A DNA stretch of 37,572 nt, taken from contig BDTD01000016.1 in NCBI GenBank assembly GCA_002897635.1, positions 1-37,572 on the forward strand, written 5' to 3'. The position numbers and the translations under genes are program-made. The notes beneath the pieces were generated by a model. The model was not told the origin of the DNA and made no database searches. It was given only the letters and a program-made list of their open reading frames with translations. Origin of the DNA: a bacterium BMS3Abin11. Lineage in GTDB: Bacteria > Pseudomonadota > Gammaproteobacteria > BMS3Bbin11. Position 1 is the stretch's first letter. Every line of letters starts with the position of its first letter. This document shows, one piece after another, positions 1 to 37,572 of this stretch.

Positions 1-457
1 CAATTCGGTAGGCGACAATGGTACGGAACAGGTTTTCAAAGGCACTGGTATTGAGGATATTCTCTTCATCAGGCGTCCAGAAAGCAGCACTAATAAGAGG
101 TTCGAACTCAATGCGAGCCATGAAGCGCAGGCCTGCCATGTTGAGATAATCGGGTGCGAAATCGAAATCGATTTCCATCTCCCAGCCACGGGTGTCGACG
201 ATTTTGAATTCCTGTCCAGGTGCATGAAAGACACGTGTGACAACAACGTTTTTTTTCTGAGGTGAGTCTGTAATACACAGCTCACCGAAACGTTCCAGAA
301 TGGCTTTATGCTGGATTTTACTGAGACCAGTGAAACGGTAAGGCCCACCGACAAGGTCAATTAGTATCGATTTCCCCCCCCACGTCTCACCGCCCGGACG
401 GGCAGGGAATAGTTCAGGGTATTCGATAAACTGTTCACCGAAGTTATTGTTGTTCAT
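1..457 (-). CDS. HPr-kinase-like protein, left copy (partial, 3' end outside window)
   Basis: This is the N-terminal part (152 codons) of a protein that runs off the left edge. Its translation begins MNNNNFGEQF and contains LVGGPYRFTGLS, which is nearly the same as FVGGPYRFTGLS in the complete HprK-like protein at 6548-7477. Later blocks also match, such as FWTPDEE against MWTPLND and the FENLFR/FENFFR stretch followed by VAYR. The ATP-binding P-loop expected after this point lies outside the window, so activity cannot be judged. It follows a signal-peptidase-like gene (491-778) by about 33 bases, in the same order as the right-hand module. I infer a paralogous kinase of the same peptide-modification system. 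No strong ribosome binding site is seen before the chosen ATG. Confidence 0.75.
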   Translation of the reverse strand, partial: MNNNNFGEQFIEYPELFPARPGGETWGGKSILIDLVGGPYRFTGLSKIQHKAILERFGELCITDSPQKKNVVVTRVFHAPGQEFKIVDTRGWEMEIDFDFAPDYLNMAGLRFMARIEFEPLISAAFWTPDEENILNTSAFENLFRTIVAYRI

Positions 458-490
458 ATGTGATAGTTAACGCTTTCCTGTTGGAGTGGG

Positions 491-778
491 TTATATTATC
501 TTTCGTCGGATCAGTTTCCCTATCACTTGCGAAGCTGATATTGCCGAATCGGCATTTTCGGCAATATCAGCGCGGGTGACATAATGAAGACCGCCTTTGC
601 GTGGATAGCAACCAATCAGCCGGTGGGCAATTAGCCTGTTATTGTGAGCGCGTTTTATCAGGATATCGCCAGGTAAATATATCCGCTGCCTGCTGACCTG
701 AATAACCGCACCATCATTAATCAGCGGTATCATACAGATACCGCTAATTCGTACCTTAAATGGTGCCTCATCAGCCAA
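491..778 (-). CDS. S26-like peptidase with Cys in place of Ser, left copy
   Basis: This 95-residue protein resembles the signal peptidase/LexA-type fold. It has SGICMIP (Cys15 where the family has its catalytic Ser), PGDIL, AHRLIG (His52) and then Asp71 and Asp77. The spacing Cys-37-His-19-Asp-6-Asp is identical to that in the paralogue at 7478-7906. The His rather than Lys recalls the SipW/ER-type signal peptidases. The only in-frame start before the motif is TTG at 778, because a stop codon lies just upstream, and no ribosome binding site is visible. Compared with the right copy it lacks about eight N-terminal residues and a C-terminal tail, so it may be slightly truncated. Processing of a peptide or protein is inferred, not shown. 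Confidence 0.65.
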   Translation of the reverse strand: MADEAPFKVRISGICMIPLINDGAVIQVSRQRIYLPGDILIKRAHNNRLIAHRLIGCYPRKGGLHYVTRADIAENADSAISASQVIGKLIRRKII

Positions 779-850
779 TAATTACAGGCCTGTATCGATA
801 GTATTAATCACAGAGTATTGAGCTTAAGTATATATTAATTTCAGGAATCA

Positions 851-974
851 TTGGGGGTCAGCCATTGGTTTCTGTATTGATAATTATCGATTAGCGGCTA
901 TAATCAGCTTACGAACGGTATGTTGGTGAACCGTTTTTTTTGAGGTAAGGGTATAAAAAATGACCTGACCCCAA
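851..974. repeat. Short inverted-repeat element with GGGGTCA ends
   Basis: TTGGGGGTCA (851-860) is mirrored by TGACCCCAA (966-974), about 120 bases apart. The ends are followed by near-identical direct copies of ATTGGTTTCTG and AATGGTTTCTG. The same GGGGTC/GACCCC motif recurs at 7922-7947, at the transposase remnant, and at 37432-37437. I infer a small non-autonomous element or solo remnant. Confidence 0.5.
877..904 (+). promoter_or_regulatory. Probable sigma70 promoter of the C25/RiPP-like operon
   Basis: TTGATA (877-882) and a perfect TATAAT (899-904) are separated by 16 bases. They point toward the C25 peptidase gene at 1081, which would give a 5' untranslated region of about 170 bases. 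The promoter lies inside the inverted-repeat element at 851-974. Confidence 0.55.
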
Positions 975-1080
975 TGGTTTCTGAATAAGTAAGAATGTTT
1001 TCTTATTTAGATGGCATTTTGTTATTCTTTGCCCGTTTTACAAGCACGAATGGTGCTACTTTACTGTTTAGGAGCAATTG

Positions 1081-4000
1081 ATGGATCGATGTATTCAATC
1101 ACAAATGAAAGCGCTTGGAATATCGAAAACGATCCGAGTTCTTGGCCTGGTTGTTATGCTGGCCGCTCAACTTGCGCTAGTGAATACGCCTGCCCGTGCG
1201 GCCACCATCGCCCCTGACACGTTTGTAGACGAATATGGTACAGGTGCCAGTTGTTCGCTACGTGAGGCAATTCAGTCGATAAATTCCGGCGCTGATTTCG
1301 ACGGGTGTACTGCGACTGGTGTCTATGGCACTTCCGACACGATTAATCTGGCCACGGGCACCTATCTTTTAAGCCTGGCGTCTACGGGAGCCGGGAATAA
1401 CGGCGGTGACCTTGATATAACCACAAACGTGACGCTGAACGGGTTTGGTGGGAACCTGAGTGGCACGATAATCGATGCCCAGAATTTGTTCCGGGTCATC
1501 GAGGTCAATAATGGTCCAAAAAATGTGATATTCAATGACATCGTGTTTACCCGTGGATTAGGAAATAACACGAACTATAGGGGTGCTGGAATCAATGTGC
1601 GGAATGCTACGCTGACTATTAACAGATCCCGGATCTCGGAAAATGTGAATTCAGGGAGCCAAGGTGCAGGTGGCATCGGTGTTAGTGGTGGAAGTGGTAA
1701 CCTGACTGTCAATGATAGTTTGATCTTTGGTAATACCAATGCTTCTACTATCGTCGGTGCTGGTATAGACGTAAATGGAGGTACTCTTTCAATCACAAAC
1801 AGCACATTCAGCGGCAATATTGGTACTGGCCCTGATCTGTATACCTACAGTTATGGTTCAGGTTCTGCGACTATTGCGCACGTCACGATGACAGATACTA
1901 TAAATACTGCCAATAATTTTGATGGGAATTATGCCGCTGTATTTTTAAACAGCATCCTCAACGACGGTTGCACCAGGGAAGTTACAGACAATGGGTACAA
2001 CCGGTTTGCAGGCACTGCGTGTGTTGGTACGCTAGCCGCCACAAGTCAGGAAAATATCACACCCGTAGTATTCCCCGCACTGGCATTGAACGGCGGTACT
2101 ACCGGGAACCACGCCATCGACAATACTACAACGCTGTTATACGACCAGATCCCGTCTGGCAGCAATGGCTGCGGTACTACCTACACTAAAGACCAGCGTG
2201 GTGCTACCCGGCCAGACACAGTAAACAATAGCAACTGTGACATCGGCGCATTCGAATACGATCCCACCTTTACCCAGGCAGTGATCACCGCCTTTCGCGC
2301 ATTGACGACATCGGGTGGTACGGTATTGGAGTGGGAAACGGGCAGCGAAGTCGGCACGGCCGGCTTTTACGTCAAACGGCGTGACAGGACGAAGAAACGT
2401 TTCGTTCGCGTCAACGACGAGCTGGTGCCGTCGGTGGGTGTCCCGCAGGGCGGTACTTACCGGATAATCGACCCAAAGGCTGTGTCGGGCGAGAGCTATC
2501 GCTACAAGCTGGTTGAACTGGAGTACAGCGGCAAGAAGAACCGCTATGGACCCTACGAGGTAACGGTAGACGGTGAGGGTTATGGTCGTGAAGATCCTGA
2601 GGGTGAAAAACCTCCTGTACCGGTGGGCGTTACCTCAAGCGCATTGGAACACCGACCCTCAAAAGCAAAACGCAAGCATTCACACGCCAACCATGAAGCC
2701 CGCAAGGCGGCACGTAAAGCGAAGCGTAAAAAGCATAAAGGCTCTGCCCTGAAGCTGGGCGTCCAGGAAGCCGGCCTGTATTTTGTCAGTACTGCCGAAA
2801 TGGCCACCGCATTTGGTGTCCCGGAGGCCCGCGTGCAACGTCAATTACGCCGCGGCCGTTTGAAGCTTAAGAACCGGGGTGAAACGGTTGCCTGGCATGC
2901 CGCAGAAGACATTAGCGGTCTGTATTTCTATGGTGAAGCCATCGACAGTCCGTTCACACGGGACAACGTGTACTGGATCAAGAGGGGCAAGGGCCTGATG
3001 ATGGCCGAAGCCGATGGAGGTGCCCCTGCGCCAGTATCGGGTCAGTCGTTCCTCGACGAGGCAGTGTTCGAGGAGGATCGAATCCCTGCGACAGCGATCA
3101 CATCGGATCCTGACAGCGATTACTGGTACTGGAAACGAATCCTGGCCGGCCTGGCAGGATGGGAGACGGCAAGTTTTGACCTGCCAGTAAAGGGGGTTGC
3201 GGACAGCAATGCAACACTGACCATTCATCTCAAGGGTGCCGGTCTGGCGGGATTTGGTAAGTCCTTTGAAGTCGAAGTCGCGCTCAACGGTATCGTGGTT
3301 GGTGGTGAGAGTTGGTCGGGTACGGAGCCAGTAGCACTGGAGATCCCGGTAACCTTACAGGCGGGCAATAACCAGGTGGTAGTGACTGGCCTGAACAAGG
3401 CGGGCGCAGACCCTGCCTATATCCTTGTTGATAGCATCGATGTACGCTACCAACGTCAATACGAAGCGGTTGCTGGTGAGTTGACCCTGCGCGGGGATGG
3501 CAATGATGTAGTAACAGTATCTGGTGTAGACGGGATACTGCCCCGTGTGCTGGACATCAGCGTGCCGAAAACGCCGGTCTGGCTGAGGAACATCACTGCT
3601 GACAGTACGACGACGAGTTTTGTGCCCGGGGCTCCGGAACGTACTTACCTTGTGGCTGATAGCAGCGCAGTAAAGACACCGGCATGGCTAGTAGCTGATG
3701 TAGCCACCAGGTACCGAAAACGGGGTGTCAAAGCCGAGTATCTGGTGATCGCACCTACTGAATGGACAGAGGCAGCCCAGGCGCTGGCCGATCTGCGTAC
3801 TGGCAGTGGACTTAGCACGGCAGTCGTCGCGCTGGAAGATATCTACGACGAAATGTCGGATGGAATTGCGACGCCACATGCGATCAAGGATTTCCTTGCG
3901 CGGATGTACCGTAAAGGCCACGGTCGGTTGAAGTATGTCGTGCTACTGGGTGAAGGCAGTATGGATTATCGTGACCTGCTGGGGAATGGAGACAGTATTG

Positions 4001-4971
4001 TACCACCCTGGATGGCAGGGACGCCGAGCGGGCTGTTTGCATCGGACCTGGGTTATGGGGACGTGAAAGGCACAGTAGCTCCGGAGATCGTAGTGTCGCG
4101 AATACCAGTGGAATCGGAGCAGGAAATTGCCGATTATGTAGCGAAGCTGGTTGCGCATGAGGGATCTGGGCTGGACAAGGTCGTTGTACTCGCCGATGTA
4201 GCGGACATCGCGGGTAATTTCCCTGCGGATGCTGAGGCCATTGCGACGATGTTGCCGTCTGGGGTACCTGTGGATCGTATCTACGTTCAGGATGCACCGC
4301 CGTACTCGTCACCCTATTACTCTTTTGCGGATGCACGCACACGGTTGCATGCGGCGTTTTCCGAGGGGGTGGGTTTGATCAACTATAGCGGCCATGCAGG
4401 CATACGGGTTATGGGATCTACCGGCCTGTTGCGTGATTCAGATATCGCGGGACTGGGCAACGCCGGGCAGTATCCAGTGCTGCTGGCACTGACCTGTGTG
4501 CTGAACCGTTTTGACCTTGCGGGCTTCGACTCACTGGGTGAGCAACTTGTGCTGAGTCCTGTGGCGGGTGCAGTGGCTGTGCTGGCCCCATCGGGATTGT
4601 CGATCGACAGTGCCGCACAGCTTTTAAACCAGGCGCTGATGCGGGCTATTTATGGCCATGGCGATGCCATACTTGGTGATGTTATTCTGCGTGCGCTTGA
4701 TGAGTATGTTGACAGTGGCCAGACCCCCTACATGGCAGCTATCTACAACCTGCTTGGTGATCCGTATGTAAGGCTGAATATTACACAGACAGACCCGACT
4801 TTAAAATCGGCTGACGCTTCGTCAGACCGTAAAAGATCACGAAAGAGGGAACGAAAAAGAGCTCGTCAGAACAGACTGAAAAACCATCATCAGAATAGAA
4901 TCGAACGGCAACGCCAGAATAGAGTCGAAAGCCGACGTGAGAGCGGAATAAGGGTTCTGCCAGATGACTGA
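1081..4971 (+). CDS. Secreted C25 (gingipain-like) cysteine peptidase with N-terminal beta-helix
   Basis: This protein of 1296 residues starts with a signal peptide (hydrophobic LGLVVMLAAQLAL, then a likely cut after ARA). Residues about 58-395 form a CSLREA-type parallel beta-helix: CSLREAI at the start and a closing DQRG...RP...CDIGAFE motif. An Fn3-like module follows (about 400-500), then a Lys/Arg/His-rich linker (about 523-553). The C25 domain covers about 886-1232. Its likely catalytic His1105 is in NYSGHAG and its Cys1139 in LTCVLNRFD, a spacing like that of gingipains. The end is an Arg-rich tail with QNR repeats. ATG 1081 is preferred over TTG 1078 because TTAGGAGC lies seven bases upstream. 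The stop overlaps the start of the small peptide gene. I infer a role as exported maturation protease or as target of the downstream modification genes. Confidence 0.85.
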   Translation: MDRCIQSQMKALGISKTIRVLGLVVMLAAQLALVNTPARAATIAPDTFVDEYGTGASCSLREAIQSINSGADFDGCTATGVYGTSDTINLATGTYLLSLASTGAGNNGGDLDITTNVTLNGFGGNLSGTIIDAQNLFRVIEVNNGPKNVIFNDIVFTRGLGNNTNYRGAGINVRNATLTINRSRISENVNSGSQGAGGIGVSGGSGNLTVNDSLIFGNTNASTIVGAGIDVNGGTLSITNSTFSGNIGTGPDLYTYSYGSGSATIAHVTMTDTINTANNFDGNYAAVFLNSILNDGCTREVTDNGYNRFAGTACVGTLAATSQENITPVVFPALALNGGTTGNHAIDNTTTLLYDQIPSGSNGCGTTYTKDQRGATRPDTVNNSNCDIGAFEYDPTFTQAVITAFRALTTSGGTVLEWETGSEVGTAGFYVKRRDRTKKRFVRVNDELVPSVGVPQGGTYRIIDPKAVSGESYRYKLVELEYSGKKNRYGPYEVTVDGEGYGREDPEGEKPPVPVGVTSSALEHRPSKAKRKHSHANHEARKAARKAKRKKHKGSALKLGVQEAGLYFVSTAEMATAFGVPEARVQRQLRRGRLKLKNRGETVAWHAAEDISGLYFYGEAIDSPFTRDNVYWIKRGKGLMMAEADGGAPAPVSGQSFLDEAVFEEDRIPATAITSDPDSDYWYWKRILAGLAGWETASFDLPVKGVADSNATLTIHLKGAGLAGFGKSFEVEVALNGIVVGGESWSGTEPVALEIPVTLQAGNNQVVVTGLNKAGADPAYILVDSIDVRYQRQYEAVAGELTLRGDGNDVVTVSGVDGILPRVLDISVPKTPVWLRNITADSTTTSFVPGAPERTYLVADSSAVKTPAWLVADVATRYRKRGVKAEYLVIAPTEWTEAAQALADLRTGSGLSTAVVALEDIYDEMSDGIATPHAIKDFLARMYRKGHGRLKYVVLLGEGSMDYRDLLGNGDSIVPPWMAGTPSGLFASDLGYGDVKGTVAPEIVVSRIPVESEQEIADYVAKLVAHEGSGLDKVVVLADVADIAGNFPADAEAIATMLPSGVPVDRIYVQDAPPYSSPYYSFADARTRLHAAFSEGVGLINYSGHAGIRVMGSTGLLRDSDIAGLGNAGQYPVLLALTCVLNRFDLAGFDSLGEQLVLSPVAGAVAVLAPSGLSIDSAAQLLNQALMRAIYGHGDAILGDVILRALDEYVDSGQTPYMAAIYNLLGDPYVRLNITQTDPTLKSADASSDRKRSRKRERKRARQNRLKNHHQNRIERQRQNRVESRRESGIRVLPDD

Positions 4972-5161
4972 TCAGGATGTTCAGAATAGGAAACCGTATA
5001 CAGGCACTTCATTGGCAGGTATCGAGGGGCGGCGTCTGCCCTATATATCACCAAAAATCCTGTCACGGGAAAAGCTTGAATCTATTGCTGGACTCTGCAC
5101 CAAGTCGACGGCAGGGGTTTTTACATGTGATCCAGTCAATGGTGGTGTAGTCAGCTCATGA
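4964..5161 (+). CDS. Candidate RiPP precursor peptide
   Basis: This 65-residue peptide sits between the C25 gene and the PqqD-like gene, overlapping both (its ATG lies in the C25 stop region; its stop overlaps the next ATG). An AGGG ribosome binding site lies nine bases upstream. The middle part, RLPYISPKI then SREKLESIAG, looks like the Tyr/Pro/Ile...Glu-x-Leu-Glu leader motif of peptides paired with PqqD domains and radical SAM enzymes. The C-terminal core carries Cys45 and Cys55, a GVFTCDPVNGG stretch and a terminal Ser-Ser. No signal peptide or membrane segment is visible. I know no exact homologue. The precursor role is inferred from size, motif and position, and the modification is unknown. 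Confidence 0.65.
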   Translation: MTDQDVQNRKPYTGTSLAGIEGRRLPYISPKILSREKLESIAGLCTKSTAGVFTCDPVNGGVVSS

Positions 5162-5487
5162 GAATGTCGAAAGAAGCTGAAAAAGATGCCGATGTGCACA
5201 GCAGGCAATTGTCTGCTATTAGATTGGGCCTACATATCCGTTGGCGCAAGGTTGGCGATGAAGGTGTTGTACTGAATCAGGACAAAGGTGAAGTACTGGT
5301 TCTAAACGCGCTGGGTACTCACATCATTGAGTTGCTTGGTCAGGGACTGAATACTGGTCAACTCAATGATGCCTTGCTCCCCGAATATGATATCGACCGA
5401 TCCACGCTGGAAGCGGATATTGAGTGTTTCCTGCACGAACTGGTTGAGACTGGCGTAGCAAATATCCCTTGGCGGGGGGGGGTGTGA
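5158..5487 (+). CDS. PqqD-family peptide-binding (RRE) protein
   Basis: This 109-residue protein matches the PqqD fold. After a charged N-terminal extension it has a beta-rich stretch with GVVLNQDKGEVLVLNALGTHI (about 36-56), then helices with LEADIECFLHELVETGV (about 84-100). PqqD domains bind the leader of a precursor peptide and present it to a radical SAM enzyme; a candidate precursor and such an enzyme are the immediate neighbours. Its start overlaps the precursor stop (ATGA), and its TGA directly abuts the ATG of the radical SAM gene in the same frame. A run of nine G (5474-5482) lies in the last codons. Classification is confident; the peptide partner is inferred. Confidence 0.85.
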   Translation: MRMSKEAEKDADVHSRQLSAIRLGLHIRWRKVGDEGVVLNQDKGEVLVLNALGTHIIELLGQGLNTGQLNDALLPEYDIDRSTLEADIECFLHELVETGVANIPWRGGV

Positions 5488-6534
5488 ATGCACTACGGTG
5501 ACCTGGTAGAGCGTCTTTATCGTGAGAACAAGCTGTTCTCTGTTCTGTTGGAATTGACCTACCGCTGCAACCTCGACTGTTTCATTTGCTACAACGATCG
5601 TGAGCGAGCAGGCAAACCCTTATCTCTTGATCAGTACTATCAACTCCTGCAGGATCTTAATGAAATGCAGGTGATGAATATCACTTTGTCCGGTGGCGAG
5701 CCGCTGGCACACCCGGATTTCTGGAAGATCGGTGCACGCGGGCGAGCACGGGGCTTTGTCATGCGCATCAAGTCGAACGGTCATGCATTGAGACCAGAGG
5801 TGATCCAGCGCCTGCAGAAAGAAATTGACCCGTATAGTGTAGAAATCAGCCTGCACGGTGCGACGGCAGAAACTCATGACCGGCAGACAAGGAGTCCTGG
5901 CAGCTTTATGCAACTGAGACAAAACCTGCTGCACATGAAAAAAGCAGGGTTGAGAGTTCAGCTCAACTGTCCATTGACTCGCTGGGCTGAGCCAGAGGTC
6001 GAGATGATATACGAGATAGCCGATGAACTGGGTTATCCCCTGATCTTCGATTCACATATCACGCCCCGTGACAATGGTGACAAAGAACCCCAGTCGATTG
6101 CTCCGACCGATGAAGGTCTGCGAAAGCTGTTTCATCTTCAGAAAATACGTGGTGCACTTGTCGAACCGGTTTGCGGGAATGATCAGTCGAATACCCAGAC
6201 GGCTGAACGAAAGCACTGCGGAACAGGCTCGATGACACTGGCTATTGACCCATACGGCACTGTCTACCCCTGTGTGGCCTTACGACGCCCGGCAGGATCA
6301 CTTCATGAACATTCCGTAACTGAAATCTGGGATGAATCTATTGCCCTGAAAGGTATTCGAAAACTGGCTATTGAAGCGGCAAGTAATGTGGCATCGTTGG
6401 GACCGTACACAGCGATGGGAGGGTTTTGCCCTGGTCTGTCGGATATGCTCTGTGGCGACCCGGCTACCGTGCATCCTGGCGTCATCCACGTTGGGCAACT
6501 GAAGAGGGATTGCCTGAAAGACGATAGTATCTAG
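5488..6534 (+). CDS. Radical SAM/SPASM peptide-modifying enzyme
   Basis: This 348-residue protein has the radical SAM motif C27-N-L-D-C31-F-I-C34 for the 4Fe-4S cluster and the SAM-binding LSGGEPL (residues 68-74). The C-terminal half has six further cysteines (229, 244, 262, 314, 322, 342) with the SPASM-like pattern HCGTGSMT, YPCVALRR, TEIW, FCPG and LCGD, which should bind auxiliary clusters. SPASM enzymes next to PqqD proteins usually install thioether or carbon-carbon links in ribosomal peptides. Here the peptide at 4964-5161 has two cysteines that could serve. The gene starts directly after the PqqD stop, so the two are translationally coupled. It ends 13 bases before the convergent kinase gene. 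The exact reaction cannot be read from the sequence. Confidence 0.88.
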   Translation: MHYGDLVERLYRENKLFSVLLELTYRCNLDCFICYNDRERAGKPLSLDQYYQLLQDLNEMQVMNITLSGGEPLAHPDFWKIGARGRARGFVMRIKSNGHALRPEVIQRLQKEIDPYSVEISLHGATAETHDRQTRSPGSFMQLRQNLLHMKKAGLRVQLNCPLTRWAEPEVEMIYEIADELGYPLIFDSHITPRDNGDKEPQSIAPTDEGLRKLFHLQKIRGALVEPVCGNDQSNTQTAERKHCGTGSMTLAIDPYGTVYPCVALRRPAGSLHEHSVTEIWDESIALKGIRKLAIEAASNVASLGPYTAMGGFCPGLSDMLCGDPATVHPGVIHVGQLKRDCLKDDSI

Positions 6535-6547
6535 TTTTCCGGTAGCC

Positions 6548-7477
6548 TTACACTGGTGAAGTTAATAGTTCAGTAAATCGTCCATCCTGGCTAAAATGAA
6601 GTAAGGTACGGTGACAATGATTAAGAACTGAAAGATGATTGTCCATCAGTCTGTCCAGCCGTATGGGGTCCTGGTTAACGAAGGGTGAATTTGCGATGAG
6701 CAAAGCCAGCAGGTTCCCCTTGTTGATTGGTGCTATAGAATTTTTCTCATCCTTTACGATCCGGCATATGAGCCCCAGGGGGTATCGGTTCCCTCGGCTG
6801 GAGCCGCTACGGAAGGTGCCGGTAAACGGAACCTTCTCGACAAATATGCCATCGTCTGCTGGAAGCAAGGCATTCAGGTCATCGCTGAGTATCGGAAAAC
6901 CCTGCAGATTGCACAGCGATGCTATTGTGGACTTTCCCGCACCCGAATGTCCCACGAACACCCACGCCTGATTCTCATGCCCAACGACGCCGGCACTATG
7001 TAGTAATACTCCACCCAGTTCCAGCAGGCGGTAGGCAACGAGATTTCGAAAGAAATTCTCAAAGACGATACCCGGAAACCAGTGATGATCATTGAGTGGT
7101 GTCCACATGGAAGCAGAGATGCTACCTGAAAGGTTCAAGTGTGCGGCAAAGTAAATCCCTGCGACCTGAACTGATTTTTGCTGGTATTCGTAATCCATCG
7201 ATTCATAGACCCCGCCGCCTGTTTTACCGTGGAGGCTAAATTTCTCTTCATCTATACGACCAATACGAGAATCTACGAAGGGTTTATCACCATGATAGGA
7301 AGTTATACAGCAATCACTAAAATGTGATTGCAACGCTACAGCCTGTGATCGACTTAAACCAGTAAAGCGATAAGGTCCCCCGACAAAGTCGATGATGATT
7401 GTGTCGTCACCCCATAGGACAATATTGTCTGGATCCGGAAAATTGTCCGGATCCTTCAGAAAGGGTTCGTGACTCAT
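6548..7477 (-). CDS. HPr-kinase-like P-loop protein, right copy
   Basis: This 309-residue protein has LLHSAGVVG followed by a Walker A motif GHSGAGKS (176-183) and LSDDLNALL (197-205), the arrangement of the HprK/PEPCK-type kinase core. The N-terminal 150 residues (FVGGPYRFTGLS and so on) match the partial protein at 1-457 but not classical HPr kinase. No PTS genes are nearby, so carbon regulation is unlikely. HprK-like proteins occur in peptide-maturation clusters, and one (in the paeninodin lasso cluster) phosphorylates a C-terminal Ser of the precursor. The gene begins right after the stop of the peptidase-like gene (TAG then ATG) and is convergent with the radical SAM gene. Peptide kinase activity is an inference. 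Confidence 0.75.
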   Translation of the reverse strand: MSHEPFLKDPDNFPDPDNIVLWGDDTIIIDFVGGPYRFTGLSRSQAVALQSHFSDCCITSYHGDKPFVDSRIGRIDEEKFSLHGKTGGGVYESMDYEYQQKSVQVAGIYFAAHLNLSGSISASMWTPLNDHHWFPGIVFENFFRNLVAYRLLELGGVLLHSAGVVGHENQAWVFVGHSGAGKSTIASLCNLQGFPILSDDLNALLPADDGIFVEKVPFTGTFRSGSSRGNRYPLGLICRIVKDEKNSIAPINKGNLLALLIANSPFVNQDPIRLDRLMDNHLSVLNHCHRTLLHFSQDGRFTELLTSPV

Positions 7478-7906
7478 CTATCTACTGTTTTGGTGCAGGA
7501 GGGAAGGAATTCTTGAGAGCATATACCAGTTGAACTTCGCGAAAGACCTGAAGCGTTGCAGAAGAGGAATGTTGAAGGTGTTGGTGTGACATGCACCACC
7601 TATTACCTTACCTAGTACCTGATTGATAGTAATTGCGCTATCTGGTCTGGATCCAGAATCCGGCTGCGTCAAATATCGTATCTCACCATGACGACGATAA
7701 AAAGCAAGCAAACGATGCGATACTAATTGCCTGTCCCATCGCCGAAAAACAATAATATCACCCGGCCAGTACATTTTCTCTGGGCTTATATACAGACATG
7801 CTCCATCACTGAACAGTGGTGCCATACAGTCGCCACTTACCGTAACCGGTATTGGCTGCTCATCTGCAAATGAGCGCAGGGATTTGTCAATTTGCTCTAG
7901 ATTCAT
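7478..7906 (-). CDS. S26-like peptidase with Cys in place of Ser, right copy
   Basis: This 142-residue protein has VSGDCMAP (Cys27), WPGDIIVF (Gly49-Asp50), VSHRLL (His64) and TQPDSGSRPDS (Asp83, Asp89). The order equals the boxes of SipW/ER-type signal peptidases, but the Ser nucleophile is replaced by Cys. A C-terminal tail of about 35 residues (FNIPLLQRF...WYMLSRIPSLL) is absent from the left paralogue and may be amphipathic. No N-terminal membrane anchor is visible, so it is probably cytoplasmic or peripheral. It is the first gene of a two-gene minus-strand operon with the HprK-like gene. A cysteine peptidase acting on the local peptide, or an inactive binding protein, are both possible. 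Confidence 0.7.
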   Translation of the reverse strand: MNLEQIDKSLRSFADEQPIPVTVSGDCMAPLFSDGACLYISPEKMYWPGDIIVFRRWDRQLVSHRLLAFYRRHGEIRYLTQPDSGSRPDSAITINQVLGKVIGGACHTNTFNIPLLQRFRSFAKFNWYMLSRIPSLLHQNSR

Positions 7907-7921
7907 CTCACAAGTCTATCG

Positions 7922-8292
7922 AATTAAAGGGGTCAATTAAAGGGGTCGGTGACAAATGGGAATCATTTCATGCGAAAAGACCCTATTCGCATCGCATCGG
8001 ATTATATTGATTTGATATAGTATGCCAACACTCAAGGAAGAGTGGAACTATTAAAATAAGGAGGTTATCTATGCCACGAAAGCCACGTGCGTACGTTGCA
8101 GGTTTACCCTGTCATGTAATTCAACGTGGAAACAATCATTCAGATTGTTTCTTCTCGAATGAAGACTATCACATATTTCTTAATTATCTGGATGATGCCT
8201 GCCAGCGTTATGACGTTGCATTGCATACCTATGTATTAATGAAGAACGGTTATATGCCAAATGAAAGTGACCATTAATTGACTCCATTAATT
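7922..8292. mobile_element. Deletion derivative of a RAYT-type element with terminal inverted repeats
   Basis: The left end has the 13-mer AATTAAAGGGGTC twice in tandem (7922-7934, 7935-7947). The right end (8268-8292) is an inverted, slightly diverged copy with two AATTAATGG-like units. Between them lies the first third of a REP-associated tyrosine transposase gene. I infer that an internal deletion left the 5' part of the gene and both ends, giving a non-autonomous element. Confidence 0.6.
8071..8277 (+). pseudogene. Truncated REP-associated tyrosine transposase (Y1_Tnp)
   Basis: The 68-codon frame starts MPRKPRAYVAGLPCHVIQRG, the typical N-terminus of TnpA_REP/RAYT proteins, and continues to HTYVLMKN. 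Full-length relatives then read into a His-x-His metal-binding motif (NHVHLL-like) and end near 200 residues or more. Here the sequence changes to GYMPNESDH and stops, so the HUH motif and catalytic Tyr are missing. A strong AAGGAGGT ribosome binding site remains upstream. The product cannot be an active transposase. Confidence 0.85.
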
Positions 8293-8294
8293 TC

Positions 8295-8324
8295 TTGGTA
8301 ATGCTAAATTCACGTGGTTATAAT
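8295..8324 (+). promoter_or_regulatory. Probable promoter of the cNMP-binding protein gene
   Basis: TTGGTA (8295-8300) and TATAAT (8319-8324) are 18 bases apart. They lie immediately after the right end of the RAYT-derived element and 65 bases before the ATG at 8390, which has GAGG upstream. Confidence 0.45.
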
Positions 8325-8389
8325 CAGTCTGTTGTCTCCGCTATGACAGCACACTGTTGTCTGAATGAAATCTGTCTGAGGTATAAAGG

Positions 8390-9406
8390 ATGGTCGAAGA
8401 GAATTCATTTTTTCAGGATTTGTCAGAAACTGAATTATCAGAAATAAAATCAAATTCAACAACTAAAAATTTTGCGAAGGATGAGCTTATCTTTTCGGAA
8501 GGTGACGAGGTGGATTCCTTTTATGTGATTGAATCAGGCTCAGTATCAATAGATATAGACAAGTCTGGCAAGAATGAGCAGATATGCTTACTTGGCAAGG
8601 GTGATTACTTTGGTGAAATGGCTATCTTTACAAGAGATAAGCGCACTGCATCGGCAACTGCGAAAAATGACACGGCTTTATTATGTATCGATAAAACAGA
8701 ATTTCTGTCTTTTGTTGAGTCCAATGCGGCAGTAGCAGAAAAGATAAATATTGTTCTTGCAACAAGGAATGAAGAGCTTTTATTGAAAGAGAATCTAATT
8801 GCTGTAACGGGAATTGATGCGAAAAAATTTCACATTAGTATAAAGGGTGACCCATCGCTACGTGAATCAGCATTTGTCCGTGAACGATATGAGAGTGTGG
8901 TTGATAAAGTATTACCACAGTTAATACCAAACCTTGAAGACCTGCTACTCAACAGATGTATTTATAGTCTAACGATAAATTTTAATAGCGGTGAGATCAG
9001 AACAAGTTCAATCTTTGATCCGTTCAATGATGCAATTCATACGGTCAATAAACTGATAAATAAGTCATATATTGAGCGTCATTTCCCATTGATAAATTAT
9101 GACGAGAAGTCTGCCTTTATCCGCCGTATATTTGATTTTGTTTCCAGTGATGACTTGTTCAACGCCATACCAACGCACCTGAAAAATATTTTTAGCAAAT
9201 TTCATGATGACTGGCAGTCGATAGAAAAGGAGGGAATCACCCAGGTACTGTCGCAACTCAGTACATTGCGAAGTATCGAGAGTTTTTATTTGAGAAATTT
9301 CAGTATTGGAATTATTCAGGATGCTATTAGAATGCAATTTAATTGCGACGGGACACACTTCGTCAGCTCAGAAGACTATCAACAGTTTCTCAAAGATAAT
9401 TTGTGA
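8390..9406 (+). CDS. Cyclic-nucleotide-binding-domain protein with unknown C-terminal domain
   Basis: Residues about 1-125 form a Crp-like cyclic nucleotide-binding domain: FSEGDEVDSFYVIESGSVSI, then GDYFGEMAIFTRDKRTASATA, which is the phosphate-binding cassette region. There is no helix-turn-helix after it. The remaining 210 residues are mostly helical in character and I do not recognise them. No signal peptide or membrane segment is visible. The gene is visibly richer in A and T than the surrounding genes and stands alone between a transposase remnant and a repeat-rich gap, which suggests acquisition by transfer. A regulatory or sensor role is likely, but the partner is unknown. Confidence 0.75.
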   Translation: MVEENSFFQDLSETELSEIKSNSTTKNFAKDELIFSEGDEVDSFYVIESGSVSIDIDKSGKNEQICLLGKGDYFGEMAIFTRDKRTASATAKNDTALLCIDKTEFLSFVESNAAVAEKINIVLATRNEELLLKENLIAVTGIDAKKFHISIKGDPSLRESAFVRERYESVVDKVLPQLIPNLEDLLLNRCIYSLTINFNSGEIRTSSIFDPFNDAIHTVNKLINKSYIERHFPLINYDEKSAFIRRIFDFVSSDDLFNAIPTHLKNIFSKFHDDWQSIEKEGITQVLSQLSTLRSIESFYLRNFSIGIIQDAIRMQFNCDGTHFVSSEDYQQFLKDNL

Positions 9407-9423
9407 GGGGGAAAGTTGTAGGA

Positions 9424-9480
9424 GTGCCGTCTTGGCGCGATAACTACAGGCCAGGTTTCTGAATCGCGCCGAGATGGCAC
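9424..9480. repeat. REP-like palindrome
   Basis: GTGCCGTCTTGGCGCGAT (9424-9441) pairs with ATCGCGCCGAGATGGCAC (9463-9480) with two mismatches. The preceding TGTAGGA is typical of gammaproteobacterial REP sequences. It lies 17 bases after the cNMP-binding gene stop and could also stabilise or end that transcript. Confidence 0.65.
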
Positions 9481-9681
9481 TTATATGGGCCCCGCCTGTT
9501 TTGCAAGAAAAAAATAGCCGAAGAATCGACTGCACGCTTATATCCGGCTTCTAGTTGGTTTGCTGGCTGAGCGCTGGTTCTTTTTTGCCCAGGCGAATCA
9601 TCCGCAGAATCTTTATTATCAGTTGGTTTAAAAGCAGGGGAAGGGGGAAAAGAAATTAAAAATCGATAGTGTGAGGTAATA

Positions 9682-9735
9682 TTGTAGTTCGAACTTATTC
9701 GGACAAGATCTGTGCGAATTCATTCGTACCCACAA
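9682..9735. repeat. Palindromic repeat, TTCGAA...TTCGCACA family, copy 1
   Basis: TTGTAGTTCGAACTTATTCG at the left and GTGCGAATTCATTCGTACCC at the right form an imperfect palindrome. The same unit occurs at 15743-15820. Confidence 0.55.
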
Positions 9736-9776
9736 AAAACCAGATCCATCACTGTCGTACCACCCAGTTTTTGATT

Positions 9777-9815
9777 TTCTTTTCCCCTTTCCCCTTTCCC
9801 CTTTCCCCTTTAATC
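9777..9815. repeat. TTTCCCC heptamer tandem repeat
   Basis: About four to five units of CCCCTTT follow each other without interruption, then TTTAATCTTTCCCC. Such tracts change length by slippage. It lies about 45 to 90 bases upstream of the adaptor gene start and may influence its transcription. Confidence 0.7.
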
Positions 9816-9905
9816 TTTCCCCTGCCTTACTTGACTGAATAGTTCTTATTCCGCATCATGCGGTATCCAGCGAATTTCATTCCCAGAACAATAAAGGTGA
9901 CATCA

Positions 9906-11066
9906 TTGAACACCCGACTCAAGCTATCTATTTTCCTGATTTCTTTCTCATTTCTGTTAACTTCCTGTAGCGACAAGCCGGAGCAGGTTCAGCAGGCTGC
10001 ACCTGAAGTGACGGTAGTAAAAATCAAGCCAGAGGATACCCCGGTGGTTAGCGAGTACGTGGCCAAGACGGCAAGTTCTCGACGGGTGGAGATTCGCTCG
10101 CGGGTCGTCGGTTTTCTTGATAAGAGGGAATACGAAGAAGGCGCCATGGTGGATGTTGGACAGGTATTGTTCCGGATAGACCCCAAACCCTTCGAGGCGC
10201 AGCTGGATGCTGCCAAAGCTGAACTCAAGCAACAGGAAGCGCGTATGGAAACGGCAAAGGCTAATCTTGATCGCATTGAGCCGCTGGCAAAACAGAATGC
10301 CGTTGCCAAAAAGGAACTCGATGATGCACTGGGCAGCTACCGTTCTGCTGCGGCGGCAGTCGAAGCAGCAAAGGCCAAGGTGGTTCAGGCTGAGCTGGAT
10401 CTGGGTTATACCACGATTACTTCACCTGTTCATGGTTTATCCAGTTTTGCCAATCTGCGGGAAGGGGCCTTTGTCGGTCAGGGAACGGACAGCCTGCTGA
10501 CCTATGTGGCTCAGATCGACCCTATGTGGATAGAGTTCAGCATTTCTGAGAATCAGCTACTCAAGCATAGGAAAAATGTTATTAATGGAAAATTGGTTGA
10601 CCCAAAAAATGGTGATTTTGTAGTAGAGATTGTTCTGGCCGATGGTACAGTTTATCCGCAAAAAGGACACATCACCTTTGCCGACGCGTCACTCAGCGAG
10701 GAGACGGGAACCTTCCTGATACGTGCAGAGATTGCGAACCCTGATAAAAACCTCCGTCCTGGCATGTTTGTCCGCGCAAACCTCAAAGGCGCTTTCCGGC
10801 CAAATGCCATCCTGGTGCCTCAGCGTGCTGTACAACAGGGAGCCAAAGGCAGTTTTGTCTGGGAAATAGATAATGAAGGCAAGGCGGAATTTCAACCGAT
10901 TACTTTAGGTCCCTGGTATGGCGATCAGTGGTTTATTACTGAAGGACTCGAGGGGGGAGAGACAGTTGTTGTTAATGGTGCGCTGAAACTACGCGCTGGC
11001 GTGCTGGTGAAAATTGTTGATACGAACGGTAAAGATAAGAAATCTTCCAGCGAAAAGGCAGAATAG
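9906..11066 (+). CDS. RND efflux periplasmic adaptor lipoprotein (HlyD/AcrA family)
   Basis: The protein has a lipoprotein signal with lipobox LTSC, then the membrane-fusion order: a first beta/lipoyl half (VVGFLDKREYEEGAMVDVGQVLFRIDP), a coiled-coil hairpin rich in Ala, Glu and Lys, the second lipoyl half (ITSPVHGLSSFANLREGAFV), and beta-barrel and membrane-proximal domains with NLRPGMFVRANL. It should link the RND pump to the outer-membrane channel in the periplasm. I prefer TTG 9906 (386 residues) because AAAGGTGA lies five bases before it and the signal peptide is then compact. An in-frame ATG at 9858 would add 16 residues but has no ribosome binding site. The pump gene follows after two bases. 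Substrate is unknown. Confidence 0.88.
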   Translation: MNTRLKLSIFLISFSFLLTSCSDKPEQVQQAAPEVTVVKIKPEDTPVVSEYVAKTASSRRVEIRSRVVGFLDKREYEEGAMVDVGQVLFRIDPKPFEAQLDAAKAELKQQEARMETAKANLDRIEPLAKQNAVAKKELDDALGSYRSAAAAVEAAKAKVVQAELDLGYTTITSPVHGLSSFANLREGAFVGQGTDSLLTYVAQIDPMWIEFSISENQLLKHRKNVINGKLVDPKNGDFVVEIVLADGTVYPQKGHITFADASLSEETGTFLIRAEIANPDKNLRPGMFVRANLKGAFRPNAILVPQRAVQQGAKGSFVWEIDNEGKAEFQPITLGPWYGDQWFITEGLEGGETVVVNGALKLRAGVLVKIVDTNGKDKKSSSEKAE

Positions 11067-11068
11067 CA

Positions 11069-14000
11069 GTGATCTCTGCAACCTTTATCAATCGGCCGAT
11101 ACTGTCATCGGTGCTTTCCATCGTCGTCGTCATTGGCGGCCTTGTCACCCTCGGTGGCCTGCCGGTCAATCAGTACCCGGCGATCACACCGGTACAGGTT
11201 ACCGTTAGTGCCAGTTACCCCGGTGCAGATGCCGAGACGGTAGCCAATACCGTTGCCGCACCGATCGAAACCCAGGTCAACGGCGCCGATAATATGCTGT
11301 ACATGCAGTCTACCTCTTCGGCTACTGGAGAGATGTCCCTGACTGTTTATTTTGATATTGATACCGATCCGGACACAGCGGAGGTACAGGTCAATAACCG
11401 GGTCAGCCTGGCTTTGCCTGAACTACCAGATATCGTACGCAGCACGGGTGTCAAAGTACAAAAACGTTCTGCCAGTATTTTGATGTTGATCGGGCTTTTT
11501 TCACCGGACGGCCGTTATGATGAAAAATATATCGGTAACTATGCCAATCTTTACGTATTAGATGCATTAAAGCGTGTAAAGGGTGCCAACCAGGCGTCAA
11601 TAATGGGTCTGCCGGATCTGGCAATGCGCATATGGCTACAACCAGATCGTATGGCCAGCCTGGGCATCACTACGAGTGATATACAGAAGGCAGTGAGTGA
11701 GCAAAACCAGCAGTTCGGCGCCGGTAGACTGGGTGCATCACCGACAAATGAACCAGTAGAAATGACCTTTCCGGTAGTAACTGGAGGGCGTTTCTCCGAT
11801 CCTGAAGAGTTTGAAAATATCATCCTCAGGGCGGATGCAAAAGGCACGGCAATCGTTCGTCTGAAAGACGTGGCACGTGCTGTAGAAGGTCAGAAATCCT
11901 ACATGCTGCGCTCATCCCTGAATGGCAGTCCTGCGACCTTCATCGCGGTTTATCAGCAGCCGGGTTCCAATGCGCTGGAAGTGGCGGCGAATGTCGAAAA
12001 AATGATGGGGAAGCTGAAAAAGAGCTTCCCGGAAGGCATCGATTACCAGGTGTCTTTTGATACAACCAAGGTCATTAAGGCCTCGATTGATGAGGTGTTT
12101 GAAACCCTGATCATTGCCATCATCCTGGTGGTGCTGGTGACCTATCTGTTCCTGCAAAAAGTAAACACAACACTGATTCCGACCATCGCCATCATTGTTT
12201 CCATCATCGGTACATTTATCGGCATGGGTGCGCTGGGTTTCACCATCAATCTACTGACCCTGTTCGGGCTGGTGCTGGCGATTGGTATCGTCTGTGATGA
12301 TGCCATTGTGGTGGTGGAGAATGTCGAGCGCAATATCGATGAGTTTGGTTTATCACCGAAAGATGCGACTTTTCGTGCCATGGAAGAGGTGACCGGGCCA
12401 GTGATTGCCACCACGCTGGTACTGATAGCGGTCTTTGTTCCTGTCGCCTTCCTCAGTGGTACCACCGGTGTATTGTACAAACAGTTTGCTATTACGATTG
12501 CGATTTCGGTGGCGATTTCCAGTTTTGTTGCCCTGACACTGACGCCTGCACTGGCCGCTATATTAATTAAACCCTCAAAAGGTGAGCCGGGTGCTTTCTT
12601 TCGCTGGTTCAATAAATGGTTAGACGGAATAACCAGTAGTTATGCCGGTGGCGTAACCCTGACCCTGAAGCGCAGTGGTGTGGGGCTGGCTGTTCTTGTT
12701 GCGATGTTGTTTGCCATTTTCACATTATTCAAGACCATCCCGGGCAGTTTTGTGCCCGCAGAAGATCAGGGTTACATATTTGCTGCGGTCGAGCTGCCTG
12801 ATGGAGCCAGTCTGGATCGCAGTCAGGCATTGACGGAACAGGTAGCAGAGATATTCGCTGAACATCCTGCGGTTAAAGATTATTCCGCATTAGCCGGTTT
12901 CAGCCTGATCGATGGCCAGTTTAAGACCAATACCGGCACTGTGTTTATTGCGCTGAAAGATTTTGATGAGCGCAAGCAGGAAGGGTTGACTGTTAATGAT
13001 CTGTTCAAATTTGCCGTACCCAGGCTGAAGAAACTAAAAGACGGTATCGCCTTTCCTGTTAACCCACCCTCAATCCCGGGGCTGGGGACCCAGGGTGGTT
13101 TCGAGTTCTGGTTACAGAACCGTGGGCAGGGAGGGGCAACCAGGCTTGCTCAAGTAACCAAAGAGATTATCGCCAAAGCAAATGAACGCCCCGAAGTGAC
13201 GCGATTGAATACCACCTTCAATGCTTCATCCCGCCAGTTAAAGGCCAATGTTGATCGATCAAAAACCGAGGCTCTGGGGCTTTCTGTGCCAGATGTCTAT
13301 GCTGCGTTACAAACCTTATTTGGTTCTCTCTACGTCAGTCAATACAACAAGTATGGCCGCGTCTGGCAGGTTATTCTTCAGGCCGAGCCTGATTTCAGAG
13401 AAAAACCGGAGGACATACAGAATATCTATGTGCGCCAGAAAGAAGGGAAAATGGTTCCTCTCTCCTCGGTAGTCACGACTGAGTATGTGACCGGCCCGGA
13501 TCTGTTACCGCGCTTTAACGGTTTCATGGCTGCCAAGATTACCGGCGATGCAAATACCGGTTTCAGTTCCGGTCAGTCTATTAGCACAATGGAGGAAGTG
13601 GCTAACGAAGTCAGTCCCGATGGTTTTACCTATTCCTGGGCAGGGCAGGCCTATGAAGAGAAGAAAGCCAGCGGTTCATCGGCCATCATCTTTGTTTTTG
13701 CACTGATTATGGTGTTTTTAATCCTTGCCGCACAATACGAACAATGGTCGCTGCCGGTTGCTGTATTGACTGCTGTACCGTTTGGCATATTTGGTGCGCT
13801 GGTGGCAGTCTGGTTGCGCGGTATGGAGAATGATGTCTATTTCCAGATTGGTTTGATTACGCTAATTGGCCTGTCAGCCAAGAATGCCATTTTGATCGTA
13901 GAGTTTGCTGAACTGAAGTATAACGAAGGTGCATCGGCCTTCGATGCAGCAGTAGATGCGGCGCGCCTGCGCCTGCGGCCGATACTGATGACATCCCTGT

Positions 14001-14218
14001 CATTTATACTGGGTTCCATGCCACTGGTGCTGGCATCCGGTGCCGGTGCGGCGGCCAGGCATTCGATAGGTACAGGTATTATCGGCGGCATGATCGCGGC
14101 TACGTCGCTGGCGTTATTTTTTGTACCGTTGTTTTATTTTCTGGTGATTAGCATGAAGGAAAGGGTCAGTGGGGCAGGAGGAAAGGAGGAAAGGGTAAAG
14201 GTGGAAAGGAACGTATGA
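11069..14218 (+). CDS. RND multidrug efflux pump (HAE-1, AcrB-like)
   Basis: This protein of 1049 residues has the full length of AcrB-type pumps. The start is GTG. It shows the N-terminal FINRPILSSVLSIVVVIGG helix, the large periplasmic porter domains, and the proton-relay helices with GIVCDDAIVVVENVERN (the paired Asp) and LSAKNAILIVEFAELKYNEG (the Lys). Porter sequences such as VQVNNRVSLALPELP are typical of the hydrophobe/amphiphile exporters. It takes substrates from the periplasm and inner membrane and uses the proton gradient. It is the second gene of the operon, and its last bases overlap the start of the outer-membrane gene (ATGA). The final codons contain a purine simple repeat (about 14171-14215) that encodes a charged tail. 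Confidence 0.93.
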   Translation: MISATFINRPILSSVLSIVVVIGGLVTLGGLPVNQYPAITPVQVTVSASYPGADAETVANTVAAPIETQVNGADNMLYMQSTSSATGEMSLTVYFDIDTDPDTAEVQVNNRVSLALPELPDIVRSTGVKVQKRSASILMLIGLFSPDGRYDEKYIGNYANLYVLDALKRVKGANQASIMGLPDLAMRIWLQPDRMASLGITTSDIQKAVSEQNQQFGAGRLGASPTNEPVEMTFPVVTGGRFSDPEEFENIILRADAKGTAIVRLKDVARAVEGQKSYMLRSSLNGSPATFIAVYQQPGSNALEVAANVEKMMGKLKKSFPEGIDYQVSFDTTKVIKASIDEVFETLIIAIILVVLVTYLFLQKVNTTLIPTIAIIVSIIGTFIGMGALGFTINLLTLFGLVLAIGIVCDDAIVVVENVERNIDEFGLSPKDATFRAMEEVTGPVIATTLVLIAVFVPVAFLSGTTGVLYKQFAITIAISVAISSFVALTLTPALAAILIKPSKGEPGAFFRWFNKWLDGITSSYAGGVTLTLKRSGVGLAVLVAMLFAIFTLFKTIPGSFVPAEDQGYIFAAVELPDGASLDRSQALTEQVAEIFAEHPAVKDYSALAGFSLIDGQFKTNTGTVFIALKDFDERKQEGLTVNDLFKFAVPRLKKLKDGIAFPVNPPSIPGLGTQGGFEFWLQNRGQGGATRLAQVTKEIIAKANERPEVTRLNTTFNASSRQLKANVDRSKTEALGLSVPDVYAALQTLFGSLYVSQYNKYGRVWQVILQAEPDFREKPEDIQNIYVRQKEGKMVPLSSVVTTEYVTGPDLLPRFNGFMAAKITGDANTGFSSGQSISTMEEVANEVSPDGFTYSWAGQAYEEKKASGSSAIIFVFALIMVFLILAAQYEQWSLPVAVLTAVPFGIFGALVAVWLRGMENDVYFQIGLITLIGLSAKNAILIVEFAELKYNEGASAFDAAVDAARLRLRPILMTSLSFILGSMPLVLASGAGAAARHSIGTGIIGGMIAATSLALFFVPLFYFLVISMKERVSGAGGKEERVKVERNV

Positions 14219-14338
14219 AAAACGAACTATTAATCATGAAGAGAAAAAAAGTTGAGAATGATGAGGGCAGCAGTAAGTTAAAAAGAATACTGAAACGGGT
14301 TTCCTTTCCCCTTTCCCCTTTCCTCCTTTCCTCCTTCT
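14171..14338. repeat. Paired polypurine/polypyrimidine repeat across the RND-OMF junction
   Basis: A purine arm (about 14176-14214: AGGAGGAAAGGAGGAAAGGG and on) is complementary to a pyrimidine arm (about 14299-14338: TTTCCTTTCCCCTTTCCCCT and on) over about 38 bases with few mismatches. The start codon of the outer-membrane gene lies at 14215, at the inner edge of the purine arm. The transcript could fold into a long hairpin. Confidence 0.6.
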
Positions 14339-15729
14339 TTTTGTTTACCCTCGGGCTATCAGGCTGCATGGTCGGCCCAGATTATGAAAAACCGGAAGTT
14401 GATACCCCGGCTGCCTGGCGTTTTCAGGTAACTGATGCGGCAGATACAGTAAATACTGCCTGGTGGAATCAGTTTAATGATCCGGTACTGGATCAGTTGG
14501 TAGAAGATGCACTGGACAATAACAAAGACGTGCGTATCGCAGCAGCCCGTGTTGAGGAGTTTGCCGCTCGGGTCAATATCGCACGTTCCGGTCTGTTTCC
14601 GCAGTTTGGCTATAACGGGTCGGCTGATCGCAGCAAGGCTTCGTTAGATACGGTATCCGGTGTACCTGCAGGTATCTCACGCACTAATGACCTTTATAAC
14701 GCCTCGCTCAATGTCGGCTGGGAGCTTGATCTATGGGGCAAGATTCGCCGAGCTACCGAGGCCGCCAGGGCAGAACTGCTGGCATCGGAAGAAGCCAGAA
14801 GAACGGTAATATTGTCATTGGTAACGACTGTTGCCAGCAGCTACATCGGGCTGAGAACTCTTGACAGACAACTGGAAATTGCAAAACGCACCCTGAAAAT
14901 TCGTAAGGATTCGCTCTATCTGTTTGAACTACAGTTTAAGGGGGGTGTTGTATCGAAACTGGAAGTTTCCCAGGTGCGCTCTGAGTATGAACAGGCCGCT
15001 GTCAGGGTGCCGGCACTGGAGCGTCAGATAGCTGTTCTTGAGAATGCAATCTCGGTATTGCTTGGCAAAAACCCCGGTAGCATAAGCCGTGGCAAGAGTC
15101 TTGATGAGCTGGTTCTGATAAGAATTCCGGGGAATATTCCATCGGAGTTACTTGAACGCCGACCCGATATACGGCTTGCAGAACAGAATCTGATTGCAGC
15201 GAATGCCCAGATTGGTGTAGCAAAAGCGCAGTATTTTCCCAGTATTTCTCTGACGGGCCTTTTTGGCTATGCCAGCGTTGCTTTATCTGATTTATTTAAT
15301 AGCACAGCAAACCTCTGGGGTTTGAATGGGCTGGTGCTCGGTCCTGTTTTTTCCGGTGGCAGATTAACCGGTCAGCTGCGAGTCTCGGAAGCCGTGCAAC
15401 GCCAGGTATTAATTACTTATCTGCAAACGGTGCAGAATGCCTTCCGTGAAGTCGATGATGCCCTGATCACGACACAGAAAAGGCGCGAAGAACTTGATGC
15501 ACTGGGTCGTCAGGTGGCCGCCCTGAAAGACTATGCTCGTCTGGCACGACTCAACTACGATGAAGGTCAGGTCAGTTTCATCGAGGTGCTTGATGCAGAG
15601 CGTAGACTTTTCGATGTTGAACTGATCGAAACCCAGGGACGCAATGATGTTTATGTTTCGTTGGTCACAATGTATAAGGTTATTGGTGGGGGATGGGTGG
15701 TTGAGGCAGAGGGGAGGGTTAATAAATAG
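14215..15729 (+). CDS. Outer-membrane efflux lipoprotein (NodT/OprM family)
   Basis: This protein of 504 residues has lipobox LSGC (Cys51) followed by MVGPDYEKPEVDTPAAWRF, the usual start of mature OprM/NodT channels, and two outer-membrane efflux repeats (for example SLNVGWELDLWGKIRRATEAARAEL and later ERRPDIRLAEQNLIAANAQIG). It forms the trimeric exit channel of the RND system. The N-terminal region before the hydrophobic core is unusually long, about 30 residues, and part of the signal peptide (FPLSPFLLSSFFLF) is encoded by a TTTCCCC-type simple repeat. A start at the ATG at 14236 is possible. The start overlaps the pump gene stop by four bases. Confidence 0.9.
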   Translation: MKNELLIMKRKKVENDEGSSKLKRILKRVSFPLSPFLLSSFFLFTLGLSGCMVGPDYEKPEVDTPAAWRFQVTDAADTVNTAWWNQFNDPVLDQLVEDALDNNKDVRIAAARVEEFAARVNIARSGLFPQFGYNGSADRSKASLDTVSGVPAGISRTNDLYNASLNVGWELDLWGKIRRATEAARAELLASEEARRTVILSLVTTVASSYIGLRTLDRQLEIAKRTLKIRKDSLYLFELQFKGGVVSKLEVSQVRSEYEQAAVRVPALERQIAVLENAISVLLGKNPGSISRGKSLDELVLIRIPGNIPSELLERRPDIRLAEQNLIAANAQIGVAKAQYFPSISLTGLFGYASVALSDLFNSTANLWGLNGLVLGPVFSGGRLTGQLRVSEAVQRQVLITYLQTVQNAFREVDDALITTQKRREELDALGRQVAALKDYARLARLNYDEGQVSFIEVLDAERRLFDVELIETQGRNDVYVSLVTMYKVIGGGWVVEAEGRVNK

Positions 15730-15742
15730 CTTCAAGTTTTAT

Positions 15743-15820
15743 TGTAGGTTCGAATTTATTCGGACAATTTCGTGAAAGAATTTCTATTTAACAGTTTTGT
15801 GCGAATGAATTCACACCTAC
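15743..15820. repeat. Palindromic repeat, TTCGAA...TTCGCACA family, copy 2
   Basis: TGTAGGTTCGAATTTATTCG (left) and TGTGCGAATGAATTCACACC (right) are inverted, with a loop of about 30 bases. It is the same family as 9682-9735; the two copies bracket the efflux operon. It may act as transcript-end structure after the outer-membrane gene. Confidence 0.6.
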
Positions 15821-15913
15821 ATTTCCCCATTCAGCTACCATTCAGCCCCTAAGTCGTATTCTTTCTCCATGGTCAGAAAAACTGATCGTTTGTAAATCAA
15901 AAGGAGAATGAAA

Positions 15914-16489
15914 ATGAAATACGCTACTTTAAAAATTCTTGCTATATTTTTTGCTATCGTAATTGTATCGCCTGCCAGGGCAGACTATCAGGAAAGTAGT
16001 GATACCTATTATGATCAGGCTAAGGTGCTCTCTGCTGTGCCTGTTTATCAAACCGTGAGTGTTAGTACACCGCGCCGGGAATGCCGTCAGGTACCGGCTG
16101 TATACTCTGGTCGAGGACATGCCGGCAATCCTTACAAATCCGCTACACCGATTGTACTTGGTAGTATCGTAGGTGCCGCTATCGGTAATCGGTTCGGACA
16201 GGGTACCGGCAAGACTGTTGGTACCATTGCAGGGGGTATACTCGGGGGGTCTGTTGCACGTGATGCTCAGTATCGATACGGTAATCAGTCGCGTGGGCAT
16301 GCTTATGGACACTCTACCATGCGCACAACGACACGCTGTGACACCTATGAGAATTACCATAATGAAGAAAGGATTGGCGGCTATCAGGTAAAATACCGTT
16401 ATAATGGCCGTGTTTATCAGACCCGGACTGATACTGACCCGGGTAAGAGGATGCAGGTAAGGGTTAGTGTAGTGCCTGCTGAAGACTAA
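15914..16489 (+). CDS. Glycine-zipper 2TM envelope protein
   Basis: The protein has a signal peptide (KILAIFFAIVIVSPARA) and a central Gly-rich double segment, PIVLGSIVGAAIGNRFGQGTG then TVGTIAGGILGGSVARDA, the glycine zipper of the Rickettsia 17-kDa antigen/YmgG type. The C-terminal part is basic and Tyr-rich and includes a CDTYENY stretch and a YQVKYRYNGRVYQTRT beta motif often seen in these proteins. It should lie in the periplasm or at the outer membrane; its function is not established. The ATG at 15914 is chosen because AAGGAG lies seven bases upstream; an ATG at 15908 is too close. Confidence 0.8.
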   Translation: MKYATLKILAIFFAIVIVSPARADYQESSDTYYDQAKVLSAVPVYQTVSVSTPRRECRQVPAVYSGRGHAGNPYKSATPIVLGSIVGAAIGNRFGQGTGKTVGTIAGGILGGSVARDAQYRYGNQSRGHAYGHSTMRTTTRCDTYENYHNEERIGGYQVKYRYNGRVYQTRTDTDPGKRMQVRVSVVPAED

Positions 16490-16502
16490 GTTCTTATTAA
16501 GT

Positions 16503-16642
16503 CCGTCATTGCACCCTTCGGGCATTTCCTGCAGGATGGCTTTAGCCATCCTTGCGGTCACGAGCACCGTAGCGCGGCAATCTCATGATGTATATCCAGC
16601 CGTCAGGAGATTGCTTCGTCACTTCTCTACTCACAATGACGG
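16503..16642. repeat. MITE-like repeat with CCGTCATTG / CAATGACGG ends
   Basis: CCGTCATTG (16503-16511) and CAATGACGG (16634-16642) are perfect inverted ends. Inside are GCACCGTAGCGCGGCAATCTC and GGAGATTGCTTCGTCAC, fragments known from dispersed repeats in many proteobacterial genomes, and a GGATGGCTTTAGCCATCC hairpin that may end the upstream transcript. Confidence 0.6.
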
Positions 16643-16664
16643 TAGTTAGAAGCCTGGAGTTACG

Positions 16665-16916
16665 ATGCGACTGCTGAGAAATGTTTTTATTATCATGATG
16701 CTGATTTCATTTCAGCTGGCCGCCGCTGGTAAGCGTCAGTATTATACAATCGATGAGATGGCATCCCGGATACAGAAGCAAACTGGTGCACAGATTCTCT
16801 CGGCAGATATACAACAGACAAAACGGGGAAAGATCTACCGTTTCAAGGTAAATAAGAAAGGTCGTGTCAGGGTATTGCTGATGCGGCCTGATGGGACACG
16901 TATCAATCGGAGATAG
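16665..16916 (+). CDS. Small exported PepSY-like protein
   Basis: This 83-residue protein has a signal peptide (LLRNVFIIMMLISFQLAAA) and a mature part of about 60 residues: YYTIDEMASRIQKQTGAQIL, then IYRFKVNKKGRVRVLLMRPDG. This helix-then-beta pattern resembles PepSY domains, which often accompany PhoP/PhoQ-type systems as periplasmic modulators. The gene lies nine bases before the response regulator and has GGAG upstream of its ATG, so it is probably the first gene of that operon. A role in tuning the sensor kinase is an inference. Confidence 0.7.
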   Translation: MRLLRNVFIIMMLISFQLAAAGKRQYYTIDEMASRIQKQTGAQILSADIQQTKRGKIYRFKVNKKGRVRVLLMRPDGTRINRR

Positions 16917-16924
16917 TAGATCTG

Positions 16925-17611
16925 ATGCGTATCCTTATCATAGAAGATGAAAAGAACTTGCGTGAGCAGTTACTTATGCGGCTACAGAGGCAGGGTTATG
17001 CCGTGGATGCAGCGAGTGATGGTGAAGAAGGTCTTTTTCTGGCGATGGAACATCCATTCGATGCCGCTGTCATTGACTTAGGCTTGCCAAAACTGTCTGG
17101 TATTGAAGTTATCAGGCAGCTTCGCAGCCAGGGTTCAGTATTGCCAATTCTGATACTGACCGCGCGCTCGCGCTGGGAAGAAAAAGTAGAGGGGCTGGAA
17201 GCAGGTGGTGATGATTACCTTGCCAAACCCTTCCATATCGAAGAGTTGCAGGCACGATTACGTGCGTTAATCCGTCGTTCTGTGGGCAGTGGCGACAGTG
17301 AGATGCGATGCGGCCCGATCACCTTAAATACACGTAAACAGTCCATAACAGTGGATGGAAAAGAACTCGAGCTGACTGCCTATGAATACAAGGTGATCGA
17401 GTATCTCATGTTGCACGCGGGTGAAGTGGTCTCCAAGACGCTGTTGACAGAGCATATTTACGATCAGGACTTTGATCTCGACAGTAATGTCATTGAGGTG
17501 TTCATCGGCCGCTTGCGCAAGAAGCTTGACCCCGAAAATATTTACAAACCTATCGAGACATTACGTGGAAGGGGATACCGTTTCACGCTTAGCAGTGAAT
17601 CCTGGCAGTGA
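16925..17611 (+). CDS. OmpR/PhoP-family response regulator
   Basis: This 228-residue protein has a receiver domain (RILIIEDEKNLREQL; phospho-acceptor Asp51 in VIDLGLP; TAR; Lys in DDYLAKPF) and a C-terminal winged helix (LTAYEYKVIEYLMLHAGEVV, then DSNVIEVFIGRLRKKL and TLRGRGYRF). It binds DNA when phosphorylated by the partner kinase encoded four bases downstream. The resemblance is closest to PhoP-type regulators. The targets, and whether it senses magnesium or antimicrobial peptides, cannot be told here. Confidence 0.93.
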   Translation: MRILIIEDEKNLREQLLMRLQRQGYAVDAASDGEEGLFLAMEHPFDAAVIDLGLPKLSGIEVIRQLRSQGSVLPILILTARSRWEEKVEGLEAGGDDYLAKPFHIEELQARLRALIRRSVGSGDSEMRCGPITLNTRKQSITVDGKELELTAYEYKVIEYLMLHAGEVVSKTLLTEHIYDQDFDLDSNVIEVFIGRLRKKLDPENIYKPIETLRGRGYRFTLSSESWQ

Positions 17612-17614
17612 ATT

Positions 17615-18970
17615 TTGAACAGGGCTTCTTTACAAACACGTCTATTACTTACAGCCTCAATCATATTGACTGTCTTTCTGGGCCTGACAGGCATAGCGTT
17701 GTTTCAGGCCTTCCAGAGCAGTTCTGAACGAGCAGAGCAGGGAAAACTGGAAGGGCAGTTATATGGCTTGCTGGGTGCAGCTGAGCTTGATTCAGCGGGG
17801 AAACTGGTGATGGCATCCGATCTCGCGGAGCCACGATTTTCCCTTCCTGAATCCGGGCTGGTTGCTGAAATAATCGATGATCAGGGCAAGGTTATCTGGC
17901 AATCTGTTTCTACTCTGGGAATGAAGCTGCCGGCACAGAAAGTTTTAGGCGTCGATGAATCCCGTTTTCAGCGACTACCGGTAAACGATAACGCATGGTT
18001 TAGTTTCAGCTACGGCATTGCCTGGGTTGATGAACAGGGCAAAGAACATCGCTACAGCTTCAGGGTGATGGAAAGCCCGCAGGCCTTTAATCAACAGGCC
18101 GAGCAATTTCGCCGGACGCTAATCGTCTGGTTAACGGCTGCTGCTCTGATATTACTGGTAGTACAGGTGATGGTATTGCGCTGGAGCCTGCGGCCGCTAA
18201 GGCGTATTGAAGCTGAAGTTCATCAGGTCGAAAGAGGCGAGCGGGAACAATTGACAGAAAATTATCCCAGAGAACTCAACGGGCTTGCCGCCAGCTTAAA
18301 TTTATTACTGGTCAATGAACGACGCCATTTGCAACGTTACAGAAATACTCTTGCCGACCTCGCACACAGTATAAAGACACCGCTGGCGGTATTGCGCGGT
18401 GTGGCAGATTCATCCACCGACAAAGATGGCAACCGGCACGTGATTGAGGAGGAAGTCGGCAGGATGGATAACATTGTTGAATATCAATTGCAGAAAGCAG
18501 CCACCGCGGGGAGTACGAGTCTAACATCTGGTATTGCCATATTGCCGGTAGCAGAGCGTTTGATAACCTCTTTGCAAAAAGTCTATCGAGATAAATCTAT
18601 TTCCTACACCGTGGTAATTGATAAGAAAGCAACTTTCAGAGGTGAGAAAGGTGACCTGATGGAAGTCATCGGCAACCTGCTCGACAATGCAAGCAAATGG
18701 TGCAAGTCCAGGGTGTCGTTTACGGTTAAAACACTAAAATCAGAAACAGCCACACAAGATAGACACTCATTTATCATCGAGGATGATGGGCCGGGCATGG
18801 CAGAAGATCAACTGGGAAAATTATTACAGCGCGGTGCAAGAGGGGATGTGCAAACGCCGGGGCATGGGATTGGTCTGGCAGTAGTCAGGGAGATTATTGA
18901 GGCTTATGGGGGGGAATTGGTGATCGCACGGTCGGAGATGGGAGGGGCCAGGGTTGAGGTGGTGATTTAA
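17615..18970 (+). CDS. PhoQ-like sensor histidine kinase
   Basis: This 451-residue protein has a first membrane segment at about 11-32, a periplasmic domain of about 130 residues, a second segment at about 168-188, a HAMP-like linker, the H-box LADLAHSIKTPLAVLRG with phospho-acceptor His251, the N-box VIGNLLDNASKW, and G-boxes EDDGPGM and GHGIGLAVV. The start is TTG, three bases after the regulator stop, with no better start nearby. The final codons (GGARVEVVI) and the bases after them run into a purine tract of the GGAGGAAAGG type. It should phosphorylate the regulator at 16925-17611. Confidence 0.92.
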   Translation: MNRASLQTRLLLTASIILTVFLGLTGIALFQAFQSSSERAEQGKLEGQLYGLLGAAELDSAGKLVMASDLAEPRFSLPESGLVAEIIDDQGKVIWQSVSTLGMKLPAQKVLGVDESRFQRLPVNDNAWFSFSYGIAWVDEQGKEHRYSFRVMESPQAFNQQAEQFRRTLIVWLTAAALILLVVQVMVLRWSLRPLRRIEAEVHQVERGEREQLTENYPRELNGLAASLNLLLVNERRHLQRYRNTLADLAHSIKTPLAVLRGVADSSTDKDGNRHVIEEEVGRMDNIVEYQLQKAATAGSTSLTSGIAILPVAERLITSLQKVYRDKSISYTVVIDKKATFRGEKGDLMEVIGNLLDNASKWCKSRVSFTVKTLKSETATQDRHSFIIEDDGPGMAEDQLGKLLQRGARGDVQTPGHGIGLAVVREIIEAYGGELVIARSEMGGARVEVVI

Positions 18971-19035
18971 GGAGGAAAGGAGAAAGCTTAAAGGAAGTAT
19001 ACAGTCATTTATGGTTTCATCTTTGATGGCAAAAA

Positions 19036-19058
19036 AAACCCGGCACTAAGCCGGGTTT
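19036..19058 (-). terminator. Rho-independent terminator of rpoH
   Basis: AAACCCGGC (19036-19044) and GCCGGGTTT (19050-19058) form a perfect stem with a five-base loop. On the minus strand it is followed by a run of eight T, so it ends the rpoH transcript. It may also slow transcription coming from the two-component operon. Confidence 0.85.
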
Positions 19059-19083
19059 ATTCGGTTACACAATGGTTTTTTAT

Positions 19084-19944
19084 TTATGCTACTAGTTCGC
19101 CTTTCATCAGGCTAAATGCCTTTTTTTCAATCTGACGAATACGTTCAGCCGAAACCCCATACTTGTCAGCCAACTCAGTCAGAGTGGTCTTTTTGTCGTC
19201 TGGGTTCAACCAGCGCTGCTGGACGATGTCCTGACTGCGCTCATCAAGTTGTGCCAGAGCTGCACTCAGTTTTTCGTGATTACTACTGGTGGCGGTATCC
19301 TTTTCATACAGGTTCTCCGGATTGTAACGATTGTCCGCAAGATAGCCTGCTGGTGCAATATAAGCGGTATCGTCATCGATATCCGAGCCCATATCAAAAG
19401 CGACATCGGTACCGCTCATGCGAGATTCCATTTCCTGTACCGTCTTTTCAGGTACATCAAGATTGTCAGACAGAGTCTTTACGTCGTCCGGGTTCATCCA
19501 GCCCAGGCGTTTGCGGCTCTTACGCAGGTTGAAAAACAGTTTGCGCTGCGCCTTGGTGGTGGCAACTTTGACGATGCGCCAGTTTTTCAACACATAGTCA
19601 TAGATCTCAGAACGAATCCAGTGCATGGCAAATGACACCAGGCGGACACCGCGATCCGGGTCATAATTCTTTACAGCCTTCATCAGGCCGATGTTGCCTT
19701 CCTGGATCAGGTCAGCCAGTGGTAGTCCGTATCCGGTAAATCCCCTGGCAGTACGAACGACAAAACGCATGTGAGAATAGATCAGCTGTCGTGCAGCATC
19801 GAGATCTTCCTCGTTGCGATATCGCGTAGCCAGTGATTTTTCTTCATCGGCAGTCAACATGGGCGCTGCATTAACAGTCTGGAGAAAACTCGACAGACCG
19901 ACATCGACTGGTACAGCCGAAATAACTGGTAGCGTCTTATGCAT
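19084..19944 (-). CDS. rpoH: Heat-shock sigma factor sigma32
   Basis: The protein of 286 residues fits RpoH (284 in E. coli). It has region 2 with LIQEGNIGLMKAVKNYDPDRGVRLVSFAMHWIRSEIYDY, here as several conserved blocks including GNIGLMKAVKNYDP, the RpoH-box area (TTKAQRKLFFNLRKSRKRL), and region 4 with TLTELADKYGVSAERIRQIE for the -35 element. It directs RNA polymerase to heat-shock promoters. The ATG at 19944 is chosen because GGGAGGTT lies six bases upstream; an in-frame TTG at 19965 is unlikely. It follows ftsX as in other gammaproteobacteria but has its own promoter, over which a CIRCE operator lies. Confidence 0.95.
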   Translation of the reverse strand: MHKTLPVISAVPVDVGLSSFLQTVNAAPMLTADEEKSLATRYRNEEDLDAARQLIYSHMRFVVRTARGFTGYGLPLADLIQEGNIGLMKAVKNYDPDRGVRLVSFAMHWIRSEIYDYVLKNWRIVKVATTKAQRKLFFNLRKSRKRLGWMNPDDVKTLSDNLDVPEKTVQEMESRMSGTDVAFDMGSDIDDDTAYIAPAGYLADNRYNPENLYEKDTATSSNHEKLSAALAQLDERSQDIVQQRWLNPDDKKTTLTELADKYGVSAERIRQIEKKAFSLMKGELVA

Positions 19945-19977
19945 GGATTTAACCTCCCAAAACAATATATTAAGTAT

Positions 19978-20007
19978 ATTTTAGCACTCATAATATTTGA
20001 GTGCCAA
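19978..20007 (-). promoter_or_regulatory. Inferred rpoH promoter
   Basis: On the minus strand TTGGCA (20007-20002) and TAAAAT (19983-19978) are separated by 18 bases. This would start transcription about 25 bases before the rpoH ATG. The assignment is by pattern only. Confidence 0.45.
19981..20007. promoter_or_regulatory. CIRCE operator (HrcA site) at rpoH
   Basis: TTAGCACTC (19981-19989), nine spacer bases and GAGTGCCAA (19999-20007) match the CIRCE consensus TTAGCACTC-N9-GAGTGCTAA at 17 of 18 positions. It overlies the inferred promoter, 37 bases before the start codon, the usual position for HrcA repression. Confidence 0.85.
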
Positions 20008-20067
20008 TTTCAACAAAAGTTCAATGGTTTTTGTTGTTGTAAGTTATTGATTTAGCAGGACTCAGGT

Positions 20068-20100
20068 TTCAAAGGAAAGGAGGAAAGGGGTAAGAAAAAG
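20068..20100. repeat. Polypurine tract in the ftsX-rpoH gap
   Basis: AAAGGAAAGGAGGAAAGGGG and following bases repeat the purine motif seen at 14176-14214 and 18970-18995, and the complement of the tracts at 9777-9815 and 14299-14338. Confidence 0.55.
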
Positions 20101-20183
20101 GGTTGCGATTTTGAATTTCCTTTTCCTCTGCTTTTAAAGGCGCCATCGCGGTGAATGTCCGTAATCCGTGAATCCTAAACCGG

Positions 20184-21113
20184 TCAGTACCGCCCTTTAC
20201 CCGGCTCAAACTGCCTGAGGTAAACACCCACGGTAACTCTGGCCGACAACCAGCCAAGCAGTGCACCGCTACTGGTTAATATCAATGATGGTAGGAGTTG
20301 CAGGGGATCCAGGCCAAAACTGATGCTGTACAAAGATGACAAAGAGCTGGCGGGTTTACTGATGAAGGAAAAAAGTAGAAAGATCACCAGCAGGGCAAGC
20401 AGACCACCGAACAGGCCCTGTAGCATGCCGGAATAGAGGAAGGAGCGGCGCACAAAGGCATCTGTACCACCGATTAGTTTAATGATACGAATTTCCTCCT
20501 GTCGGTTTACGATTGCCAGGCGTATGGTGTTACCGATGACCAGGAAAACTCCCAGGCCGAGGATAATGGCAATGACCCAGACAGCACGGGTAGCAAGCTC
20601 CAGAAATGCGGTCAGTCGCTTTATCCATTCGAGATCAAACTGCGACAGCTCCACCGGTTCCAGTTTTCCCAGTTCATTGATAAGGCCTGCCAGTTTTTCC
20701 GGCGAGCGCGCCACCCTGTCCTCCGGATAGGCCAGTAACACAACCGGCAAAGGGTTATCAGACAGGGAATTCAGCGCATCTTTCAGACCGGATCTTAATT
20801 TAAATTCTTCCATTGCCTGATCAGGGGTGATCATCTCTATATATTTTATATCGGGATGCTGTGCAAGAGACTGTTGTAGATCTTTTGCCTGCTTGATGCT
20901 TATATCAGGAGTGAGGAAGAGTGAGATTTTTGCTCCATGTTCAAACTCCGCCGTAAATTTATGGATGTTTTCCAGCGTGGCAAACATAGCGCCTGGCAAC
21001 GCCAGTGCAATGCCAATTACCGAGATACTAAGAACACTTGAGAATGAGTTGCGGCTCAGGTCGCCAAGTGAGCCGACCAGGGTCTGCAGGTGTCGTGTTA
21101 GCCAGACGATCAT
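20184..21113 (-). CDS. ftsX: Cell division protein FtsX
   Basis: This 309-residue protein has a cytoplasmic N-terminus, a first membrane helix (VLSISVIGIALALPGAMF), a periplasmic domain of about 130 residues, and three further helices toward the C-terminus (VIAIILGLGVFLVIGN, GLFGGLLALLVIFLLF, and LLPSLILTSSGALLGW). NTIRLAIVNRQEEIRIIKLIGGTDAFVRRSF is the conserved cytoplasmic stretch of the family. With FtsE it forms an ABC-like complex at the division ring that activates murein hydrolases. Its start overlaps the ftsE stop by four bases. Confidence 0.95.
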   Translation of the reverse strand: MIVWLTRHLQTLVGSLGDLSRNSFSSVLSISVIGIALALPGAMFATLENIHKFTAEFEHGAKISLFLTPDISIKQAKDLQQSLAQHPDIKYIEMITPDQAMEEFKLRSGLKDALNSLSDNPLPVVLLAYPEDRVARSPEKLAGLINELGKLEPVELSQFDLEWIKRLTAFLELATRAVWVIAIILGLGVFLVIGNTIRLAIVNRQEEIRIIKLIGGTDAFVRRSFLYSGMLQGLFGGLLALLVIFLLFSFISKPASSLSSLYSISFGLDPLQLLPSLILTSSGALLGWLSARVTVGVYLRQFEPGKGRY

Positions 21114-21787
21114 GGTTGTGCGGCATTCGTCTGTTGGGTCATGCGGCCATCCACCAGGGTCAGGCTGCGTTTGCCAAGACGTTTGATATGACGCAGGTCA
21201 TGGGTGGCGACCAGTACGGTTACACCATGATAATTAAAGTCATGAAACAGGTCGAAAATTTCATCTGAAAGGCCGGAATCAAGGTTTCCCGTTGGTTCAT
21301 CTGCTACCAGCAGGCTGGGTCGGTTCACCACAGCCCGGGCTATGCCAACACGCTGTTGTTCTCCCCCGGATAAGGTGATGGGTTTAGCCTGGTCGTGGTT
21401 TAGCAAGCCGACTTTGTCCAGTGCTGCATGAACCCGGCGACGCAGATCGCGAGGGTGGAAGCCACTGACGATTAAGGGCAGGGCAACATTATCAAAGACA
21501 CTGAGATTATAGAGTAATTTGTGATCCTGAAAAACCATTCCAATCTGGCGCCTGAAATAGGGTATGGTGCGCCGCTTAAGGCGCCCCAGATTTTGTCCGT
21601 TTACGATGACCTGTCCGCTTGTTGCGTGTTCTATCAGGGTAACCAGCCGTAACAGCGTGCTTTTGCCAGCACCGGAATGTCCGGTAAGAAAGACCATCTC
21701 ACCCTTATTTATTACAAAAGTGACATCACGCAGGGCTTCATGGCCTTCGGGATAGCGTTTTGAGACCTTGCTGAATTCAATCAGCAT
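21110..21787 (-). CDS. ftsE: Cell division ATPase FtsE
   Basis: The 225-residue ABC ATPase has Walker A GHSGAGKST (36-44), the signature LSGGEQQRVGIARAV, Walker B LLVADEPTGNLD and the H-loop VATHD. Length and sequence fit FtsE. It powers FtsX. Its ATG lies directly at the end of a 532-bp palindromic element that separates it from ftsY, so the usual coupling to ftsY may be lost or altered. Confidence 0.95.
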   Translation of the reverse strand: MLIEFSKVSKRYPEGHEALRDVTFVINKGEMVFLTGHSGAGKSTLLRLVTLIEHATSGQVIVNGQNLGRLKRRTIPYFRRQIGMVFQDHKLLYNLSVFDNVALPLIVSGFHPRDLRRRVHAALDKVGLLNHDQAKPITLSGGEQQRVGIARAVVNRPSLLVADEPTGNLDSGLSDEIFDLFHDFNYHGVTVLVATHDLRHIKRLGKRSLTLVDGRMTQQTNAAQP

Positions 21788-21788
21788 A

Positions 21789-22320
21789 AGTGTAGTGTTT
21801 CATAGTATTTAACGATTAAGCGTGACGAGAAGCTGTTAGCTACTAGTGCTCCTTCAACCTGATAATGACGGGTTCAGTTAGCTTGTCAAGGCTCATGGCA
21901 AGGCGCGCCTCGCAGGCAATGGTTATTCCCTTGTCCAAGAGGCGCAACGTAGTCCATGGGCGTTGACAAGCTAACCCAAAGGGCGCCCCTGTTGTGTCTC
22001 GCCGCTTCGTTCCAGCGCTTGCCAAGGGAATAACCATTACCTTCGCACTGCGCCTTGCTGCGAAACGCCACAGGGACGCTGAACCCGTCATTATCAGGTT
22101 GAAGGAACACTAGGCAGGTTTCGTAGCGAATGGTTGCTCCCTTTGCAAGGAACCTAACGCCGTAGATGACGGTTTCTCGCCGCGCCCGAAGGGAGGCCCA
22201 CAAATGGCTCAATACGGCGTTGCAGCTCTTGCCAAGGGAATAACAATTGCCTGCAAACTGCGCCTTGTCTTGAACCATTTGTGAGCCTCTTAATCGTTAA
22301 ATACTATGAAACACTACACT
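21789..22320. mobile_element. 532-bp palindromic element (outer), 32-bp terminal inverted repeats
   Basis: The left end (21789-21820, beginning AGTGTAGTGTTTCATAGTAT) and right end (22289-22320) are perfect inverted copies over 32 bases. The element fills the whole ftsY-ftsE spacer, and its right end covers part of the ftsY stop codon. There is no transposase gene inside. A second palindromic element is nested in it. Similar 25-base segments (GGCAATGGTTATTCCCTTG and its complement) occur four times inside in alternating orientation. Confidence 0.75.
21843..22113. mobile_element. Inner palindromic element, 35-bp terminal inverted repeats
   Basis: The left end (21843-21877, beginning CTAGTGCTCCTTCAACCTGA) and right end (22079-22113) are inverted copies with one mismatch in 35. 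The 271-bp unit has the same internal motif as the outer element, so I infer insertion of one family member into another. Confidence 0.7.
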
Positions 22321-23281
22321 ATAGTGTGTCACGGTTGAACAGGGCGCGGACAAAATCCCCGGCATTGAACTGGCGCAGATCATCAATCCCTTCACCAATT
22401 CCGATATAGCGTATGGGTAGTTTTGTTCGTTCAGCAATTGCGATAATAACACCGCCCTTTGCCGTGCCATCGAGCTTGGTCAGGCAAAGACCACTGACAT
22501 TGACACTTTCATTAAAACCTTGCAGCTGATGGATGGCGTTCTGGCCGATGCCAGCATCCAGCACAAGCAGGACCTCATGTGGTGCACCGGTTATTTTTTT
22601 ACTGGTTATGCGGTAGATTTTTTCCAGTTCCTGCATCAGGCCAACTGATGTATGCTGGCGTCCTGCGGTATCGATAATAACAATATCGCTGCTGCGAGAG
22701 ATGGCAGACTCCAGCGCATCGTGAACAACGGCGGCGGCATCCGCACCGGGTTGCTGAGCGATAACATGTACCTGGTTACGCTCGCCCCATATTTTTAACT
22801 GTTCACTGGCCGCAGCACGGAAGGTATCTCCTGCTGCAAGCAGGACAGACTTACCCTGTTGTACCAGCTGTGCGGTAATCTTGCCGATGGAAGTAGTTTT
22901 ACCGGCACCGTTAATGCCGATCACCAGAATAACAAATGGTTTTGTAGTCTCTGGGATCTCAAGTGGTACTTCAACCGGCTGCATGATTTCAAGGATGACC
23001 TCTTCCAGTGCAGGGTAAAGTGCTTCGGCATCCGTAATACGGTCGCGGCGGATGATGCTGTTCAGCCTTTGCATGATTTTCATGCTGGTTTCTACACCGA
23101 CATCGGCTAGAATAAGCAGCTCTTCCAGTTCATCGAGTGTTTGCTGGTCAATCTTTTTCCCAGCGCCAAATAGACCTGAGAGGCCACCTGACAGGGACTG
23201 CCGCGTGCGTGACAGGCTGTCGCGTAGACGCGAGAACAACCTGGGCTTGTTATTGTCTATGGTACGATCCTCCGAATACAT
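22319..23281 (-). CDS. ftsY: Signal recognition particle receptor FtsY
   Basis: This 320-residue protein is the NG domain of FtsY with only a short N-terminal part, lacking the long acidic region of E. coli FtsY. It shows GINGAGKTT (122-130), DTAGRQHTS, TKLDGTAKGG and the closing YIGIGEGIDDL motif. It receives ribosomes carrying inner-membrane proteins from the SRP. The stop codon TAG shares bases with the palindromic element downstream. Confidence 0.95.
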   Translation of the reverse strand: MYSEDRTIDNNKPRLFSRLRDSLSRTRQSLSGGLSGLFGAGKKIDQQTLDELEELLILADVGVETSMKIMQRLNSIIRRDRITDAEALYPALEEVILEIMQPVEVPLEIPETTKPFVILVIGINGAGKTTSIGKITAQLVQQGKSVLLAAGDTFRAAASEQLKIWGERNQVHVIAQQPGADAAAVVHDALESAISRSSDIVIIDTAGRQHTSVGLMQELEKIYRITSKKITGAPHEVLLVLDAGIGQNAIHQLQGFNESVNVSGLCLTKLDGTAKGGVIIAIAERTKLPIRYIGIGEGIDDLRQFNAGDFVRALFNRDTL

Positions 23282-23528
23282 AGGGCACCACTATTAATCC
23301 ATGAATATTCATCTTGCATCACAAATCGTCCCTTTCTGCGTTAAGAATCTTCGCAATAGCCTGGCTATTATGGGCGATCATTGCCTTGATATGTACGATT
23401 TGGGATACAATACTGATCTATCCAGAATTAATAGTGGTGCCCTGTATCGTACCATTCCCGGCAATGCTGAATGAAGGTAATAAGAGTGTTTCACACTGAC
23501 TATATTGATTTATTTTAAGGAAATAATA

Positions 23529-24920
23529 ATGACAGGACAATCTCTGAAAAAAGTCGTGAATTATTTTGTTATCGCATTTATAGCGCTATATGTCTCCGCC
23601 GCTACCGCATCAGAAAGTACCGGTGTAACAGAGGCAGTACTGGATAATGGGATGAAAATTCTGATTAAGCCGGATCACCGGGCCCCGGTTGTTGTGGCTC
23701 AGGTCTGGTATAGAATTGGAAGCAGTTATGAGCCGGAGGGTATAACCGGTGTGTCCCACGTGCTTGAGCATATGATGTTCAAAGGTACAAAACGATACGG
23801 TAAAGGCGAATTCAGTCGAATTATCGCAGAAAATGGTGGCCGAGAAAATGCCTTTACAGGCAGAGATTACACCGCCTATTTTCAGACACTGGAGAAAAGT
23901 CGGCTGGCCATCAGTATGGAACTTGAGTCAGATCGAATGCGGGGCATGCTGCTGGATGAGAAAGAATTCGCCAAAGAATTGCAGGTGGTTATCGAAGAGC
24001 GTCGTATGCGTACCGAAGATAAAGCTGAAAGTAAGGTCTATGAAAAATTTAATGAAGCCGCCTTTCCGGGGCACCCTTACGGCAGGCCAGTCATTGGCTG
24101 GATGCGTGACCTGAAAAAACTAAAAGTTGCCGATTTGCAAAAATGGTATCAGCGCTACTATTCACCGGCAAATGCAATCCTCGTCGTGGTGGGTGATGTA
24201 AAGCCGGATGAAGTGATCGCCATGGCAAAAAAGTATTTCGGACCGATAAAAGGTTCTAAAGTCGAAACGCCGCAACAATTTAAAGTAGCGAAGCAGATAG
24301 CTACCAAAAGAATCTCCGTTAAGGCTCCGGCCAACCTGCCGTATGTCATCCTTGGTTTTCATGTCCCGGCGGTTGCTGACAGGCCAAAGCACGAATGGGA
24401 ACCTTATGCCCTTGAGTTGTTGTCGGCTATTCTGGATGGTGGCAACGCTGCACGCTTTGCAGATCAGCTCATTCGTGGGCAGCAGGTTGCAACAACGGTT
24501 AGCGCTTCATATGATCCATTTGCGCGGCTTGCAGGATACTTCCTTATCGACGGTAATCCAGCCCGCAGGACAGACATAGTACAACTGGAAAAGGCGATAC
24601 TTGAACAACTTAAACATCTCAAGGAAAAACCGGTTAGTAATAAGGAGCTACAGAGAGTCAAAGCGCAGGTGATCGCTGCCGATGTTTATGAACGCGATTC
24701 GGTATTCTATCAGGGGATGAAGCTGGGCCTTCTGGAGACCACGCTTAATGACTGGCGCCTGGTTGAAAACCATGCAAAAAGACTGCGCGCGGTTACGGCT
24801 GAGCAGATAATGTCAGTCGCTAAAAAGTATTTTATACCAGAAAATATGACTGTAGCTGTGCTGGATCCTCAGCCTATACCGACAGATAAGCCGACAAAAA
24901 AGTCAGTAAGTGAGGAGTAG
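23529..24920 (+). CDS. M16 family zinc peptidase (active subunit type)
   Basis: The protein of 463 residues has a signal peptide (FVIAFIALYVSAATA), the inverted zinc motif H77-V-L-E80-H81 and a downstream Glu in VVIEERRMRTED as third ligand. Two M16 halves follow (VVGDVKPDEVIAMAKKYFG is typical). It is an exported, probably periplasmic, metallopeptidase. ATG 23529 is chosen over an upstream frame extension to 23505 because TAAGGA precedes it. The second, motif-less M16 gene follows after four bases, and the pair should form a heterodimer. Substrate is unknown. Confidence 0.9.
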   Translation: MTGQSLKKVVNYFVIAFIALYVSAATASESTGVTEAVLDNGMKILIKPDHRAPVVVAQVWYRIGSSYEPEGITGVSHVLEHMMFKGTKRYGKGEFSRIIAENGGRENAFTGRDYTAYFQTLEKSRLAISMELESDRMRGMLLDEKEFAKELQVVIEERRMRTEDKAESKVYEKFNEAAFPGHPYGRPVIGWMRDLKKLKVADLQKWYQRYYSPANAILVVVGDVKPDEVIAMAKKYFGPIKGSKVETPQQFKVAKQIATKRISVKAPANLPYVILGFHVPAVADRPKHEWEPYALELLSAILDGGNAARFADQLIRGQQVATTVSASYDPFARLAGYFLIDGNPARRTDIVQLEKAILEQLKHLKEKPVSNKELQRVKAQVIAADVYERDSVFYQGMKLGLLETTLNDWRLVENHAKRLRAVTAEQIMSVAKKYFIPENMTVAVLDPQPIPTDKPTKKSVSEE

Positions 24921-24924
24921 CAGA

Positions 24925-26235
24925 ATGCGAACTAAAGCGATCAAATTTTTTATTCTGATATTGGTTTTCCCTGTTATTGCATCAGCGGCACCAAAAATTG
25001 AGCATTGGGTCACTGACAACGGCGCACGCGTTTACTTTATAGAGACCCACGCGCTACCGATGGTCGACATAAATATGGTTTTCAATGCTGCCAGTGCTCG
25101 TGAACCAGCAGATAAACAGGGCCTGGCGATGCTAACCAGTGACATGCTGCTGGAAGGAAGTGCTGATCTGGATAGCAAGGCGGTTGCAGAAGGCTTTGAA
25201 GACAGGGGGGCAGAAATTAGTACCAGCAGTCTCAGGGATATGGCTACGGTCAGTTTACGCAGCCTGTCGGGAAAGGAATACCTTGAGCCAGTAGTCGAGT
25301 TACTGGCAAAAGTGATTGCCTATCCAAAATTTCCTGAAAAAAATCTTGAGAGAGAAAAGGCACGTTCCCTGCAATCGCTGGACTATAGCCTGCAACAACC
25401 TGCCACGGTTGCTAAGCGTAGACTCTATGAGTTGCTCTATCGTGGTCATCCCTATGCAAACCATCCATCGGGCACGTACGAGAGTATCAAGTCCATCCGC
25501 AGAGCAGATTTACAGGATTTTTATAAGCAGTTCTATGTTGCTAGCAATATGGTGATTGCACTGGTCGGTGATCTTAGCCTGGTGCAGGCAAAGCAACTGG
25601 CTAAACGGTTAAGTAAGCCATTAAAAAAAGGCATGCCAGCAGGTTCATTGCCTGATGTTGCACCCATTAAGGGGGGCGAATATCGTATCGAGTTTCCCTC
25701 AACACAAACACACATCATGATGGGATATCTTGGAATAAAACGCGATGATCCACGGTATCTGGCACTTAAGGTGGGTAACTACAGTTTAGGCGGCGGTGGT
25801 TTCCAGTCGCGCTTGATGAATGAAATTCGCGATAAACGCGGATTGAGCTATGGTGTATACAGCTATTTTCTGCCAATGCAGCAGACAGGACCTTTCATTA
25901 CTGCACTGGCGACTAAAAATAAACAACTTAAGGAAGCGCTGACGGTGAGTGAAAAGGTCATCGACAAATTTCTCAAAACAGGCCCTACAGAGAAAGAGCT
26001 GGTGCTGGCAAAAAAGAATATTACCGGCGGATTTCCGCTAACGATTGATTCCAACGGGAAGCTTGTTACTACGCTGGCGTCTATCGGCTTCTATTCTCTG
26101 CCAGTTGATTACCTGGATACCTATATTGATCGGATAAATGTACTGGACCGGAAAGCCGTGACCGATGCCCTGCAGTCGGTACTGGGGTCGGAAAATCGTG
26201 TAACAGTAATCGTAGGTGCCGGGTTAGTTAAGTAA
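24925..26235 (+). CDS. M16 family peptidase-like protein (non-catalytic partner)
   Basis: This protein of 436 residues has a signal peptide (FFILILVFPVIASAA) and the M16 fold (for example VIALVGDLSLVQAKQLAKRLSK and the RDKRGLSYGVYSYF stretch). The HxxEH zinc motif is missing; the equivalent place reads LTSDMLLEG. Such proteins pair with an active M16 subunit, here the gene just upstream. The ATG at 24925 follows GAGGAG. The Gly-rich SLGGGGFQSRLMNEIR stretch is kept, fitting a substrate-holding role. Confidence 0.88.
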   Translation: MRTKAIKFFILILVFPVIASAAPKIEHWVTDNGARVYFIETHALPMVDINMVFNAASAREPADKQGLAMLTSDMLLEGSADLDSKAVAEGFEDRGAEISTSSLRDMATVSLRSLSGKEYLEPVVELLAKVIAYPKFPEKNLEREKARSLQSLDYSLQQPATVAKRRLYELLYRGHPYANHPSGTYESIKSIRRADLQDFYKQFYVASNMVIALVGDLSLVQAKQLAKRLSKPLKKGMPAGSLPDVAPIKGGEYRIEFPSTQTHIMMGYLGIKRDDPRYLALKVGNYSLGGGGFQSRLMNEIRDKRGLSYGVYSYFLPMQQTGPFITALATKNKQLKEALTVSEKVIDKFLKTGPTEKELVLAKKNITGGFPLTIDSNGKLVTTLASIGFYSLPVDYLDTYIDRINVLDRKAVTDALQSVLGSENRVTVIVGAGLVK

Positions 26236-26241
26236 CAGCAA

Positions 26242-26808
26242 ATGAAAACCAGCCAGGTAAGGATTATCGGCGGTGACTGGCGTGGTAGAAAACTCGAGTT
26301 CCCGTCTACCGTGCAGCAGCTGCGCCCGACCCCTGCACGCATACGTGAAACCCTGTTTAACTGGTTGTCTCCAGTCATCGATGGGGCCCGTTGCCTCGAT
26401 CTTTATGCAGGTAGTGGTGCACTGGGTGTAGAGGCGCTTTCCAGGGGGGCGGCGGATGTCACATTCGTTGAATCAGACATTGTCAGTGCCCGATTGCTGC
26501 GGCAGAATCTGGCCCATCTGGGCAGCAACTCAAAGGTCTATACTATGGATGCCAGGCGTTTTGTAAGGCAAGTTGGTGGTAAATGGGATATAGTCTTTCT
26601 CGACCCACCCTACAGGCACGGTATGCTGCAGCAAATCCTCCGCTTTCTGCATGACAAAGACCGCCTGGCAAAAGAGGCGCTGGTTTATATAGAAGCGGAA
26701 CGTGAGCTGGGTGAGGTCAACTTGCCCGCAGGATGGCAATACATCAAAACCAGGCAGGCAGGACAGATCGGATATTTCCTTGCTGTATATAATCAGGAAG
26801 AAAATTAA
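26242..26808 (+). CDS. rsmD: 16S rRNA guanine-966 N2-methyltransferase
   Basis: The 188-residue protein starts with RIIGGDWRGRKLEFP and RPTPARIRETLFNWL, the RsmD signature, followed by the SAM site LDLYAGSGALGVEALSRGA and the catalytic FLDPPY. It methylates the small-subunit rRNA during assembly. It sits between the M16 pair and coaD with gaps of only six and three bases, so all are probably in one transcript. Confidence 0.95.
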   Translation: MKTSQVRIIGGDWRGRKLEFPSTVQQLRPTPARIRETLFNWLSPVIDGARCLDLYAGSGALGVEALSRGAADVTFVESDIVSARLLRQNLAHLGSNSKVYTMDARRFVRQVGGKWDIVFLDPPYRHGMLQQILRFLHDKDRLAKEALVYIEAERELGEVNLPAGWQYIKTRQAGQIGYFLAVYNQEEN

Positions 26809-26811
26809 GCT

Positions 26812-27291
26812 ATGGTAACTGCACTCTATCCTGGTACCTTTGATCCTGCCACACTGGGTCACGTTGATCTGATTCGTCGCGCAGCCAGGTTGTTTGATAA
26901 AGTAATCGTCGGCGTCGCAGAAAACCGCGATAAATCACTGCTGTTTACACTGGAAGAAAGGGTGGCGTTGCTGGAACAGGTAGTGAGCGGCTTAGAGAAT
27001 GTTCGCGTCATAGGTTTCAATAATCTGCTGATCGACTGTGTTCGTGAACAAAATGCAGACACAATCCTGCGTGGGTTACGGGCAGTATCCGATTTTGAAT
27101 ATGAATTTCAGCTTGCTGCAATGAATCGACACCTTGATCCCGCTATAGAAACCACATTCCTGACCCCGGCAGAAAGCTATGCATTTCTTTCATCCACCCT
27201 GATCAAGGAAGTCGCCTCATTGGGTGGGGATGTTAGTGAGTTTGTACCGCCGCAGGTGATGAAGGCTTTGAAAAGGGCTTATGGGAAGTAA
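26812..27291 (+). CDS. coaD: Phosphopantetheine adenylyltransferase
   Basis: The 159-residue protein has [19 protein letters not shown] with the nucleotidyltransferase TxGH motif, then [16 protein letters not shown] and [20 protein letters not shown]. Length and sequence fit CoaD, which makes dephospho-CoA from ATP and 4'-phosphopantetheine in the cytoplasm. It follows rsmD after three bases. Confidence 0.96.
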
Positions 27292-27901
<610 letters not shown>

Positions 27902-27954
27902 TTTAGCCCCAATTTTGAATATCTTCGATACACTCGCTCTTGCCTGGTTCTAAG

Positions 27955-29670
27955 ATGGCGACACGTTCTGCAGTGATCCTGTCAGGTGGTTTTATTCCTC
28001 TTTTCTTTTCTACGCTTCTTTTTGCTCAGCAAATTGGCGGACAGGCCGGCATCGCCAGTGCCCACCCACTGGCGACATCTGCAGGTTTTGAAATCATTGA
28101 AAAGGGTGGCAATGCGTTCGATGCTGCAATAGCTATTTCAGCCACTCTCGCTGTGGTAGAACCGATGAGTTCTGGACTCGGTGGCGGGGGATTCTGGCTA
28201 CTTCATCGTGCCAGTGATGGCTTTCAGGTGATGGTGGATAGTCGAGAGAAGGCTCCTGCGGCAGCGAAAAAGGACATGTACCTGGATAAGCAGAAGAAGG
28301 TGGTTCCCGGATTATCAATTAATGGTGCGAAAGCCGTAGCGATTCCCGGAGTTCCAGCAGCCCTCGTACATCTGGCTTCAAAATATGGACGTTTACCTCT
28401 GCGCGAGTCTTTACAACCAGCGATCCGCGTGGCCGAGAAAGGCTTCGCCGTTTACCCGAGGTATCGAAACCTGCTGCAGCTCCGCAAAACACAGCTTAAT
28501 AGTGACGCCGGTAAAATATTCCTGACTGATACGGGTGAGGTGCCTGCACTCGGAACACTCATAAAGCAAGCTGATCTCGCTAGTACCTTACGAAGGCTAG
28601 CAATTGGAGGCCGAAATGGCTTTTATCAAGGTGAGACAGCTGACAAGCTGGTTCAATCGGTCAAAATGGCTGGTGGAATCTGGTCACAGGCCGATCTTGA
28701 TGCGTACCAGGTAGTTGAAAGAAAGCCGGTAACTGGTAGTTATAAGGGTGCGCGTATCGTCTCTGCCGCGTTACCCTCGTCCGGCGGAATACTACTGGTT
28801 GAAATGTTTAACATATTATCTGGTTTTGACCTTGATGCATTGTCTCCGGTTCAGCAGAAGCAAAAACTCATTGAAGCGATGAGGCTGGCGTACCGGGATC
28901 GTGCAGAATTTCTCGGCGATACTGACTTTATTCAGGTAGATCAGGCATGGCTCACATCGATGGCGTACGCAGATAAAATAAGAAAAAATATTACTGACAG
29001 GGCAACACCATCCGACTTTTTATCGGATGCTCCGTTACCTGAAGGTGAAAATACTACCCATTTCTCGGTAGTCGATGGCGAAGGAAACAGAGTAGCGGCG
29101 ACGCTTAGCGTCAATCATCCGTTTGGCTCAGGCCTGGTTGCTGCAGGAACTGGCGTTGTACTTAATAATGAGATGGATGATTTCTCTGCGAGTCCCGGTG
29201 TCGAAAACAGTTATGGACTTATAGGCTCAAAGGCCAACGCAATTTCTGCTGGCAAACGTCCTTTGTCCAGTATGACACCCACCTTTGTAGAGAAAGATGA
29301 CAGTGTTTTAGTAATTGGTACTCCGGGCGGCAGCAGGATCATAACAATGCTTCTAATCGCGATACTGGATTACCTTCATAACAGAGGTGGTCTCTATGAT
29401 TGGGTAGCGCAGGGACGTTTTCACCATCAATACTACCCCGATGTGGTTCAGTTTGAGCTTGGGGGCCTGAGTAAAGCAGAACAGAATGAGCTATCCCAGC
29501 TTGGTTATGAACTATGGGAGATTCAGCGAAAGTACGGAAATATGATGGCAGTGCTGCGAAACAACACCACTGGCAGGGTGCAGGCTGTTAGTGATCCCCG
29601 CAGGCATGGGAGTGCTGAGGTCAGGACGGAAGGGGTTGGATCTTTAGCAGGTAATAGGTGGGCGGAATAA
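27955..29670 (+). CDS. ggt: Gamma-glutamyltransferase
   Basis: The protein of 571 residues has a signal peptide (FIPLFFSTLLFAQQ) and the full GGT fold: GGNAFDAAIAISATLAVVEPMSSGLGGGGFWL, here as the conserved blocks GNAFDAAIA and SGLGGGG, then the auto-cleavage site ENTTHFSVVD whose Thr becomes the N-terminal nucleophile of the small subunit, and later RPLSSMTPT and GTPGGSRI. It cleaves glutathione and other gamma-glutamyl compounds in the periplasm. ATG 27955 is preferred over TTG 27940. The gene ends four bases before the convergent dynamin-like gene. Confidence 0.93.
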   Translation: MATRSAVILSGGFIPLFFSTLLFAQQIGGQAGIASAHPLATSAGFEIIEKGGNAFDAAIAISATLAVVEPMSSGLGGGGFWLLHRASDGFQVMVDSREKAPAAAKKDMYLDKQKKVVPGLSINGAKAVAIPGVPAALVHLASKYGRLPLRESLQPAIRVAEKGFAVYPRYRNLLQLRKTQLNSDAGKIFLTDTGEVPALGTLIKQADLASTLRRLAIGGRNGFYQGETADKLVQSVKMAGGIWSQADLDAYQVVERKPVTGSYKGARIVSAALPSSGGILLVEMFNILSGFDLDALSPVQQKQKLIEAMRLAYRDRAEFLGDTDFIQVDQAWLTSMAYADKIRKNITDRATPSDFLSDAPLPEGENTTHFSVVDGEGNRVAATLSVNHPFGSGLVAAGTGVVLNNEMDDFSASPGVENSYGLIGSKANAISAGKRPLSSMTPTFVEKDDSVLVIGTPGGSRIITMLLIAILDYLHNRGGLYDWVAQGRFHHQYYPDVVQFELGGLSKAEQNELSQLGYELWEIQRKYGNMMAVLRNNTTGRVQAVSDPRRHGSAEVRTEGVGSLAGNRWAE

Positions 29671-29674
29671 AGCG

Positions 29675-31648
29675 TTATGCCGAGACCCTGGATTCTTCGT
29701 CGTCTTCCTCTTTAGCAAGAATTTTTTCCATCTTGCGATTGATGTGTTTAATCTTGTCGCCCTGTTCAATTATGCCATCTCTGACATATTTCAATTCTGC
29801 CAGGCGGTCATCGAGGGTGTCGGTTGCCTTGTGAATACGTTTAATACTTTCAAGGCGACGCCGAAGTTGAATCTGGTGTTCTCTGATCTGTGCTTCCATC
29901 GGTGACATGATGGTCTTCAGCCAGTTGTCGGCATCTTTATTGGCTTTCTGGAAAATCTGTCTGATTCTTGATGAAACTGAATCAAAGAAGCGTTCGGTAA
30001 TCACGCCCTGATCAAGCATCACAAGTGAAGTTGTTTTTACAAAGCGTTCACTGCTTTGCTCCAGACGCTTGATTTCACGCATGTATTTCCTCGTAGCATA
30101 GCCACCGGGTCTGATATTTACCAGGCCATGTTCTTCCTGAAATTTAGAATAGACACCCTGCATCAGTTCCTTGATCTCATTCGATTGTTCAGCTGCAGAG
30201 TTAAATGCTTCATACACTGAGGCGAAGAACTTCGTCATGGCCTTCTTGATGCCACGGCTGGTAAAGCTGATCTTCATATTTTTGCGGGTGTTGGCAATCG
30301 TAATCTCCATCGCTTTGGGATCAAGATATTGATACAGCGCGACAGTCTGCCGGGTGAATATGCTACGGGTAGCCTGAAAACGCTGTAGGCTGCGCTCCAG
30401 ATGCTCTTTGTCTGCCTTGACTTTAAGAAGCATGTTTTCAATGACTTCAACATTTTTACTGCTGAGGCCGTCCAGTTCAGCAATGTGTTCATCGACACCA
30501 GCAAGCCGCTGATCAATGACCAGTTTGATGGACAGGTTCATCTCCGCCATATCGCGTTTTACCGTATCAGTTACGATATCTCGCTTGGCGGGGATCAACA
30601 TGTCAGAAAGAGCGCCTTCTAGTTCGAGTATGCGGCTCTTGTTAAGCAGCTTGTTCTTGTTGCGAATTTTGGCCGTCAGCGCTTTTTGTGCTGAAACCGG
30701 GAAGATCATTTTCTCGTCGATATTGAGTATTTTTGCTGTTTCCTTAACCTGACGCTTTATTTCATCAGAGATTTCGTCCTGACCACGCAGGTCATCCCAC
30801 AACACATCAATTTTGTTCAGAATGACGAGACGGCCTTTTGCCCTGCTTGTCAGTTCGCCCACAATTATATGGTCTCTCCAGACGGCCAGGTCAGACTTTG
30901 TAACGCCGGTGTCTGCTGCCAGGATGAACATCACACCATGAGCGCTGGCGAGCATATTAAGGGTTAGTTCAGGTTCTGCACCAAGTGCATTCAGGCCAGG
31001 TGTGTCGAGTATAACCAGACCCTTGTCCAGCAGAGGGTGTGGAAAATTGATGATGGCATGTCGCCAGCGTGGAATTTCCACTTCACCATTTTCATCAATA
31101 TGTAACCCGTCCTCATGGCCTTCATCACTGGTGATATGCAGTCCGAGATTCTCGGCATGCCCCGGTTTGACGGTATTGACTTCGGTAATATGTCTAAGCA
31201 CCTCGGAGATCTGCTCAGCGGAATCGATATCCAGTGGATAGTCGCTCCATTCCTCCGGCATGTTTTTATATTCCTGGATACTGGTGCCGGTAGAACGTGT
31301 ATCAATTGGTAGCAGGCGAATTGATGGTTCAAAATCATGGTCGTACATTAATTCACTGGGACACATGGTCGTTCGACCAGCACTGGAGGGCAGTACTCGT
31401 TTCCCCAGGGTGGAGAAGAATATTGCGTTAATCAGCTCGGATTTACCACGCGAAAATTCGGCGACAAAGGCAATATAGAGTTTGTCATCATTCAGCGTAC
31501 TAATAATCTGATTAAGGCGCTGTTCGCTGTGGGCATTGGTAAGATCTTCGGCCTTGGCGATATCACGATACTTTTTGATGACGTTTCTGACCTGCTTACG
31601 CCACTCGCTGTAGGCCTCAAAATCATCAATAATTCCATGCTTAGTCAT
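29675..31648 (-). CDS. Dynamin-like GTPase
   Basis: This 657-residue protein has the GTPase P-loop AEFSRGKSELINA (63-75), a switch Thr region (SSAGRTTMCPSEL), DTPGLNALG and NKIDVLWDD. The C-terminal 300 residues are helical and rich in charged residues, with long coiled-coil-like stretches, as in bacterial dynamin-like proteins. No transmembrane segment is obvious. These proteins remodel or protect membranes. AAAGGGG upstream of the ATG supports the start. It is a single gene between ggt and mutM; its partner is unknown. Confidence 0.85.
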   Translation of the reverse strand: MTKHGIIDDFEAYSEWRKQVRNVIKKYRDIAKAEDLTNAHSEQRLNQIISTLNDDKLYIAFVAEFSRGKSELINAIFFSTLGKRVLPSSAGRTTMCPSELMYDHDFEPSIRLLPIDTRSTGTSIQEYKNMPEEWSDYPLDIDSAEQISEVLRHITEVNTVKPGHAENLGLHITSDEGHEDGLHIDENGEVEIPRWRHAIINFPHPLLDKGLVILDTPGLNALGAEPELTLNMLASAHGVMFILAADTGVTKSDLAVWRDHIIVGELTSRAKGRLVILNKIDVLWDDLRGQDEISDEIKRQVKETAKILNIDEKMIFPVSAQKALTAKIRNKNKLLNKSRILELEGALSDMLIPAKRDIVTDTVKRDMAEMNLSIKLVIDQRLAGVDEHIAELDGLSSKNVEVIENMLLKVKADKEHLERSLQRFQATRSIFTRQTVALYQYLDPKAMEITIANTRKNMKISFTSRGIKKAMTKFFASVYEAFNSAAEQSNEIKELMQGVYSKFQEEHGLVNIRPGGYATRKYMREIKRLEQSSERFVKTTSLVMLDQGVITERFFDSVSSRIRQIFQKANKDADNWLKTIMSPMEAQIREHQIQLRRRLESIKRIHKATDTLDDRLAELKYVRDGIIEQGDKIKHINRKMEKILAKEEDDEESRVSA

Positions 31649-31840
31649 CTAATGCCCCTTTGGGTTGGCTTCTTCTGCAACTGTAACTATAGAATCAGTT
31701 GTAGAAAAATACAAGAATTTATGATAGTTCCGTTATAAACTTAATGTAGTTTGTTAAGAGTTGATGCTGCTTTTATGCCCTTAAGGGCAAAAATGGCACA
31801 TTCTACGGGTTGCTACAAGGTTTTATCCCCTCAACGGTCG

Positions 31841-32659
31841 CTATTTCTGGCAGTTTGGGCAATAAAAGCTGGAACGCTGGCCTATTAATTTACGCTTGAT
31901 GTTAGCGCCACACTGCAGGCATTGTTCTGCTTCACGCCCGTAGACAAAAAGTGACTGGCTGAAATAGCCGGCCTGACCCTCGGTATTGGTGAAATCTCGT
32001 AGTGTGGTGCCACCAGCGACAATTGCTTTATTGAGTACCTGCTTGATTGCAGCTACTAGCATATGACTTGACTGTCGAGTCAGACCAGAGGCAGATATAC
32101 CGGGCCGTAAGCCGGCATGAAATAAAGCTTCGCTGGCATAGATGTTGCCGATTCCAACAACAATATGTGCGTCCATAATGAGATTTTTAATGCTGCAGTG
32201 GCGTTTGCGTGTTTTATGAAACAGATAATTGCCATCGAACTCGCCACTCAGGGGTTCTGGGCCCAGGCTGGCTAGTAAGCGGTGTTCGTCCGCGGGTTGT
32301 TTTGTCCACAATACTGCACCAAAGCGACGTGGGTCACGCAGGCGTAAAACTTTTCCATTGTCAAACAGGATTTCAACATGGTCGTGTTTTTCGGCTGCGA
32401 CAGATTGATCCTGTATGCGCAGACTGCCCGACATGCCGAGATGGATAATAAGGCTGCCAATGCCGCAATCAAGCAGGAGATACTTGGCGCGGCGTTTAAC
32501 AGAGAGAATTTCCCGACCGGGTAATGAGGACTGCATGTCACTGACCGGTACAGGCCAGCGTAATTTTGGGTTATTGACACGAATTGAGGAAATGGTCTGG
32601 CCGGTAATATGCTCGGATATACCGCGGCGGGTTGTTTCGACCTCGGGGAGTTCTGGCAT
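31841..32659 (-). CDS. mutM: Formamidopyrimidine-DNA glycosylase
   Basis: The 272-residue protein starts MPELPEVETTRRGI, where Pro2 is the nucleophile and Glu3 the acid, and ends with the zinc finger CLQCGANIKRKLIGQ...CPNC. NIYASEALFHAGLRP and the helix-two-turns-helix area are as in Fpg. It removes 8-oxoguanine and ring-opened purines from DNA. It is divergent from the oxidoreductase gene at 32687, with only 27 bases between the two starts. Confidence 0.96.
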   Translation of the reverse strand: MPELPEVETTRRGISEHITGQTISSIRVNNPKLRWPVPVSDMQSSLPGREILSVKRRAKYLLLDCGIGSLIIHLGMSGSLRIQDQSVAAEKHDHVEILFDNGKVLRLRDPRRFGAVLWTKQPADEHRLLASLGPEPLSGEFDGNYLFHKTRKRHCSIKNLIMDAHIVVGIGNIYASEALFHAGLRPGISASGLTRQSSHMLVAAIKQVLNKAIVAGGTTLRDFTNTEGQAGYFSQSLFVYGREAEQCLQCGANIKRKLIGQRSSFYCPNCQK

Positions 32660-32686
32660 GATAGGGATATTTGTAGTGAGGTTAAA

Positions 32687-33763
32687 ATGATCCGTGTTGC
32701 AGGTACAATCCAGAATAATAAGGTTGTAATGGAAAAGTGTAAGTTTATGACAGACAGAGTAGATCTGGTCAATGACAATAGAAGTTTTGACACAGAAAAG
32801 GGCGAGAATATCCTCAGTGCCGCACTAAGACAGGGGATAGTCATTCCACACAATTGTCGTAACGGTATTTGTGGCAGCTGCATGGGTTTACTACACTCCG
32901 GTAAAGTGGATCATGGCACAGACAGACTGCCTGCGTTGAGCAAAGAAAAAGAACAGCAGGGCTATGTGCTTTGTTGTAAGGCGAAAACAAAAACAAATAT
33001 CCGTCTGCAGGTGGAAACCATCAATGTTGTGGCAAATATTGAAATAAAGACCTTGACCTGCCGGGTTAAACACATGCAGAAACTGGCTGATGATGTGATG
33101 TTGCTGGAGCTGAAGCTGCCGCCGCATGAAAAGTTTGAATTTCGTGCCGGTCAGTATCTTGACTTTTTATTGCCCGCTACTAAACGGCGCAGCTTCTCTT
33201 TGGCACACTCCCCAACAAATAGTGAGACGATCCAGCTGCATATTCGACATGTCCCAGGAGGTGCTTTTACTGGAAAGGTCTTTAATGAGATGAAGGTGAA
33301 AGATTTGCTACGTATCCAGGGGCCTTTCGGTACTTTTATTATGCGTGACCATAGCCGACCGGCAATATTAATAGCTGGTGGTACCGGTCTTGCACCATTA
33401 AAAAGTATGCTGGAAGTTGTAAGAGAGCATGGTTGTGAGCGACCCTTGCATCTGTATTGGGGTGTGAGAGCGGGGAAAGATCTGTATTTCGATGGGCAGT
33501 TGAAACAATGGGATAAGGATCTTGACTGCCTGCACTATACACCGGTGTTATCAGAGCCGGATGCGGCAGATGACTGGCAAGGTGTTAGAGGGTGGGTGCA
33601 TGAGGCAGTAATAGCAGATTTCCCTGATCTGGCGGGACTGGATGTCTATGCCAGTGGCCCGCCACCAATGATTAATGCCATCCAGCAGAGTTTTCCCAGT
33701 CAGGGACTGGAGCAGGGGCGGCTCTATTTTGACTCGTTTGAATATTCCAGCGGCGGTGAGTGA
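32687..33763 (+). CDS. 2Fe-2S ferredoxin / FNR-type oxidoreductase
   Basis: The protein of 359 residues has an N-terminal plant-type 2Fe-2S domain (C57-x4-C62-x2-C65 and a fourth Cys at 96 or 97), then an FAD domain with RRSFSLAHSP and an NAD(P)H domain with LIAGGTGLAPLKSML and ending YFDSFEYS. The order matches CDP-6-deoxy-glucoseen reductase-like and phenol hydroxylase reductase-like enzymes. It passes electrons from NAD(P)H to an unknown partner. I chose the ATG at 32687 (GAGGT upstream) because earlier starts run into mutM. Its last 40 bases overlap the end of hemY on the other strand. Confidence 0.85.
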   Translation: MIRVAGTIQNNKVVMEKCKFMTDRVDLVNDNRSFDTEKGENILSAALRQGIVIPHNCRNGICGSCMGLLHSGKVDHGTDRLPALSKEKEQQGYVLCCKAKTKTNIRLQVETINVVANIEIKTLTCRVKHMQKLADDVMLLELKLPPHEKFEFRAGQYLDFLLPATKRRSFSLAHSPTNSETIQLHIRHVPGGAFTGKVFNEMKVKDLLRIQGPFGTFIMRDHSRPAILIAGGTGLAPLKSMLEVVREHGCERPLHLYWGVRAGKDLYFDGQLKQWDKDLDCLHYTPVLSEPDAADDWQGVRGWVHEAVIADFPDLAGLDVYASGPPPMINAIQQSFPSQGLEQGRLYFDSFEYSSGGE

Positions 33764-35037
33764 GTCTTATGATCAATATCCTCCTCAGGGCCTGGCTGAT
33801 TGACACTTTTCGGCTCGATGCGTGATTGTGGCGGTATTGTAAAGTCCTGAGCACGACTGCCCAGACAGCTTTCCAGGCCACTTTTGTATGTATGAATAGC
33901 CGTATTCGTTGCGCCAAGCGATTCAAATAACCAGCCAAGTTCCAGTATTGCCTCATGACTATCCCCATTCCGTACTGCCAGCTCGAGGTAACTGCGGGCC
34001 ATGCCCCATAATTGACTTTTTATGGCCAGCCTGCCCATGCAAAGCATTAGCGGCGTTTCGGTTGGGTGGTCAGTGAGCCATGATTCAGCGTGTTTTAGCT
34101 GTGCACATGGATCTTTAGTTTTAAGCAGACCATAGATTTCTACCAGCTCGTCAGACCATTCACGCTTCAGCGTGTTTCGAATCAGAGTGTCAGCTTCCGA
34201 CTGTCTGCCTGTTTCTGCCAGAACACGGCAGTAAGCGGCGATGATTTCAGTTTGCTTACGAAGTTTTTTCGGCAGCATTTTCCAGTTTTTGTCGACTTCA
34301 GTATTGTCACTGCTGCTTGCCAGTAACTTTCCCGTTGCCTGAGTTTTCAGAATCTGTAGTTCTTTTTCTGCCAGTGCATGGTATTTACCTGCGGCTGTAA
34401 GCGTAGTCAGTAGTTCCTGCCATTGTTCAGCCGTGTTGAGCAGTTTGATCAGGCGGCGTATGACAGCAGGGTTTGCCGGTGTTTGCTGATACAGCACACG
34501 GGCGGTGCTAAGTGCCTGTTCGATTTCACCTGCCTGCTCCTGCAACTGGCATTGAACCAGCCCGACAGCTGTTACAGAACCGTCTACGGCAGAAGTGGCG
34601 AGAGTGCTTGCTTCGCTGATGCGCTCATCACACTTTTCCTGATTACCATTTTGCTGAGCAATCCAGGCAGCAGCAAGCAGGTTGATTTCAGGTTGCGGGC
34701 TATCTGCCAGTCTTCTTGTCAGGAGTTTCTCAGCTTGAGGCCAGTGACCGGTGATCATTTCTGTTATTCCCTTGCGTGTGTCTTCAACGGCTTGATCGCG
34801 GTTACGCTGCGTTTGCCAACGTCGCAGCCTTGACTGCGTGTTAAGCAGATTGTCGAGCAGGCGAAGCAGGAGATAAAAAAGAACGAAAATAATCAGCAGG
34901 CCAAGGATGAACACTATCAGCGAGGTTTCAATTGCCCAGGGCTGCCGGCTGATCAGAACGTAACCGGGTTTGTCAGCCAGCATCGTCAGTCCAATACCGG
35001 CGGACAGGGCAAGAAAAATTAAGATCAGAAAGCGCAT
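33724..35037 (-). CDS. hemY: HemY-like membrane TPR protein
   Basis: The 437-residue protein has two N-terminal membrane helices (FLILIFLALSAGIGLTML and SLIVFILGLLIIFVLFYLLL) and then tetratricopeptide-like helical repeats, the order of proteobacterial HemY. It lies last in the hemD-hemX-hemY block with its start overlapping the hemX stop. Despite the name it is not the protoporphyrinogen oxidase of Gram-positive bacteria; its exact role in heme synthesis is not settled. The last codons overlap the convergent oxidoreductase gene. Confidence 0.9.
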   Translation of the reverse strand: MRFLILIFLALSAGIGLTMLADKPGYVLISRQPWAIETSLIVFILGLLIIFVLFYLLLRLLDNLLNTQSRLRRWQTQRNRDQAVEDTRKGITEMITGHWPQAEKLLTRRLADSPQPEINLLAAAWIAQQNGNQEKCDERISEASTLATSAVDGSVTAVGLVQCQLQEQAGEIEQALSTARVLYQQTPANPAVIRRLIKLLNTAEQWQELLTTLTAAGKYHALAEKELQILKTQATGKLLASSSDNTEVDKNWKMLPKKLRKQTEIIAAYCRVLAETGRQSEADTLIRNTLKREWSDELVEIYGLLKTKDPCAQLKHAESWLTDHPTETPLMLCMGRLAIKSQLWGMARSYLELAVRNGDSHEAILELGWLFESLGATNTAIHTYKSGLESCLGSRAQDFTIPPQSRIEPKSVNQPGPEEDIDHKTHSPPLEYSNESK

Positions 35038-36125
35038 TATTCCTGCTTACTTTCGGTAACAGCTTTCAGGCTACTGAGCGAGCCGCTGATGTCGGGGAGC
35101 GGCGGAGCAGGGTCAATAGCGGCGAGTTCCTTCAGTTCAGTATGTACCCATTTGGTTTTCTGGCTAGTGCTGTCAAAATATTTCGTCAACCATTGCTGTG
35201 CCTGCTGCAGACTGCTTCGGTAAATGGGCGTGTCTTTAAGCAGCAGGGCAATGCGGGCGCTCATTAACATGGCCTTGATGTTCTCACGTAAAAAATAATT
35301 TTGCTCAGGTGGCAGCAGTGGAATCTCAGGATGATCGATACGACGTATCTTCACCAGGCTGGACATATCCTGTGCTAGCTGTTGCCAGATAGAGGCAGAT
35401 GCATTGCTGCTGATTGCTGGTTCAGACCTGGTCGTGGTGGGAGTCTGATGATCCGTAGGCAGTTGATCAATGGCCTGTTCGACAGCGCGCAGTCGGTTGA
35501 TGGTACCTGCCAGGTCTATACGATTTATCTGTTGCAGACTGGCTATGTCCCTGGCAATCTGTTTACGTACCGGCTGCAGTTCAGGATCACCACCGTCTGC
35601 AATGCGTCGGTCTGCAATGCGGAGCGCTGCTAGCGCTCCATCTATATTTCCTGCAAGTGCCAGCTGATCAACGGCGAGCTGTAGCAGTTGATGCACCTCT
35701 TCAACAGACCATGTCTGTTGTGTGTTTTCAACACGCGTAAACAGCCGGGTCATCGATTTTTTTATCGATTGCGTTTCAGCAGACTGGCGTTCAATCGATT
35801 GTTGCAATTGCTGCCGGCTGTCTTTCAGATCTGTATTGATAGTTTTCAGGGAGCTTTCGATGGTGCTGATTGTGGAAGTGATTTGCTGAGATCGGCTATT
35901 TTGCGACAGGAACAGGTATCCGCTGGCTGCCAGGGCAGCGAGTGATAGAAGTATCGAAATTGCCAGGCCGAAACCGCTTTTACCTGTCTTCGGAGGCTTT
36001 ATAGAGTCGCTATCGATACCGTCTGCATGCACCTCATCACTCGAATCGTCGACTGCGCTTACAGGTATAGCTTCGCCAATATCATTGTCATCTGTTTCAA
36101 TTTTGCTGTTTTTAGTTTTGCTCAT
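35037..36125 (-). CDS. hemX: HemX-like membrane protein
   Basis: The 362-residue protein has an acidic cytoplasmic N-terminus of about 50 residues, one membrane helix (FGLAISILLSLAALAASGYLF), a coiled-coil stretch (about 82-120, rich in Gln and Ser) and a periplasmic domain with EVHQLLQLAVDQLALAGN. This is the HemX pattern. Older annotations call it uroporphyrinogen-III methyltransferase, but no methyltransferase motif is visible. It follows hemD after 24 bases. Confidence 0.9.
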   Translation of the reverse strand: MSKTKNSKIETDDNDIGEAIPVSAVDDSSDEVHADGIDSDSIKPPKTGKSGFGLAISILLSLAALAASGYLFLSQNSRSQQITSTISTIESSLKTINTDLKDSRQQLQQSIERQSAETQSIKKSMTRLFTRVENTQQTWSVEEVHQLLQLAVDQLALAGNIDGALAALRIADRRIADGGDPELQPVRKQIARDIASLQQINRIDLAGTINRLRAVEQAIDQLPTDHQTPTTTRSEPAISSNASASIWQQLAQDMSSLVKIRRIDHPEIPLLPPEQNYFLRENIKAMLMSARIALLLKDTPIYRSSLQQAQQWLTKYFDSTSQKTKWVHTELKELAAIDPAPPLPDISGSLSSLKAVTESKQE

Positions 36126-36149
36126 GTCAGTTTTTGGCTGGTTCGTACA

Positions 36150-36932
36150 TCAGGTCGTTTTTACAGCGCAATGTACTGTCACAGATTCAAGTACATCTTC
36201 ATCATGTGCGGAAGGCATCAGTACCGGAGTTAATTTGTACCCCAGTTTGCCACACAGTTCCACCATTGTAGATGAAATAACATATAATGGTGTGGTGTTT
36301 AGTCGAGGTAGATCGTTTTTGTTTACCATCTGGTATAGGTTTTTCAGGCCTTCCGCACTGGTGAGGATGATACCGTTTAAGGAATTCCTGTCCCATAGTC
36401 GGCTTAGTATTTTCGTATTTGCCTGTGGGCGGCTGCGTTCATAGCATTCAAAATAATCAATCTGTGCACCACGTAGGCACAGTGTTTCTGCGAGCTTTCC
36501 CCTACCACCGTTGCCGCGGATAATCAGTATGCGTTTTCCCTTTACTGAGTGCATTGCAGGCTCAGCTAACAGGCCTTCAGAGTTAGCAGTCGTGCTGGAA
36601 ACAATATTCGTGCTGTAACCCAGAGTCCGTAGTTGCTGGGCTGTACCATTACCGATGGCAGCAATTTGCGTATTTTGGGGCCAGCCTGCCTGCTGTAACA
36701 GGGCAGTTCCATAGATTGCTGCGTTACGGCTGATAAATATGGCGATATCGTACATATTCAGCTGTTTTGCTAGTTCTAGCAGTCTCTCCTGCTCTGGTAT
36801 AGCGGTGATTTTAATGACCGGGAAGTGAACTACGGTCGCGCCGGCATTCTCGAGTATGTCGATTAGCTTGTTGGCCTGACCTATGGGCCGGGTGACGACC
36901 AGGGTACAGTTTTGTAGCGGGTGTTTTGTCAT
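36150..36932 (-). CDS. hemD: Uroporphyrinogen-III synthase
   Basis: The 260-residue protein has the two-lobed HemD pattern: an N-terminal VVTRPIGQANKLIDILENAGA, then IFISRNAAIYG, IAAIGNGTAQQLRTLGY, ILIIRGNGGRGKLAETLCLRGA, YFECYERSRP and a closing ILTSAEGLKNL. It cyclises hydroxymethylbilane to uroporphyrinogen III. It is the first gene of the hem block here. In many gammaproteobacteria hemC lies directly upstream; here the 640 bases before it contain no hemC. Confidence 0.93.
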   Translation of the reverse strand: MTKHPLQNCTLVVTRPIGQANKLIDILENAGATVVHFPVIKITAIPEQERLLELAKQLNMYDIAIFISRNAAIYGTALLQQAGWPQNTQIAAIGNGTAQQLRTLGYSTNIVSSTTANSEGLLAEPAMHSVKGKRILIIRGNGGRGKLAETLCLRGAQIDYFECYERSRPQANTKILSRLWDRNSLNGIILTSAEGLKNLYQMVNKNDLPRLNTTPLYVISSTMVELCGKLGYKLTPVLMPSAHDEDVLESVTVHCAVKTT

Positions 36933-37019
36933 TCTATAAGGTTTTGTTGACGGCCTGTGACAATGTTTATTATGTATGATACTAGAAATAAGAGGTCTCT
37001 TTTTTATTATTTTTTTTTG

Positions 37020-37235
37020 AATTTATTCGTGTTTTTCGCCCTTTATGGGCGAGTTCATTTCTTTTCTACGGACAAAAGAAACGGAACCAAAGAAAAGCCG
37101 CCCCGTTGTGTTGGCCTGCGGCTGCTCTGCGCGCTTCAGTCTGAACCGGGCACGGTGAACTCGGGCTACGCCCTCAGACATGCACCGCGCTATTCCGGCC
37201 CAGCCTTCCAGTGCTCGACAACCCAAAAGGGGATG
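37020..37235. repeat. Dispersed-type repeat unit (GGGCGAGTTCATTTCTTTT type)
   Basis: The hairpin CGCCCTTTATGGGCG (37037-37051) is followed by GAGTTCATTTCTTTT and CAAAAGAAACGGAACCAAAG, then a G/C-rich part. Such blocks are common repeated sequences in gammaproteobacteria and give rise to spurious short frames on both strands. Only one copy is in this window. Confidence 0.45.
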
Positions 37236-37419
37236 GGAGGTCAAAGATCAAAGCTTGAGTGGGCAGCTATCGAGACATGGCCGACGAAAATAGACAATCA
37301 CTAACAATTTTAAATCTACCCGGAAGTAGACATCCTGAGATCTAGTTAGAATCTCGGTTTTGAAGCTGTTGTAGAATTACATTCTGAAATAAAAATCTAC
37401 TTGGATAGTTTTTACATTG

Positions 37420-37554
37420 ATAAATAGGCTTGACCCCATCTCTTATGCGCATCATTATGAAAGATGGCTCTGCGATCTCGACCACGGTTCATTACATGAT
37501 GAAGCGCTCCTTAATATTCAATTCGGGAAGGTCTGGGCATGGCTGAAAGGTTAA
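37420..37554 (+). pseudogene. Possible C-terminal gene remnant
   Basis: One frame reads SYAHHYERWLCDLDHGSLHD and on to a stop after WAWLKG, which has a protein-like composition. There is no start codon with a ribosome binding site, and the frame becomes untypical before GACCCC at 37432. I do not recognise the family. It could be a chance frame. Confidence 0.25.
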
Positions 37555-37572
37555 TTCAGCTTTTATACATAG

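Follow-up and report, generated by a model that had tools for sequence, protein, structure and literature searches.

A gammaproteobacterial C25 peptidase gene paired with a predicted RiPP precursor, an LPP-like enzyme set and a radical SAM enzyme

The genes described here, which lie in a stretch of gammaproteobacterial DNA of 37,572 nucleotides (contig BDTD01000016.1 of the BMS3Abin11 assembly GCA_002897635.1; the window), very probably direct the synthesis of a small peptide that carries chemical modifications, as judged from their sequences. The reading that we favour, and consider probable, is that of a RiPP pathway that uses the chassis of the LPP (‘linear polyphosphorylated peptide’) systems, with an added radical SAM step and an exported C25 protease as partner. 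The pairing of C25 and precursor genes recurs among genomes, and no description of it was found in the papers searched. An earlier note on the window had proposed an undescribed operon of four genes encoding a C25 peptidase, a small peptide, a PqqD-like protein and a radical SAM/SPASM enzyme. Their order and joined ends stand (two of the junctions overlap, by 8 nt and 4 nt, and the third abuts exactly), as does the absence of a dedicated ABC transporter, there being no transporter encoded at the locus. The extent of the system was drawn correctly for the four genes (1081-6534), but a kinase and an SpI-like peptidase (6548-7906) had been overlooked. As for novelty, the linkage to C25 was not found in the searched papers, but the chassis is that of a described RiPP family, the LPPs.

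Table 1. Features of the locus (positions within the window).
Feature	Position	Strand	Evidence and remarks
C25 peptidase gene	1081..4971	+	ATG at 1081; AGGAG ribosome site just upstream
C25 protein			Exported C25-family (gingipain/PorU-like) cysteine peptidase; Pfam PF01364 Peptidase_C25, E=9.6e-72
Predicted RiPP precursor peptide, 65 aa	4964..5161	+	Overlaps C25 stop by 8 nt
Discrete PqqD-type RiPP recognition element (RRE)	5158..5487	+	PF05402, E=3.4e-12; overlaps peptide stop by 4 nt
Radical SAM enzyme, SPASM-type C-terminal domain	5488..6534	+	PF04055, E=9e-18; PF13186, E=3e-7; abuts PqqD
HprK/PEPCK-fold kinase	6548..7477	-	P-loop GHSGAGKST; SDDLNAL; lies 13 bases past radical SAM gene
SpI-like (SipW/archaeal type) putative leader peptidase	7478..7906	-	TIGR02228, 8e-9, under cut-off
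Second, shortened SpI-like protein	491..778	-	SGICM; divergent to C25 gene
Second HprK-like kinase, cut by contig end	2..457	-	36% identical to first kinase; divergent to C25 gene
Best sigma-70-like site before C25 operon	877..904	+	11/12 matches
Best sigma-70-like site before SpI-like/kinase operon	8001..8028	-	11/12 matches

The kinase and SpI-like genes form an abutting pair that is convergent with the four genes of the plus strand (Table 1). Sigma-70-like sites can be proposed ahead of both operons, and their count in the region is no higher than in shuffled sequence. With the second kinase and the second SpI-like protein, at least parts of two such systems are present in the window genome. 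Elsewhere in this genome, contig C27 has genes for an ABC exporter and for an NTP_transf_5 protein at 21-26 kb from a second precursor gene, as well as glycosyltransferase genes at 21 kb or more from it; all of these are only candidates for a link to the pathway. Contig C33 carries a separate set of PqqD-like, HprK-like and NTP_transf_5 genes (L051, 1646-4612) that resembles the HprK-related system; no precursor was recognised in it. Beside the SpI-like gene of the window is a remnant (8071-8277, plus strand) that by eye resembles a REP-associated transposase, and a longer remnant of the same look is found beside an SpI-like/C25 pair in genome G057 (L079, 8275-9186).

Is the small frame a genuine precursor gene? 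Its conservation indicates that it is, and its product is very likely the precursor that the PqqD-like protein and the radical SAM enzyme handle. Seven copies occur in six genomes, two of them in the window's own genome, and 11-12 positions are invariant, including Y, P, I, S, E, L, E, A, C, C and S. The leader would run to A42, with the motif Y27xxP30xI32LS34xE36xL38E39, and the predicted core is GLCTKSTAGVFTCDPVNGGVVSS. In the only unsaturated pair of precursors, dN is 0.13 versus a dS of 0.50. Pfam has no family for the window precursor, and NCBIfam has none for any copy tested. A peptide profile built from the window copy and four of the six further loci matches at all six (E 1e-31 to 1e-11). 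It re-finds the small genes of G186, G326, G227 and G110 at E=1e-31 to 1e-21; the copies on contig C27 and in G369 are outside the profile yet matched by it. The family rests on six genomes, and those named are metagenome-assembled. Weak matches in G340 and G244 were set aside as antisense to a housekeeping gene, and the remaining matches above E=0.01 are most likely due to chance.

The predicted cores have 19-24 residues in all seven copies and share the pattern xxC-(9-13, one Lys)-C-(5-9)-Ser, in which the two Cys stand at +3 and at +13 to +17 and every core ends in Ser. The sole basic residue of each core is the Lys between the two Cys (7/7). As this Lys pattern was noticed post hoc, among seven related sequences, it is a lead rather than a result.

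The second precursor of the window genome (YTTPKILSREHLEAMA followed by VICSGPTAKADVITCSGGPIGS) is encoded directly behind a PqqD gene (L042, contig C27, 1-4864). Its gene is divergent from that of a C25-type protein, which the contig end truncates, and faces the gene of an exported protein with RCC1 repeats. This assembly contains no further match to the radical SAM enzyme. A joining of contigs C16 and C27 at their broken ends, which would link both loci, was considered and dropped, as a check for direct overlap found none. Peptides of 30 residues with the same leader motif (MKKAYQKPVLLKRERLSAVTAVCTPSTCPV) are present in a distant proteobacterial family (L076 of G429 and L077 of G409), where they adjoin a 343-aa dehydrogenase-like gene; they were rejected as family members, since they have the Y..P..L leader motif of the precursors but different neighbours.

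The radical SAM enzyme carries the sequence CNLDCFIC and three conserved auxiliary Cys residues (244, 262 and 314), and is conserved in six genomes. Its best profile is the mycofactocin maturase, with every NCBIfam maturase profile far under its cut-off. A search of plasmids for relatives at E 1e-30 returned none. The kinase matches HprK_rel_A at 7e-7, under cut-off, and no Pfam family above cut-off. An AlphaFold model made with eight homologues (pLDDT 86) resembles ATP-PEPCK and HPr kinase structures. The profiles of the HprK-related kinase A system, TIGR04352 and TIGR04353, score 28.6 against 200 bits for the kinase and 26.2 against 35 bits for PqqD, which places the locus outside that system. 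The SpI-like protein resembles profiles of archaeal signal peptidase I and of SipW, under their cut-offs; its family profile matches SEC11 chains at 6e-6, and no membrane helix was seen by eye in the window protein. Of seven aligned copies, six carry Cys at the position of the catalytic Ser (SGDCM in the window), and that of G369 carries Ser (TGASM); the SpI-like protein of G326, too, has Cys. His64 and an Asp are conserved. Because the Ser position is mostly Cys while the His and Asp columns of the alignment are invariant, Cys is likely the nucleophile.

The C25 protein has a Sec signal peptide that ends in NTPARA, ahead of AT (judged by eye from the first 40 residues). The N-terminal region scores above the cut-off of the NCBIfam choice-of-anchor Q family and just under that of the CSLREA profile (23.7 against 25). 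The C25 module covers approximately residues 888-1233 (counted from TTG 1078), and the C-terminal tail is basic. The catalytic His/Cys pair (codons ~4393 and ~4495) is conserved and aligns with RgpB, so that both the domain and the catalytic residues that define peptidase family C25 are present; in contrast, the NCBIfam PorU equivalog, at 212.5 against a cut-off of 420 bits, does not include the protein. The regions ahead of the module are CSLREA/choice-of-anchor Q in the window, DUF4347 in G186 and SdrD_B in G326 (on a separate contig, joined by inference), with none recognised in G227. By comparison of the copies, only the C25 module is conserved, and the CSLREA/beta-helix part is not. An AlphaFold model of the C25 protein (pLDDT 54) was set aside. 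In another gammaproteobacterial family there are two C25 genes per genome (L063-L065, L070, L071 and L073), several of them directly behind SdrD_B-type surface-protein-like genes; no precursor or PqqD gene was seen near them.

The class-wide sample comprised 369 genomes. Close relatives of the radical SAM enzyme were found in four other genomes of these (G186, G326, G227 and G110), and precursor, radical SAM and kinase matches fall in the same five genomes. C25, at the cut-off used, occurs in 13, which include all five with a precursor (hypergeometric 2e-8, relatedness ignored). In each of the five the precursor adjoins the C25 gene. The precursor starts within the C25 gene in the window and overlaps the C25 stop as TAATG in G326; the gap from the C25 end to the precursor start is 6 bases in G186 and 41-43 bases in G227 and in G110. 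The last two have peptidase, kinase, PqqD, PqqD and radical SAM genes together in this order, facing the C25-peptide pair. The SpI-like gene abuts or overlaps the kinase gene in the window, G186, G227, G110 and G369, and in G326 the peptidase and PqqD genes are on another contig. NTP_transf_5, a further tailoring gene of LPP and paeninodin clusters, adjoins the C25 gene in G227, and a homologue of this neighbour occupies the corresponding place in G110. The C25-precursor adjacency is the only constant one in the five genomes, and it is kept in three bacterial families.

G369 has the precursor, PqqD, radical SAM enzyme, two kinases and peptidase, and no C25 match in its assembly (92% complete). 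A pathway without C25 makes C25 a partner, not a maturation enzyme. The earlier note's expectation that the small frame is conserved beside PqqD/SPASM genes in relatives is borne out by seven copies in six genomes, and the link to C25, recurring in five genomes of the class sample, is not peculiar to one. Of the co-occurrence of all four genes that the note suggested looking for, the C25-precursor part recurs, but C25, absent in G369, is not obligatory. The note also presented the CSLREA beta-helix as a feature of the system; because the N-terminal regions are not conserved, that emphasis applies to the window copy only. In a further genome, G232 (L078, 5094-10965), a C25 gene with a broken frame is followed by genes for a radical SAM/SPASM enzyme, an SpI-like and PqqD fusion and an HPr-kinase-like protein. 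This C25 is only ~30% identical, and a motif search there gave no convincing Y/W..P precursor. Asparagine-synthase-like genes with discrete PqqD genes are present in two pathway-bearing genomes, G369 (L106, contig C19, 54-5237) and G227 (L107, contig C12, 8408-11995), and C19 also encodes a lasso-type precursor, YHRPQLINWGNLKEITRAG; these genes recall the co-occurrence of LPP and lasso systems in Bacilli.

What would these genes do together? According to Popov et al. (2026, PMC13381572), LPP RiPPs are found in Bacillota, as in lppA/K/B/S/D/N of Paenibacillus alginolyticus, and have as their core a kinase, an SpI-like peptidase, a discrete PqqD and a YxxPx[I/V][L/I] leader. The same source describes how the RRE LppB presents the YxxPxVLxHQxIxFET leader to the SpI-like LppS, which relies on Ser29, His68 and Asp93 and cuts after T-1, and how the HprK-like LppK places several phosphates on core Ser3; the clusters carry an MsbA-like transporter and an NTP transferase. 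When the precursors are aligned with the LPP motif by Tyr and Pro, T-1 corresponds to the invariant Ala42 and Ser3 to the invariant Cys45 in all seven. Since the LPP phosphorylation site is Cys here, the kinase must have a shifted or different target. In lasso clusters of the paeninodin type, the residue that the HprK-like kinases phosphorylate is the C-terminal Ser of the precursor (PMC9266682), as is present here.

On this conservation, linkage, fold and family assignment and register, the chemical steps, the cleavage site and the relation to C25 may be read as follows. PqqD would bind the precursor of 65 residues by its YxxPxI leader and hand it to the enzymes. The radical SAM enzyme would modify the core, most probably at Cys 3 and Cys 13, closing a loop that holds the single Lys. 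The HprK-fold kinase would phosphorylate a Ser, the likeliest being the invariant C-terminal one, as in paeninodin, and the SpI-like peptidase, with its probable Cys nucleophile, would cleave after Ala42. In the simplest reading, a Cys has taken the place of the Ser3 site and serves the added radical SAM enzyme. The exported C25 protease would be co-produced with the precursor by way of the overlapping genes, and could act with or on the product beyond the inner membrane; the earlier note had likewise suggested that C25 acts on the exported peptide, and this may be so. Counted against the LPP-like reading were the lack of a transporter at the locus, the Cys in place of Ser3, the peptidase Ser that is mostly Cys and the split arrangement in G326.

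Could the small gene encode instead an unmodified intracellular inhibitor or chaperone of C25, with the PqqD, radical SAM, kinase and SpI-like genes belonging elsewhere? Staphostatins are encoded beside staphopains, and here five genomes have the small gene immediately after one for a cysteine protease, with an overlap in two of them. The peptide, however, has an RRE leader motif beside a discrete RRE; that of G369 lies beside PqqD, radical SAM, kinase and SpI-like genes with no C25, and the second peptide of the window's own genome directly follows a PqqD gene. This makes such an inhibitor highly improbable. A lasso-peptide-like or PQQ-like cofactor pathway in place of an LPP-like one also seems very unlikely. 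The YxxP leader motif and the PqqD family are shared with such pathways, and a mycofactocin maturase is the nearest radical SAM profile, but the low maturase scores, a locus that has neither macrolactam synthetase nor B2 peptidase, and a putative leader peptidase that is SpI-like, as in LPP, all point away from it.

A different question is whether C25 is a mere neighbour in a shared mobile block, with no functional tie. The distribution is patchy, a transposase-like remnant is close by and G369 lacks C25. Yet the C25-precursor adjacency persists in three families while the order and orientation of the other genes vary, and even in G232, with a C25 so distant, the gene is followed by radical SAM/SPASM, SpI-like plus PqqD and HPr-kinase-like genes; we judge a mere neighbour unlikely. 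If C25 is a partner, how might it meet the peptide? The gingipains, relatives of C25, cut their substrates after Lys or Arg, and the core segment GLCTKS presumably resembles Bowman-Birk-type inhibitor loops. Together with the one basic residue in the Cys-Cys loop of all seven cores and C25 and precursor genes that overlap or lie within ~45 bases, this suggests that the modified core forms a constrained, Lys-bearing Cys loop and that C25, if specific for Lys, recognises it; the loop could be an inhibitor, a substrate or, as with PorU, an acyl acceptor. We offer this only tentatively, as the pattern was found after the fact in related sequences, G369 retains the Lys without C25, and the Lys could be a crosslink partner. 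The fuller proposal that the mature RiPP, with a Lys-displaying Cys loop closed by the radical SAM enzyme and a C-terminal phospho-Ser, is a dedicated, co-produced ligand of the exported C25, one that controls the protease or is transferred by it onto surface proteins through PorU-like transpeptidation, is rather doubtful.

The preferred reading, that of an LPP-like RiPP pathway with a radical SAM step and a C25 partner, would extend to Gammaproteobacteria an SpI-peptidase/HprK-kinase chassis so far reported in Bacillota. It would also provide an LPP-like peptide with a candidate partner, a secreted C25 protease, where LPP and paeninodin peptides have no known role. Predictions that follow are cleavage after Ala42, modification of Cys3/Cys13, a C-terminal phosphoserine, a signal-peptidase relative with a Cys nucleophile, and binding to C25.

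How does the locus compare with known systems? In the searched literature, no described system joins C25 with RiPP or radical SAM genes, or an HprK kinase with both PqqD and radical SAM genes. Neither radical SAM nor C25 nor Proteobacteria are mentioned in the main text of Popov et al. (PMC13381572). With gingipains and the T9SS sortase PorU, the window C25 shares the catalytic domain, its His and Cys, and a PorU-like region before the C25 domain, but it differs in its variable N-terminal regions, its gammaproteobacterial host and its linkage to RiPP genes. The PQQ, mycofactocin, GeoRSP and sactipeptide systems similarly have an RRE and a SPASM enzyme acting on a ribosomal peptide, whereas the window proteins fall far under every curated cut-off. 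To our knowledge, neither the kinase nor the SpI-like peptidase is part of those four systems. Sactipeptides and ranthipeptides have a Cys thioether to a backbone or side-chain carbon that their radical SAM enzyme makes; the pair of invariant Cys and the SPASM-type enzyme of the window locus would be compatible with such a bond. The paeninodin cluster (PadeA/K/B1/B2/C) resembles the locus in its discrete PqqD (B1), HprK-like kinase, C-terminal Ser and [Y/W]xxP leader, but the window locus adds a radical SAM enzyme and lacks the macrolactam synthetase and the B2 protease. These two lasso hallmarks were not seen in the window or neighbour genes, nor do the precursors have a conserved Thr at the penultimate leader position, where lasso peptides have Thr (or Ile).

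The closest likeness is to LPP. An SpI-like peptidase stands beside a discrete RRE in the window, G186, G227, G110 and G369, together with an HprK-like kinase and a YxxPx[V/I]L leader whose register agrees with that of LPP as far as the cleavage position, and some relatives of the window locus have an NTP transferase beside the cluster. The window system differs in its added radical SAM enzyme and C25 protease, and in its host, Gammaproteobacteria versus Bacillota. The precursors have Ala in place of Thr at -1 and Cys in place of the phospho-Ser at core 3, most peptidase copies depart from the catalytic triad with Cys for Ser, and the NTP transferase and MsbA-like transporter are both outside the window cluster. 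Because the Ser3 site and the catalytic Ser, both of them tested, are replaced here, the locus should not be classed as LPP, yet by the comparison of its genes it appears to work like one.
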